Part shown: one piece after another, positions 1-64,000 of the stretch
Layout: each line of letters opens with the position of its first letter
How positions within the stretch are numbered: position 1 is the stretch's first letter
NCBI GenBank assembly: GCA_963575745.1
Contig: CAUYUJ010020615.1
Span: 1,002,736-1,066,735 of the forward strand
DNA from: Prorocentrum cordatum
Taxonomy: Eukaryota; Sar; Dinophyceae; Prorocentrales; Prorocentraceae
DNA: 64,000 bases
Direction of reading: 5' to 3'
The notes under the pieces: generated by a model
Seen by the model: the letters and a program-made list of their open reading frames with translations, nothing else
The model's database searches: none
What the model was told of the DNA's origin: nothing
Position numbers and translations under genes: made by a program

Positions 1-168
1 ATACACTTCCGGAGGTCCGCGTAAATTTCTGTAATCGGCGCTGACCCCTCTCCCCGGCGCGCAGAGCGCGCAAGAGGCGGCGCCGGAGGCGCCAACAGGG
101 GGGCTCAGCGCAGATTCACGAAATCCACGAGAAGCTTCGAAAGCTTATGTTGATGTAGTTTTTTGTCC
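1..168. repeat. Palindromic introner-like repeat, family A copy 1 (left edge cut)
   Basis: Imperfect hairpin: a left arm with 'ggtccgcg...atcggcgctga' pairs with a right arm carrying 'tcagcgcagatt...', around a GC-rich loop with 'ggcgcgcagagcgcgc'. It resembles the copies at 2172-2375, 25622-25835, 53363-53571, 54851-55055, 55632-55858, 57171-57726 and 58320-58530. Read on the minus strand it begins about 169 with a CGAAGGACAAAAA end directly after the EF-hand exon, so it probably lies in an intron of that gene. The left end runs off the window. Confidence 0.75.
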
Positions 169-333
169 TTCGATGATTGGGCCGATGGGATTCGCAAGTC
201 GTTGAGCAACCTGCAGTGCTGCCTCGCCGCGACATGGAGGCGGCTCCTCCATGGACACGTACCCGCTGTCATCCTTGTCGAGCGTCTTGTACAGAAGCCG
301 CACGTCGCCCTGCCAGCCCATGTGGGTGCACGC
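166..333 (-). CDS. EF-hand calcium-binding protein, single exon fragment
   Basis: The minus strand reads from a canonical acceptor (ACTTCAG then GCG at 333) through a helix-loop-helix segment with 'LLYKTLDKDDSGYVSMEE'. The loop DKDDSGYVSMEE has D, D, S, Y, S and E at EF-hand calcium positions 1, 3, 5, 7, 9 and 12, with the conserved Gly at position 6. The preceding 'GWQGDVRLLYKTLD' style is common in dinoflagellate EF-hand proteins. The exon stays open to about 166, where family A repeat copy 1 begins, which would make that repeat the next intron. Neither the start nor the rest of the protein is in the window. The frame also stays open upstream of 333 to 615, but that part reads like intron. 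The domain call is fairly secure; which EF-hand protein this is cannot be said. Confidence 0.6.
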
Positions 334-2093
334 CTGAAGTGCGTTTTGGGGGGCGGAGCAAGGGAGAGGGAGAGTGAAACGAAGAAGGAGGGTGAGAGAA
401 GCCGTTTCGACACGATGCTCGATGGTGTGCCAGGCCGTGGCAATATCACAACATTCTGCGAGCGCCACACGTGCGCACGCCATCACGCCAGATCCTGCCA
501 GCACCGCGAGTGCCCATGAGCGCCACGATACTTCTGTGAAAACCAATGCACGCCTGTGAACGGCTTGCGGGCTTTCGGTTAATGCTTGGAGGCCAGGAGG
601 GAGGGGGAAAAGCATGCGCTATGCCTAGGATATGGTTTAGTCTCGAGGTCTAGAGGCGGGGACAGTCGGTCCTACTACCACAGCACTTTTTCGCGTCCAA
701 GTCCTCCTGCAGGAGGAAGGCGAAAGGAGAAGGACATAAACAAGGCAAGGGAGAAAGATCGAACACAGCCGCGACGGACAGATCCTTCGACGCCAACCTC
801 TCGGAGCCCGTTTCGGGCCTGGGGCCCGTCACCCGGGGTGAAACACCGCCTGAGATCCACCCGACACGCCACTCTGGGAGGAGGACACCGAGAGAGCGAG
901 AGATCGAGGAGTCGAGGATCGACAGAGCGAGGCTCGAGAGGTCGAGGTCTGAGGCCAGGGGCCTTCGAGGAACGAGAACCGAGAGATCGAGGATGCAAGG
1001 GGCACCAGTCTTGAGCGGACTCCGGTCGGGACACCCCGCGGCCGGGACACCCCGCGGCCCGACCCCCCTGCGGGGTTCTGAGCTGACTGCAGCCAAAGTT
1101 CCGACGCGGGGATCCTTGGACAAGGAACAGCGCGCCTCTCTGGGCCAGAGCTGCGCCCAGGTGCACGAGGGGGGGTCAGAAATTGAGCACCGAGCCCAGT
1201 CAAACCATGGTGGACTTTATCCCAAACGTTTCACCGTATGTTCTCTATCTTCGGCGTCTGCCATCCTCAGACAACGCGTCAGGCTCAGACAGCCGTCGTT
1301 CGGACCAAGGACTGAGAGATAGGGGGGCGGAGGAAAAGGAGGAGGAAACCAAGGGTCGCAAGGGTTGTGATCTCCAGGGTCTCAACGCCTGGCCTGGGCT
1401 GCCTCTGGATGGCTCCTGTGAGGAAAGTGGGCGGGCGAGTGTTGCTGCGGCGTTCTCTCTCTCTCTCTCTCTTTATCCCTTTCTCTCTCTCTCTCTCCCT
1501 CTCTCTTGTGCAGTCATCGCGCTACCACAAGGAAGTTTGAGGGAGGAACGAATGGGATGTTCTGGGCACGGTGGTCCTCTGCCACGAACCGGTTCCCCGA
1601 CCTGGATCTGAGGAACGGCCAGAACTGAGCCTGCTGAACCCAAATGGCCCTTCCTTCAGCGTTTTGTTTTTCTCTGGAAGCGCGCTTTCGAACGGACACA
1701 ACCCAGGGGTCGAGTCCCTGCTTAAGCGAGGACTCGATCCCTCGTCCGTTCAGCACGCGCGCGCAGCCCCACGCTCCGTGAGGAGAACAAAACCGACTGC
1801 GGCGCGCGCCACTGCACAAATCCGAGGTGCCTTTCGCACTCTCACAAGTGTCCAGGGAGGTTGTGAAGCCATGTGCCACGTGCTCTCTTGGGGAACGCAC
1901 GGGCCAGACGCCCCCTTGGACAACGAACCCGCCGGTGCCGTGCGTGTCGCCCCGCTCCGTCGGGCTGGAGGCCCGGAAATGCTCGGGAAGGTGACGCCTT
2001 GGGACCGGGAAGTGGACAGGGTGTCGAGCCAAAGCGTGGTCCCTCCTCCCTCCTCCCTCCTCCCTCCTCCCTCCTCCCTCCTCCCTCCTCCCT
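334..2093. other. No supported gene; low-complexity and dispersed repeats
   Basis: Holds a degenerate 'tcgaggatcgacagagcgag' tract (about 890-1000), a duplicated 'gggacaccccgcggcc' (1028-1060), (CT)n with minor interruptions (1452-1506), a dispersed repeat with 'ggttccccgacc' at about 1571-1690 (relatives near 6380-6470 and 61505-61570), and a (CCTCCCT)n tract at 2041-2093. Long open frames here occur on both strands and follow from GC richness, so they are not called. Confidence 0.6.
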
Positions 2094-2450
2094 GGGCCAG
2101 AACTGGCGGAGCGACACGCTGTCCAGAAGTTCCCAGCCGTACTCCGACACCATCCAGGGGGGCGTGGGCACGAGAACAAGCAGCTGCATCAACTATCACT
2201 GTTGGAGCTCCGCGCGGATTTCCTGGATCGGCGCTGGACCCCCCTCCCTGGCGCGCTCCGCGCGCCAGGGGCGGAGCCAGAGGCGCCGCCAGTGGGGCCC
2301 AGCGCCGATCAAAAAAATCCCCGCGGACCTCAGAGCATGCATTTCTGTGCCTCCTTGTATCCTGCGAGGACAGGAGGACGACCCGCGGCACCGGCCTTGA
2401 AGACGTCCCCCTTCGACACCACCATCGAGTCGGTGGGGCTGAGCGCCATG
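2094..2450 (-). CDS. Unidentified protein, two exons split by a family A repeat
   Basis: Upstream minus-strand exon (about 2450 to 2376) reads 'PTDSMVVSKGDVFKAGAAGR' then PPVL. The downstream exon (about 2171 to 2094) reads VPTPPWMVSEYGWELLDSVS then LRQFWP. Between them lies the palindromic repeat. The flanks carry an imperfect direct repeat, CCTGTCCTCG against CTTGTTCTCG (8 of 10). Collapsing it joins the two readings in frame, as in the channel gene at 52.8-59.2 kb. The protein is not recognised. The right-hand limit is arbitrary, and the left end runs into a TCC tract after a possible CAG. I infer a real gene from the in-frame junction only; expression is not shown. Confidence 0.45.
2172..2375. 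mobile_element. Family A palindromic introner-like element, copy 2
   Basis: The left end 'gaacaagcagctgcatcaac' matches the ends at 53377 (gaacaagaagaactgc), 55648 (gaggaacaaacag) and 54858 (gaaaggaaaaaactgc). The central hairpin pairs 'gagctccgcgcggatttcc' with 'ccccgcggacctc'. Boundaries are set by analogy and are good to about 10 bp. Confidence 0.7.
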
Positions 2451-3212
2451 CGCCTGCGCGCCGACGGCCGCCGCCGAGGCCGACGCCGCGCGCCCTCGGC
2501 CCAATGCCGCCGGAGGGCGCCGATTGGCCAGCGATCGGGTGCCGAAGGCAGGCGGTCAAGAAAGAGGGGGGGGGTCCTGCTCCTCCTCCTCGTCCTCCTC
2601 GTCCTCCTCCTCCTCCTCCCTCCGCGCAAACTCGTCGTAAAAATCACAAGAGCTTCACGGATGGAGGGTGGCTGTTTTCCAAAATGTGACTCTCGCCTTA
2701 GCGCTGCGCACATTCTTCTTAACCTTTTGCAGCAGTGTCAAATATTATCATGGTGAACGTCCAATAAGTGGCGTTCTGGCGTGATGTCGGATTTTCAGGG
2801 CGTAACAATCAGGCTGATTCGCGGTGTTGAAGTCCCAGGATGTTTGTTCTCTTACGATTCGGGATCGTCAAGACGCAAAAACAAGGGTGATTCAACGCTG
2901 GACGAAAACGGCCTGGGACCGACACCGACGGACCTGGACCCGCACAAACGACGGCCGCGACGCCCTCTCGCGAACCGAAAACGGAAAATTCCTGAATAGA
3001 CGAGTCAGGGTAGGAGGTTTATCCACCTCCGAGTGATTCACGGCGTTGAAGTCTCAAGATTGGCTTTCTGAGACAGTTCTGGATTTTCAAACGGTTGTCT
3101 TCCAACGGGGCGCTTCCCTCAATGAAAATGAATCCTTGTAGGGGCCTGAGAAGAGGGAACTTGGAGGGAGGGTCTACTGCAAGTTCGTTGATGAGTCTTG
3201 GGTTTACTCTGG
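2451..3212. other. No supported gene; TCC tract and family H repeat
   Basis: Contains a degenerate TCC tract (2577-2620) and, at about 2885-3035, a dispersed repeat ('gacctggacccgca...cgaaccgaaaacgg') with better copies at 48161-48322 and 53779-53950. A local repeat 'gattc.cggcgttgaagtc' occurs at 2815 and 3034. Confidence 0.6.
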
Positions 3213-3346
3213 TCCTCCTCCTCCTCCTCCTCCTCCTCCTCCTCCTCCTCCTCCTCCTCCTCCTCCTCCTCCTCCTCCTCCTCCTCCTCCTCCTCCTCCT
3301 CCTCCTCCTCCTCCTCCTCCCCCCTCCCTCCCCCTCCTCCTCCTAT
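3213..3346. repeat. (CCT)n microsatellite
   Basis: About 40 uninterrupted CCT units followed by a C-rich tail. It produces poly-Leu, poly-Ser and poly-Pro readings in three frames, which are artefacts. Confidence 0.95.
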
Positions 3347-3799
3347 ATCCGCCTCCTCATGGCCCTACGCCCAGTACACATGTGCACAGCTTCTTTAACA
3401 TTCGCAAGAACTCACCCCCTGGGAATTCGACAATGCTACAGCCAGCTCAGAATTGTCTGGACTGCGCGGGTGGTAGCGACTTGGATTGTCGAGAAAATTG
3501 GACGGTGGGCGAAGTTTGAGAATGCAGCACAACTGAGCACCCATACGTTTGGACATAATGACATTATAAACATTGAACAGTGGAGACAAGTTGGACGGCC
3601 ACATGACATCAGCAACTTGAAAATATGCAGCGAGGCAAGAGGGTCAACAATCCATCATCGGCATGTCAGAACTTACATCTGGGATTATAATGGGGAATAT
3701 GGGCTGCGTTTTAGGTACCACTATGAATGTAATTGCACCTGATACCAAACATACGAATGCCAGCCTTACGTTCACAAGACAACACGACCACACAGCGGA
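3347..3799. other. AT-richer unassigned stretch
   Basis: Base composition drops clearly below the GC-rich surroundings. One plus-strand frame stays open to 3742 but resembles no family I know. No repeat is recognised. It may be intron sequence of the gene ending at 3949. Confidence 0.4.
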
Positions 3800-3949
3800 A
3801 GCAGATATTTGTGGACGATGATGAATCAGATGTACGTGGACGAGGATGAGTCAGATGCCGAAGCCATGATGCAGGCCCTGCCCGAGGACAAGTCAACGGA
3901 GGTGTTCGACATTCCTCCTGGGTGGTATCGCAGCGCCTCTTCGAGCTAA
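3800..3949 (+). CDS. Unidentified protein, C-terminal exon
   Basis: After a candidate acceptor (gcggaagcag, ending about 3807) one plus-strand frame reads an acidic segment, 'MYVDEDESDAEAMMQAL', then 'EVFDIPPGWYRSASSS' and a TAA at 3947-3949. The acidic stretch contains a near-perfect 22-bp direct repeat ('gtggacga.gatga.tcagatg' at about 3811 and 3836), a possible footprint of tandem duplication or of an excised insertion. Codon use is GC3-rich, unlike the AT-rich DNA just upstream. No family is recognised. Confidence 0.4.
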   Translation, partial: SRYLWTMMNQMYVDEDESDAEAMMQALPEDKSTEVFDIPPGWYRSASSS

Positions 3950-6900
3950 ATGTAACCGAGAGCTGCGCATTCACAACTCCAGGAAGCTTCGCACGCTGGC
4001 CTCATAGCATGTGTGTTTAGGCGCCGGCCAGGAAACATACGGCCTCGTAATCTTGAGCGCTGTAGCTGTCTATAAAGCGTGGGAGGAGCTTATGCTGTCT
4101 GCGACCTGCGCAGAGTGGACTACCACCTCCCCGCAATTCTGAGCGAATCCCACTCAGCCCTTGCCCCCCGCTCTGCACACCCTCGTACCGACTGCGCTCG
4201 CTATCTAGCCTCCCCTCGCTTCCCCCACCGCGCTCAGGGAAGGATCTACGGGGAGTATAGGAGTGGGGCATGATCCACAATGACGCGCTGCTGACCTGCC
4301 GCTCGCGTCGCATGCTCTACATGTGGGGCGAGACTCTGTCAGGAGCCGCTCACCGGGATCAGACTTACCAGGGGTTGCGCAGATGAGTTGTTCAGAGACT
4401 CGTATCAAAGATAAAGGGGAAACATTTCGCGAAAAAAGAAAAAAGGGGAAGAAACCGCGACACAATCCAACGAGGGTGTAGAAACGGACCCGCAGGGTAA
4501 TGAGCGGAAGGGAATGTAGCGAAACCCCTGCAGCAAAGTGGGCGCACCTTCGATGCACAGCGACAGTGGCATCATGACGAGCCAGTCCAATGACCACAGG
4601 GACAATGAATCATCCTCCGACTCCAGTTCCTTCACTCGGCGGGCGTATCGTTTTCCCAACGGGCAGAGATACGCGAGCCTTCTGCACGATTCGGACATGA
4701 TGAAGGCGGCCCGTCTGGCTCTTCCAAATGGTATTCGCGTGGGTGCTGGGTTATTCCTACGATACTGGTTCACATCGTGAGAGCGGGCACTGCCATGAGT
4801 CCCTCGGGCAATCGCTGACCTAATCCTCTTCTTGATCCGGCAGATCCTCGGCCTCCTCCTCCTCAGGGGAGCCGCACCGACCACAGACCGGCGCCCAGCC
4901 CTCGACGGCGAACCCGCTCGCTCCTGGGCGGCGCAGCACCCGCCTGGCACACAGGTCAAGATCGACGGCGAAGGGGCGAATCGTCGATCCCCCGTTTCGT
5001 TTTCCTTCCCCCGTGACGCTCCGGAGACCCAGGTTTGCACTTCTGGCACGCTGGGTCCAAAAAATAGAAGAGTTGATGCTTCACGGGACGCTTCGTCCAG
5101 CGCGATTGCCTCTGCCTTGAAGACTGCTACACGGCAGACTGCCTTGAAGACTGTGCGCGCCCAGTCTCCCCCTTGAAGGACTTCATGCCCTCCTCCTCGC
5201 CCTCCTCGCCTTCTTCTAATTATCCACTCCCACCCCATGTGCCCGCTGACACGCTGAGACCGGCGCCACCCGCGGATGTAGTTGCCATGGGTTCTCTTCA
5301 GGAAGGCCTGGCGCCGCATCACCGGCGGTGCCACACAGGGTGAAGTGCGGAATTGGGTGGAACGAGCAAGGGGGAATGAATCCTCATCCTGCTCCTTCCA
5401 CAAACAGGAGTCAACTCGTGGGAGGTACTCGCAAGAGCAATCGAAGGCTGTGTCTGCCTGGTTGCAACCATTGAGCCAGACAAGGCCAGAATAAGCCCAG
5501 GAGTAAGCCCCACATGTACAAAAGGGTTCGACAGAACAAAACCAACACGGGATCCTACAGGATTGGGAAGGTTTTCGGTCACGAATACACTAGCCCCGAT
5601 GTTGATTTGACCTGCCAAGAGTTATAGCCTAACGCCACCCTTGCCTCCCGCCCCTTCTCACGAGGCGGACGTAGACAGACAGGGGGGGAAGGCAGGATGG
5701 GACGGGAAGGAGCGGGAGGGGGGAAGTGGAGAGGGAAGGCGGACCCGGGCAGGGGATGGGGGGGGAAGACGGATTGGGGTGGGTAGGACAAGAACGAACG
5801 AACGAACGAACGACCACCGCTGCGGACGGACAAGAGTCAGGACCGAGCTCGGACTAGGCGGTTGTGGCCGTGGCCTCTGGATTCTGGCGTGTCTGGGCAC
5901 ATGCAGTTCGAGGTAATCAAAAACTTGAGGGCAGGGAGGCCACGAAAGGACGAGAGGCAGGAGGGCGGGAGGGGAATGGGGAAGAGACAGCGATATGTGA
6001 AGGTAAGGAAGGATTGGTCACGAGAGACGTGATGAGCGCCGTGGATGCTTCGTGCGAACGTAGCCAGTGGAACGACAACGAATGGAGTTCGCGAATAGGC
6101 AAGTGGATTAGCCGATCGGCACAGGCAGCAAACGTACAGAAGTATGGGCAAGGGGTGGGGAAGGACGGAGGCGAGCAGTGAGCCGAATCAACCCTCAACG
6201 TCTCCTGAAACGCCTTCGCGAGTGCCTCCTCTTCGCGGCCTCATCGCAGTCGGGATCTGGCCGAGGCTGTATGCTGACCGATCGCCTCGCGCCGCTGCCA
6301 GCGAGCGAGCGGGCCCGCCTCGCGCCAACAGTCACCGCGCCCAACACAGTGAACACCGCAGAAAGGAACGGAGGGGGGCCGTTCTCGCCACGGCGAGCCT
6401 CGGCCACGAGCAGGTTCCCCGACCCAACTCGAAGGGACGGCCAGAAAACCACACAGTCGGACTTGATTGGGGAGGACACGCGAGAGGACACGAGACCCTT
6501 CCGACGGCTACACTGCCATGGGAATGTAAAAGGCACGGGTCTCTAAAGACAGGACACAAGGTTACCCCTGCCTTGGCAGGGTCAACCTACTAATCAAGGC
6601 CGACTGTAGAACCCTCCTGATCCCTCCATGGCCCCCATCTTAAGTGCACCCGCTCGCCAATGTGCAGCGGGCGCAGCCGCAACCGTGCCAGAGCACGGCA
6701 AGTTCGTGTCGTGCCGACTTCGGCGTTGGCTCCTGACACTGAGAAGATCGCTCGACGTTGAACGATCGGCCGCTTCAAAAACGCCAGATCCTTCAACCTC
6801 GACCGATTCTGGATCGCCGGCGGCGTTCAACATTGCACGCCCGCAGCGGGGTCGCCGTCCGTCGACACGACGCGAACCTACCGTGTGCACTGCTCAGGCT

Positions 6901-7199
6901 CAGGCCCACAACCTAGTCAAATCTGATAGCAAGGATGCGCGATTATAAAGGATGCAGGCCCCTTGGACGCCCATGTCGAGGCCCTGCGGGCGGGGCTGGC
7001 CATCGAGAGTGAGAAAGGAAGAACCAGAGAGGCACGGATGCAAGGGCACCCTTGGGATGGTTACCCATCTAGAGGAACAAAACACGGCATAAACATGAAC
7101 ATTCGGAGGTACATGCGGATGTCTTGCACCTGCGCAGGACCACCCGCCAGGAGGCTCCAACGCGAAAGTTTATGTCTATGCCGCTTGTTTGAGGGGCAA
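3950..7199. other. No confident gene; open frames without homology and repeat fragments
   Basis: The minus strand of 4405-5403 stays open for over 300 codons, with a possible exon at 4560-4760 (HDVNQYRRNNPAPTR...), but I recognise no family. At about 5540-5640 there is a fragment of family B ('ccgatgttgatttgacctgc'; relatives at 36180, 48736 and 59090). 5790-5812 holds (CGAA)n. 6380-6470 is a copy of the 'ggttccccgacc' repeat seen near 1571 and 61505. Nothing is called between 6600 and 7200. Confidence 0.45.
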
Positions 7200-7410
7200 C
7201 GATCGGGGGGGATAGGCGTACTGGGGGAAACATCGACCTGTAATCGGCGATACATTGCCGACAGATCGGCGACAGGCCCCCGATGACGAACCCGCACGTT
7301 CCTTGGCGGGGTGGGGATATCGGGCCCCTTATCGGCGATCAATGTGCGATTGGGGGCCGATGCAGCACCCCCCCTATGCCTATCCCTCGTATCGTTGCCC
7401 CTGAGACGAC
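7200..7410. repeat. Family C dispersed repeat, copy 1
   Basis: Shares 'aatcggcgatac', 'gatcggcga', a 'cgcacgttccttggcggg' block and the border 'cgttgcccctgag' with copies at about 22290-22560, 23030-23210 and 59227-59400. The last copy sits exactly between two coding segments of the channel gene. Confidence 0.7.
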
Positions 7411-7427
7411 AACCCCGCTTCCTTCGA

Positions 7428-8050
7428 CTGGGGAAACCAGAACGTACCGGTACCGCTACTCCCCGGACCTCTCCTGGGGTGCGTTCTGACCGAAACTTCA
7501 AGGCGAATCCAGCGGTGGCGACAAGGGCCCCCCAGGAGGCCCAAACAGGAGGAAATCGATGGCCGTCCCCTATGCCTATCCCCCCCTGTCGTTGCCCCTA
7601 ACTTTCCTCCTTCGACCATCCTTACCATCGGCTTCGACTGTAACTCCCCGCCGCCTCGCCCGCCGCCCTCCCCCCCACCGCTCCCTCCCCCCACCGCGGG
7701 AGCGGCGGAGCGTGAGGCGGAGCGGAGCGGAGCGGGCGCTGGCTTGGGCTGGGAGGCTGAGGCCCTCGACTCTCTTGTGAAGGGACCCATGGACACACAA
7801 ACAAACATACCCAAATCCCAAGATTCCCAATATCTTCTGGATGTTCGTCTCACCATCCCGCTGCCTTGCCGGCCGTCTGCTATTTTTCGACCTGCCGCCC
7901 TATCGCTCTCGCCCTGCTCCCGAGGGGAAACTGAAAGGTACCGATGCCGCTACTCCCCAGACCTCTCCTGGGGTGCGTTCTGACCAGAATTTCGAAGCGA
8001 ATCCAGCGGTGGCGACGAAGGCCTCCCAAGAAGCCCAAACCGGGGGAAAC
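7428..8050. repeat. Family R: two direct copies of a roughly 130-bp repeat
   Basis: 7428-7560 and 7915-8050 share 'cctctcctggggtgcgttct' and 'gcgaatccagcggtggcgac' with the same spacing. A fragment recurs at about 60085-60130. The 355 bp between them is G/C-skewed DNA with no gene signal. Confidence 0.75.
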
Positions 8051-8687
8051 GGCGGGAAGGGTTAGCCCGTGTGCGCGTCCCGCTCGCGCCCGCCGCGGTT
8101 GATGATCCTCAGAACGTGTGTTAGCGCCAACGTGTGCTGGTCCGCACAAGCCCTGTCAATACGACGGAGGTGCTGTAACGATGGCCGTCGCAGGCCGAAC
8201 AGGGCACAATCGGACCCAGGACAGAATAACATCCTTCAAGAACACGAGACCCTCCGCCGGCAAAAACACACAGAACATCCAAGGGTACCCTCCCGGAGGT
8301 TCACAAGAGCACCCAACGAGCACGAAGAACATGAGGGTTCCCTCCCGGAACCGACCTCGATCTTATACCTCGGGCCGGCTGTAACACACGCCCAGGGGGA
8401 TCATCGACGCGGCCGCGGCGGTCGGGGGCCGAAGCGAGGAATGGGCGCCCGCTCGGGCGCGAGGTGGGCTCCGCTCGTGGAGCGCTGTCCTTCCTGCGCA
8501 CGCCTCCGCCTCCTCCTCGACAATTACACCATATGAATACCACACTCCTCTCTCCCCTGACTCTGTCCGGAAAATGTTCGGGTTCGGCCCCCCTCCGCGT
8601 ACGTACTGTTTGCTTACACGCAAGCTTCTGGCAAATCGGTCTTCATAAGTGTTTTTACACATCCGATCTTTTCAAACGTTCAAATCC
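8051..8687. other. No supported gene
   Basis: Only short open frames on both strands and no recognised repeat. A weak Pol III A/B-box-like pair at 8626-8682 is discussed among the rejected items. Confidence 0.5.
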
Positions 8688-9690
8688 CACCAGCCCTTTG
8701 GGCGTGAGTGGTTTAGAGAGCCCGCTCTGTTCTCAACCCCCCTTCTTCCCCTTCGGGGAGGGGTTTACCCCTCCCCCTACCCCCTCCTCCTGGGCCTGGA
8801 GAGGGCGCCCCGCGGGTGGTTGGAGGGGTCTTTTTCGACTCCTGGGAGGGCTAAAAAACGACACCCCTCACAAGGATTCTGGCCCCGACGGGGGGAGGCA
8901 GAAAAATGCTCCCCTCTTCTTTGAAGCCAAAATCATTGATGTTACTACGGTTTTGGCCCTATGTTGGCCTTCTGAGGGGGCATCGCTAATTAAAGCTCCC
9001 CTCTTCTTTCAAGCCAACATCATTGATTTTACTAAGGTTTTGGCCCCATTGTGGCCTTCGGAAGGGGGCAGCGCTAATTAAAGCTCCCCTCTTCTTTGAT
9101 CGATTTCCTCCAAGATGGCCCCAAGAAGCGCCCAGGAGGCACCAAGAGGCCCCAAGATGGCCCCAAGAGGCCCCCAGGAGGCCCCCAAGAGGATCCCAAA
9201 CGGCCCAAAGAGGCCCCCCCGAGGCACCCAAGACGCCGAAAAGCCCATCAGGACGACCCTCTACTCGCCTGGGCGTCGTTTCTGGACGGGCAGGAGGAGG
9301 GGCCCGAACGACTCACACCAGGACGAGGGGCCCGAACAACTCACACCACGAGAAGCCCGAACGACTCACACCAGGACGAAGAGCCCGAACGACTCACACC
9401 ACGAAGAGCCCGAACGACTCACACCAGGAAGAAGGGCCCGAACGACTCACACCAGGACGAGAAGCCCGAACGACTCAAACCACGAGGAGCGCTTTCTCTC
9501 CCTCCTCCTCCGCCTCGTCCTTCTCCCGCTCCCACCACAAGGAGGATGTACAAGGAGGCGGGAGGAAGGGGGAGCAGGGGAGATATGCGGGGGCAGGCGG
9601 AAACACGCCTGAAAAACACGACTGTCGGCATGCTTCGCTAGAGTTGCTGTTTTGAGATGGGCTGGTGGGGATACGCGAAGCGTGAAGAAT
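8688..9690. repeat. Composite repeat E/D, copy 1
   Basis: Ordered modules are: a head with 'ccaccagccctttggg' and 'cccccttcttcccc' (8688-8790); two tandem 87-bp units with 'gttttggcc' and 'ctaattaaagctcccctctt' (8928-9014 and 9015-9101); a degenerate 'ccaagaggccccaagatggc' tract (9105-9240); a roughly 27-bp tandem array with 'gcccgaacgactcacacca' (9300-9486); and a tail 'gctggtggggatacgcgaag' (9659). The same order of head, gttttggcc unit, CCAAGA tract and GCTGGTGGGG tail recurs at 50018-52150, so these are two copies of one large element. Confidence 0.7.
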
Positions 9691-10090
9691 TTTGTTCCCG
9701 CTACAGCGCTGGCCTCATGTTCGGGCTTCCGCTCGTTCCGGGTCGTGCTTCCGCTGCAACGCCGACCTGAACTCCGCGCTTCCGCTCATTCCGAATCGTG
9801 CTCCCGCTGCAACGCGCAGCGCTGGCCTCAATTTCCGCGCTTCTGCTCGTTCGTTCCAAATCGTGGTCCCGCTGCAGCGCTGGCCTCATTTCCAGCGCCA
9901 TGCCATGGCATGCAATGCAATGCTATGGTGTGCTCCGCTGTGCGATACCATGCCTTCAGCTGCAGCGCTATGCTATGCAGAGCTTGACTACGCAGTGCCA
10001 CGCCATGCTATGCCATGCTACGCGTTGATCTTCAACGCCATGGTATGCCATGTAATGCTATGGCATGCTACGACATCCGACTGCGAGAAC
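9691..10090. repeat. Two tandem-repeat tracts
   Basis: 9700-9900 holds about three units near 70 bp long with 'ttccgctcgttcc' and 'cccgctgca.cgctggcct'. 9896-10080 is a 'ccatgctatg'-type minisatellite. Confidence 0.75.
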
Positions 10091-10889
10091 GGAGTGAAGA
10101 TCTACGCCAAGGTAAGGGATGGGAGGGAGGGGTAGGACGACAGATAAGACGCTTGTGCACCTAACTTGTCTCCATCGCCTCCTCCTCCTCCTCTTCCTCC
10201 TCCTCCTCGTCTCCAACCCTCCTCCTGAACCCCCCGGCTCCTCCTTATCCCTCCATTGATTCACCTCTTCCTCCAACTCCTCGTCACTGTCATCCGTCTG
10301 ACTGTGGCCCCGTCGCTTCGCCTCGACCTCCTCCTCCTCCTCCTCCTCCTCCTCCTCCTCCTCCTGCTCCTCCTCCTCCTCCTCCTTCTCTCCATCTCCC
10401 GCTCTTCGGCATCCTCTTCCTGACGGGGGGGTGAAATGAAGAGGGGACGGGAGGCGAGCCCTGCACGGTGCCTTGAAGTCATTCAGACATGCGCGGCCGC
10501 CCTTCCAGGTGGACTTCCTCGGGGTCGAGCGGTCGCGGTTGCAGGCGAGCTGTCGCGGACCGCCAGTATGGTACAAGAGCAATGTGTGTGTGTGTGTCCC
10601 TTCCTCCCTCTTCTTCCTCACCCTCCTCCTCGCCTTCCTCCTCCTCCTCCTCTTCCTCCTCCGTCTCCTCCTCCTCCTCCTCCTCCTCCTCCTCATCCAC
10701 TCTCCTTCTCTCTCCGCTTCCCCCATCCTCCTCCCTTAAAGCCGAACGGGTCAAAGGCGAGCTACGAGCTCCAGTAAGAGTTCCAGAATGTTTGTATATT
10801 TCGCTCTCCCGCGCGTCGGTCCCATCACCAGGCCAGAACTGGCCCAGAACTGGAAACTCTGACCAGAGATAGTTGATCTGCTGGGCGCG
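10091..10889. other. TCC/GGA-rich tracts; possible acidic exon on minus strand
   Basis: (TCC)n blocks lie at 10178-10212, 10327-10387 and 10620-10694. On the minus strand about 10210-10330 reads an acidic, Glu-rich segment (DDSDEELEEEVNQWRDKEE) continuous with the GGA-encoded poly-Glu. It could be a real exon, but low complexity makes the call weak. The rest has no gene signal. Confidence 0.4.
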
Positions 10890-11520
10890 GCCCTCAGGAC
10901 CCCCACGACAGCCCCAGGATCGCCTCAAGGAAGCTCCAAGAGATCCCACGAGCGGCCCATGAACGGGGATCAATGGATTGACAGGCCCCAACATGGCCCC
11001 GGTAGACCCCAAATTAACCCAGAGGTGACAAAAGACATCTCCCAAGAGGTCAACAGCAGATGCTTTGGCAATAACCCCTTACGCCTCAAGATGGTTCAAA
11101 CATCGCCCAAGATGGTCCCAAATTGGGACTGCAAGGGCTCGAAAAGGGCTCCGAAGACTCAACAGGACGTCCCCAGAGAGACATCAGAGAGCTTCTACAG
11201 TGTCCCAGAACGACACAAGACTGGGGATACGTGTGGCAGGCCCCAAGATTCACCCAAGACAGCCCCGAAAGGACCCAAGGTAGCCCAGAGGTGGTCCAAG
11301 ATGGTCCAAGACAGCCCCCAAGGGAACCCAGAAGCCCAAAACCTTCGAAAACGCAGGATTGGTTCATGCTTCTGGCATTCTCGCCCTTTGTCGTCCCATG
11401 GGCTTCTTAAGCCTCAAAAAAGCTCCATCACTGCCAAACATGGCCCCCAGTGGGGCTGGAAGGGCTCCAAGAGGGCCCCGAAGACTCCCAAGAGCGCCCC
11501 AGGGGAGGCCCAAGCCATGA
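10890..11520. repeat. Family D 'CCAAGA(T/G)GGCC' degenerate tract
   Basis: Irregular repetition of 'cccaagatggtccaag' and 'gccccgaagactc' motifs. Similar tracts occur at 16440-16860 (opposite orientation), 18740-20450 and 50940-51800. Confidence 0.65.
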
Positions 11521-12366
11521 GAGCTCAACGATAGCTCAGATGCGGAACCAACAGAACTGAGGCCTCAACATGACCCTTCGGTTGACCGCCTACCATACCA
11601 CCCCCTAAGCCGAAGACCCCAATTTCGTGTTGGGGGGGTTTACTGGTTCCACATGCGTTTCTTCAATGATCCCCGACGCCCCCCCACCAGCAATGGAGGG
11701 CAAATTGGGCCGTCGGGTTGGGTTGGGGTGGTTCGGTGGGTGGTGAGAGATAACCAGGTTACCTAGCGGTGACAAAAGACAACCTCCCAGAGGCCAACAA
11801 CAGATGGTGGTTCGATGAATTCGGCTTCCGCCTTTCCGCTTCCTATGAGCTTTTCCAACCTCAAGATGGCTCCAACATCGTCCCATTTGATTCCACATCG
11901 GGACTGCAAGGGCTGCGGGTCAAATGCGAAAAACTATTAAAACACATGTAGTCACGAATCCTGTACAGAGAAGAGAAGACCATGACATAGATTGTCAACG
12001 AAATTCTAATGCCCGTGCATCGGGTTTACCCAATCGAAGAGCGCGGTCAGAGATTCAAGCTCCCAGGATTCTCAGAGGTCCGAGAAAATGGACCACGAAG
12101 CCTCAAGTGCGGCACCTGATCGACCAAAAGATGACTCGCGGGGCCCTCTTGGGGCCATCTCGAATGTCGGCGATAAGAGGACAGGCGACACTCATGGAGG
12201 AGGAAGAGGACGCCGAGGACAAGAACGAGGACGATGAGGGCGAGGATGAGGACGAGGAGGAGAAAGGGGAGGAGGAGAAGGACGAGGAAGAGGAGGAGGA
12301 GGAGGAGCAGGAGGAGGAAGAAGAGGTGGAGAAGGACAAGACAAGACAAGACCACTTACGAGCCAG
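11521..12366. other. No supported gene; GAG/GAC purine tract
   Basis: 11521-12190 shows nothing recognisable beyond isolated family D words. 12195-12345 is a (GAGGA)n-like tract that encodes poly-Glu/Asp in one frame and may be intron sequence before the following exon. Confidence 0.4.
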
Positions 12367-12470
12367 TTGTTCGATGTCTTGAGGACAAACGTCATCGCCG
12401 ACGACTTTCAGATCCTGGAGGCCCAGATGGAACGACAAAACTTCAGGGAGGGGCCGCCGTCGCCCTGATG
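12367..12470 (+). CDS. Unidentified short coding exon
   Basis: After an acceptor-like 'cgagccag' the plus frame reads 'LFDVLRTNVIADDFQILEAQ' then MERQNFREG, up to a TGA at about 12468-12470. Composition and helix-like hydrophobic spacing look coding, unlike the flanking purine tract. The true end may be a donor before the TGA. No family is recognised. Confidence 0.35.
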
Positions 12471-12765
12471 GGCCCCCCTCGGAAACAGACTCTCCAGAGA
12501 TGCCCAGACTCCGAGACTACGACGAGGTCGTCGCCGTCTTCACCCTCGGCGTCCCTGGGATCCGACGTCTCGACCACATCGAGGCATCGCCGAAAACCAC
12601 GACTGGAGCCCCAGGCCCAATCCTTCTCTGAACCATCTTGCCCAAGCCGCACCGATCTGCGAGGGCACCGGGGCCCGAGTCTGGGGGGACACGCCGGGCT
12701 CGAAGCAGTAGAGACGCCAGAACTTCAGGGGTCTTCGTCGTCGTGGCCGCCCGCCCTTGGTTGGC
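12471..12765. other. Unassigned, possibly coding
   Basis: Two plus frames stay open across the interval and neither shows a motif. It could be the continuation of the gene at 12367. Confidence 0.3.
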
Positions 12766-12940
12766 GGCACGCGCAAGGGGGTGGAGGGGGGGGGGAAGGC
12801 TTCTTCGCAGGAGACTGCTTCTTAGCAGGCGCCGGCCTTACGTCTGCAGACAAGGCCCCTATACAGACGCGAAGCACGGGCTCTTTTGAGAAGCCCTTCC
12901 CCCTCCCCCGTCCCCCCTCTGCGCGTGGCCGACGCCACTC
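12766..12940. mobile_element. Family M inverted-repeat element, copy 1
   Basis: Ends are inverted repeats: left 'cacgcgcaaggggg...ggggaaggcttctt', right 'agaagcccttccccct...ctctgcgcgtg'. A relative lies at about 24570-24722, with the same order of 'ggggaaggc', 'ggcgccggcctta/ttgca', 'agacagggccc' and 'gcgcgtggcc'. Size and structure suit a MITE or introner-like element. Confidence 0.65.
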
Positions 12941-13876
12941 AGGGCGCCGAGCGACCGGGGGCAACGCCGCCCGGCCCGCCGCCGGTCCTCAGCGCGTTGG
13001 TCAGGGCGGCCTTTTTTCGGGCCTGCTCCTTCCGGGCGCCGCCAGGGTCGGAGAGGCAGCGATCGGGGGCGGGCTGGCTCAGAGGGGGAGGAAGCGCTGA
13101 GCCAGAAGCGGCGACGCGTCGCGTGCAGATCGGCGGTCGGTGGCGGAGCCGCAGGCTCCAGTTCCAGTGCAGGCTGCCAGGCCACCCTCGGCGATGAGAA
13201 TGGGCGATTTGGGGGGACGGGCGAGCAAGCCCCGGACAGCAGAAGCATCATCGTGCAGGGCGGGGGCTTGTCCATATCCGCCGCCTGGGAACCGACGTCC
13301 TGGTGCACGCACCAGCGGGCGGTGGATATGGACATATGTTGGTCCCCAGGGCCCCGAATCTATATCCACGGCCTACGGCAGTGGTTATGGATAAACCCCC
13401 GCCTCGGAGTAGCAGTGCCACGACAGTCCGACGACTCGGTGTGTGACCGTTGCCGAAGCATCAAGGCTTGAAACACGCGGCAAAACTCTCATGCAACAGT
13501 CGCGGTCTTGCCGTGAGAAACGAAGCCCCCTGTTCGCGCCAGCCGCGCCTGGACTTACGAAGAGTGCCCCCTCCACTCCCTGCCGAAGCCAGTTGTTTCT
13601 TTCTTCACGGTCTGACATGTGTGCCCCGCGGCTGGAGGGCTAGCTAGCATTGGCACCACGCTAGATTGGGCAATCCTCGACGTGGCATTTCGTGCCCTCC
13701 TCTCGTACCGTGCTTCCTCTGCTTCGTGCACTGCAGCCCCTGCTTCAGCCCTGGGGTGTGGCCGTAACGCCGCCCCGCGCCCACTGCCTGGTGGCGCTGC
13801 ACTGGCTGGCCGCCCCGGCCGCTCCGCGGTGACGCGCCTTGCCATGTGAGTGCCCAACTCCCTCCTCCCGCTCGGC
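12941..13876. other. No supported gene
   Basis: GC-rich, with overlapping open frames on both strands that have no recognisable domain. There is a local repeat of 'catatccgcc' and 'atatggacatatg' (13270-13340). Confidence 0.4.
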
Positions 13877-14036
13877 TACACGCAAGAGTGACCCTGGGTA
13901 AGAGTGACCTTTGGTGCGCGGCTTTCTGGGGGCCGCGCGGGGACCAAACACGAGGGCGCAGTCGCTACTATCGCATCGCATTCGGCGATCGGGGGACAAT
14001 GGGCCCGCACCAAAAGTCACTCTTCCGTGTGACCGA
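13877..14036. mobile_element. Family F terminal-inverted-repeat element, copy 1
   Basis: The left arm 'aagagtgacctttggtgcgc' is mirrored by the right arm 'cgcaccaaaagtcactctt'. The second copy is at 24449-24568. An internal duplication of 'aagagtgacc' within the left arm is shared by both copies. Confidence 0.75.
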
Positions 14037-14409
14037 TCCCGCTTCGAGGCCGCTTCCTACCGCCGGTTGACTTGCAATTCTCGTTTCCCGGACCGGCTGA
14101 GCGCGCATGCGGACTGCCTCTGCCGCGCTGCGGCGTGCCCCGCGGCTTCTCCGGCCGCCCGGTCGGCGCGCCAGGCCGGTGGAGTTTGCGCCTGCTGGGC
14201 CCACGAGCGACGGGGTCCACCCCACAAGAAACGGGAGCGGATGCACGTGGAACTGCGGCATATCGGACCATGGAGGGGGGAGCCGGGATTAGTCGTGTCC
14301 CCGATCCTTATTCGACACAGGTATGTACTAGAATAGCGCGCGAGCTTCGCGCGCGCTCAGGTTCTAGCCAAGGCAGAGCCAGCGTCATATTTATCAGCGG
14401 ATGGGTACG
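14037..14409. other. No supported gene
   Basis: GC-rich sequence with no motif or repeat that I recognise. Confidence 0.4.
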
Positions 14410-15130
14410 TACGCCATCCCACCACGATCACCACGTGGGAACACCTGCGTTATCGTACGACGCGGGCATACATATTTGAATAGCGTCTCCCCACCTATTC
14501 TGGCCCATCCTTCACAGGGATCGTGCCCTCAGGGAGCTCCACGTACGGCCCCCCACCCACTCACAGGGAGCTCCAACTACGGCCCCATCGCATAGCGGCA
14601 CACCCCTCACGCGGATCGTGCTGCCCCGCAGGTGAGTGCACTTAGAGGGACACTTCGCATAGCGGCGCCCCACTCACGTCGGCACACCTCTCACACGGAT
14701 CGTGCCCTGCAGAGAATTACACCTACGGCCCCAGAGACAAGGTTCGCATCCCGCCCCCCCGCCTACTTCGGAGTACCTCTCGCTCTGATCGTACCCAACA
14801 TGGAGCTCCACCGACGGCCCCAGGGACAAGATTCGTATAGCGCCCCCCTCCCCCGCCCATTGCGGCACACCCATCACGCGGAACGTGCCCAAACGGGAGC
14901 ACCACTCACAGCCCCAAGGACAAGGTTTGCAAATCGTCCCTCCGCCACGTCGGCACACCATTCTCGCGAATCGTGTCCTGGAACGAGATCCATTTATGGC
15001 TCCAATGGACAACTTCGCATGGCGTCCCCCCGCCTACTTTGGCACATCCTCACACTGGCCACGCCCCACAAGCTCCACCTGCGGCCTCAATGGGCGGGTT
15101 CGCTCGAGGGCACCCGGATTATTCCGCACC
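14410..15130. repeat. Degenerate tandem repeat, unit about 90-95 bp
   Basis: About seven diverged units carry 'cggcacacc.ctcac.cgga', then 'tcgtgccc', then 'gagctccac.tacggcccca' and 'gacaaggttcgcat'. The even spacing gives the period. No coding potential is implied. Confidence 0.75.
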
Positions 15131-15676
15131 CCGTTCGTACGGATCGTGCCCCACACGGAATTCTGCGCGCTTGTGCACGCTTTCTCTGCAGCAGCCCGCT
15201 ATCAACTTAGTCCCGCACCCTGCCCTACACATAATTGCATTGGGATGGGTCCGTCGACAGGCCGGTTGTTCGCACGTCCATGGCCTTCGGACCCTACCGC
15301 CACCGTGCCCGAGCTTTGGGCAGGAGGCTTCTTGGATGCCTATCAGGAGGGGGGCCTCTTGGCATGCTTCTCGGGCGCCTCGTGGAGCGAGCTTCGAAGC
15401 TTCTCGAGGATTCTTCCTGTCCCGCGCGCCAGGATCGTACGAAACGCGGCTCCCCGGCCGAGAAGCCGGCGTGCCGCCTCCACACAGGGGCAGGGCGTCC
15501 CCCCTCGTCCTCATGACCCACGCGTCTGATAATGTTGACGTCGTCGCCCTCTGGCAGGGCACTTGGCGCCCAGTGACCAGCAGCACGTCTGCACCCCAGA
15601 AGCCGTACGTGAACACCCACAATGCAGCCCTGGATGTTGCTCTTCTGCGAGCCAGACGCGGATTCAAATGACAGCT
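15131..15676. other. Possibly transcribed sequence downstream of the TFIIS-like copy; no firm gene
   Basis: The minus strand stays open in more than one frame (for example 'ADNFKLKLSFESASG' at about 15660-15700), with GC3-rich codons. It could be the 3' part of the retro-copy in another frame or an independent exon. Confidence 0.3.
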
Positions 15677-16391
15677 TCAGCTTGAAATTATCTGCGTGCC
15701 GCTCTGGGAGCTTCTTGCCGACGATGGGCGTACCGCCAGGACAGCGCGGTGCAAATCTGTCCACAGCGACTCGCGCTGCTCCGCTCCAGCTTCGCTGAAT
15801 GTGCGCGCTGAGCGTATTAAACAAAGCTTACCTTCCGATCTCGCGGAAGTAATGTACCACTTCCTTCACCAGTGCACGTTCCCCTCCCTCTTGCAGGGCG
15901 CGACGTCGAATGCACGTCTGGTCGCTCTTATGGAGGTTGTCGAGGTATGACAGAAATTCTGACTTCGATTCGTGTAATTAATCAAGATCATACACTTTTG
16001 TCGACTCCCCTTCGAGCTTGCACTTTGCACCAAGACTCTCAACTGCCGTGGGGGCCTGTTGGACCTGCTGCGTCCATACCTGCACAAGTTTACCACACGT
16101 CGCGCGAATGTCTTCGTCAGCAGACTTCCCAGAAAACATGTTCACGATCTTGCCGATCTGGGTTCCCCTCATTACAATGACAACAATGCACTGGAGTACG
16201 ACGAGGCAGTCTTGGGCCTTGAAACAAGCTGCCGTCGACGGTGTGTAATCCTGCAGGATGCATTTTGACTCAATGGCTGGCGGCAATCGCGTCGCAAGCA
16301 CCGTGTCCTGCAGCCATGACAGCTCAATCAATGGACCGGCGCCAGGTAATACCGAGCCACTGCGCGAACAGTACGGCCTCGAGCCACACCT
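15677..16391 (-). pseudogene. Retro-copy of a gene with a TFIIS N-terminal (LW/Med26-type) domain
   Basis: The minus strand from about 16331 encodes 'GTQIGKIVNMFSGKSADEDI' then 'RATCGKLVQVWTQQVQQ'. This fits the TFIIS N-terminal fold ('T-x-IG-x-x-VN...I-R...A-x-x-L-V-x-x-W'), found in transcription elongation factors and related proteins. The spliced-leader pair at 16392-16428 lies just upstream in the same orientation, so the locus looks like a reverse-transcribed mRNA. No AUG starts the frame near the leader, and a TAA interrupts it at about 15990. Two small GT-AG intervals of 33 and 37 nt (about 15980-16010 and 15795-15831) would restore the frame to a TGA at 15679-15677. They could be ultra-short introns or chance. 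The copy is either a retropseudogene or a recently re-fragmented retrogene. The domain call is moderate and depends on pattern only. Confidence 0.55.
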
Positions 16392-16428
16392 CTTGAACCA
16401 AAATGGCTTGAACCAAAATGACTACGGA
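16392..16428 (-). other. Dinoflagellate spliced-leader relic: full SL followed by truncated SL
   Basis: On the minus strand, 16428-16407 matches the 22-nt dinoflagellate spliced leader (D-CCGTAG, then CATTTTGG and TCAAG cores) with two C-to-T differences. It is followed without a gap by 16406-16392, 'CCATTTTGGTTCAAG', a second leader lacking its first 7 nt. The truncation point is just after the internal TAG of the leader. That is the junction expected when an mRNA already carrying an integrated SL is trans-spliced again using the AG inside the old SL. Leader-on-leader arrays of this kind are established marks of recycled cDNAs in dinoflagellates. Confidence 0.85.
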
Positions 16429-17252
16429 AGCTTCTCGGGGACTCTTGGGGGCAGTATGGGGACCTCCTGGGGCCTCTTTTGGTGCCCTTGGAGGCCTCTT
16501 GGGGGCCTGCTGGCGGCCTCGGGGGCCCACTTGTGGCGGAAGACTCGAAATGTCAACTTGAATTCCTCCTCTTGGACCTCTCTTCGGCCGTCTGGACGCC
16601 TCTTGGATCGTCTTGGGGCTCTCTCGGGCAGTCCTGGGGCCCTCTTGGGGGGTCTCTTGGGCTGTCTTGGGGCGATCTTGGGTTGCTCTTGGGCCGTCTT
16701 GGAGGCAGTTGAAGCCCCAAAAGCGAATATAGCAAAAGTTCAAGTCTTCCTTCAAGAATGTAGCAATTTTGGCATCCTGCGGCCCTCACGGGGGCGATTT
16801 AAAGCCTTTTTGGAGCGTCTTCGGGGCCTCTTGGGCCGTCTTGAAATAATCTTCGAGCGTGGTCGTCCCTATTTGTGGCACTCGAAATGGGCACGGAAAA
16901 CGGGTACGGTGCCGAATATCAAATATTGTCTAAAACCGGCCGCGCCCGCTGATGGGCGGCCTTCCTTCTGTCTCCAATGCACAACGTCCGCGATGACGCC
17001 GACAACGAGTCCTGCTCAAAATGAACAGAGACTGCTGTGGCTCTTGGTACCCTTCTTTCCGTAACCGTGTCGACCGTCCCGACTCGACTGTTGGGCCGCT
17101 CGCTCTGGTCGCTGCTGCATGTCCTCCACCACTGCTTTGGGCCGCCGGGAGTGGGCCCGAGAGGCCCAGGAGGGGGTCCAAATTTCGGGTGCCGAGAGGA
17201 GGGAAATCCGAGACGGTGTCCCAGCCAGGGGCTGGACCCCCGGTACTCCAGA
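16429..17252. other. Family D tract (reverse) and family Q repeat; no gene
   Basis: 16440-16860 is a 'ctcttggggcc'-type tract, the reverse complement of family D. 16978-17110 shares 'aacgtccgcga', 'acgagtc' and 'gt.cccttctttccgt' with 48344-48450 (family Q). Confidence 0.6.
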
Positions 17253-17253
17253 A

Positions 17254-17311
<58 letters not shown>

Positions 17312-17365
17312 GTGATGGTGATGGTGATGATGATGATGATTATGATGATGCTGATGATGATGATA
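17253..17365. repeat. (GAT)n microsatellite
   Basis: About 35 GAT units with GGT and GCT interruptions. It gives poly-Met, poly-Asp and poly-His readings that are artefacts. Confidence 0.95.
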
Positions 17366-18190
17366 CGAATACATTCACTAACCAGAGTGGATCCTGAACT
17401 GTGATTTGATGCAATAAATGCGATGCAGTGCAGGTGATCCCATCAGTGTGTTGCAATCTAGGGGGTGCAATCCCTGTAGCGCAATGCATGTGGCGCAAAG
17501 CATAATAAAAAACTGCAGAGCGCTGCAAAGCGATGCAATGCAAAGCAAGACAAAGCATTGCAAACAAATACAAAACTGCAAAGCAAAACAATAGAAATCA
17601 AAACACAACAATGCACGACGTTACAAAGTAACGCAAAGTAATGCCCAGCCATGCAAAGCAACCTGAAATGATAAGCAATGCAAAACAATACTATGCAAAG
17701 CAACGCAAAGCAATGCAAAGCAAGGCAAAGCAATGCAAAGCACGGCAAAACAAAGCAAGGCGAAACAATGCAAGGCCGAACAATGCAAAGCAACGCAACA
17801 CAATGCAAAGCAATGCAAAGCAATGCAAAGAACCGCAAACCAATGCAAAGCGAGGCGAAGCAACGCAATGCATAGCGATGCACAGCAATGCAAAACAAAA
17901 CAAATAACGACTGGCGGCGTTGAGGCAGCGACGGCGGGCACATAGCCGCCAGACCGGCACAGAGGCCCAGACGACGGGCGGCGACGAGGCGGCGACGGGG
18001 CGGCCACGGCGAGCACGCGCCGCCAGACCTGCACGCAGGCCCAGACGACGGGCGGCGACGATGCGGCGACGGGGCCGGCGACGGGGCGGTGACGGCGAGC
18101 TCGGCGCCGCCAGGACGGCACGCAGGCCCAAACGAAGCGGCGACGGGGCGGCGACGGCGAGCACGGAGCCGCCAGACCTGCACGCAAGCC
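17366..18190. repeat. GCAATGCAAA minisatellite and a CGGCGACG minisatellite
   Basis: 17500-17905 is a long degenerate array of 10-bp units around 'gcaatgcaaa'. 17925-18190 is an array with units near 80 bp containing 'cgccgccagacctgcacgca' and 'ggcggcgac', about three copies. Open frames across both are repeat artefacts. Confidence 0.85.
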
Positions 18191-18739
18191 CACTTCTTTA
18201 GAAAAGAAATCAAAGCCCCTTAGTGCAAGCACTGATTGGGGAATACATACATGCATACATATATAGATGTATATATACACAGGCATACATACATAACATC
18301 ATATACATACACGTACATGTACGATTACACAAACATGCAAACAAACACACCATACATGTATATGCATGTGCACCTATATATATATATATATAAAGTCAAT
18401 TTCGGATATATGTAAATGTATATATGTACATATTTTATTATGTATACAAATCACCGCGCTGGGAACCGATCTCTCTGGACATCGGGTGGCAATGAATATG
18501 GACCTCTTTGCGCCCCAGGGGGCGCACATCCGCCGCCTTCGTGGGGGGTGCAAGGCTGTGAAAATTCCGGCTGTACTGCGGTCTTGTTGTATGACATGTG
18601 TTGCTTGCACCTTGCCTCTCCAGTCCTCTCTCCACCGCACTGTCTACTCAAAGGGGCCGCACGATCCAATCAGAAGCCACCTGGAAATGCGTGTTCCTAG
18701 GACGCTGCAAGATTCCTGCAGGAACGCCACCAGACCAAC
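18191..18739. other. AT-rich island and unassigned DNA
   Basis: 18235-18450 is rich in 'catacat' and (TA)n, sharply below the local GC. 18450-18739 carries no recognisable feature. Confidence 0.6.
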
Positions 18740-20460
18740 CGAGAGGGCCCACAAGGCCTCCAGGACGGCCCCGAGAGGCCCCCCCAAAGCCCAAGACGTC
18801 CAACACATGCCCCAACATGCTCATGCGATGGGCCAGGAGGGCCCCAAGTTGCTCCCCGGAGAAAAATTATCCCAGCAAAGCACCCTAGTGGCAGCAAAAG
18901 GGAAGAGGCTTGTCGAGGAGTAGGAGGTCGGCTTCAGGTGACCCATGTTCACCCGAACGTGTTTTTATCGTGGCCGTCCAGGCCGAACATTTAGCCGGCA
19001 CTGAGGCGAGAGCACGTTTCCCGAATACTGCGTGAAGACGTCTCAAGCGAAACGGCTGCCGGCAGAGGGCAGACACGGGCTCCCCGTTCCTCCTGTGGGA
19101 TTCCTCTGTGGTCCTTTCAATCCCGCAAATTGCCCCCAGGGCCTCAGAGATTGCCCAAACCTCCAAACTTGCCCCCAAAGGGCACAAGGTCCCGCCAAGA
19201 TCGCCAAGGACGGCCCAACAAGGCCACAAGATGCCCCCCAACTGAGCCCCCGAAGCTCCAAGATAGCCCTATGATTGCGAAATATTTGTCCGGGGTATCC
19301 CGAAAGGCCCCACGATACCCCCGAAGAGGCCCCAGGATGGTCCTGGAAGGCTTCAGCACTGTTCCAATGTATAGCCACAAGGTGTCCCCAGGTCGCCTCG
19401 GGCCCCAAATATTGATGTCGAACGGGGCCCGCACCTAAAACTCGCGGAAATCTCGGGGCTTGCCGCGTGAATGTTGTGGCTTGTTAAGCGGCTATTCCCG
19501 AAGGCGGAAGTCGCCACACACCCTTGTGCGTGAAGGTATGCTTTGTTTGCTGTCTGCCCCGGAGGGGGGAAAGCACAGACCTCACGAGGGCCCCGCAGAG
19601 GCACCCAAGAAGCCTACAAGAAACTTGTAAGAGGTAATATAAGAGGCCTCCAACCGGCCCCCGAGAGGCATCCCACACGACCTCAAGAATCGTCATCCAA
19701 CAGGCCTCTGACCCGCAACCCAAGCACGGTGGCAATGTTGGCCGAAGGCCACAATACCCGCCGCCCCCTGTGGCTTGCCACAATGGTCTGGGTTTTTTTC
19801 CAGCCCACCGGCCACCCGGACAGCGAGGGAAAATCTAAGTCCCATTGCTCAAATCACCTCCAAGACGACCAAGATGGCTTCCAAGTTACCTCCAACGGCC
19901 AAGATGGCTCCAAGAGAGCCTAAGATAGCCCCAAGATGGCCTCCAAGACGGTCCCAAGATGCCTCCAAGACTGCCAAGATGGTCCAAGGGAGCCCGAAAC
20001 GCAGAAAAGGCCCATAATTAAAGACGGCCTAAGAGGCCTCCAAAAGGTATTACAGGAAGGTCCGAAGAGGACAAAATCATGGATGTCCATTGCATGGTTG
20101 GTCAAGATGTTGGCATTTGCTTCAGAACAGGCTTCCGACCGCCAAGATTCCCCCAGGAGATCTACAATATGGCCTCAGGACGGCCCAAGAGGCTCCCAAG
20201 ATGGTCCCCAAAGGGCCCCAAGACGGCCCAAGATGCATCTAAGACGCCCAAGATGGCCTTCAAGACGACCCTGAAGCTCCCCCAAAGTGCCCCAAGATGG
20301 CCCAGAGACGCTCCCAAGACGGCTTCCGACTGCATCACACGGGGTAGAAACGCTGTAAGCAGGCCAAAAAGGCCCCCCAAGGAAATTCCACAGGGCTCCA
20401 AGAGGCCCAAGGAGACCCCCAAGAGGCATCGGAGAGGCACCCAGAAGCTCTCAAGAGGTC
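18740..20460. repeat. Family D region
   Basis: Blocks of 'ccaagatggc', 'ccccaagaggcccc' and 'ctccaagac' words at 18740-18860, 19130-19400, 19600-19700 and 19855-20450, with unassigned sequence between. A TCC-rich stretch closes it (20459-20520). Confidence 0.6.
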
Positions 20461-22289
20461 TCCTCATCCTTCTCCTCGTCCTCCTGTTTCCTGCTCTCCT
20501 CATCCTCCTGTTCCTCCCCCACATGTTCCCCGGAGGACGTTCCACAACGGCTGGGGGAACGCATGGTCCAATCGCGCGGCCAAACTCTGCCAAAACGTTT
20601 GGCCATATATAGAGGTATCCTACAAGGAAGGGGGCGGCGGTGATACGCTGTAGGGGTCTTCAGATCCTATATCCACTACCCCATCGAGCCGTGGAAAGCC
20701 GTTCACGAAGAGACGGATACAAGAACTTGTGCCTTGGAGGGTGGAGTCAACGCTGCTCCTTCCGTCGCTGGCGGCGCTTCTCGATCTCGAACCACTTGAG
20801 GTGCTCCAGCCCGAGGACGGCACTGCAGCGGCGCAGCACCCCCCCCTTGCTCTATCTCCCGCTCACGCGCTCTGCTTCCCGTCCCTTCCCCCGAACCCCA
20901 CCTGAAGCGCATGCTCGAGGCATCTCCGTAGTAAACTGTCTGTTTTCGTGGCGACGTCATGAGTCGAGCCCATCCGCGGCGCTTGGGGTGCCCAAGGCCA
21001 GAACTCTGCGGTGGAACATAGTTCGGCCCCCCTTTACCTTATGCCAAAAAAGTGCATAGAGTTGAGAAGGCTGGCAACCAGAGCAAGGAACGCATACATT
21101 ATTTTAAGTATGGTTCGTGCGACTGCCTCACTTTGTTGTGGAGTTTACGCTGCTGGAGTGAATTGCATTGAACTATATATATACTGCAGTGCGCATTCGG
21201 GCTGCCCTACAAGTGTCTGGCTGACGGCACGATTGTAGTGAGGAGATTCGGTTGGGGCGATTATTGCGGATGCGTTCCTCAACGTGTAATCTCATGCTCG
21301 AGCTTTTTCTTCACGTGCGGAACATCGAGGAGCATGATGCATGGTGAAAGTCTCTCCTAAGTCAGGCGCGGTTGTCCGGCTCGCTTTTCTACAACGGAAC
21401 TTCCCCCGGCGGAGATTCCCCTATCAGGCCTTGCACTGAAGGGGTCCCAGCGGAGATTGCAAAATTTGGCGAAAATGCAAGGCCGGTTTTGGTAGGCGGC
21501 CGGGTTCTCGGTTTCCTGGTTCTGGGCTCCCGGGTTCCCGGTTGCTGGTTCCGGACCGATTTCGTTGGACGGCGGGGTTCCCGGGTTTCCGGGTTCCCGG
21601 GTTCTTGGTCGATCTCCTTATCGCTACCCACCTCTCTATTGATCACATCACAATCGATCCCACTGGAGATCGCTAGAACGATCTCACGATCGATCTCACT
21701 ATCGATTTCGCTGAACCGACTTCACGATCGGTTTCACGATCGATCTCAATATCCGTGTCACGAACTTTCAGACCATCCACTGATTCGGGTTCTTTCCCTG
21801 GTGCAATACGATTGGGCGGCATCTTCGCTCCCTTGTTGCAGGGTGTGGTTAGTGATGTCGTTCGCAACACGACCTGACTTCGCCTTGTCTTGAAATACGC
21901 AATTATCGGCCGTGCCTCCCGTGAAATGCAGCGTCCGCGCACGGAATTGTCATCTGGTGCTCGCGGTGCTCAGCCTCGTGCTCGCTTTCGGCCTGGAGCT
22001 CAGGGGAAACTTGCGCATTGATTTCGTCACGTTCGTGTCGTCACGACCCTGGCGCTGGTTTCTGACGCCGCGTGGATACTTCAACCTAAAACAATCGGTT
22101 GTTTTCCGATCGCCAGATCGCGCCAAATTGGCCGATTCTGGACCACAGGCGGCGTTCGACAAGAAACGCCTCCGGAAATGTCGACGCCGCGTCGGCACAT
22201 CACGAACCTGATGTACACGAGGGCTGCGATCCCTGTAATCCCCCCCCACCCCACCCCATCCCCACCCCTCCCCGCCCCCCCCGTGAGGG
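20461..22289. other. No firm gene; two simple-motif tracts
   Basis: 21500-21615 repeats 'ccgggttcccgg' and 'ggttc' words. 21615-21770 repeats 'cgatctca.gatcgat'. A minus frame at 20640-20740 (TLQGTSSCIRLFVNGFP) could be an exon, but I see no family. Nothing firm elsewhere. Confidence 0.4.
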
Positions 22290-22560
22290 GGAACGTTAGG
22301 GGGGACTGATTCAGAAGCAAAACATCGAACTGGAATCGGCGATACATCGATGCTAGGCCCCCAGGAGCGAATCCGTACGACCCTTGGCAGGGCGAAGCTA
22401 TCGCTGATAGACCCACCCGGCCCAGGAGCGTACATATTCGCCCATGAACGTATAGGGGCCGACAGCCTATTGGCCCCTTATCGGCGATGAATTGGCGATT
22501 CGGGGTCGACGCATTCTCCCCCTGACACTGTCCCCTGCTGTCTTCGCCGCTGTCCATCGT
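22290..22560. repeat. Family C dispersed repeat, copy 2
   Basis: Contains 'ggaatcggcgatacatcg', 'cccttggcagggcg' and 'cccttatcggcgatga', as in copies at 7200, 23030 and 59227. Confidence 0.75.
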
Positions 22561-23029
22561 TTCTGCTCTGGCCTCTCCTCGGCAACAGGTAGCCGATGAA
22601 AAAGGCTTTCATACGTACGGCAGCGTGGAAATAACTCAGTTCGACAATGTTTTACATAAGCTTATACGAACCGCCGCTTAGTCGTTATTGCCATCGAACG
22701 CGTTTTCATTACCTTGACCATTCTCGAAAAGCCTGAAGGCCAACCACCCCTGGGCCTCCGGTGGCACTGGCTGGGCGGTTGGAGGAGGGGGGGAGAAAGG
22801 CTGGGCGAGAGGGCTGGAAGGAACGAGCAAGAGAGAGAGAGAGAAAAAAATAAAGGAAGAACAACAAAGGAACTAAGACATAAAGAGAGAAAGAGAGAAA
22901 GAGAGCGAGGGAGAAAGAGAGAGAGGTGGCTGGCGGGAAACAACAATAAAAACCGACGACGGAGATGGCGATCAAACCTACGTGGAGGGACAGGGAGGGG
23001 AGGGGTGAGACGAACACAGGGGTGGACCA
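22561..23029. other. Possible short minus-strand exon and GA-rich tract
   Basis: On the minus strand about 22775-22722, between a CCAG acceptor and an AAG/GTAATG donor, the frame reads 'PPEAQGWLAFRLFENGQ'. The family is unknown and support is weak. 22827-22925 is GA-rich. Confidence 0.35.
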
Positions 23030-23210
23030 GCTCAGGGGGGGCATATCGAGCCTGCGTCGGCGAATGCATCGCCGATAGATCGGCGATAGGACTCCATAGG
23101 TAAACCGCATGCTCTTGGGCGGGGTGGGCTGTCGGGCCCCTACTGGCGATGAGTGAGCGAATTGGGAGTTGCGTTCCCCCTTAACGTTGCCCCTGAGAGG
23201 GGGTGGTAGA
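23030..23210. repeat. Family C dispersed repeat, copy 3
   Basis: Shares 'gaatgcatcgccgatagatc', 'gggcggggtggg' and the border 'cgttgcccctgagag' with the other copies. Confidence 0.75.
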
Positions 23211-24448
23211 GTGGGGGGAAGGAGGGATGGGGCAGGGGGGGAGGGGAAGGGAGGTTGAGGGTGGAGGGGGAGGAAGGGGGAGGAGGAGAAAGGAGGGGGG
23301 CAGGGACGTGGGAGGAAGAGGAAACGAGCCGAGGGACGGCAGGAGGGGAGGGGGCCCGGGGGGAGGGGGCCCAGGGGGTGGGCGGGTGGGAGACTAGAGC
23401 GGCGGGGGAAGGGGGGAGGCCTTGGAAACCCCTGCGGAGGCCGCGGAGAATCCGTCGAGCCCAGCAGGAGCGTCCTTCCGCCGTCCTCTCTCCTCCCTCG
23501 TGAAGGGGCCCAGGAGAACACACACACACACAAACACACACACAAAAGAAAAATATACGCAAATCCCAGGACACCCCCGAATTGTTCCATACCTTCGGGA
23601 TGTTCGTCCATCCCCCATCTTGTCCCATCTCTTCCCATACTTTCTGGGGGTGTCGACGATTCTTGGTGTCTGCGCCGATTTTGCCCTCCTGGGACCCCCC
23701 CCTGCGTTCACAATGGGGGGCCAAGCGTGATCACTTCGCCGGCGAAGAGCGTTCGCCCCTGTCGCGCGAGGGGAGGGAACGCCGAGGCTGGGGATGCTCG
23801 CAGGCCGATGCCGTCCCGCGCGGTGGGGGTGCGAAGGCAGAGGCGGTGGCTGGCGGCGAGCACAAAGCGAAGCGGGGGGGGATGGCAGGGTCGGCTACAC
23901 GTACGACCAGGGAAACGCAAGGCTCGGAGTCGGGGGACTGGGCTCAGGCCGCCTCCTCGGGCTCCTCCCTCCTCCCTCCTCTCTCCTTCCCCCTCCTCCT
24001 CCTTCTCCTCCTCCTCCTCCTCCTCCTCCTCCTCCTCCTCCTCCTCCTCCTCCTGGGGTACTTCTGGCTAAGGACATCCAGGGCACTTCTGGCCAGACAC
24101 CCGGCACCGCCAGCTCGGCCGCCCGTGCTGCCGCAGGCCCGCGGGGCGTGGGAGCTGCGCACCGAAGCGCCGGCCGCCACCGGTCGGGCGTCAGCCACCC
24201 CCCGCCCGTCGAGGCCGCTCGTGTGGCGGGGAGCAGCAGAAGTCGGGGAGACGTAGGGCTCGGGTTCGGGGGACTCGGGTTGGCCTGGCGGGGCCATCCC
24301 GAAACGGACGAGGCCCCGCCAGAAGTTTGGCGCGACCTCCCGCTGCAACCGTCCCACGGACACTGGCTGGACCGTCAAAACCCAGGACGCGCTCGGCCAA
24401 AAGCGCCAGCGAACCCGAGTTCTGGTGTACTCGAGTCTTACGTTTTCC
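23211..24448. other. No supported gene; G-rich and TCC tracts
   Basis: 23195-23410 is an extremely G-rich purine stretch. 23517-23545 is (CA)n. 23965-24055 is (CTC/CCT)n. A stretch at 23490-23600 is related to 7775-7840 ('tgaagggacccatg/ggggcccagg', 'aaatcccaaga/ccaggac'). Confidence 0.5.
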
Positions 24449-24568
24449 CGATAAGAGTGACCTGGGCAAGAGTGACCTTTGGTGCGCGACTCAACGGGGG
24501 ACGCGGGGTGGACAACATTGGGCCCGCACCAAAGGCCACTCTGGCGAAAGGTAACTCTTACGTGTAGT
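24449..24568. mobile_element. Family F terminal-inverted-repeat element, copy 2
   Basis: Arms of about 36 bp: left 'aagagtgacctgggcaagag' continuing to 'tttggtgcg', mirrored by right 'cgcaccaaaggccactctgg' continuing to 'ggtaactctta'. Arms match at most positions. Confidence 0.8.
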
Positions 24569-24569
24569 C

Positions 24570-24722
24570 GGGTAGGGGGATGGGGGAAGGCCTTTTAGAA
24601 GGAGGCTGCTTACTAGAGGGCGCCAGCCTTGCATCTACAGACAGGGCCCGCGCCTTCTAAGAAGCAGGGGTGTTTCTAAGGAGCCTTCCCCCCTCCCCCT
24701 GTCCACCCCTGCGCGTGGCCGA
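24570..24722. mobile_element. Family M inverted-repeat element, copy 2
   Basis: Left 'gggggaaggccttttagaag' is mirrored by right 'ttctaaggagccttcccccc'. Same internal order as copy 1 at 12766. Confidence 0.7.
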
Positions 24723-24729
24723 GGACGGC

Positions 24730-24995
24730 CCGACACACCCGATGCAGGAGTGCGGGTGGACGGATTTGAGCCCGAGGGTAGGCAAAGGCGCCTGACTTCG
24801 TGCTTCGCGCTGCGCGGAGCACGAATAGCTTCGCGCGCTCGCGCCGCCCCCCGGCGGAGAAGAGAAGGATGACGAGGACTCGGAGCCGAACCGCGAAGCG
24901 CGAAGAACTTCGCGCCCTCGAGGGCGCCCTTGGAAAGCGGTGCGCCCGACCCACCTCATGCAGGAGTGCTGGCGGATGCATTTGAGCCCGAGGAT
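24730..24995. repeat. 50-bp direct duplication flanking a palindrome-rich insert
   Basis: 24730-24780 and 24945-24995 share 'gcccgac.cacc..atgcag', 'gagtgc', 'ggatttgagcccgagg' and so on, about 85% identical by eye. The insert between contains the mirrored words 'gcgcgaagc', 'ttcgcgc' and 'gcgaagcgcgaagaacttcg'. Confidence 0.7.
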
Positions 24996-25621
24996 GAGGA
25001 TGCTGGGCCGAACGCGCACACGGACGCGTGAATTCCGTACGCCTCGATCCCAGAACCTCGTTCCTCGATCATCACCCATCCACCCCCCGACTTGCCGTCG
25101 ATCTGACGTCCATTTCCAATGTATGTGTCGGTTTCATGCGTGTTTTTTGGCTCGATGATCCAGGATGCTCTTCGATGGTTTTCGCAGAAAGGAAAAATGC
25201 ACACGTCCGAGCGATGCCAGGCCGATGGACGAACGACCCAAGCTTCACCAGTGCAGGGGCCGAGTTCGCGACTCGTCTTGCTGGGGACGCGCTGCAAGCT
25301 CGAGGGCTGGTTGGTGGCTGAAAGACGAAGGCCACCGTCGGAACGGGGACTGGGGACCCTCGTCCGACACCTTCCGCGTGCGGCCCTGGTGAAATCAGGC
25401 ACTCTGGATCCACAGGGGCATCAGGTCGGTCGAGAGAAGTAGGTAAACACAGAAAGTAGGAAGACAGATCAAGTAGATTGGGCTGAGGCGCTATCAGAGA
25501 ATAACACAATACAGAAAAGGCAGATCGATCATTGAGGTAGTACAGCGCTTGAAATAGATTGAGATCTGGGAATCTGGAGATACCTACTTTCAACGAACGA
25601 CGGGTAATAACAAAACAGCCT
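24996..25621. other. No supported gene; family L fragment
   Basis: 25130-25215 shares 'tccgagcgatgcc' and 'cgcacacgt' words with 49434-49560 and with two places in intron 2 of the channel gene (57340-57370, 57660-57695). Confidence 0.4.
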
Positions 25622-25835
25622 GCGTTCACATAAACTTTTGGAGCTCCGCGCGGGTTTATTGGAACCGCGCTGTCTCCCCCTCCCTGGCGCGCGGAGCGCG
25701 CCAAAGGTGGCGCTCGAGGCGCCGCCAAGGCTCCAACGCCGATCCGCGAAATCCGCGCGCCTTGGCCAGCGTCGCCGGCGCGCCAACGCCGCATTAAACC
25801 ACCGTGTGCCTGTTCTCGATTTCTTGGTGCGCACC
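25622..25835. mobile_element. Family A palindromic introner-like element, copy 3
   Basis: Hairpin arms 'ttttggagctccgcgcgggt' and 'tccgcgaaatccgcgcgcc' around 'ggcgcgcggagcgcgccaaa'. The outer limits are approximate. Confidence 0.7.
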
Positions 25836-26214
25836 AGGGAGGCGCCACTTCGCCGATGGCCCCAAATCGACCCCGCGTCGTTGAAGACCACTGCGCGCCG
25901 AAGGCGCTGCGACCCCCGTCGCGGCGCACCGACGTTCAGAGGCTGGCCCCCGTTGGCCCCCCCGCGCTGGTGAAGAATCGAAGAATGAAGGCCAAAAGCT
26001 CACACAGCGCGCCGCGGCTTCTGGGTAGGGCCGATGCTACCGCAACTTTCGATGCGCCATCTCCGCGCAAACTCAGGACTGGCGCAACGTGATTCTCCGA
26101 ATTCGAAGCTCCTCCGCACAGTCACACAGAACGACTGTGCCAATGCCAGGCCACGAAAGTGTAACGCCCGCCCCTGGGCTATCCACCCTAACCCGAGCCT
26201 CCTATAGTTTACGG
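25836..26214. other. No firm gene
   Basis: Minus frames are open next to the element (for example a 'FTSAGGPTGASL' reading at about 25930-25980) and could be exon sequence, but no family is seen. Confidence 0.3.
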
Positions 26215-26445
26215 GGTCCCAAAACGGTGCTGTAACAGACCTTGCGGTGACCTCGGAACCCCCAACGACCTCATTGCACGGTACGTCACCGCACGGCTTT
26301 GAGACCCCAGAGGCCCCAGTCGCCCGAGAAGTCCTCGGAGAACGGATCAACTCCCGAAGCCATGCGGTGACCGCGACTACCCACTGACTCACCACACAGT
26401 GTGGTCACCTCACCGTTCGGGGGCCCCCGAGACCTCCTCTCCCCA
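26215..26445. repeat. Family G dispersed repeat, copy 1
   Basis: Shares 'cgtcaccgcac', 'tttgagacc', 'ctcggagaacg', 'acaccacac.gtgtggtcacc' and 'accgtt.gggggcccac/c' with 53988-54205. Confidence 0.75.
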
Positions 26446-26504
26446 CCTGGGTGCGCTGCCGGGGCGGGCGCGCGGCGCCTGTCCCCGTCACCGCCGCCGC
26501 CCAC

Positions 26505-26609
26505 CAGGGCCTGAAAGACGATGTTCTCGAAGCCCTGGCCGTACCCGAGAAGCTTGAGGTTCGCCGTGAAGGTCACAAGGTCCAGAGTCGCCGCCGGCGC
26601 GTGCTTCCC
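26505..26609 (-). CDS. Unidentified 35-codon coding exon
   Basis: Bounded by an acceptor (GGCCAG at 26615-26610) and a donor (CTG then GTGGGC at 26504), with phase 0 at both ends. The minus frame reads 'GKHAPAATLDLVTFTANLKL' then 'LGYGQGFENIVFQAL', with strong GC3 bias and no low complexity. I do not recognise the family. Flanking DNA is repeat (family G on one side, TCC/CAG tracts on the other). Confidence 0.5.
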
Positions 26610-26639
26610 CTGGCCACAGGACGAGGAGGGCGCTCTTCC

Positions 26640-28003
26640 TTTTTTCCTCCTCCGCCTCCGCCTCCGCTTCCGCCTCCACCTCCTCCTCCTCCTCCTCCTC
26701 CTCCTCCTCCTCCTCCTCCTCCGCAGCAGCAGCAGCAATAGCAGCAGCAGCAGCAGCAGCAGCCACTGCCGGTGCCCCGCCTTCTTTTTTCCCGCCCCCG
26801 CCTCGAGCCGGTATCCTTCCTGGTGGGCTTGTGGGCGGCCCAAGGGGTGGGTGAGGTGGGCCGGTGTGAGCCCGCCCGCCCCCCTCTTCAGGTGATCGGC
26901 CCGCGCCCTGCGCGAAGTCTCTCTGCAGCGTCGTATCCTTCCTCTGCACACTCTTATTCAGTGCCTCGCTGCGGCCGCTGTTGTGGTTCGATGGCGCCAG
27001 GGAGGGAACACAGGAGAGTCACGCATCGAATCGATAAGTCGGGTCGGCGATCGAAATGAATCGAATCGACGGAAGTCGGCAACCAAATCGGAAGAAGTCG
27101 AATCAGCGGAAATCAGCCGGCCAGTAAGGCCTCCATTGAGAACCCCGGAACCCAAATCGGAATCCGAAGACGAATCGATTCGGAATCGGAATCGATCGAA
27201 TCGCGCCGACTCGGATGAGTCGAAACTAGCCCTGAAAAGGGGGGGACGAGAATGGAAAGGTGGAGCAGGAAAAAAGGGGACGCGGGGAGGGAGGTGTTGC
27301 GTCAAGTTGCGCGCGCACGCGTTAGCATGGGGGAACCGAATCCCGAAAGAAACGGGTCCTGAAACCCAGGGCCTTCCCCCAGGCCCGCCTCCTCATCCGG
27401 AACCGTTTTCGGACGGTCCTGGGGCCCGTGGAGGGCCCGGGGGCGCCAAAAAATGACGACAAACCTCGGGACCCGTTTCCCTCAGGACCCTACCCCCTGG
27501 CGAGCGCTGCGCGGAGCTGCCCGCACGCCCGCGGGCACGCGCATCCCACGCGGGCCAGAGCGCCCCCGCAGCATCGCGCGGCGGCCCCAGGGAGGGGGGG
27601 GGGGGGGGGGGGGGGCGCGTCGTGCGCCAGGAGCCGCCCTATGGGGCCGCTGCGCTCCCGTTCCCAGAGGGAAGGGCAAGGACAGATAAGGAAAAACAAA
27701 GAAAAAACAAGGAAAAGCAAGGGAACACAAGGACAAGCAAAGAACAAAGCAACCGGGGGAGGAGGAGGAGGAGGAGGAGAAGGAAGAGGAGGAGGAGGAG
27801 GAGGAGGAGGAGGAGGAATCTTGAACCCGCGTGCTCTCGCCCGTGAGTGGGTGCCCCTGGTCTCGGCGCCCCGCGCAGGCACAAAGCAGCCGAGGCGGGG
27901 TGGGCCAGCGGCCTCATCGCACGGCGCCCTTGCTGCCGCCACTCGTTTACTCCTCGAGTAGCCCCTCGAGCGGCAGCAGTCTGAAGCATTGCTGCCGCCT
28001 CCC
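26640..28003. other. Simple repeats; no supported gene
   Basis: (CCT)n at 26676-26722, then (CAG/GCA)n at 26723-26762. 27035-27230 has many 'gaatcga' words. There is a run of 22 G at 27594-27615. 27660-27750 is 'aacaaggaaaagcaag'-type sequence. (GGA)n at 27758-27818. It includes the probable 3' flank of the LINE. Whether LINE 3' untranslated sequence extends to about 27820 is unclear. Confidence 0.55.
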
Positions 28004-28125
28004 TCAGAGCTTGAGGAGCAGCCTGATGGACGGCCGCTGCCGCTCCTCTGCTCTGCGCTCTTCCAGGGGCCGCTCTGGCCGCTGGTCCCTGGGCCCTTGG
28101 GCATTCGCGGCCTCCGTGCCTGGCG

Positions 28126-30060
28126 CGGGGCTGTGGCCTAACCCCTCGCCACGCTGGGGTTCTTTGCGGCCTAACCCCTCGCCGCGCAGGGGTCCTCCGT
28201 GGCCTAACCCCTCGCCGCGCTGGGGCCTGCTGCGGTATGGCCCCTCACCTCGCTGGGGTCCTCCGTGGCCTAACCCCTCGCCACGCCGGGGTCTGCTGCG
28301 GTCTGACCCTTCACCGCGCTAGGGTCCGAGGTGGCCTAACCCCTCGCCGCGCTGGGGATCTGCGCGGTCTAACCCCTCACCGCGCTGGGGGACTTGGTAG
28401 CCTTACCCCTCGCCACGCTGGGGGCTTATGCGGTCTGACCCCTCACCGCGCTGGGGTGCACAGTGGCCTGACCCCTCGCCATGCGGGGGCCTGCTGCGGT
28501 CTAACCCCTCACCGCGCTGGGGCCCTCTGTGGCCTAGTCCCTCGCCGCGCAGGGGCAGGCTGCTGTCTGGCCCCTCGCCGCGCTGGGGTCCGCCGTGGCC
28601 TAACCCCTCGCCACGCTGGGGATCGTTGCGGTCTAACCCCTCACCGCGCTGGGGCCCTCCGTGGCCTGACCCCTTACCACGCAGGGGCCTGCTGCGGCTT
28701 CGGTCTACCCCCTCACCGCGCTGGGGTCCTCTGTGGCCTAACCCCTCGCCGCGCGGGGGTCCTCTGAGGTCTGCCTCCACGCCATGCTGGGGTCCTGCAC
28801 TGCCCAGCCCCTCACCTTGCTGGGGCCTGCTGCGGTCTGACCCTTCACCGCGCCGGGTTCCTTCGCGGCCGAACCCCTCGCCGCGCTGGGGGCCAGTGCG
28901 GTCTGCCAGGTGGTCCCCCATGCTGTCCTTTTCGACTGGGATCAGCTGGTGGATGTCAATGCCGACCTGCTTGTCAGCGTGCTGCTGGAGGCAATCCTCG
29001 CTATTCTCCTCGTCCTGGGGGTCAACCATGTCCATGGTGCTCCGTCCTACTGGTGGGGGACGGGCACCCCTCTGCATCCCGTCGTGCGCAGGGCTGTGGC
29101 CTGTCCCCTCGCCCCGCCGGGGGTTTCTGCGGCCTACCCCCTCGCCGCACAGGGGACCTCGGTGGCCTGACCCATCACCTCGCTGGGGCCTGCTGCGGTC
29201 TAACCCCTCACCGCGCTGGGGTCCACTTTGTTCTGACCACGCGCCTCGCTGGGGGTCGGTGCGGTCTGGTCCTTCCCCACTCTGGGGTCCTTCGTGGCCG
29301 AACCCCTCGCCTCGCTGGGGTCCTCTGCAGCCTGCCATGTGGTGCCCGTTGCTGTCCAGGTCTGCTGGCTTCGGGTGGTTGTTGTATCCGTCCTGCTTGT
29401 TTGTGGGCTGCTGAGCGCTGTCCTCGCTGTTCTCCTCGTCCTGGATGGGGGTCGTAGTAATCCGTGTCCTTGGTGCTCCGTCCTGCTGGTGGGGGACGGG
29501 CACCCCTCTGCATCCCGTCTGGCGCTGGGCCGTGGCCTGACCCCTCGCCGCGCTGGGGTCCTCTGCGGCCGACCCCCTCGCCGCACAGGGGCCCTTCTTG
29601 GCCTCACCCCTCGCCGCGCAGGGGCCTGCTGCGGTCTAGCCCCTCACCGCGCTGTGGTCCACTGTGGCCTAACCCCTCGCCACGCTGGGGTTCTGCGCGG
29701 TCTAACCCCTCACCGCGCTGGGGGGCTTCGTGGCCTAACCCCTCGCCGCGCTGGGGGCTCCTGTGGTCTGACCCCTTACCGCTCTGGGGTGCTCCGTGGC
29801 CTAACCCCTCGCCACGCTGGGGCCTGCTGCGGTCTAACCCCTCACCGCGCTGGGGTCCTCTGTGGCCTAACCCCTCGCCGCGCAGAGGCCTGCTGTGGTC
29901 TGTCCCCTCACCGCGCTGGAGTCCGCCGTGGCCGAACCCCTCGCCGCGCTGGGGATCGCTGCGGTCTAACCCCATCACTGCGCTGGGGTTCCCCATAGCC
30001 TGGCCCCTTTGCCAGGCTTGGGGCCGCTGCGGTCTAACCCCTCACCGCGCTGGGGTGCTG
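28126..30060 (-). repeat. 33-bp minisatellite encoding an 11-residue repeat at the LINE C-terminus
   Basis: Unit on the plus strand 'cctaacccctcgccgcgctg' plus 'gggtcctctgtgg'; on the minus strand it encodes 'GPQRGEGLDRS' or 'GPQRGEGLGHG' in alternating pairs (66-bp higher order). Some 45-50 units are interrupted by two related non-repeat blocks (about 28905-29060 and 29330-29480, both encoding a 'QDEENSED' motif). The LINE RNase H frame enters the array directly. Single-base indels near 29971, between 29604 and 29503, and in the second block shift it locally. Stops are nearly absent on both strands, which follows from the unit sequence. Confidence 0.85.
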
Positions 30061-33000
30061 GGCCTCGTTCTTGTTTGGCTGTTGACGTGGCCGCTCCAAG
30101 GAGCTGTTCTGCCGTGGCCCTGCGGCGCGCCGCCTCGCTTGGGCATTGCTGCTGGGTCCCTCTACGCTCCGTTCCGCTGTTGAGCCAGGCCATGCGGCAG
30201 ATGTCCTCTGCCGCTCTGCGCTGGCTGTGTTGTCTGCCTGGCCCTGGGGCATCACTGAAGAGCCGCTGGCATGGGCCAATCTGGAGCGTCCTCAGCACAT
30301 ATGGCACGCACGCTGCACTCCACGTCTGCCAGCCTCGCTCGCCCGCTTGTTGAGGCCAGCCTCCTGCCAGCGATTGCACGCGCTGCTCAAGGCGGTTCCT
30401 CTCGAGCCAGGCCGGCTCACGCTCAGGGCCTTCTTCTTCTCCTCTTTGCTGGGGGAGCCGCGGGTGCTGCATGCCTGCCTCCTTGGCCTCCCTCGCGTAC
30501 TTCATCCGGTCGGGCCCTGTCGGCTTGGCGATCCTTGGCGTCTCCTGCAAGGTCTTGCTGGCCCTGTCGCTGGTTGTGGTGGCGTTGAGCTGGTGTACCT
30601 CCTCTACGGTGTCCTTGCCATGATCACTGCCTTGGCCTTCCAGCTCTGGCACCTCGCTGTCTGGTTGCGTTGAGTCGTCGTCCAGTTGCTCAGGTGTCCA
30701 CGCCCTGCGGCCTTCCTCCGTGCTGGCTAGCGGCCTGCGCACACTGCTGGGGATGCTGTGGTTGATGATGGTCATCCACCTGCCCAGGAAGGCTTCCATG
30801 TGTGCCCTAGCCGCCTGCTGTCTGGTGCCGTACGGGAGGGTGAGCATGTGTGTCATGAGCCTCCTTCTCGCTTTGTGGGTGCTCTTCCAGATGTCCTCGC
30901 AGAGGTCGCTGATCTGCTGGATCCCCCTTGGCGTGGCTGCACTTTTTTGGTTTTGGGCGCCCGTCCTGCCTCCAGTGATGACGGCGAGCAGGTACGGGAC
31001 ACTGTGCTCCATCCAGTCGTCCTTGTCTTCCCGCACGTCCTGGTCCACCATGTTCATCCACTGCTCCGCGTAGCCCTCCATGTGGTCCACCACCTGGCAG
31101 CTCATGTGGCCTGCTGGGTGGGGATGCCTTGGCGGTTGTGGCTGAACTGGCTGCAGTGTCTCTGATTCCGAGCTTTCTCCGTCCAGGTCGATCACCTCTG
31201 CGTTGCTCTCCCTTAGGTTGAAGCCGTTGAAGCCCGCTGTCTTGGCCTCCTCTGGTGGCGCGGCTGCCGCTTTGTCCTCGTCCTGCTTTGCTCTTCGCGG
31301 CAGCCTCCCCTTCTGCAAGTCCATAATGATATTGCTCCCCGCTGTGGTGGGCGGGACACATGGCTTGGCCAGCTCGCGAGCAACGCCTGCAACGATTCGG
31401 CTCGCGTGGTTCCCGAGGTAGCTGGTGGCCCCGCACTTCTCGCACCAGAGCCAGCCCTGCGCGAGCTGCATCTTGTGGGCGTCGTGGGCGACCCGCGTGC
31501 CGATCTGCACTGTCTCGAAATCGAGCCTAACATTCCCGTGCGGGTGCAGGTGGCTGCTCTCTCTTCCTTGGCATTCACCCGTCTCGGCTAGCCAAGCTGG
31601 CACTCCTTGCCCTGTGGCGGGACCGCTTCTGCAAGTCGCACGCCACCATCTCGGGTGTAGTTTGCGCAGGTCATGGCCGAGCTGTGCTGCCTTCTCTCTT
31701 GCATTGTGTGGCCTTTTGCGCTTGGCCTTCGGTCGCTGCGTCGCCTTGTTGGGGTCATCAACCATCACCGCCATGCTGATGCCCAGCAGCCTATTCTGGA
31801 CTGCCACCGTGACCTGGTCCCTGATCTGCTGCTGCGCAATCATGGCTGGGTCCAGCGCTCCATGCTCCGCCCCCCAGCTTGCGCACTTGTCTGCCATCTC
31901 ATTGCCTATGACCCACCACGTCGGCCCTGTCCACCTTTCCAGCTCCGTCGGGTGCTCGATCATGTGGCTGGGGATGTGGTGGCCCATGATGTTGTCGGTG
32001 CTGTTCTGGAGCTGCCGCTTGGCCATTAGCCAGAGGTCGAAGTTGGTACTCCTGTAATCGAGGTCCTCTGGGTCTTGGATCTGCTCGAGGGCGTCCACGG
32101 CGCGCTTGCAGTCGCTGGCGATGTTGAGCCCACGTGCTGAGGCCGCCGTCGTGTAGCCGATCGCCTTGCTTATGGCCGTGAGCTCCGCTCTTGACACCGT
32201 GTGAGGCGCCCTTACTGTGCCGTACCAAGCTGCCACCTCCTGGGGCAGGCCGTACTGGTCGTACTTGAAAGCCACGATTGCCCAACCACATCTACGTAGC
32301 CTGGGGCCCTTGGCAGTCTCACCTGCCCCCCCAGAGCCGTCCGTGAACACGTAGTCAGCTTGAACTTTGTGGCCTTCCTGGACTGCTGCTTGTGCCTCCG
32401 CATTGGTGCAGAAGATGTGTGCCGCCTTCTTGACGTCCTCTTCTGGGTCCACTTGTACTGCCCATGCTGCTGGTGGGATACCTCTGAGCCAGAAATGCTC
32501 GTCCTGCTGCTGGTCGAGCGCGTCGATGGCCTTCTTGACTATGTCTGTGTTGTTGCTGTGGCCAATCTCCTCGTATGCAAGGCAGGTGTAGTAGCGGTGC
32601 TTTTCCGTCTCGATGGCCTCTCCGCACCTGGCGCAGGTGTCTTCACCTTCCTGGTTGAGGTTCGCTGCTCTGCGCCGCTCCCGCGTCCAAATACCTGCCA
32701 CTGTAATGGTCTTCAGCATGGCCGCTTCAGCGTGCTGCCCTTTGCGTCGCCTCCTCCTCAAGTGTCTTTGCAGCTGGTAGAGGTCGCCTCCCTCCTGCAG
32801 TCCTGCGCTGTGTCGGTGCTCTGCCGCTTGCTGCCAAAGCTGTTGCTGGGCGCTCTGTTGGACCTCCTGGAGTAGCGCTCCGAAGTGTGGGATGTCTTCT
32901 GGTCGGTGCGCCCACTCCTCTCCTGCTGGGCTGGTCCAGCTATCCAGCCGCCATGGGTTCCAGCCCGGCCCCGGCAGCTGCACAACGACTCCTGCCATGG

Positions 33001-33264
33001 GGCCCTTTACCTGGTTCCACCTCTTGTTGGGCTCCAGGGCCTGCATTTTGTCGCGCAGCATGTGCCAGCCTCTCTGGCACCGCTTGGGCTCCGACGGGTG
33101 GTCCACGATAGTGAGCCAGAACTGCTCGACTTGGTCCACGATGGCCCTGGTGACCGCCTCCTGCGCGCCCCTCTGGATCAGGAGGATGGTGGATGTGCAT
33201 CTGCCTGCTTTGTGCCCTCCTGTGAGCAGTGCTGCCTCTGTGGCCCTGACCTCGGTCGCCTCCG
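30061..33264 (-). pseudogene. LINE ORF2, zinc-finger and RNase H part
   Basis: Open for more than 1000 codons on the minus strand from about 33264. Counting from 33139, a CARCG...H...C zinc finger lies at residues 169-186. An RNase H domain follows at about 260-420, with D267 (VFTDGSGG), E319 (SRAELTA), D343 (IASDCK) and the N/D pair of GNEMAD at 413-417, so the catalytic set looks complete. A second cysteine cluster (WCEKCG...C) comes later, then a charged, Pro-rich linker and the repeat tail. Non-LTR elements use RNase H to remove the RNA strand during target-primed reverse transcription. The frame is offset by one step from the RT part, with the shift near 33260. Confidence 0.85.
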
Positions 33265-35345
33265 TGGGGTGATTCCGAGCGCTGGCAGGTCCCAGGCTTG
33301 TTGGCAGTAGGCCCCCGCTGCATGTACCTTGGCTGCCACTCTGGCGTCCGTCTTGGCACGGTCCTTGAGATTTTCAATGCGCTGCTTTGCTTTCGCCTGT
33401 CTGGCTGCGTGGGTGGGCCGCTTCAACTGCTTACCCAGCCCCGTATCCACGCCCAAGTCTCGGGCCACTCCTGGCTGCTTGTTCGGGGTGCCCAGGCCAT
33501 CCAGGATGCTGGCGATCTCCTGCTGAAGGTCCTTGTCGGAGGCCACGACTGCCGTCTTGACGGAAATCGGGATGGAGAGCCTCGCGAAACCCTGATGCAC
33601 CAAGGCGGCCACGTGTTTCACCAGCTCTATAACCTGGTTTCTTGCTCCTTCAATCTGCAGGGCCAGGTCGCCCAGGTACTGCTGGATCACTACGAGGATG
33701 TGGTTCATGCGCGTTGCCTCCAGGATGCCGTAGAGGAGCGGCCTCGTGAGATCCACGTCCTGGGCACAACCTGCTACCATACTGTTGGCAGGCTCAAAGA
33801 TGTCTGAGAAAAGGCTGTGGGCCATGATGGCCCTCGGCGCCAGGTACATCTGCGTTGCCATGGCCAGGGGCAGCAGGGGGTAGTTGAGGTCAGATGCCTT
33901 CTCGATCAGCTGGTCGAGGCCGATATTGTCATAAAAGTTGGCCGCATCGTAGAAGATGCCTGCTGCATGGAAACCCATTTGCACTGCCGCCTCTGCCCTC
34001 ATTAGTCTGTGCATCGCCACTCTGAGTGCTGAGGAGCCTGCCACTGCCGTGTCCCAGAATCCTGATGCCCTTTTGCTCCAGGTGGAAATGACAGGCCGCC
34101 TGGCCGCACTCCAGATACGGTAGGGCATGGGCATCAGGCCGATGGGTCACTCTCCTCCTATGCCTGGCTTTTTGCCCACCAGCAGCTCCAGCACCAGGTA
34201 GAACTGCCATGGCCACGCCGCTCGCTCCTCGCAGTTGTGGGGGCACTACACGAAGTCCGTGAGCCCCTGGGCGCCCATGGCCTTTAGCTCTGGCGCCCTC
34301 CACCAATCAGCACCCTGGTCCGCGTTGCGCTTCAGGTGCTGGATGATGGAGCCGACGATGTCCTTGCTGGGGGGTTCAAGCGCATTCTCTTGGGCCAATG
34401 CTGCCGTCCTGAGTTTGCCCAGGGCACCCTGGATCTGATCTGCCTTGTGCGCATCACGCGTCCATCTTCGCTGCCACGCGCCCTTGCGCAGGTCCACTAG
34501 CTGCTGAGGGTGTGAGACCACCTGGCCCTCGTGCTCCAGGATGTCCTCGATGTGGCTGCGCTCCGCTGTCTTGGTGTAGGCGTGGGCCATCTTGGCACTG
34601 CCTGCCGTGGCGTCGTGCACCCAGTGGATGTACGCTTTCTTCACCGCCTTGGTGAGGTTATTGGCTGCGCCCCTGACTTCTTCTGCTACCTGGTGGCTTG
34701 TGGCAGGGTCCACCAGGGCTCCGGCAGCGATCAAGCCAAGCGCCGCCAGGAGGGTCTGCTGACGCTCCTTGGCATCGCCTTCTTCGTTGTACCTTCCGCA
34801 GTCTGGTTGTTGGAGCTGGCGTGCGAGCTGTCGGCGTGTGAGGTCCTGCTGCAACGTGCGGTGGCCGCTCTGGTTGCGGCACTGCTGCGGTGGCCCACTC
34901 CTCTGTCCGCTGCCTTGTCTAGGAACCTCTTCATGTGGTCGTCGTGCTGCTCCTCCTGGTACGGCTGCTGGCTGGCGGTCTGCTCTGGGTCTTGGGGCTC
35001 TTGCGCCCAGCGCCTCCCTCATCATCTGCCTCAGCGCTGCGAGCTCCTGCCAATGCATCATCTCCAGCTCGTATCTTCTCATGGGCTCCTGCTCTGCAAG
35101 GCCTGTGAGGAATCCTTGACGGCGTGGGGCTGCCTGCCGCCACGCTCGCTCGCAGAGATCCCTGAGGATATCTCGGAAGCTGGCGCGGGGTTGCCAGCGC
35201 CTGAGGAGCCGCTCCAGGCCGATGTTGCCGCCATTGGCGAAAACCTCCTCCAGGAAAGGCGGGCACCACTCCATCCAGTTGGTGTTGCCCACTGGTTCCT
35301 GGCTCAGGCCGTCCATCCAGATTGCGGCCCACCTCTCTAGGTCGT
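33265..35345 (-). pseudogene. LINE ORF2, linker and reverse transcriptase part
   Basis: Same minus-strand frame from 35345 to about 33265. An N-terminal segment of about 360 residues is followed by RT motifs: 'AGIFYDAANFYDNIG' (palm motif A, with aspartates) and 'QQYLGDLALQIEG' in the place of Y-x-D-D. The first catalytic aspartate of that motif is Gly here. Two in-frame stops lie between the linker and RT: a TAG at about 34244, and a TGA at about 34147 where Arg (CGA) or similar is likely ancestral. Both fit C-to-T decay. The reading is uninterrupted otherwise, and ends in a frameshift around 33260. Confidence 0.85.
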
Positions 35346-36149
35346 TGGAGGAGGAGGAGGAAGAGGAGGAGGAGGAGGAGGAGGAGTAGGAGGAGGAGGC
35401 GGAGGAGAAGTAGGGAGAGGACGACGAAAGTCATGCATATACACTGCTCCCTGGCCAGGCACAGCCCTGTGCAGACGCCCTCCCGGCTCGGCCAGGAGGG
35501 CGCCTGCACAGCTCCCGGGCTCAGGATGGGCCTGGCCAGGGAGCCGTGGAGTGCATAGATCTCGTTGCCCGAAGGGAGCGAGGGAGGGGCGGAAACAACA
35601 ACCTGTAGGCGACACCACAACTACACTCGACCAGGATAGCAAGGATGCGCGGCAAGGATGCAAGGGCCTTGTAACGCCATGTTGACGCTTTCCGTGCGGA
35701 GCGCAGCAGAATGCCGAAGGATGCCGCATACTGAAGGGACAAGCATGCAAGGGTAGCCTTGGAAAGTTGCCCCATCCTTACTATCATGGTTGACTGTAAG
35801 GGCGGTGCTCCCGTCCTCATGAAGGGAAGGAGAGCTGTGCACATGCACCGATCCTGGCTAGGCAGGATCGGTGCATGCGCGGTCTGGCCAGGAGTCTTTG
35901 CCGCGCGGGCACGCTGATGGGCGCCCGCGCAACAGGAGTTGCGGCGGCGTGGCGCCAAGGCCGCCCTCGTGCCGCTGCCCGGGATGGTGCTCCCATTCTC
36001 AAGAGGCTGCCCTGGGTTTGAGGCAGCTTCTGGGAGGTCGTCGTGAGAACGGCTGGGGGGTGTGAAGCCCGACTGCTGGGCCTCTGAACCAGATTAGCCA
36101 AAATATAGCTCAGAATCAGTCCGAGAGCGGGATTGAGCGGAACTGCTGG
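35346..36149. other. (GGA)n and unassigned repeats; no gene
   Basis: 35346-35410 is (GGA)n at the 5' edge of the LINE. 35450-35550 contains 'ctccctggccaggc' in both orientations (a hairpin of about 90 bp). 35640-35790 repeats 'aaggatgc' and 'gcaagg'. 35845-35880 has 'gatcctggctaggcaggatc' (near-palindrome), related to 52995-53015. Confidence 0.5.
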
Positions 36150-36240
36150 GAGCTATGTCCGATTGGGCCGGTTTTCGACCGCGGGTATACAAGCGCCGAT
36201 GCTGAATTTAGCCTCCCAGGAGTCGCCTGCCCGCGTCGCT
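36150..36240. repeat. Family B repeat fragment
   Basis: 'agcgccgatgctgaatttag' and 'tcccaggagtcgc' match 48736-48790 ('ccgatgctgagctta') and 59088-59129 ('ccgatgctgaatttaatctc'). Confidence 0.7.
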
Positions 36241-36448
36241 GGCTGCCCCTCAGGCTCGGACGGTCAGAACCCCCCCGAGGAGCCATACAGTCATCGTGCT
36301 ACCATACGGAACGCAACATCTGGAACGAATGAGGCGTTCCTGTCCAAGGCTCGCCTCGGCCACGGATGGGTCCCCCCAAGGCAATGCGGGATACATACAG
36401 GGAAATCTAAACGCAGCTGTGTATATATATATATATATATAAACATGC

Positions 36449-36511
<63 letters not shown>

Positions 36512-36715
36512 AAGCGAGAGAGAGAGAGAGAACGAGACAGAAGCATTGTAAGAGAGGGGCACAACAACATTCAAACCGACGCACACATACACACATCTGA
36601 ATACAGATATAATGAAAAAGAAAGAGAGAAAGAACCCTATACAAACATATATAGAGAGAGAGAGAGAGAGAAATACACAAAAATAGGACAGACAAGAGAG
36701 AGAGAGAGAAAGAGG

Positions 36716-36746
<31 letters not shown>

Positions 36747-36779
36747 AGAGAGGGAAGGAACGACGGCAACGACTACGAT
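36241..36779. repeat. (TA)n and (GA)n microsatellites
   Basis: 36421-36466 is (TA)n. 36467-36508 and several blocks to 36755 are (GA)n. Leu/Ser-rich minus-strand readings here are artefacts. Confidence 0.9.
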
Positions 36780-36916
36780 GACGCGGTCGACTGTAAAATC
36801 GACGCTGTCCTTTTGGATAGCACTAGCACGCGGGCTCGAGCTGGTCAGCGCGCCCCTCTTCATGAGTGTGCGGCTCTGCTGCGGACCGTCTCTCAGCCGC
36901 TCCAGCATCTCCTGGG
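36780..36916 (-). CDS. Possible coding exon, unidentified
   Basis: After a CTCCCCAG acceptor the minus frame reads 'EMLERLRDGPQQSRTLMKRG' then 'ALTSSSPRASAIQKDSVDF', before the GA-rich tract. The composition is that of a soluble, helical, disordered segment. No family is recognised, and the donor was not located. Confidence 0.35.
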
Positions 36917-37929
36917 GAGGGGGAAAGAAAAAGAGACGGGATCAACGTCACGACCCTACCAAATGGACAAATCCTTTTTTTCTGTCGCAACCAACGTCAC
37001 CGACACGATGTTCCGAACACGGCACTGCCAGCAAAAAACGGAGTCGTCAACAGCATTCATGTCGGTGATAAAACCGACCGAATGTCCCCGCCGATCTGCC
37101 CCAGCTTCCCCATTCTAGAGGGCAGAAAATCCACCCCGATAATAACCACCCCGACACGCGAAGCCGTTTAGTTAACGCACCCCAAGAAGGAATCAAACAG
37201 GGCAGGGCTGTTTAGTAAACGCCCAAGGCCATTTAGTAAACGCCAATTGTCCGATCCGGGTGGTTCTTCTTCCCTTGACATTCCTTCCCCCCGTTGTGGT
37301 ATTGCTGCCAGAGTACGGTCCTTCCCCTGCTCGCGGGTCCCTCACCGCCGCCGGCGCGCGCGCGGCGCCCCCGCGGCAGAGTCCCTCGCATGCCCGCGCG
37401 GGCTGGCGACAGGGTGACTCGTGGTCGCCATGCGATGGGGCTGCGTGCGTCGGAGCGACATCAACTGCTCCAACTTCTTCACCTCCTGCTCCTCCTCCTC
37501 CCTAACTGCTGACGTTGTTCGCTCGGTGTTTGTGCCCCTGGCAGGTTTCTGGCAGACAAGACTGGGTCCCCCTGTAAATCCCGAAGGGGCAAAACCACCC
37601 GGGGGGGGGGCTTTTGTTGAATGGGGGCAGGAGGAGCCCTCCTCTCGGGCGCACACAAGGGGTCCGTGCATCTGACGCTTGGGCGCCAGAGCCATGGACC
37701 AAGGAAGGCACCCACCGAAACATGAGGCAAATCCCGCCTCATCTGGAGACGGGGCGAGTCGATTTGGGGTGGCAGCTGGACCCGCCGCTAATCCACGCAC
37801 CATAACCTATGGTTGCGGTGCCTCGATCCTCCTCCTCCTCCTCCTCCCTCCTCCTCCTTCCCCCTGTGATGCCTGACCGTTGCCACTGCTTGTCTTCGCC
37901 CCGCTGTGCTTCGGCGTCGCGTGCTCTGA
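36917..37929. other. No supported gene
   Basis: Contains 'gtttagtaaacgcc' words (37160-37250) related to family H ends, and (CTC)n blocks at 37485-37500 and 37830-37860. Frames are open on both strands without domains. Confidence 0.45.
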
Positions 37930-37975
37930 GAAAGAGGGAGGAGGAGGAGGAGGAGGAGGAGGAGGAGGAGGAGGG
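37930..37975. repeat. (GGA)n target tract, left part; 5-bp target-site duplication
   Basis: The last five bases, GAGGG at 37971-37975, recur at 46031-46035 immediately after the right LTR, so the copia element inserted inside a (GGA)n tract that continues at 46031-46101. Confidence 0.9.
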
Positions 37976-38091
37976 TGAGAAGCAGCCGCAGTTGCAGCCT
38001 CAGCATGCAGCAGACTCGATCCGTAGGCCTTGGGTCAAGCTCGGCGCGAGCAGCAGCAAAAGCATTCTTTCATTCCAAGCAGATCTTCGCA
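37976..38091 (+). repeat. 5' LTR, 116 bp
   Basis: Starts TGAGAAGCAGCC and ends CTTCGCA. Identical over all 116 positions to 45915-46030. Very short for a copia LTR. Confidence 0.97.
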
Positions 38092-38092
38092 T

Positions 38093-38107
38093 TGGTAGCG
38101 GGAGCGA
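38093..38107 (+). promoter_or_regulatory. Primer-binding site
   Basis: 'TGGTAGCGGGAGCG' begins two bases after the LTR. It resembles the complement of an initiator-methionine tRNA 3' end (TGGTAxCxGAGC), the usual copia primer. Confidence 0.7.
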
Positions 38108-38241
38108 TTGGTTCCCTTCATTTCACGGAGTCAGTGGGCAGCGCTCAGAGAGCGAGTGGCCGCAGCAGGCCACCAGACACTGACGAGACGGAGAGCACGG
38201 ACAGCGAGTCTGTGAACAGCAGTTGGGATCTCCTGCGCACG

Positions 38242-40130
38242 ATGCCAGAGTCAGGAGAACAAGCAGGCGCCGACGGAGGTGGTCTGCAGTTTCGAGGTGA
38301 TGGTCGAATGCCAGGGGTGGAGCTCACGGTCCTCAGCAAGGAGTTGGCGAGGAATCCCAGTTCCTATCGCGAGTGGCGAAAAGAGATTGAGATCATCGAG
38401 AAGATCTACAAGGTGGCTCCAGCGGACCTCGGACCCTTGGTGTACCTCAGCCTGGAGAAGGGCGACGGACAGCCAAGGGAGTTGGTCGAGACGCTCGACC
38501 TAGACGTGCTTAGCAGCGACGTCGGCCTGCGGAAGCTGATGGAGATTCTGGACGAGGAGTTCACCGAGAAGGACTACGAGCGCAGCGAGAAGCACCTCAG
38601 GGCGTTCGAGAAGTGCCGCAGAGGCGTCGGAGAAGATGTCGACGACTACATCGCGAGGTTGAAGACAGCCAGGCGCAATCTCAAAGTACACGACCCTGGC
38701 ACTACATACTCCGACACCTCATTCGCAAGGAAGCTCTTGCGGAGCTCAGGGCTATCTCGAGAAGCCCAGCGGCAGGTACTAGCAGCGGCAGGCGCGGAGT
38801 GGAACTCGGAGAAGATCGAAGCGACGATCAAGATGGTCTATGGAGATGTTCACCTGGGCGAGAAGCGGCGTGTTGACAAGAAGAACGAGCACCCGAGCAG
38901 GAAAACGCAGTACCGACAGTTCCCTCCACGTTTTGGACAACCTGCTTCGAAGTTTACTTCAGGCAGCAGTGCAGGAGGAGGAAAACCTTCCGGAGCATCG
39001 GGAGGTGGAAAAGGCTGGTTTCGGCGACCGGTCTGGAATGCCAATTACGCGGGTGGAATGGACGCAGATGAAGAGTTCAGCCAAGATGAAGACTACCCTG
39101 ATTACGATGAAGAAGACGGCCAGCCACAAGACGCCCTCGTGGCGGAGGAAGGCGCCAGACAACCACCAGGAGGACGAGCGCGAGCACTGCGAGCAGGACT
39201 CGGGCGCCATGGACGACGAAGAGGAGGTGGTGCTGGACGCGTTCTACCAGGGCTTCAAGGCGAAGAAGAAGCAGTTTGGCCGCGGCAGGGGCCGCGGGAA
39301 GAACACCACGAGTGGCGGCCGGGGAAAGAAGTCCGGAGTGTGCAACGACTGCCTCCAGCCAGGCCACTGGAAGGGCGACCCGGAGTGCCCGAAGGTGATC
39401 GCGGGGATTACGTCTCCATTCAAGCCTGGCGGCAAGGGCGACGGCGAGAAAAGTTCTTCCTCGGCGAAGGTGGCAGCAACGATGGCTACGGACAGGATGG
39501 CGCACATGGTGTTCAAGTGGTTGAACGACGGAGCGGAAGCATTGCCATCTCCCCATCCGGGACCGGTGGATGCCTTCGTGCTGGGCTCGCAGAAGGTCAA
39601 GACGGAGGTGAAGCACGAGATGAACAACCGTGGGCTCGATCCCAGGAGGCCTCCGACACCGGGCTCAGAGTTCGAAGACGACTCCTTCGAGAAGGACTCA
39701 GACGAGTCCGAGGGGGTCTACAAGAGCTGGGCCGAGGAGCAGCTCAGCGCGAGCTGGCAAGGAGGAAGCATAAATCGACGGGACCACGGGAGGAGTTGAT
39801 CGAGAGGCTCCTCCGATCCAACCTGCACGCGTTCATGGAGGAAGAAGTTGACGGATGGCAGGACGTGGAAAAGAACCCTTCAGGAGCGGCTGGAAGTACC
39901 GACGGCGGCAAGAAGCCGAAGCCCTCATCGCGGCCTAAGCCTAAATCGGCACCAGCGGCTTCGAGGTTCCAGTCGGATAGGATCCACGTCAGCGGCGACG
40001 ACGTACGCTCGTTGGTCGATCGGCACAGGGCACGGCTGGACGAACCGCGCGCGCGACCACCACACAGGATACGTGACCGACTGCGAGCTGGAGGTGTTCA
40101 GGATCCTGACGGCGAAGCAGCTGCAGGACA
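38242..40130 (+). CDS. gag: Copia Gag (frameshifted)
   Basis: Starts at the ATG at 38242 (MPESGEQ). An earlier in-frame ATG lies inside the LTR. The first part contains a helical gag core ('SSYREWRKEIEIIEKIYK', 'DEEFTEKDYERSEKHLRAFE', 'DDYIARLKTARRN') as in copia nucleocapsid precursors. After a shift near 39150, an acidic segment and a basic 'KKKQFGRGRGRGK' precede a zinc knuckle, C-x2-C-x4-H-x6-C (39341-39388). Further shifts near 39760 and 40045 are needed to follow an 'REELIERLL' segment and a 'TGYVTDCELEVF' segment. Product: the RNA-binding particle protein. As written it cannot be made as one chain. Confidence 0.85.
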
Positions 40131-40133
40131 CTC

Positions 40134-41615
40134 TTGATGCTCGAGCAGCCCTACAGTGGCACCAAGCAGGAGAGGATCGAGAGGTTGATAGCGTTCATCA
40201 CCGACCAGGTGGAGAAGCCCTGCGAGCACAAGAATGCGGGCTCCGGCGAGGCCCTGGACAACGTTCGCTGGACAAGCACCTCTACTTGGACGTTCGCGAT
40301 CTGCAAGAACTGCAACCGGTACTTCCAGCGGATCCCGAAGACGAGCGCCGCGAAGGAAATCAGGGACAAGGCGTACAGCCGCGAGGACAAGAAGGACGTA
40401 CTCGTGGTCAACGACGTGTTGTGGGACGACATCGGCACGACGGAGCTAATCAACGACAGCGGATGCAGGCGCAGCGTCGCAGGCCACGAGTGGCACGACA
40501 ACCTACAGGCCCACCTGAAGAGTTTGGGCCTCCAGCCGGTCAAGAAGGACATCAATGAGGAGTTCAGGTTCGGCGGGGGCGACGTGGCAGTCAGCACGGA
40601 GTCGTTCGTCTACCCAGCTGGGATAAATGGCGCACACGGAGTCATCGAGGTGGCCCATTTCCAAGGACGAACACCACCACTGCTGTCGCAGCAGGCGATG
40701 CAGGACCTGGGCGTGATCGTCAACTACCGCAAGAAGGTGATGGACATCGAGGAGGCTGGAGTGTTCAAGAAGCCGATCAAGCAGTCGCGGTCGGGGCACT
40801 TCCTCGTGGACATCGGAGAGTATGGCAACCCGAACGAGTTCCCGGAGTGTTTCCACATCAATAACAAGATTGACATGACCCCACAGGAGGAGGCCGGCGA
40901 GCTCGGTTTCAAGGACCTCTCGCGTGTCGGAGTCCTGCAGCGAGGTAGGAAGAAGCGGCTGCAGAGGACCGCGAGAGGAGTTGCTGACGCGTTGGCCGCA
41001 GAGGCGAAGGGATCCGGCCACAAAGACTCGCCGACAGCGAGGCCGAGATCCAAGAGGTGGAAGTTCCTGGAGATCTTCTCGTGGACGCTTGCTCTATCGT
41101 GCGAGGCGGCGGCGCAAGGGTGGCAGGTCATGCCGCCAATTAGCATCGAGACGGGCTTCGACCTCTACGCACGTTCCGGGCGAGCACGAGCCTGGAGGGA
41201 GGTCGTCGACAACAAGCCGGACGTGGTGGCCATGGCTTGGCCCTGCGACCCCTGGACGGTGATGCGCAACTACCAGGCGCACCGCCCAGCGTTCCTGAAG
41301 GAGTTGCAGGTGCGGCAACAACAGTCCCGTGGAACGTTGAGGTTCGTGAAGAGGGTGGCCGACTACCAACGCAAACGCGGAGCCTACTTCTACGGCGAGA
41401 ACCCGCTAACGAGCACGGCCTTCCAGGAGAGGCCGATAGTGGAGCTGCTGAAGTCGCACGGCACGACGGTGGTGGACATGTGCGCGTTCGGGCTCCGACA
41501 TCCAGATTCGGATTTACCCATTATGAAGCCATCGCGAATCATCATGTCCACGCAGACGATGGCGGACAAGCTCGAACGACGGTGCCCAGGACACCGACAA
41601 CACGCTAGGATCGAA
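40134..41615 (+). CDS. pol: Copia Pol: aspartic protease and C5-methyltransferase-like domain
   Basis: One frame throughout. Numbering from 40134, a retropepsin active site, DSGC at 108-111 (with 'LINDSGCRRSV'), is followed by the protease body to about 245. From 309 the sequence reads 'FLEIFSWTLALS...GWQV', then 'ISIETGFDL', then 'DVVAMAWPCDPWTVMRNYQ' and 'AYFYGENPLTSTAF'. This is the order of cytosine-5 methyltransferase motifs I, II/III, IV (Pro-Cys at 370-371) and VI (Glu-Asn at 422-423). Motif I lacks the usual glycines (FSW instead of F-x-G). Independent capture of C5-methyltransferase domains by dinoflagellate retrotransposons is established. Whether this copy is catalytic is unknown. 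The frame is lost at about 41615. Confidence 0.85.
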
Positions 41616-41629
41616 GGGCGATTGGCTAC

Positions 41630-43667
41630 GCAAAACATGAGGACGAGCACGTACGCCGGCGGCTACACGAAGAGTTCGCCGAGGCCGTCATCAGCATGTT
41701 CGCGAAGGCGTTGGACATGCGGGCTACACACGACGCACTTGCGAATGAGGCGAAACGACGACGCATTACCACACCTACGGCATCAAAGCGGAGAATGCCA
41801 GCCCCACACGCCCAACAAAAAGAGAGGAGAGTGAGGGTTGTATCTGCTACGACTCCTCCGTTTACGACTACCCCGCCTACCACGCCCACGCGTTCGCGTT
41901 CGGGTAAAGACAAGAAGGACATCATCAAGAAGGTGCGAGCGCCGACGTTTTCACATGGCGGTGCTAGCCAACTACGACGCACAATTTCATTCGACCAGAC
42001 GAGGTACCTGACGAAGTTGACGCCCGGCTGGCACGGCAGCGGCGACCTTGTGATACACGTGGGACAAGGTAGGGTTCAACTATGGTCGAAGGACTACCCC
42101 GAGCACACCGTGAGATCCGTTTATGCGGTCAAGAAGACAAGTGACCGTGGCGGGAAGAAATGGCATTGCGAGGAGTTCGACAAACAGGTCGACCAAGATG
42201 GGCCAGAAACCTCGGGCACGCGAGGAAAACTGCGCAAGGCGGTGACGATGCTGAAGAAGGTTTCGCCCGGACTCCGAGGAGCCCCACCTGAAGTTCTACC
42301 GGATGTACCCCCAGAAGACCCTGAAGTACAACAACCACCGGAGCCTCAAGAGCAGCAAGTACCTCAGACAACAGCGGAAGAGGACGAGAACCCGGATGAC
42401 GAGGTGGGGCAGGAGGTGGACGTGCCAGAGGAGGCGGACATCACCAGGGACCCGCTGTGCCCAGAGGATCTCCCGGCGGGCGAGATGTTCACTACGACGA
42501 GAGGCCAACAACAAGTGGCCCATGTTCCGCCTGAAGTTCGCGCGGAAGTACGACGAGCACACCGGAATCTGGGTCATTGCGGCCGTGAACCGCTACTACG
42601 AGTGATGAGGTTCGGCGGAGCCTCCCAGCTGCGCCTGGACTACGCGAAGGTGTGGCAGTGCGAGGTGTGCGCGAGACGAGCAGCTCCAGAACGACGTCGA
42701 GTGGTGTCGAGCCGACAGAGACCCACGTCATTTGGGATCGCGGTCGGGGTGGACACCAAGGAGCTGAAGGACGCGAGTGGCGGCAAGTACCCGGCCCTGA
42801 ATTGCGTGGATTTCGCGACGAAGTTCTCGTGCCTGATCACGCTGGAGAACCCCATCCAGCGCAGAGGCGGCCAGGATGTTCATGACGAAGTGGTGCGCCT
42901 GGGCCGGAGTGCCTCTCGCGTGCCACTCCGACAGCGGCTCGGAGTTAAGGAAGGACTTCGCGTCCTACGCGGAGTCGGTGGGAATCACGATGAGAGGGGT
43001 GCCCACGGAAAGTCCGTGGCAACACGGGCTGGTCGAGCGCCACGGGGCCGTCAGCAACGACATCGTGCGCGCGATTGCGGACGAGTGCACCGTCCAGGGC
43101 CCGGCCGAGATGGAGCTAGCCATAGCGGCGGCGAACATCTGCAAGAATCGAAGAGTGGATCCATCAGGATACAGCCCCAGGATGAGAGTTTTCGGTTGTG
43201 GAGACAGGTTGCCAGGCAGCGTGCTGGACAGCCTCCTCAGTAACGAACAGTACCCAGAGATCACCGTGCACGACGCGGTGCTCAAGGACTACCAGGTCCA
43301 GCGGTCGCAGAAAATACGCGAAGCGGCTCAGGCCGCGCTGCCGAAGCTGGACAACAGCGACAAGTGGCGGAAGGCCATCGCCCACAACTACCGACCCACA
43401 CCTTCGCCGTGGATGCCTGGAGAGTGCGTGTTCTGCTGGCGAGCGGCAGGCACCTTCAAACCGCAGGCGCGATCTACAAGAGGAGCAGACCGTTGGCACG
43501 GTCCAGCAGTCATCCTCGGCAGGGAGTGGGGGCGCGAAGGCCAGAACGAAGCGTACTGGCTGGCGTTCAACGGGAACCTCCTGCTGGTGGCACCACGACA
43601 CATCAGGTCGGCAACCCCAGAGGAGCGCTTGGCGAGCGAGGGCATCGGCAGCATCCTCGAGAACTAA
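41630..43667 (+). CDS. pol: Copia integrase (frameshifted)
   Basis: From about 41630 the second frame carries a basic Pro/Thr-rich linker, then an HHCC zinc module ('RRAHRNLGH...WQCEVCARR') and the start of the catalytic core ('IAVGVDTKELKDASGGKYPA'). After a shift near 42875 the third frame gives 'CHSDSGSELRKD' and 'SPWQHGLVERHG'. The second Asp and the Glu are 35 residues apart, completing D,D35E. A C-terminal 'GADRWHGPAVILGREW' DNA-binding-like segment follows, then TAA at 43665-43667. Role: insertion of the cDNA into host DNA, here at a (GGA)n tract. Confidence 0.9.
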
Positions 43668-43670
43668 AAC

Positions 43671-45746
43671 ATGGACCTAAGCGGAATCTCGAGGGGCCAG
43701 CACACGTTCGAGGACTTGAGGCCGAGCGCGATGAAGAGTACACCGATGCCTCCGAATCCAGTCGAAGTGCCAGTGCCGGGAGTTGTTTCAGAACGAGTAG
43801 AAGAACCACGACAGACACCTGAGCCCGAAGCTCAGCCATCACCAGCAGGGAGCGTTGGGACGCCTACGCCACCACCTACACCACCATCGCAGATAGAAGA
43901 GGTTGCGCCTCCGGCACCAGTGGTGGAGACGGTGTTCAACCAAGCCGTCGAGACCCCAGTCCCGGACCTAGACACGGAGACGCTGCACGCGATGAACGAC
44001 GTGTTCTCGCTGGAGCTCCTTCCTTTCCAAGCAGGCACCAAGGGGAAGGAGTTGGACTCGCGGAAGTTCACGAAGGCGGAGTGGCTCGGGTTCAACAAGA
44101 GCATCGCCAAGAACTGGAGCCAGCACCTGGAGCACGAGGCCGCCAGGGTGGTCCTGCCCGACGAGGCGGCAAAGGTCGACAAGTCGAGGATCTTCAAGGT
44201 GCCGGCGCGCTTCGTGCATACTCTCAAGGAGGGCCAACCGAACAGCCGACTCGTGATCCCAGGCCACCTCGACCCGGACAACCAGGGCAAGCTTGGCATC
44301 AAGCACGCGAAACGCATGGCGGTTTCGTCGGAGACGGCAGGCACGCGGACAGATGCACCAGTGGCGCCCATGGTAGGGCCGATGCTGCTGCTGAACTTGG
44401 CAGCGCATTTCGGCTGGGATCTCGGGACGTTCGACATCGGCTCGGCGTTCCTCGCCGGCAAGACGAACACGAGACGGTTATATGTGATGCCTCCCCGGCA
44501 AGGGCTGCCTGGAATCCCTGGTGGAAGCTTGGTGGAACTACTCAAAGGTGTATTCGGACTACGAGAATCCCCTCGTTTATGGCGGGGAAGGTTCTCGGAG
44601 GTGTTGATTCAGGCCGGCTTCCAGCCGCTCAAGACCATGAAAGGAGTTTTTGTCATTCGGGACGACATGGGCAAGGTCGAGGCGGTCCTGTGTGTTCACG
44701 TCGATGACGGACTCCGGGGCGGCACCGGCGAGCGTTTCGCCAGAGCGAAGAAGATCGTTCGCAAGAAGCTGAACGTGACCAAGGAGAAACAGGGTCGGTT
44801 CGAGTTCCTCGGCCAGCGCATCAACCAGCTGCCGGACAAGTCCATAGAGGTCGACCAGCACGAGTACGTCGAGAAGATGGAGAAGATCTTCGTGCCGGCC
44901 TCCAGGCGGAAGGACCCCGAGAGCAAGGCGACCGAAGAGGAGCTCTCGGAATACCACAGCCTTGGACAAAAATTATCGTGGCCCGCGCGGACGACACTAC
45001 CCGGACTAGCCTATGACGTCAGCGACCTGCAACAGCGGACGCCGGACTTGACGGTCGGCCAGCTGTGCAAGGCGAACACGGTGTTGAACATGGCCAAGGA
45101 GATGGTGACGCGTGACGTTAAGCTACGATTTCATCGCGGAGATGGATCGGGGCGATTTGGATGCATGTGCGTACACGACGCCTCGTACGTCAGGCAGCCG
45201 AGGAGTGGATCGCAACAAGGGTTCATCCTACTGCTCACCGACGAGAAGTTCGACGCCAAGAAGGTCAACGTGGTGAACTGGTGCTCGAGCAAGATCCATC
45301 GTGTGGTGCGATCTACATTGGCAGCGGAGGCGGCCAGCGCGAGCTACGGGTTCGACAGGGCGTGCTTCGTGAGGACGGCGTTGGCCGAGATGCTGTACGG
45401 CTGGGAGTCAGAGAGCGACTGGACGACACTGATGGGCAAGATCCCCAGCCTGTGCGTGACGGACTGCAAGAGCTTCGTCGACCTTTGCCGGAAGGAGGGG
45501 AGCATGCCGACGGAGAGGAGGATCGCGTTAGACCTCGCGGACCTTCGAGATCGATTGGAAGCCGGAGACGGCTTGATATGGACGGACACCTGCCTGATGC
45601 TCGCCGACCCCCTGACTAAGCACATGAAGGACCAGAGCTATTTGGAGCACGTCCTCAAGACGGGTGAGTACGTCTACAGGTGCAAGTACGAGACCAAGGC
45701 GGAGAATCGTGGCGGGGGTGACCCCGGAGAGAGAGTGGCGTCCTGA
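43671..45746 (+). CDS. pol: Copia reverse transcriptase and RNase H
   Basis: 691 codons, in the same frame as the integrase end but after its TAA, starting at ATG 43671. A Pro-rich linker (to about 95) precedes RVT_2-type RT: 'KSRIFKVPARFVHTLKEG', 'FDIGSAFLAGK' (motif A, D255) and 'CVHVDDGL' (catalytic D345-D346). Copia RNase H follows: 'CVHDASYVR', 'HRVVRSTLAAEAAS', 'VTDCKSFVD' and 'LIWTDTCLMLADPLTK'. All key acidic residues are present, so this part looks intact. Without readthrough of the TAA it would be made separately or not at all. Confidence 0.94.
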   Translation: MDLSGISRGQHTFEDLRPSAMKSTPMPPNPVEVPVPGVVSERVEEPRQTPEPEAQPSPAGSVGTPTPPPTPPSQIEEVAPPAPVVETVFNQAVETPVPDLDTETLHAMNDVFSLELLPFQAGTKGKELDSRKFTKAEWLGFNKSIAKNWSQHLEHEAARVVLPDEAAKVDKSRIFKVPARFVHTLKEGQPNSRLVIPGHLDPDNQGKLGIKHAKRMAVSSETAGTRTDAPVAPMVGPMLLLNLAAHFGWDLGTFDIGSAFLAGKTNTRRLYVMPPRQGLPGIPGGSLVELLKGVFGLRESPRLWRGRFSEVLIQAGFQPLKTMKGVFVIRDDMGKVEAVLCVHVDDGLRGGTGERFARAKKIVRKKLNVTKEKQGRFEFLGQRINQLPDKSIEVDQHEYVEKMEKIFVPASRRKDPESKATEEELSEYHSLGQKLSWPARTTLPGLAYDVSDLQQRTPDLTVGQLCKANTVLNMAKEMVTRDVKLRFHRGDGSGRFGCMCVHDASYVRQPRSGSQQGFILLLTDEKFDAKKVNVVNWCSSKIHRVVRSTLAAEAASASYGFDRACFVRTALAEMLYGWESESDWTTLMGKIPSLCVTDCKSFVDLCRKEGSMPTERRIALDLADLRDRLEAGDGLIWTDTCLMLADPLTKHMKDQSYLEHVLKTGEYVYRCKYETKAENRGGGDPGERVAS

Positions 45747-45896
45747 TGTGAGTGCTGCCCTAATAAGGTCTTCCTGAACGTGACGCGTGCCTGAACCGCG
45801 CAGGCCAGCCTGGCCACAGGACGCTTAGATGTGTATGATACAGATTCCATATTGACGAATAGCCCTGGTGTTATAAAGCGACTGGCCCTACGTATC

Positions 45897-45909
45897 GAGA
45901 TAGAAGAGG
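45897..45909 (+). promoter_or_regulatory. Candidate polypurine tract
   Basis: 'gagatagaagagg', five bases before the right LTR. Position and composition fit plus-strand priming, though one T interrupts it. Confidence 0.55.
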
Positions 45910-45914
45910 TTGTG

Positions 45915-46030
45915 TGAGAAGCAGCCGCAGTTGCAGCCTCAGCATGCAGCAGACTCGATCCGTAGGCCTTGGGTCAAGCTCGGCGCGAGCAGCAGCAAAA
46001 GCATTCTTTCATTCCAAGCAGATCTTCGCA
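45915..46030 (+). repeat. 3' LTR, 116 bp
   Basis: Identical to 37976-38091 and followed by the GAGGG duplication. Confidence 0.97.
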
Positions 46031-47480
46031 GAGGGGGAGGAGGGGGGAGGGGGAGGAGGAGGAGGAGGAGGAGGAGGAGGAGGAGGAGGAGGAGGAGGAG
46101 GAGACCGCCGATGCGAGACGACGGCGGCAGCGGCGACGAGGACGAGGACGGCAAGGAGACGACGACAACGTCGACGACGATGACGACCACGGCAGCGACG
46201 CCGACGTCGACCACGACCAGCGGCGACGACGAGACGAGGGATGGCAGGAGGCGGCGGCGACAGCGGCGGCGGACGAGGACCACCGCGACGGGGGCGGTGG
46301 CGACGACGGCGGCCGCGGAGGCGAGGCCGAATCTCACCGTCCCGGTGGCCGTGGCCGCCCTTTGGCCGGAAGTGCGGCGGCCCCGCGGGGCCTCGCCCGA
46401 CGCCCCGCGGAAGCACCCGCGCCGCTCTCACAGTGGTCTGTCCTGCCCTGGCCTCACCGCCCGCCAATTCTCGGCCTCCGCCTGGGGCGACGGCAAAGGA
46501 GAGGACGACAGCGATAAGGACGGCGGAAATGACGACGACGGCGACGATGAGAACGACGAGGAGGCCGACGAGCAACACGACCGCGACGACGACGGCGAGG
46601 GGAGAGGATCGACCCTGCGACTGGGGGAGGGGGCGGGCGAAGACGGATAGGGATGCCGAAGGCGAGGAGGACGAGGAGACGAGGGCCGATCGAGAGGACG
46701 AGGCGGCGCAGGAATGGCCGGAGGAGCGAGGGGGCAGGAACGGGGATGGGTGGCGGGCGAGCGCGCGGACCGTCACGTCTGCGGCGGAGGGGGGGGGCGC
46801 GGCACGACCCCAGCCCAGAGGGTCGGCCGAGGAACTGCTCAGGGGAAGCAGCTGCTGAGGCAGCCTGCGGTCGAAAGTGACTGTGGCCGCTCGGTCCGGG
46901 AGTCGCCCCCAGAGGAGGGGGTAGGAACGGGGGCAGCTGGGAGGAAGGGGAAGAAAATGTAGAGGAGACGGAAGAGACGGAGCAGGAGGACAACGACTGC
47001 GAGGATGAGCAGGACAGCATGCGCGGGGAAGCCGAGCAGGAGGGATGCTGGGCGAGCAGGTTCAGGGAGCAGGGGAAAGAGAGGAGGATGAGGAGGGGCG
47101 AGGAAGAGGAGAAGAAACGAGGAAGAAGAGGAGACGTGGAGGACGATGAGGGAGGAGTTGGAAGGAGGTGGAGAGGCTGGAGGGAAGAGGGGGAGCCAGG
47201 GAGGAAAAGAGGAAGAGAAAAATAGATGGGGAAGACACGGCGGATGACGAGGAGAACGACGACGATAACGAGGAGAGCGCGGATAACGAGGACGACGAGG
47301 AGAAGGACGAGGGGACGGAAAGGAGGAGGACGACGAGGATGACAACAACGACAACGAAAGATCGCGAGACGGACGGGGAGAAGGAGGAGGAGGAAGAGGA
47401 GGAGAGCGAGAGGGGAGGACGAGGATGACAAGGAGCAGGAGAGGGAGGAGAGTGGAGGAGGAGGACGAGAATAAGGAGGA
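46031..47480. repeat. (GGA)n and degenerate GAC/GGA purine-rich domain
   Basis: Right part of the insertion target. About 1.4 kb of strongly strand-biased purine DNA gives long Asp/Glu/Arg (plus) and Ser/Leu/Pro/Val (minus) open frames that overlap in all frames, so none is called. Confidence 0.8.
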
Positions 47481-48160
47481 CGACGATGAATGTACGAACG
47501 AACCAGACCCGCTTCCCCAAGCGTGGGCACGAAACCCATGCTCCGGGGGAAAATACGACGCCAGCGCCGCTGGACTCGACGATGGAGCGCGTCGAATTTG
47601 CATGGAAACCAGACCCGCTGCACAACGACTCTTTTTAGTAAATTTTTGGGCTTGAGCATGTTTTTCAATGACTCGTGATAATGGGCGTGGTCTGGGGAGG
47701 GGGGAGGGTCGTCCCCCCCGCCCGAACACATCACGCCGGGGAGCCGCCGGAAATCTTGGGAAATCCTGAAAGAATCCGCATGAAGTCTTTGCAAACGTGG
47801 GCAAAATAGCGTGACATGATCTAAAGGGGCGAAGGAGAGGGCCGATCACGGCCGCTCTCGCCCAGACCTTACAAAAAAGGGCTCTTGATCCATGTGTTGC
47901 GCTTCCTCGATCCACCACGTCGTCCTCCCGCCAGTGCCGCGGGAAGCCCACCCTGCTCGGCAGCGGAGCCGACGCATCCCGCGGGGGACGCCCGCACGGC
48001 AGCAGCCTGGCGGATGTTGCCGCGGCAGACCGCAAGACCCTTGTTCGCAGGTGCGCCCGCGGGGATCAGCGTTAGGAGGCGACTCCCGAGAAGTCTTCGC
48101 AGAAACGACCAAGGGCGTCCAAAGCAGACAGCGGCCGCTGTTGGGCAGGCGGCTGTTTTT
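47481..48160. other. No supported gene
   Basis: No recognised repeat or domain. Minus frames continue open from the purine domain to about 47790, without family resemblance. Confidence 0.4.
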
Positions 48161-48790
48161 CGGCGGTGGACAAACCTCCCTTTAGCAAACCTCCCTTTAG
48201 TGAAAACGGCCTAGAACCGAAACCGACGGATCTGGACCCAAAAAAATGACGGCTGCGACGCTCTCTCGCGAACCGAAAACGGCCAATTCGCTAATCGACG
48301 TGTCAGGGTAGGTCCATCAAACTCCGATTTTTGTCTTCAAAGAACCACGTCCGCGACGGCGCGAACAGCGAGTCTGGTTCAACATGATCAGGAACTGCTT
48401 TTGGGCATCGTACCCACCCTTTCCGTCCGCATGTCGATCGTCCCCGAATGACCCGGACCAAGGGGGCCATACAGTGGTGGTCCGACCACAAGAAACATGC
48501 CACAAGAAACCCAACCCTGAGACCCCAGGACGTCCATCGATTTTTGGTGAGAACGTCACGATTTCCATGGCAAAACCATCGAAACCCAAGAAACCCAAGG
48601 CACCCTGGAGGCAAGCAAGGTTTCTTGGCATCGGCCTCCACTTCAAGCCGGATTAACTCAGATAGAACTCAATATTGAGCTGGGTGAGAAACGGAATCCA
48701 ACGGGCCTGTGTCGGATCAGAGGCCAGCTTTCGAGCAAGAACTTACCAGCGCCGATGCTGAGCTTAACCCCCCAGAAATTGCACCCTGAC
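48161..48790. repeat. Families H, Q and B in a row
   Basis: 48161-48322 is family H ('cggcggtggacaaacctccc' start, as at 53779). 48344-48450 is family Q ('aacatgatcaggaactgctt'; relative at 16990). 48660-48790 is family B ('accagcgccgatgctgagct'). Confidence 0.75.
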
Positions 48791-49599
48791 CCGCGGATAG
48801 CTCTCCGGAGCCGAGAGGGGCTGGAAAGGAGAGGCCTCCCAGATAGGGCCGGAGCGCATGGGGTCGCAGGATCCCGCCGCACCACCTATGCGTCGCCGAT
48901 GCACTGGCGACGTTGGCGATGCATCGGCGATGACAGCGTGAAGAAAATCGGGCTCCATCCACATCGAGCCGCATCGCCAATGCATCGGCGATGCATCGGC
49001 GACGCGGCGCCATCCTCCGACCCCTTCTGCTCGGACCCCATCTGGGAGGCCCACAGGAAGGGCTGAGGCTGAGGCTGAGGCTGCGCCTATGTCGTCCCAG
49101 GGGGACGGCCCTACGCGGGGCTAGGCGGTGGCGCCGGGGCGCCGGCATCACTCGAACGTCGCATATCATACACAGGCCAACTGATTCCACACCCTGCGGT
49201 TCTGTCGTTGAACAACGCTTTGTGCGGGACACGTGCAAATCTTCCATATCTGCCCAAAGGAAGGGAGAGGGGGGAAGGAGGCGGGAGGGAGAGGTCCAGC
49301 ACGAAGTCAACGGGCCCCCGAGGAGAGGGAGGTCCTCGACGCGGGCCGCCGCGCCGCTGCGCTCCTGCGCCCCTCCACGGGCCCCATCTCGGTCGGCACA
49401 AAGGGCTCAGGAGAAGCAGCTCCTCTCGCCATCGCTCGGACGTCCATTCCGCGTGCATGTTTCGGCTTCGTGCGTGTATCTCTTCGCCAGGTGGTCCAAA
49501 ATTCTCCTCGACTGTCCCCGCCGAGAGCACACGCACACGTCCGAGCGATGCAAAGTCCCGGGGAAAGCTCCTAGGTCTGGGATCCGGGACCCTCGGGCT
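48791..49599. repeat. Family C-like and family L repeats; no gene
   Basis: 48895-49010 repeats 'gatgcatcggcgatg' words shared with family C. 49434-49560 is family L, with inverted ends 'tcgctcggacgt' and 'acgtccgagcga'. Nothing coding is supported between. Confidence 0.6.
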
Positions 49600-49746
49600 T
49601 CATTTCTGCGCTGCGAGGAGAGCAGGGGACGCGCAGGGGATGGTCGGCGGCCCCCCGGCCTTGCCGTCGTTGCACATGGCCCAGTCGACCTTGTGGAAGG
49701 GTCCCCGGTAGTAGTCGTCGCAGAAGCTGCCCACCTGGGAAGCCAT
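49600..49746 (-). CDS. Small ORF or first exon, unidentified
   Basis: From an ATG at 49746 the minus frame reads 'MASQVGSFCDDYYRGPFHKV' then 'DWAMCNDGKAGG' and stops at TGA 49602-49600 (48 codons). The first 30 residues, with aromatic and paired-Cys character, look like real protein. The end is Pro/Ala-rich and could be read-through past a donor near the GGCAAG at about 49665, or the TTCCCAG at 49738 may be an acceptor. No family is recognised. Confidence 0.4.
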   Translation of the reverse strand: MASQVGSFCDDYYRGPFHKVDWAMCNDGKAGGPPTIPCASPALLAAQK

Positions 49747-50017
49747 CGTTACGACCGCTGCGACCGAGAGAACCTCACGTTGATTAGCCAGTTACTGCCT
49801 CTTTTCGCGTTGTCCCAAACTGGGGCGATACCTGTAGTGTCTGGTGAAATGTGCGAAGAGACAGGTGAAGGTCAAACACAACAGCCAGGCAGGGCAGAGC
49901 AAAGAAGGACAATGAACATAGAAGCATGCGAGCGTTAGGTGCAGCAAAGTACAACGTGCACGATCACCGGGACGCTGGCTTTGAAACACGACGTACCACC
50001 AATCCTGGCCAAGTCCT
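49747..50017. other. Unassigned
   Basis: Open minus frame with a hydrophobic run and no family. It may be 5' flank of the small ORF. Confidence 0.3.
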
Positions 50018-52150
50018 TGCCAGGCCCTGAATCCCACCAGCCCTTTAGGACATAGGTGGTCTAGGGAGCTTCCTCATCCAACCCCCTTCTTCCCCGTCGG
50101 GGAGGGTTTTTATCAGTGCTCCCTATTAGTAAACACCCCCCCCCATACCTTGCCGGCAGCCAACCTGGAACCATGCGGCCCCCCCACCATCCCTGTCAAA
50201 AAACACTATAGAACGGACATTGCGGGGCCCACCCTGCCAACACCCTCCACAATCCCTGTCGAAAAACAATACGAAGTGCACATTGCAACAAAATCCGCCC
50301 TGTGAGCACGTTGTACTGTTTTTTTGACAAGGATGGCGGGGCACCCGTTATGAAGCCGCTTTGTGCAGGACCACCATCCGTGTCAAAAACAATGCAAAGT
50401 GCACGTTGCGACAACGTCGTGGGTATTGTGCTGGCCACCCGCGATCACTTTGCATGGTTTGTTGGCAGGGACGGCAGTAGTGCCCGTATGATGATGCTTG
50501 CTGTGCGCAGGCCCAGAACAATGCTGACACCCCCCACATCAGCATCTGGACCATGCGGACGGGGGGGCATCACGTTTTTTACAAGGATGGCACACCAACC
50601 GCATGTGGAGCCCGCGGCGAGCGTCGCGCACCTGGCGTCCGCTTTGGTTCCTAGTGGCTGCCCATCCAATGGCGACCCCTGGCTATACGGAGACTCGGAT
50701 GCCACTTATGTGGTGGGAGGGCGGGTGGGAGTGAGCTAGACGGCTTGCCTGCGGAGGTATCTTGACCCCTCCCCGTACGCCCTCCCCTGGACCTGGATGA
50801 GGGGTTCCGCGAGTAGTTGGAGCGTCCAAAACGGCCTCGGCGAGGAAGCCAAAATCACTGGTGTTACTATGGTTTTGGCCCCATTTTGGCCTCCTGGGGG
50901 GGGGGCTAATTGGGGAGCTCCCCTCCTCTGATCGATCTCACCCAAGATGGCCCAAAGATGGTCCCCAAGGCTCCCAAGGGTGCCCCAAGAGGTGGCCAGG
51001 AGGCCCCAAGAGGCCCCCATGGGGCCCCCAGGATGCCCCCAAGAGGCTCCCAAGAGACCCCAAAGAGGCCCCAAGAGGCCCCCTAGAGGCACCCAAGACG
51101 CTCCAAGAGGTCTCGGCGAGAATGCCACAATCATTGATGTTACCAAGGTTTTGGCCAGAGTTTGGCCTCCTGGGGGGGGTGCACTGATTAGATGACTCCA
51201 AGAGCGCCTGGGAGAGCCCAAGATGACCTCCAAGATGGCTCAAGATATCCCAACATGCCTCAAGATGGCTCCCACGATGCTCCAAGAGGCCCCAAGACCG
51301 CTCCAAGACGGCTCCAAGTGGCCAAAGAGCTTCCCCAGGAGGCCCGAAGAGGCCAAACTCCGTCCAAAACCTTCGGAAATTTAACGTGTTTGGCTTTCTC
51401 GCCTTTTCACTTCCGATGGCCATCCGAGGCCTCAAGATGGCCCATGAGGGCCCCAAGAGAGGCTCAAGAAAGCCCCAAGACGGCGCCAAGAGCGCCCAAG
51501 AGCACCCCAAGAGGCGACTGTTTGGGCTCCCGAGGAGCAACGCTAATTAATGCTCCCCTCCTGTTCGATCGATGTCCTCCAAGATGGCCCCAAGAGCGGT
51601 CCCAAGGTGCCCAAGAGCGCTTCAAGAGGGCCCCAAGAGGCGCCCAGGAGGCCACAGTAGGCCCCAACAGGCGTCCAAGAGGCCTCCAAGAGGCTCCCAA
51701 GAGACCCCCACGAGCCCCAACAAGCTCTCCGAGGCACTCAAGACACTCTAAGCGGCGTCCTGGACCTCCAAGAGGCCCCCCAGACGCTCCAAGAGGCCTC
51801 CTCTGGGGGACCCTTCCTCTGTGTGCTACCCACCTCCCTGATCGAGGCAATTCCTCTGTGCATCGTTTCTGGATGGGCTGGTGGGGTTACTTTTTTTCCG
51901 CGAGCGCCAACGGTACAGCCGCGCGCCGTCAGAGCGAAGCAACAACGCAACGCCCTAGATTACGCACTAAGCGCGGCTGGTGGGGTTGCTTTTTGATCGC
52001 GACCGCGAGCGGGCACCCGCACGGCGTCAGGAGGTCGTGAAAAGAGCGCAAGCCGGTGCTTTCGCAGCTGGTGGGGTTACTTTTTAGTCAGCGGCCGCAG
52101 GCGAGCGCGCCAGCGGCGAGTCAGGCTGGTGGGGTCACGCGAAGCGTCCA
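50018..52150. repeat. Composite repeat E/D, copy 2, with a roughly 640-bp insertion
   Basis: The head at 50018-50112 and the continuation from 50760 ('tgacccctccccgtacgccc') match copy 1 on either side of its 8765 position, so 50113-50757 is extra. That insert holds several 'ccaccatcc.tgtcaaaaa' units in both orientations (50185, 50245, 50315, 50380, 50570). Then come a gttttggcc unit (50860), a family D tract (50940-51800) and four 'gctggtggggttactttt' tail units at 51873, 51970, 52062 and 52123. Confidence 0.7.
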
Positions 52151-52777
52151 AAATTGGTGTTAAGCGGTATACGCTCTACCAGCGTAGGCCAGGACGGCCA
52201 ATTCTCTGGTCCAAAGCTCAGGATAATCCTGGCCAAGGCCGGTGGCAGTATTGCCGGATTCTGGGCTGAGACTCGGATGACAAGCGCTACAGAGAAAGCC
52301 GAGCAGACGACAAAGTCGAGCTGTCATAACTTTGGAGCTCCATGCTTTCATCGTGCACCCCATTTACGGTCGGGACTTTTTGCTTAGTGTGTCGTGGCGC
52401 CAGCACGTCGCTCCGCTCAGCGGGGCATGAGGCTGGGAAACGCCCGGGACGTTGATGCCTCGGGCCTGGGAAGTGGTGGGCGTGTCGTGCCGAAGCGTGG
52501 TGGGCCAGGCCGGCGCGACACGCTAAGCCAAAGTTCCTGACCGTAGGGCCGTCTCGGGGGGGTCCTGGGGCTCTCTTTGGGGGTGTGGGCACTTCCGCCC
52601 ACGTCCTTCTGCTGGGAACAGCAGCCCTTGCTCTACTTACTCCTGCCAGCCCCCGCGGACCTCCCGCCGACATCTGCCGAGGGCGACGAGGTCGAATATT
52701 TCTTTTGTCGAGTCGTCCGCAGTGAGGCCCTTTCTCGAGATGGCCCTACGGGCTTGTGGGCTTGTGTTTCGAAGATG
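52151..52777. other. 3' flank of the channel gene; no other gene seen
   Basis: Downstream of the channel stop codon on the minus strand. No AAUAAA-type signal stands out, and dinoflagellates rarely use one. Open plus frames have no domain. Confidence 0.4.
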
Positions 52778-55700
52778 TTACCGTGCCGCCACGGCTTGCG
52801 AGCCCGCGAAAGCGTCGGCGAGAACGGCGTCCTGGTACGGCATCTCGCGCGACCTCGGCTCCAAGCGGGAGTTGCAGACCCAGTGGAAGGCGATCACCAT
52901 CAACGGCAGTCCCCACATCACGTAGAACTGCCTCCCTCCCTCCCCGCCTCGCTCCCCATCCGCTGCCCGCTGCACACTTGCCACTTGCACCGATCCTGGC
53001 CAAGCCGATCCTGGGCCCAAGGTCGGTACCACCGCCTCTCCTGGCCATGCAAGAAGCGCGTCTCCACGGGTCCTGGACACAGGACAGGCCTGGCTAGGGC
53101 CAGCATGTGATGATCGTTGGCATCCACATCCCCGTCCCTCCATCCCTCCATCCCCCCAGACCTGGAGGTCGCCGCGGTGTTCAGCCCGAAGATGCCGCAG
53201 AGCGCCAGGGAGCCGCCGAGGAGCCCGAACATGGAGCCGTTGAACATCTGCCGCCACCAACCGCCGTGGCAATCGAACTCCTGCGAGTACACGTGCCGGA
53301 AGAGCCAGCGGTACATGACGGAGGAGAGCCCGAAGTACAGGGCGCATACTGGCAAAACAAGGGGGGCCATAGAACAAGAAGAACTGCCCGAACATAAACT
53401 TTCGGAGGTTCGCCTGGATTTCTTGGATCGGCGCTGGGCCACCCTGCCTGGCGCGCGGAGCGCGCCAGGAGTGACGCCGAAGGCGCCGCCAAGCCAAGGG
53501 GGCTCAGAGCAGATCCAAGAAATCCGCGCGCACCTCAGAAAAAGGATGCTTGTGCCATGTGTTTCTTCTTCGGGGCTATGACGGCGTACATGAGGCCGAT
53601 GACGAGCACCACCGTCAGATTTGTGCACTCGTAGACGAAGTCACAACCCGCCGCCGCGCTGTGCCACGGACGGTGCGTGTCGGGCCCACTGACTCCGTCG
53701 CTGGCGACGCATTCTCGCGTCTCGCGAACTTTTGGGGGTCGCAGAAACGGTGACCTCTGTCGCGCTTGCACTGAATTCGGCGGTGGACAAACCTCCCTTT
53801 AGTAAACCTCCCCTTAATGAAAACGGCCTGGGACCGAAACCGACGGACCTGGACCCGCAAAAACGACGGCCGCGACGCCCCCTCGCGAACCGAAAACGGC
53901 CAATTCCTTAATCGACGTGTCAGGCTAGGAGGTCTATCCGCCTCCGATGAATTCTCCTCTTGGCACTGCCTTTCATCGCGTTTCCCAGTGACAAACCGTG
54001 CGGTGACACTAAAACCTCACCGAACGGTCTGTCACCGCACCGTTGTGAGACCTCGGAAGCCATAGAAAACTCGAGACATTCTCGGAGAACGACTCAAGCC
54101 CCCAAACCGTGCGCTGCCCCGAGCCCCCGACGACACACCACACGGTGTGGTCACCGCACCGTTTGGGGGCCCACGAGACCGGACTGCCGGCCCCCCGCTC
54201 GGCCCAAGGTGCATTCAAACTATTTGCTCAAGAGTCTCTGGTTGGCTTTTGGGCCCTCCAAGCAAAACCGTGAATGCCAGAAACGGGTTCCATGGTGGGC
54301 CGAGGGATGACAAGCAAGAAAAGCACCATTAACCCTTTGGGAGGGGGCCTAAGTTAGGAGGGCCAGAAACATTAGGGCTAGGGGGTCTATTCTTCAGACG
54401 TATCTGACCAAGCCGCCCAGATGTATCATCCCTGAGGCAAGGACGTGGACCCAAGTGAGGCCACGCCTTCACTATGTTGTTAGGGTTAGGGGCTCTTTGA
54501 TCCGATGAAGGAAGGGGGCCTCTCGACACAGCCCCTCCCTCCTCGTCCTCCTCCTCCTCCTCCTGCTTCTCCTCCTCCTCCTCCTTCTGCTCCCCCTCCC
54601 CCTCCTCCTCCTCCTCCTCCTCCTCCTTCTCCTCCTCCTCCTCCTCCTCCTCCTCCTCCTTCTCCTCCTCCTCCCCCTCCTCCTCCCGCACCCCCCCGCA
54701 GAGCCTCCCCCCACACAACTCGGTGGCGGCCGCGCGCGGCAGCTGCACTGGATACACGGGCGCCGGGTCCCCGCCGGAGCCGCTGCTCTTGGCGCCGAGC
54801 GCGCTCGTCAGCGCAGAGAGGCGCAGCAGCAGGAAGGGGAGCGTTGTGCCTATGCTAGAAAGGAAAAAACTGCATAAACAGAATTAGCTTTGGAAGGTCC
54901 GCGCGGGTTTCCTTTGATCTGGGCCAAAACACCCTCTTGCACGCGGAGCGCGCCAGGGGCGGCGGCGGAGACGCTGCCAGGGGGCTCCAGCACAGATCTA
55001 AGAAATCCGCGCAGACCGTCGAAAGATTATGCTTATGCCGATGTTTTACCTTCGATATGCGAACGACAACCCAAGTAAAGAAGCACACGGACAGCTTCGG
55101 GATCGTGTTGCCGAGAATCTGCCCCACACAGAGCGGGTGCAGGACGGCCTCCTGGAAGCTGTCGAAGATGGTCCCAGACACAGTTAGGAGGTAGAGCGAG
55201 GCGAGCTGGAAAGCAATGTTGCGGCTGAGCGTCTTCTGGGCCACCTTGTGCTTGAGCTTGCGACCCTCGAATCTCTCGGCCATCTGCTGGAGAATGCAGG
55301 GCAGGGCCAGGAGCAGCCCCATGATGGCCAGTATTGGCAGGTAACCTGTCAGCAGGCTGTACGCCCAAGTCTGCGACAGCCAGTTCTCCAGCTCTGGCGC
55401 GTAGGCCCTCAGACTCTGGGGGTGGGTTACGCCCTGGATAGCGATCAGGGGCACCGACCAGAACAGAACGCCAACGAAGCACAGCAGATTGGCCGCTTGC
55501 CCGCGCAACTGCACGAAACGGTCAGGGAGGCCGACGTTCTCCCAGATGAGGTCGTTGGCCTCCGGGGCCGGCTTGACCTCCCAATCGAAGTAGTCGTAGT
55601 GCCCGTCGAGGCAGGAGGGCGGGAAGAGGACCTGACGTTCCGCAGTGATAGAGGAACAAACAGTGATACAAACATGAGAACTTTGAGGTCCGCGCGGATT

Positions 55701-58700
55701 TCTCGGATCGGCGCTTGACCCCCCCTGCCTGGCGCGCGGAGCGCGCCAGGGGCGGTGCCAAAGGCGCCGCCAGGGGGGTCCAGCGCGGATCCGATAACTC
55801 CGCGCGGACCTCCAAAAGTCTATCTTCGTGGCGTGTTTTCTTCTTCGAGGAAGAGGACCTGACGCTCTGCAATGAGCCTGTCCCTGAGCGACCCGAAGGT
55901 CACGAAGGCGGTGCCGGAGTGCTGGTCGCGGCTCGCGCCGCAGCAGGCCCACCCGAGGGCGCGCAGCAGCCGCTTCCGCAGGGAGGCGGCGCCGCGGTCC
56001 GAGCCCTGCCACGCGACCCCGTGCAGCGCGGTCGAGTGCACGCTCAGGGACAGCTCGGCGAACGCGCGGCGCAGAGCCTCCTCGCTCCGCTCGGGCCGTG
56101 CGAAAGGGGGGGATAGCAAAGTGGGGCTTTGAGAATCAGCTCGCGTAGCTGACTTTCCCGGCGCAGGCGCCCATGCATCGAGGAATGGGCCCGGCGGCGG
56201 GGCCGAAATCAGCTGCATGCAGCAGATGTCGTAGCCCCCCCTTTCCCTATCCCCCCCTTGCGCTCGGCCCGATCCGCACCGTGGGCGGCACCCTCTCCAC
56301 CATCACCGAGTACTGCGCCTGGGCGGCGGCCACGTCCAGGTCGCCCAGCGCGGCCGCCGAGAAGCGCTCGCGCCGCATCTGCGCGAAATCGGACCACTCG
56401 GCGCGCACTAGAGCGAAGAACGCCAGCGCGACCACGTAGGCCGCCAGGACCACCGCCCACAGCTGCCAACCGTCCCCCATGCCGAGGTTGGACACCGTGC
56501 TGCCGAAAAAGCTCGACGAGCCTGAGGCGACTCGCAAGCTCTCCTTTCGGCGGCGCGCCCGGGGGGGAAAAGAGAAGAGGCGGGCCTCCTCAGAAGGCGC
56601 GGAAGTCCCTGGGCCTTCCGAGAGGTGTCCTGGGCCTTCCCCGAAGACACAGAACGCTGCTCAGAAGGCGCGAGGGCCTCTGAGAAGTCCCGCCGCCTTC
56701 TGCGAGGGCCTTCTCCCTCCCATTTCCCCCCCTCGGCCGCCGCCGATCCTTGGCGATCGCTGCGCTCACGTCCCTGCCGCTCTCTGCGATCCCGGGCACC
56801 TTGGAGACGCGGCGCGCCACGGCGAGGCCCAGCTCGCCCGTGTCTGCGGCGAGCGCCTGCATCGCCCCGGCGGCGCCGTCAGCGGGCGAGGCCGTCACCC
56901 AGACGACGACGGAGTCGTCCGAGGCCGGAGAGGCCAAGCTCAGCGAGACGCCGCCGCCGCGCCACTCGCTCTCGAGCGCGCCCTGGACCGCGGCCATGAA
57001 GGCCGCGAGGAGCGAGCTGTCGGAGACGAGGCGGCTGTAGGCCACGTTCCCGACGAGGAGGCTGAAGTCGAAGCCGCCGCCCGTCGCGGGGCGCCCGCTG
57101 CCCGCGTACATCGGGACCAGCACGAGGCCCAGCAGCGAGCAGAACAGGCAGAAGCGCAGGCCCAGCCGGCAGAAGCCGGGGGAACAAAAAAAAACCGCAT
57201 GAGCACAAACAACCTCTCGGAGCTGCGCGCGGATCCCCTGGCGGCGCGGCCTGCGCCGCCCCTGGTGCGCGCCATGCGCCAGGGAGCGGGGTCCCGCGCC
57301 GATCCCAGCAGGCCGCGCGATCCTCCAGAAGTTTTGTGCGCACATCGTCTTGCCATCGCTCGGACGTCCCTTGCCCCGCGCATGTTTCGGCTTCGTGCAC
57401 GTGTTCTGCTGCACTGAGATCCAATAGGCTCCACGATGGTCCAGATACTCTTAGGCGGCGAGCGAGGGCGGAAGTGAGAAGGGGCGGGCCTGAAGGCTCA
57501 GAAGTCCCCGGGTCTTCTGACAAGTTTTCTAAGCCTTCCCCGAAGACACAGAACGCTTCTCAGAAGGCGCGAGGGCCTATGAGAAGTCCCGCCGCCTTCC
57601 GAGAGGGCCGTCTCCTTCTCGCTCCCCCCCTCGCTCGCCGCCGAATTCTGGCGCCGTCCTCGCCGAGAAAGAACGCACGCGTCCGAGCGATGCCAAGCAC
57701 GCTAAGCACGCCTCGTTTGTTCCCCGAGAAGCGCAGCAGCACCCGCGCGTCCAGCGGCAGCGACTCGTCGCTGGCGCTGGCGCCCCGCGCCAGCGCGGAG
57801 AGCCGCCCCGTCCAGTCCGCGGGGGCCTCGGCCCCCCCCTGCGCCGAAAGGCTGCCCTCCTCGGGTGTGTACGCCGGCGCCAGCGAGCGGAAGCAGCCCT
57901 TGGTGCAACGGTTGGGAGGCGACTCGAGCCGGGTGCTGCTAGAAGTGCCCTTGGCCCAAGGTGCCCCCAGGGTTTTCTCCGAGGAGGCCCCCCGCGGCCT
58001 CAGGAGCACCCCTCAGCAGGTCCAGAGCCCAGGGGCTCCAAAACGGAGCGAAAGGCTGGGTGCACCCTGGGCCAGGGGCACCTCTAGCAGACTCCGATCT
58101 AGAGGGCGTGCTCCTATGTTGCGCGATAGCGGCCGCTGGCCCAGGCGCCTCGCCCCCCCACACCAAGTAACTCCACGATTCGTGTTGACCTCCGAACTGC
58201 CTCTGGCTATTCCTAGGTATTCCCAAACGGCGCAGTCGCGAATCGTGACATCAACGGCCCCTTCTCCCCTGCCCCTTGGTAGCGCCCGTTGCCGCCCGGG
58301 AGAACATACACAACGCTCTCCCAGTGGAGCGCAAAAGAACATTAACATACATCTCGACGGCCCACGCGGATGTCATAGACCTGCGCTGGACCCCCCTCCC
58401 TGGCGCGCGGAGCGCGCCCAGGGCGGCGCAGGAGGGTCTGCCAGGGAGGGGGGGAGCGGCCAGGATCCAAGAAATCAGCGCGGAATGTCGAAACTTTCTG
58501 ATTGTGCAGATGCTTCTTCTGCTTCTTCTTCTTCGAGACTCCTGGGAGGCTTTTGTCATCATCGGGGGCGTCGAAGGAGGGGCGTCCAAGAGGGGGTTCG
58601 CAGATCATGGCCCGAGGCATGTGCGCGGACCAAGGGGAGGGCTGGAGGCGTATTGAAGTAACAAGGGAAGCCACGAAATCAGGGTACACATCATGGTCCT

Positions 58701-59240
58701 TGCCGTGATATCACACCCCCAAAGTCACCACTCCCCTCTTGGCCGCCCCTGAGATCGGACGAAGCCAGAATCGGAAAAACAAATCTGACCAGGAGAAATC
58801 GGGAACCTCTGGGACCTGGCGGTTCTGGAGGATGTATCACGCGCCGCGGCCGTTCCAACGCATCCCCGAACACTCTCAGAGCGCTCCCGAACGTTCTGGA
58901 GCCATTTATTCCGATCCTAGGCATGCCTGGCGCAAGGACAACCACCGGCTAAGCATGATGCCTGACTGTCATGCCACTGAACCAGATTACCCTTGATTCA
59001 TCCCAGGACTAATCCCGATGAAGCCGGATTTAGCGAAACTAGACGGGATGTTGCAGATTATGCTGGTTTCCGACCGCGGATCTACCAGCGCCGATGCTGA
59101 ATTTAATCTCTCAGGAGTTGCATCCTAACCTTGGAGCCGACGGCCAGCGCCAGGAAGGCCAGGACGGCGGCGACGAGCTGCGCCGCGTTGATGGCGCACA
59201 CCTGTAGCAGGGTCTCCGTGTCGCTCCTAAGGGCGGGCAT
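52778..59240 (-). CDS. OSCA/CSC1/TMEM63-family mechanosensitive cation channel, at least ten exons
   Basis: Exons (minus): 59226-59130 (or from ATG 59240), 57898-57727, 57170-56747, 56541-56273, 56085-55859, 55631-55056, 54850-54717, 53658-53572, 53362-53162, 52931-52778 (TAA). From the ATG they total 2355 nt, exactly 784 codons plus stop, with no internal stop. Family signatures in order: a first membrane helix ('LVAAVLAFLALAV'); 'PLDARVLLRF' before a second helix; 'WQLWAVVLAAYVVALAFFAL'; cytosolic 'YSVMVERVPPTVR' and 'GTAFVTFGSLRD'; then the DUF221 region, 'PEANDLIWENVGL', 'FVGVLFWSVPLIAIQ', 'LLTGYLPILAIMGLLLALP', 'VYECTNLTVVLVIGLMYAVI' and 'YSQEFDCHGGWW'. The length is typical (700-800 residues). 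Family members are membrane calcium-permeable channels opened by osmotic or mechanical stress. An upstream exon may extend the N-terminus (see 59401). Confidence 0.92.
52932..53161 (-). other. Channel intron 9, conventional GT-AG
   Basis: Donor CCAG/GTCTGG, acceptor GGGAG/GCAGTTC, in frame. Contains 'ggccaggatcgg' palindromic words related to 35845-35880. Confidence 0.75.
53363..53571 (-). mobile_element. Channel intron 8 = family A element copy 4
   Basis: Minus ends GAAGAAGAAACA... and ...CAGTTCTTCTTGTTC are inverted repeats. The flanking direct repeat is CATAGCCCC (exon side) against TATGGCCCC (other side). Collapse gives ...VIA-P-LVLP in frame. The boundaries offer no GT-AG pair. Confidence 0.82.
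53659..54716 (-). other. Channel intron 7, GT-AG, with families H and G and a TCC tract
   Basis: Donor GAGTT/GTGTGG, acceptor GGCACAG/CGCGG, in frame. Contents: family H 53779-53950, family G 53988-54205 and (CCT)n 54538-54690. It is the only long intron in the 3' half. Confidence 0.7.
54851..55055 (-). mobile_element. Channel intron 6 = family A element copy 5
   Basis: Minus ends TCGAAGGTAAAACA... and ...GTTTTTTCCTTTCTA are inverted repeats, with a GCATA direct repeat on both sides. Collapse gives VVVRI-GTTLPFLLL, as expected for the family. Using the nearby GTAAAA and CTAG as GT-AG sites instead would break the frame. Confidence 0.85.
55632..55858 (-). mobile_element. Channel intron 5 = family A element copy 6
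   Basis: Near-perfect hairpin; arms 'gaggtccgcgcggatttctc' and 'ccgcgcggacctccaaaag'. Flanking direct repeat of about 28 bp (24 identical), perfect over CGTCAGGTCCTCTTCC. The joint can be placed at CAG/GTC, which is GT-AG, or elsewhere in the repeat with the same protein (ERQ-VLFPP). Confidence 0.88.
56086..56272 (-). mobile_element. Channel intron 4 = inverted-repeat element, separate family
   Basis: Minus ends TCGGGCCGAGCGCAAGG... and ...CCTTTCGCACGGCCCGA form a 17-bp inverted repeat (15 matches), with a GCGGA direct repeat on both sides. Collapse gives ERVPPTVR-SEEALRR in frame. The ends are not GT-AG. Confidence 0.85.
56542..56746 (-). mobile_element. Channel intron 3 = family J inverted-repeat element
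   Basis: Minus ends TCGGCGGCGGCCGAGGGGGG and CCCCCCCGGGCGCGCCGCCG are inverted repeats, with an AAGGA direct repeat. Collapse gives AAIAK-ESLRVASG in frame. The obvious alternative (donor GAC/GTGAGC with acceptor CTCAG/GC) is out of phase. A related copy ('gaagacacagaacgct.ctca') lies inside intron 2 at 57475-57640. Confidence 0.83.
57171..57726 (-). mobile_element. Channel intron 2 = composite of family A copy 7, family J and family L
   Basis: Outer ends CGGGGAACAAA... and ...TTTGTTCCCCCG are inverted repeats, flanked by GCTTCT on both sides. Collapse gives VLLRF-CRLGLRF in frame. Inside are a family A hairpin (57205-57340), family L words with inverted 'tcgctcggacg' and a family J copy (57475-57640), so it looks like insertions within an insertion. 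Confidence 0.8.
57899..59129 (-). other. Channel intron 1, GT-AG, 1231 nt, repeat-filled
   Basis: Donor TCCAAG/GTTAGG, acceptor ACCAAG/GGCTGC, phase 0. Contents: family B end (58990-59129), family P (58595-58735) and family A copy 8 (58320-58530). Short open segments beside copy 8 ('APDDDKSLPGVS', 'MFSRAATGATK') could be skipped or alternative exons. Confidence 0.7.
58320..58530. mobile_element. Family A palindromic element, copy 8
   Basis: Same hairpin core ('ggcgcgcggagcgcgccc') and minus-strand start CGAAGAAGAAGAAGCAG. Flanks CTCCCAGGAG and CTCCACTGGGAG resemble a duplicated target. Confidence 0.75.
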
Positions 59241-59400
59241 CAGGGGGGGGACTGGCTCAGGGGGAAGCATCGAGCTGGAATCGGCGATACCTCGCCGATG
59301 GATCGGCGATGGGCCCCGATAGAAAGCCCGCACGTTCCTGGGCGGGCGGGGTACAGGCGATTGGGGTACCATGCCCCCCCGTAACGTTGCCCCTCAATTC
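59227..59400 (-). mobile_element. Family C repeat, copy 4, probable channel intron 0 (GA-AG)
   Basis: Lies between the segment ending ...GYTR and exon 1 SDTETLLQ. Excision at ACGAG/GAATTG and CCTTAG/GAGCG keeps the frame (AG then GAGC). Inner ends TGAGGGGCAACG and GCTTCCCCCTGA are mirrored. Confidence 0.55.
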
Positions 59401-59560
59401 CTCGTGTACCCCGCTCGGTTCTTGACCGGGCACGCGTAATTCCCCACGAGCTTGGCCACCGTCTCGTCGTCATCCTCCGGGGCGTCCGCCGATCGCGCCG
59501 ACGGCAGCCGCCGGGCTGGCCACGTCGACGCTGGCGCCGCAGCGGCTGCATCCGCCGCCT
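59401..59560 (-). CDS. Possible upstream exon of the channel gene
   Basis: The minus frame reads 'PEDDDETVAKLVGNYACPVK' then NRAGYTR and joins exon 1 in frame across the family C repeat. The acidic run followed by a compact hydrophobic and Cys segment looks coding. The 5' limit is unknown: the frame stays open upstream, and an Ala-rich stretch there may be intronic. If real, the ATG at 59240 is not the start. Confidence 0.42.
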
Positions 59561-60700
59561 CCGCGTGAGGGAAAAGGGATCCAAATGGAAACGGGCCCTG
59601 GACCCCATGTGTTTGCTCTCGTGCACTCCGCAGAGGTGTCAGATTGTCGCACGCCGACGGGGCCTAGCTCGACCGTCGCCTATGCAGGCGTAATGTCAGT
59701 GAGAGCTGCGGCCTGTGCAGCGAGAGGATTCGAAAACTTTGACTGTGTGCGACTGTAACTGTGCCACCTTACAGGCCTGTCCTGATGGAAACCATGACTG
59801 TGTGCGCCTGTGCCACCGTAAGGATCTCAAAGTCTGCCTTGCCACGCTGAGGGTCAGCAGCGCTTGGGGAGATCTGGCCATGGCTCCGAACTCAGCAAAG
59901 ATGAAAACACATCACGATGGCCTCAACCATCTTTCTTCCCAGGCAGATCTTTCACCCCGACCCGTCTCTTGACGGACCTGGGCCCCGCGGAAGGGCACGA
60001 GAGGCCGACAACATCGAAAAACCACCAAAGGACCTCTCGGCTCCATGATCACTGATCTTCACTGACAGGAACAACAAAAACAACGATGCCGCTACTCCCC
60101 AGGCCTCGCCCATGGTGCGTTCTGCCCAACAAAACGAAAGCCACGGCATGCGATGCCGCGATGCCCGACCCTTTCCCCAGAACATGATTTTCATCCCCAA
60201 TCGCTGTTTGACCGTGCCGGGCCCCGGCACGGGTCCAATAATCAGGAAATTGTCAAGCATCTTTCGTCGTGTTTCTGACAAGCGCACATATGTCTGAGCT
60301 TCCTCTCGGCGACTACGAGGGGTGTGGTTCGCAAAAGGGTGTGGCTTGCAAACCGCGCCTGGGGGGCTGGCGAGGACCTCGACAGAAATCTCTGCCACGC
60401 CCCGACGAGGGTTCATCAAACCTTTGGGGCAAAGGGGTAGCACTATAAGCCCCAACGGCGCCAGTCGCAAACCACCCCTGACATCCGACGACGCGAAAAA
60501 ATTGGAAACATCGAAAAAACAATACAGGAGCCCCAGACCCCATGTTCCCGTGACATTTTTCGAACATGATCGATCTGTGAGGGTCCCGGGGCCCGAAATT
60601 TGAGCGAAACCGAAGGGTTCCAAATAATTGAAACGCCAGGATCTCAGGGAAACCAGGGGCGTAACCACATCCAGTTGCCGATCCTTCTCTACTCTTATGC
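59561..60700. other. No supported gene
   Basis: A local duplication of 'ctgtgtgcg.ctgt' (59742-59812), a family R fragment (60085-60130), and 'ggtgtggttcgcaaa/ggtgtggcttgcaaa' (60320-60350). No domain is seen on either strand. Confidence 0.45.
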
Positions 60701-60730
60701 TTCACGGCGACCTCCTCTTCCCCAGCGGGT

Positions 60731-60795
<65 letters not shown>

Positions 60796-61156
60796 GGACG
60801 ACGAGGACGAAGACGGCGACGGCGACGACGATGACGACGACGACACTGGCCGCCGCCGCCGCCGCCGCGGGCTGGCAACGCGCGGGCGCGAGCGCCAGCG
60901 CGGGCAGCAATGCACGCGCGGCAGCGCCAGCGCAGCGGCGGCCCATGGCGGGCGCTAAGAGCCCGCGGCTTCCGCCGAAGCGGCTGCGGAGGCTGAGGTC
61001 AGCACAACCCATCCCCACCCGCAGCCATGACCCCCACTCCCGACCTGGTTGGGGTTGGCGGTCAACCTCTTGGGGTCCAAAAGGCCATCCCCACCCCCAT
61101 CCAGGATACCCTGGATCACTGGGTCGGGGATCGGAGGTCCTGGAAGAGCGGAGGCG
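60701..61156. repeat. (GACGGC)n and (GAC)n tract
   Basis: 60728-60845 is a (GACGGC)n array passing into (GAC)n. Thr/Ala- and Val-rich readings come from it. The rest to 61156 shows 'ccccaccc.cag' words only. Confidence 0.8.
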
Positions 61157-61300
61157 CAAATCATGGCTGGCGGCACGTGCGCGGCCCATGGGGGGGGGGG
61201 CCGGGGACAGATTGACATGAGAAGAGGCGCGATGAAACCTGGGGAGACCACATGGCCCTGGCTATGATATCCAGCCCCCACCCAGTCATCACCCCCCTCT
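61157..61300. repeat. Family P dispersed repeat, copy 2
   Basis: 'atcatggc..g.ggca.gtgcg' followed by 'ggccca.ggg', 'gaaacctggggagacc' and 'tggc.atg'. Copies at 58595-58735 and 63352-63470. Confidence 0.75.
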
Positions 61301-62689
61301 TGGCCGCCCCCGAAGTGCTCGGGACCCGGGGCCATCACGCCTGGACCGTAGACGGGGAAACTGCCCCTGGGAGAGAGGTCGGGGCCTCTGGGGCCGCGCC
61401 TCGACCAAAGCACCTCGTCGGGCGTCCGGGGATACGCGATACAGGCATCGTGCTAAGATTCGGAGCGCCGAACAGGGCACGAAGGGGCTTGCCCGTCTTG
61501 CCCCGGCGGGCCTCGGCCACCAAGAGGTTCTCCCCGACCTAGGTCTAAGGGACGACGCGAAAGCCAGAGCCCTTCCTGAGCCCAGAGTGCCCTCATCTCA
61601 GCGTTGTGACGGAGCAGAACGATCAACGGTGAAGGCAGCCAAACCAGACTGTAAAATACTGCTTCAAGCAGGAGGAGCGAGAGAGTGGCCATGTGTCAAG
61701 CGAGCGGGAGCTGACCTGCTCCTCGCGTCGAGGAGCGAGAAGGTGAGAGACGAGGGGGAGGACAAGCTAGGTGCGCCCGCGCCACATCCTACATCCTGCC
61801 CATGCCGCCCGTCCCTTCCCATTCTGTTCAAACATTTTCCACCCGCAAGAGAACAAGATGAGGAAGAAGAGTGAACAGCAGCAGGAGCAGTAGGAAGAGC
61901 AGCAAGAGGACCAGGGAGGGACAGAGGAGGGCACCGGAGGGGGACGGCGATGACAAGATACGCATCTGATCAAAACGTGCGGCCCGCGCCGGGGCGAATC
62001 GCAGATCTTGACGACGGGAACAGGGCGGCGAACCTGAAACGCGGTTAACGTGCAAACAGGTCGTCTCGTCCGCTGTCCGCCCGTGGGCGCTCGCGTCGTG
62101 CGCCGGGTGGGTGCGTCGAGGCTGCGTCTGGTGCCCGCCCGTGGGCGTCTCGTGGGCGCCTCGTGCGCTTGCTGGCGTGGGGCGAGCAGGGAGGCCCATG
62201 CGCTCTGCGACGGGCTTCCAAGTTCACCTTGCAGCGCAGAGCACGAGATCCTTCACATTGGCCTCTCGTGGCCGTGCTCCTCCTCCCCCTTCCTCTCCAC
62301 CTCCCCCTCCTCCCACAATCCCCCTCCACTACCACACCATCAAGACCCACCACAGGGTGGCGGACCAACATGTTCTCAGACCCCTCTCCGAAGGAGTCGT
62401 CATCCTCCTGGTCATGACCAACGCCGCCCATCCACCCCTCCCCTCTTCCTCCTCCTTCGCCCCCCTCACCCAGTCCCTTCGGCCTCCTGCTCCTCCTTCC
62501 TCCACCTCCCTGCTCGGACAACCTGGATGGGCCGAAAGGTAGAGCCGCACTGCTCCCGTGGGCGGTCGTCCCGGGGCATGGCCTTTGGGCTTTTCGAAGC
62601 CTGCACGAAGCGTAAGCCGCCCTCCACTGGAGCACCGGCAGATGCCGTGTCTGGCCTTCGGCCTGCAGCCTTGAGCATTCCGCCTCCTC
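61301..62689. other. No confident gene
   Basis: 61505-61570 is the 'ggttctccccgacc' repeat. A minus frame at 61570-61690 (LLLLEAVFYSLVWLPSPLIV) is hydrophobic enough for a membrane helix, but there is no family and no splice evidence. Other open frames overlap without motifs. Confidence 0.4.
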
Positions 62690-62790
62690 CTCCTCACCCT
62701 CCTCCTCCTCCTCACCCTCCTCCTCCTCCTCCTCCTCCTCCTCCTCCTCCTCCTCCTCCTCCTCCTCCTCCTCCTCCTCCTCCTCCTCCC
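62690..62790. repeat. (CCT)n microsatellite
   Basis: Nearly pure CCT for about 100 bp. Poly-Glu, poly-Gly and poly-Pro readings are artefacts. Confidence 0.95.
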
Positions 62791-63055
62791 CCCGATCTCC
62801 CCTCTTGAGAACAGCGCAACCCACCCCCAACCCCAGCCAGGAACCCCACTCCGAACATAGTGATCAAGGGGGTCCTGGCTGGGGGAGGGAAATGGCTTTC
62901 TGGTTGAGGGCCAAAGACGAACATCACCCCCAGCCAGGAGCCCTGAATCACGAGGTCGAGAATGGTGGTCTTGGCTGGGAGTGGGGGTGGGTTGTGCTGT
63001 CCTTCGCCACGAAAAGATACATACAGACACCATGCAACGAAATTCGCATGTAGCT
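62791..63055. repeat. Tandem 'ccccagccagga' units
   Basis: Three units of about 65-70 bp with 'caccccca.ccccagccagga' and 'tggctgggggaggg' (62815, 62920 and the mirrored 62870, 62965). Confidence 0.6.
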
Positions 63056-63323
63056 TTAGGGAGGGCGGTGGCGTAGAAAGTCGCTGGCTCCCAGTGGTTG
63101 CTTGTACACCAACACCCTCTCCTGAGGCTCAGGAACAGTCCATTGGAGGGTGTCTGCGTGTATCTTTGCAGCGGATGCCCTCACCTCTAGCGACTCTAGC
63201 GACGGCGTCCTCCGTGGAGGAGAACCTCTCGACGCACCAGGCGCGGAAGTTCTGCCACACCGTCGCCCCGGCCTCGTCGATCTCCTCCGAGGCGCCAGGG
63301 ATCGGGAGCGTCCATTGCAGGAG
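63056..63323 (-). CDS. C-terminal exons of an unidentified protein, with a 31-nt candidate intron
   Basis: Minus frame 63323-63185 reads 'LLQWTLPIPGASEEIDEAGA' then 'TVWQNFRAWCVERFSSTEDA' and VARVAR, clearly protein-like with GC3 bias. A GTGAGG...ACGCAG interval of 31 nt (63184-63154) restores the frame to 'DTLQWTVPEPQERVLVYKQ' and a TAA at 63058-63056. The motif LQWTxPxP begins both parts, so an internal duplication is possible. The upstream limit is set by family P. The family is unknown. Confidence 0.5.
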
Positions 63324-64000
63324 GGGGCGTCCAAGACGTCCACGAGCGGGGTCCGAAGATCATGGCCCGAGGCACGTGCGCGGCCCAGGGGGGCGCCAGG
63401 GGACGCACTGAAATCAGAGGCGTCAGGAAGCCTGGGGAGATCTCGTGGCACTGGCCATGGTTTCCCCCCCCCCCCCCCCGCGTCACCACCCTGCGAGGCC
63501 AATTTGTATACCACCACTGCCCGCAACAGTAATTTACCGCAAAAAAGGTTAGGGGCAGGGTCATGCCAGACGACGCTGCGACGCCACGGCGAAAAGAAGC
63601 GCGGCGCAGCTCGCAGGCGCCGTGGCATGGGGAGTTCCTGAAGCAGAAACAGCACTTCATGGTGGTGTATAAAAATCGCTCCCCTTGGTAACCAAAATTG
63701 TATACACCACCACCGTGCGTGCTTTGATGAATTCTGTTTCGGTCTTTCAGAAAGAGGGGGCAGCCCGGTTGCCGTTGGCGGCGGGAGGGGGACTGCGGGC
63801 TTTCACCAGAGCAAAACTGCACCAAATCACATCGTAGATTATTCTTGATCTTGGTGGTGGTAGTCATACACTGTGCTCGGACACCCTCCTCTTTCTTGGC
63901 CGTCCCCGAAGGGTCAGGGGTGGACTGAACCCCCTTTCGCAGAACGGCCTTTGGTGAAAACGACCCGTGACCAAATCCAGCGGGCGCAGACCAGCAAACA
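63324..64000. other. Family P copy 3 and unassigned DNA to the window end
   Basis: 63352-63470 is family P, with a C run at 63466-63479. 'ttgtataccaccactg' and 'ttgtatacaccaccac' repeat at 63505 and 63697. 63905-64000 resembles family H ('gaaaacgacc', 'ccaaatccagcgg'). Confidence 0.5.

Follow-up and report, generated by a model that had tools for sequence, protein, structure and literature searches.

Probable introners flanked by target duplications in the exons of a dinoflagellate OSCA/CSC1-type channel gene

The window analysed here, a 64-kb stretch of DNA, carries on its minus strand an OSCA/CSC1-type channel gene (52778..59240; ATG at 59240, stop at 52778), recognised by Pfam, by a match to a solved structure and by exon joining. 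Our model comprises ten exons, all on the minus strand, at 59240-59130, 57898-57727, 57170-56747, 56541-56274, 56086-55849, 55621-55056, 54850-54715, 53644-53572, 53362-53162 and 52931-52778, of which exon 7 has a provisional end and exon 8 a provisional start. Joined, they give 2343 nt and 780 residues in a single open frame, with the direct repeats at introns 2, 3, 4, 5, 6 and 8 each collapsed to one copy, introns 1 and 9 joined at GT-AG ends, and intron 7 joined provisionally. The predicted protein matches the Pfam families RSN1_7TM (2.4e-40) and PHM7_cyt (3.5e-6), with RSN1_TM (6.5e-6) lying slightly below that family's cut-off, and its residues 417-771 are matched by a solved OSCA1 structure with an E of 5.1e-31; the RSN1_7TM and OSCA1 matches bear out the OSCA-family channel gene proposed in an earlier note on this DNA, whose range of 52778..59400 contains the start codon used here. 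The closest homolog among the candidates scored is 39% identical over 53%, and third codon positions of the exons are 90% G+C (672 codons). Positions 16392-16427 on the minus strand carry a relict double spliced leader of dinoflagellates, with 33 of its 36 letters as given in PMC7557087; it marks a trans-spliced message that re-entered the genome as a copy, and it identifies the window as dinoflagellate.

Direct repeats lie across the exon boundaries of all six introns for which the earlier note had claimed them. They are exact at intron 2 (GCTTCT, 6 nt; left copy 57727-57732, right copy 57171-57176), intron 3 (AAGGA, 5 nt; 56747-56751 and 56542-56546), intron 4 (GCGGA, 5 nt; 56273-56277 and 56086-56090) and intron 6 (GCATA, 5 nt; 55056-55060 and 54851-54855). 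The intron 5 repeat is exact over 16 nt (CGTCAGGTCCTCTTCC) and can be extended by eye to 28 nt with four mismatches (55849-55876 and 55622-55649), in agreement with the roughly 28-bp repeat described before. At intron 8 the reported 9-mer is present as CATAGCCCC / TATGGCCCC (53572-53580 and 53363-53371), with seven of nine letters matching and exactness limited to the 5 nt GCCCC. Elsewhere in the gene, the GT-AG joint of our model at intron 1 sits inside a 6-nt direct repeat, CCAAGG, and the joint at intron 9 has a 3-nt repeat, AGG. Among 200,000 random position pairs, drawn from a locus that itself includes the six intron repeats, 1.0% have a repeat of 5 nt or more and 0.32% one of 6 nt or more; when a slack of plus or minus 9 nt is allowed, the shares are 3.7% and 1.0% of 60,000 draws. 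For joints 2, 4, 6 and 8, the naive chance of such repeats is 0.0032 x 0.010^3, or about 3e-9, if the joints are independent. Collapsing all six repeats does leave one open frame, as had been stated; the accompanying odds of 1 in 700 are arithmetically correct (3^6 = 729) and make a weak argument, because the repeats had been chosen by eye. Of the four positions at which the 28-nt copies at intron 5 differ, two are, by eye, synonymous third-position changes (GCA/GCG and GAG/GAA), as if one copy had kept evolving as exon.

The introns bounded by these duplications are made up of repeats that recur elsewhere in the window. Family A is a fold-back of about 200 nt that makes up intron 5 (55650..55848, minus strand; 199 nt when the duplication is taken as the 28-nt repeat; GT-AG possible), intron 6 (54856..55055, minus strand; 200 nt, duplication GCATA, no GT/GC/GA-AG reading for the best product) and intron 8 (53372..53571, minus strand; 200 nt, duplication the imperfect 9-mer given above, again with no GT/GC/GA-AG reading for the best product), so that its duplications measure about 28, 5 and 9 nt. 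These three copies are 68-69% identical in pairwise comparison, and family A is therefore old or diverse. Its core recurs in intron 2, a copy lies in intron 1, and others are found at about 2.2 kb, at 25.7 kb and at the window's left edge. The copy at 2179..2364 on the minus strand is bounded by an imperfect 8-nt repeat (TGTCCTCG / TGTTCTCG), and the frame stays open after this repeat is collapsed; a homolog search for a gene around it confirmed none, with no candidate of eight at E <= 10.

Intron 3 is element B (56547..56746, minus strand; 200 nt, duplication AAGGA, ends TCGGCGGC, GA-AG possible) and intron 4 is element C (56091..56272, minus strand; 182 nt, duplication GCGGA, ends TCGGGCC). 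Intron 2 (57171..57726, minus strand; repeat GCTTCT, no GT/GC/GA-AG reading for the best product) is compound: its outer A-like element, with ends CGGGGAACAAA, contains repeat E (57356..57690; 5-bp duplication TGCCA, ends TCGCTCGGACG), which in turn contains a B element (57451..57645, minus strand; flanks AGAAT / AGAGT by eye) that is 82% identical to the B of intron 3. E-like arms without B between them at 49421-49555 on the minus strand suggest that B moved; this is not an exact empty site, and the middle of E aligns poorly. A TCGG-ended element with the 5-bp duplication TGAAT is nested in intron 7 (53777..53947). B, C, E and the intron 7 element thus have TCG ends and 5-bp duplications (AAGGA, GCGGA, TGCCA, TGAAT), and the elements look like two groups, one TCG-ended with 5-bp duplications, the other the fold-backs of about 200 nt with variable duplications. 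The claim of at least three unrelated families is not established, as the elements of introns 3 and 4 share TCGG ends and duplications of 5 bp. When the whole 64-kb window was scanned, unsupervised, for inverted ends bounded by 5-bp duplications, the intron 4 element came first and the intron 3 element second. The scan gave 15 hits scoring 9 or more, 6 scoring 11 or more and 4 scoring 13 or more, against 0-4, 0-2 and 0 in six Markov controls; family A was not picked up by it. Within the window, similar copies stand at several intron positions of this one gene (A in introns 5, 6 and 8, B in intron 3).

Intron 1 (59129-57899) is pieced together from repeats, partial copies of which lie near 36.1, 48.8, 61.2 and 63.4 kb. 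Exact searches with a 22-mer of the A core in a viral collection and with a 25-mer of B in viral and prokaryote collections, where dinoflagellates are not expected, gave no match. A 17-mer of A occurs in three viral contigs, in matches of at most 33 bases and none better than E 4.5e-4, which we take as chance, and none of 57 pattern-matching stretches in the viral collection was confirmed as an OSCA relative.

Inverted ends were scored against shuffles over the outer 40 nt and over up to 100 nt, respectively, giving z values of 4.1 and 2.1 for intron 2, 5.2 and 9.5 for intron 3, 11.2 and 16.3 for intron 4, 2.2 and 19.7 for intron 5, 5.3 and 17.8 for intron 6, and 4.7 and 18.2 for intron 8, with -0.8 and 3.7 for intron 9 as a comparison. 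The terminal inverted repeats ascribed to all six introns are accordingly present, and are weak at intron 5 in the outermost 40 nt and at intron 2 over 100 nt. In introns 3 and 4 the pairing begins at the first base of the element. Predicted folds are more stable than those of shuffled sequences, with z values of -5.2, -6.2, -9.4, -6.3 and -6.7 for introns 3, 4, 5, 6 and 8, and for each of them none of 200 shuffles was equally stable.

The joints were scored against a profile of seven homologs, the channel gene itself being left out. These homologs (P0001-P0003 and P0004-P0007) came from two protein searches, each of which scored the 8000 candidates sharing most words, and they represent about four lineages, with P0002 and P0003 81% identical and P0004-P0006 99-100% identical; P0001 and P0006 carry MMETSP transcript names. 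All in-frame, stop-free joints within 45 nt on both sides were considered, which amounts to 12,479 products over nine introns. The repeat-collapsed product ranks first without a tie at intron 2 (of 1439 products, 3.6 bits above the runner-up), intron 4 (of 1169, 0.9 bits), intron 6 (of 1333, 1.4 bits) and intron 8 (of 1410, 0.4 bits); the margins at introns 8, 4 and 6 are small. At all four joints the alignment of the collapsed product with the seven homologs is free of gaps. When three homologs were used, joints 2 and 6 again came first, and one better product appeared at each of joints 4 and 8. The GT-AG joint of intron 9 is second of 1477, 0.3 bits behind, and the model's joint at intron 1 is outscored by 32 of 1238 products. 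Higher-scoring products are numerous at intron 3 (398 of 1566), intron 5 (277 of 1347) and intron 7 (517 of 1500); joint 3 falls in a stretch absent from the homologs and joint 5 precedes a loop of variable length in them, and these two joints, like joint 7, are not fixed by the homology seen here. The expected OSCA sequence that had been reported at each joint is therefore recovered as the top-ranked product at 2, 4, 6 and 8, while homology leaves 3 and 5 unfixed.

GA and GC donors are known from dinoflagellates, as passages of PMC7557087 describe, and we refer to GT/GC/GA-AG as tolerated end pairs. Among the equivalent cut pairs that give the collapsed product, none of these occurs at introns 2, 4, 6 and 8, a GT-AG reading is available at introns 1, 5 and 9, and GA-AG at intron 3. 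The assertion that the six introns have mostly non-GT-AG ends thus applies to four at most (2, 4, 6 and 8), with intron 5 readable as GT-AG and intron 3 as GA-AG. The six repeats offer 48 equivalent positions, at which about 0.6 tolerated pairs are expected by an estimate that assumes equal base frequencies and two are seen; those two, at introns 5 and 3, may reflect luck or actual use. Other readings were inspected by eye and set aside. A GT...TAG reading of intron 6 (AAG/GTAAAA...TTTCTAG/CATAGG) and a TTGTG repeat as the joint of intron 7 are both out of frame, and a shared GA...GCAG rule for family A is in frame at introns 6 and 8, adding seven codons at each, and finds no GCAG at intron 5.

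We interpret the segments, on the strength of these sequence features, as probable introners, inserted in exons and taken out of the transcript along with one duplication copy so that the old coding sequence would be restored; they appear most like the non-canonical introners of Amoebophrya. Removal in RNA is what we infer, and the homolog profile supports joints 2, 4, 6 and 8. Short non-autonomous mobile elements would have inserted into exons and duplicated some of the target bases, and splicing out the element with one duplicate copy would bring the original coding sequence back. The hairpins of the single-element introns may draw the intron ends together, the duplicated bases would make several cut positions equivalent, and a permissive spliceosome, aided by the hairpin, could remove the elements from the RNA. 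Where the duplication offers GT-AG (intron 5) or GA-AG (intron 3), such pairs may be used; at the other elements the cut would be made without a fixed dinucleotide, as reported for Amoebophrya. By their look, B, C and E may be cut-and-paste miniature elements, which their fixed 5-bp duplications suggest, and the variable duplications of family A suggest another possible route of insertion, for example at repaired breaks. We raise more tentatively, as a conceivable but doubtful extension, that in a dinoflagellate other than Amoebophrya the cue for removing such hairpin-forming elements is the hairpin together with the duplicated target, and not the end dinucleotides, and that the same transcript also undergoes ordinary GT-AG splicing.

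A more conventional account would have ordinary GT/GC/GA-AG splicing throughout, with insertions that altered the protein by a few codons. Introns 1, 5 and 9 (GT-AG) and 3 (GA-AG) fit it unchanged, in-frame tolerated pairs exist at introns 2, 4, 6 and 8 (14, 58, 19 and 14, respectively), and published introners include some that gain or drop codons (PMC9860276). However, the collapsed product outscores the best of these pairs by 14.1, 6.3, 6.6 and 12.7 bits at introns 2, 4, 6 and 8, where those pairs would change the protein by +9, -1, +2 and +7 codons, and the extra residues at introns 2, 6 and 8 would fall in segments that are gap-free in the homologs, which makes this account unlikely. The counter-evidence is weakest at intron 4, whose 6.3-bit deficit belongs to a GT-AG reading with one codon lost, and among introns 2, 4, 6 and 8 it is intron 4 that is least secure as lacking a tolerated end pair.

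The insertions might instead be retained in a gene that died recently, the homologs merely revealing its ancestral exons. A collapsed joint gives ancestral sequence with or without removal, and the repeat copies match perfectly at four of the six introns, as recent insertions would lead one to expect. Yet the 2343 nt contain no stop, although the divergence between repeat copies predicts 3.5 to 5.4 of them (P 0.03 to 0.004) on the assumption that the 28-nt pair and the 9-nt pair each started out identical. Of the 67 columns invariant among the homologs, 56 are retained, and we hold a dead gene to be improbable. Excision from DNA rather than RNA, whether programmed or occasional and precise, would lead to an identical product by leaving one duplication copy, and we know of no process of such a kind in dinoflagellates. 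Introns of like architecture are, by contrast, supported by RNA-seq in Amoebophrya (PMC7789003), and excision from DNA seems very improbable indeed.

Removal of introners from the transcript, the reading we prefer, has published parallels. Introners are known from dinoflagellates, as the earlier note had stated (Farhat et al. 2021, PMC7789003; Gozashti et al. 2022, PMC9860276). In Amoebophrya A25 and A120, more than 60% of introns lack GT-AG, and about 11% (A25) and 30% (A120) of the non-GT-AG introns carry direct repeats of 3-5 nt and hairpin-capable inverted repeats of 8-20 nt (PMC7789003). The elements described here share with them a dinoflagellate host, an apparent absence of a fixed end dinucleotide at up to four introns, direct repeats at the boundaries, hairpin-capable inverted repeats, repeat families and canonical introns alongside. 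The present repeats are longer, as the direct ones measure from 5 to about 28 nt and the pairing takes in most of the element; the Amoebophrya introns are supported by RNA-seq, whereas the present ones are known from genomic sequence, and Amoebophrya genomes are compact, whereas the present window is 61% G+C and repeat-rich. Judged by the features of the Amoebophrya type, tolerated ends are absent at introns 2, 4, 6 and 8 for the best product, with readable pairs at 3 and 5, and a boundary direct repeat is combined with hairpin-capable inverted repeats. The Amoebophrya-type system also includes an apparent loss of U1 snRNA from the genome; Rfam at gathering scores gave no hit in the window, which is uninformative on U1 snRNA in the genome, and a tRNA scan of the window found none.

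Introners with target duplications occur in many eukaryotes, including Symbiodinium (Gozashti et al. 2022, PMC9860276), have been reported in Prorocentrum cordatum (PMC10666404), and in Polarella fall into 15 families that each number at least 100 introns (Roy et al. 2023, cited in PMC11453091). As far as the cited passages go, these resemble the present elements in their target duplications, often inverted ends, several families per genome and splice sites sometimes drawn from the duplication (PMC9860276, PMC10666404, PMC11453091), but are described with GT/GC/GA-AG ends, which four introns here lack at the best product. A tandem array of a dinoflagellate is likewise reported to have intron boundaries that repeat identically (Mendez et al. 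2015, cited in PMC7789003). Euglenid nonconventional introns, which conserve the letters at +4 to +6 and, close to the 3' end, letters complementary to them, have variable borders, an end-joining hairpin and direct repeats, and their proposed origin from miniature transposons or break repair is similar to that of the present elements (PMC4770533); we reject this assignment, as the host lineage differs and the window holds the relict dinoflagellate spliced leader. In a partial literature search we met no account of introners lacking a tolerated end pair in any dinoflagellate other than Amoebophrya. The kind is already known, and the present elements add to it, with repeats and arms that are longer and with tolerated beside untolerated ends within one gene.

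If the joints are confirmed, one gene would hold at least two kinds of element turned intron, and family A would comprise one copy with GT-AG (intron 5) and two without a tolerated pair (introns 6 and 8). The locus would then offer a natural test of what splicing needs, be it end letters, a duplicated target or a hairpin, and gene finders limited to GT/GC/GA-AG may miss such introns and break dinoflagellate gene models.

Elsewhere in the window, an exon-like stretch at 172-363 on the minus strand lies directly before the A element that runs off the left edge; it gave no Pfam match at E 0.01 and presumably resembles a calcium-binding EF-hand. Of two retroelement fragments, a piece of reverse transcriptase lies at 44592-44930 on the plus strand (RVT_2, E 7.8e-4, below the curated cut-off), and one with RNase H (Pfam E 2.2e-6) lies at 31736-32278 on the minus strand.
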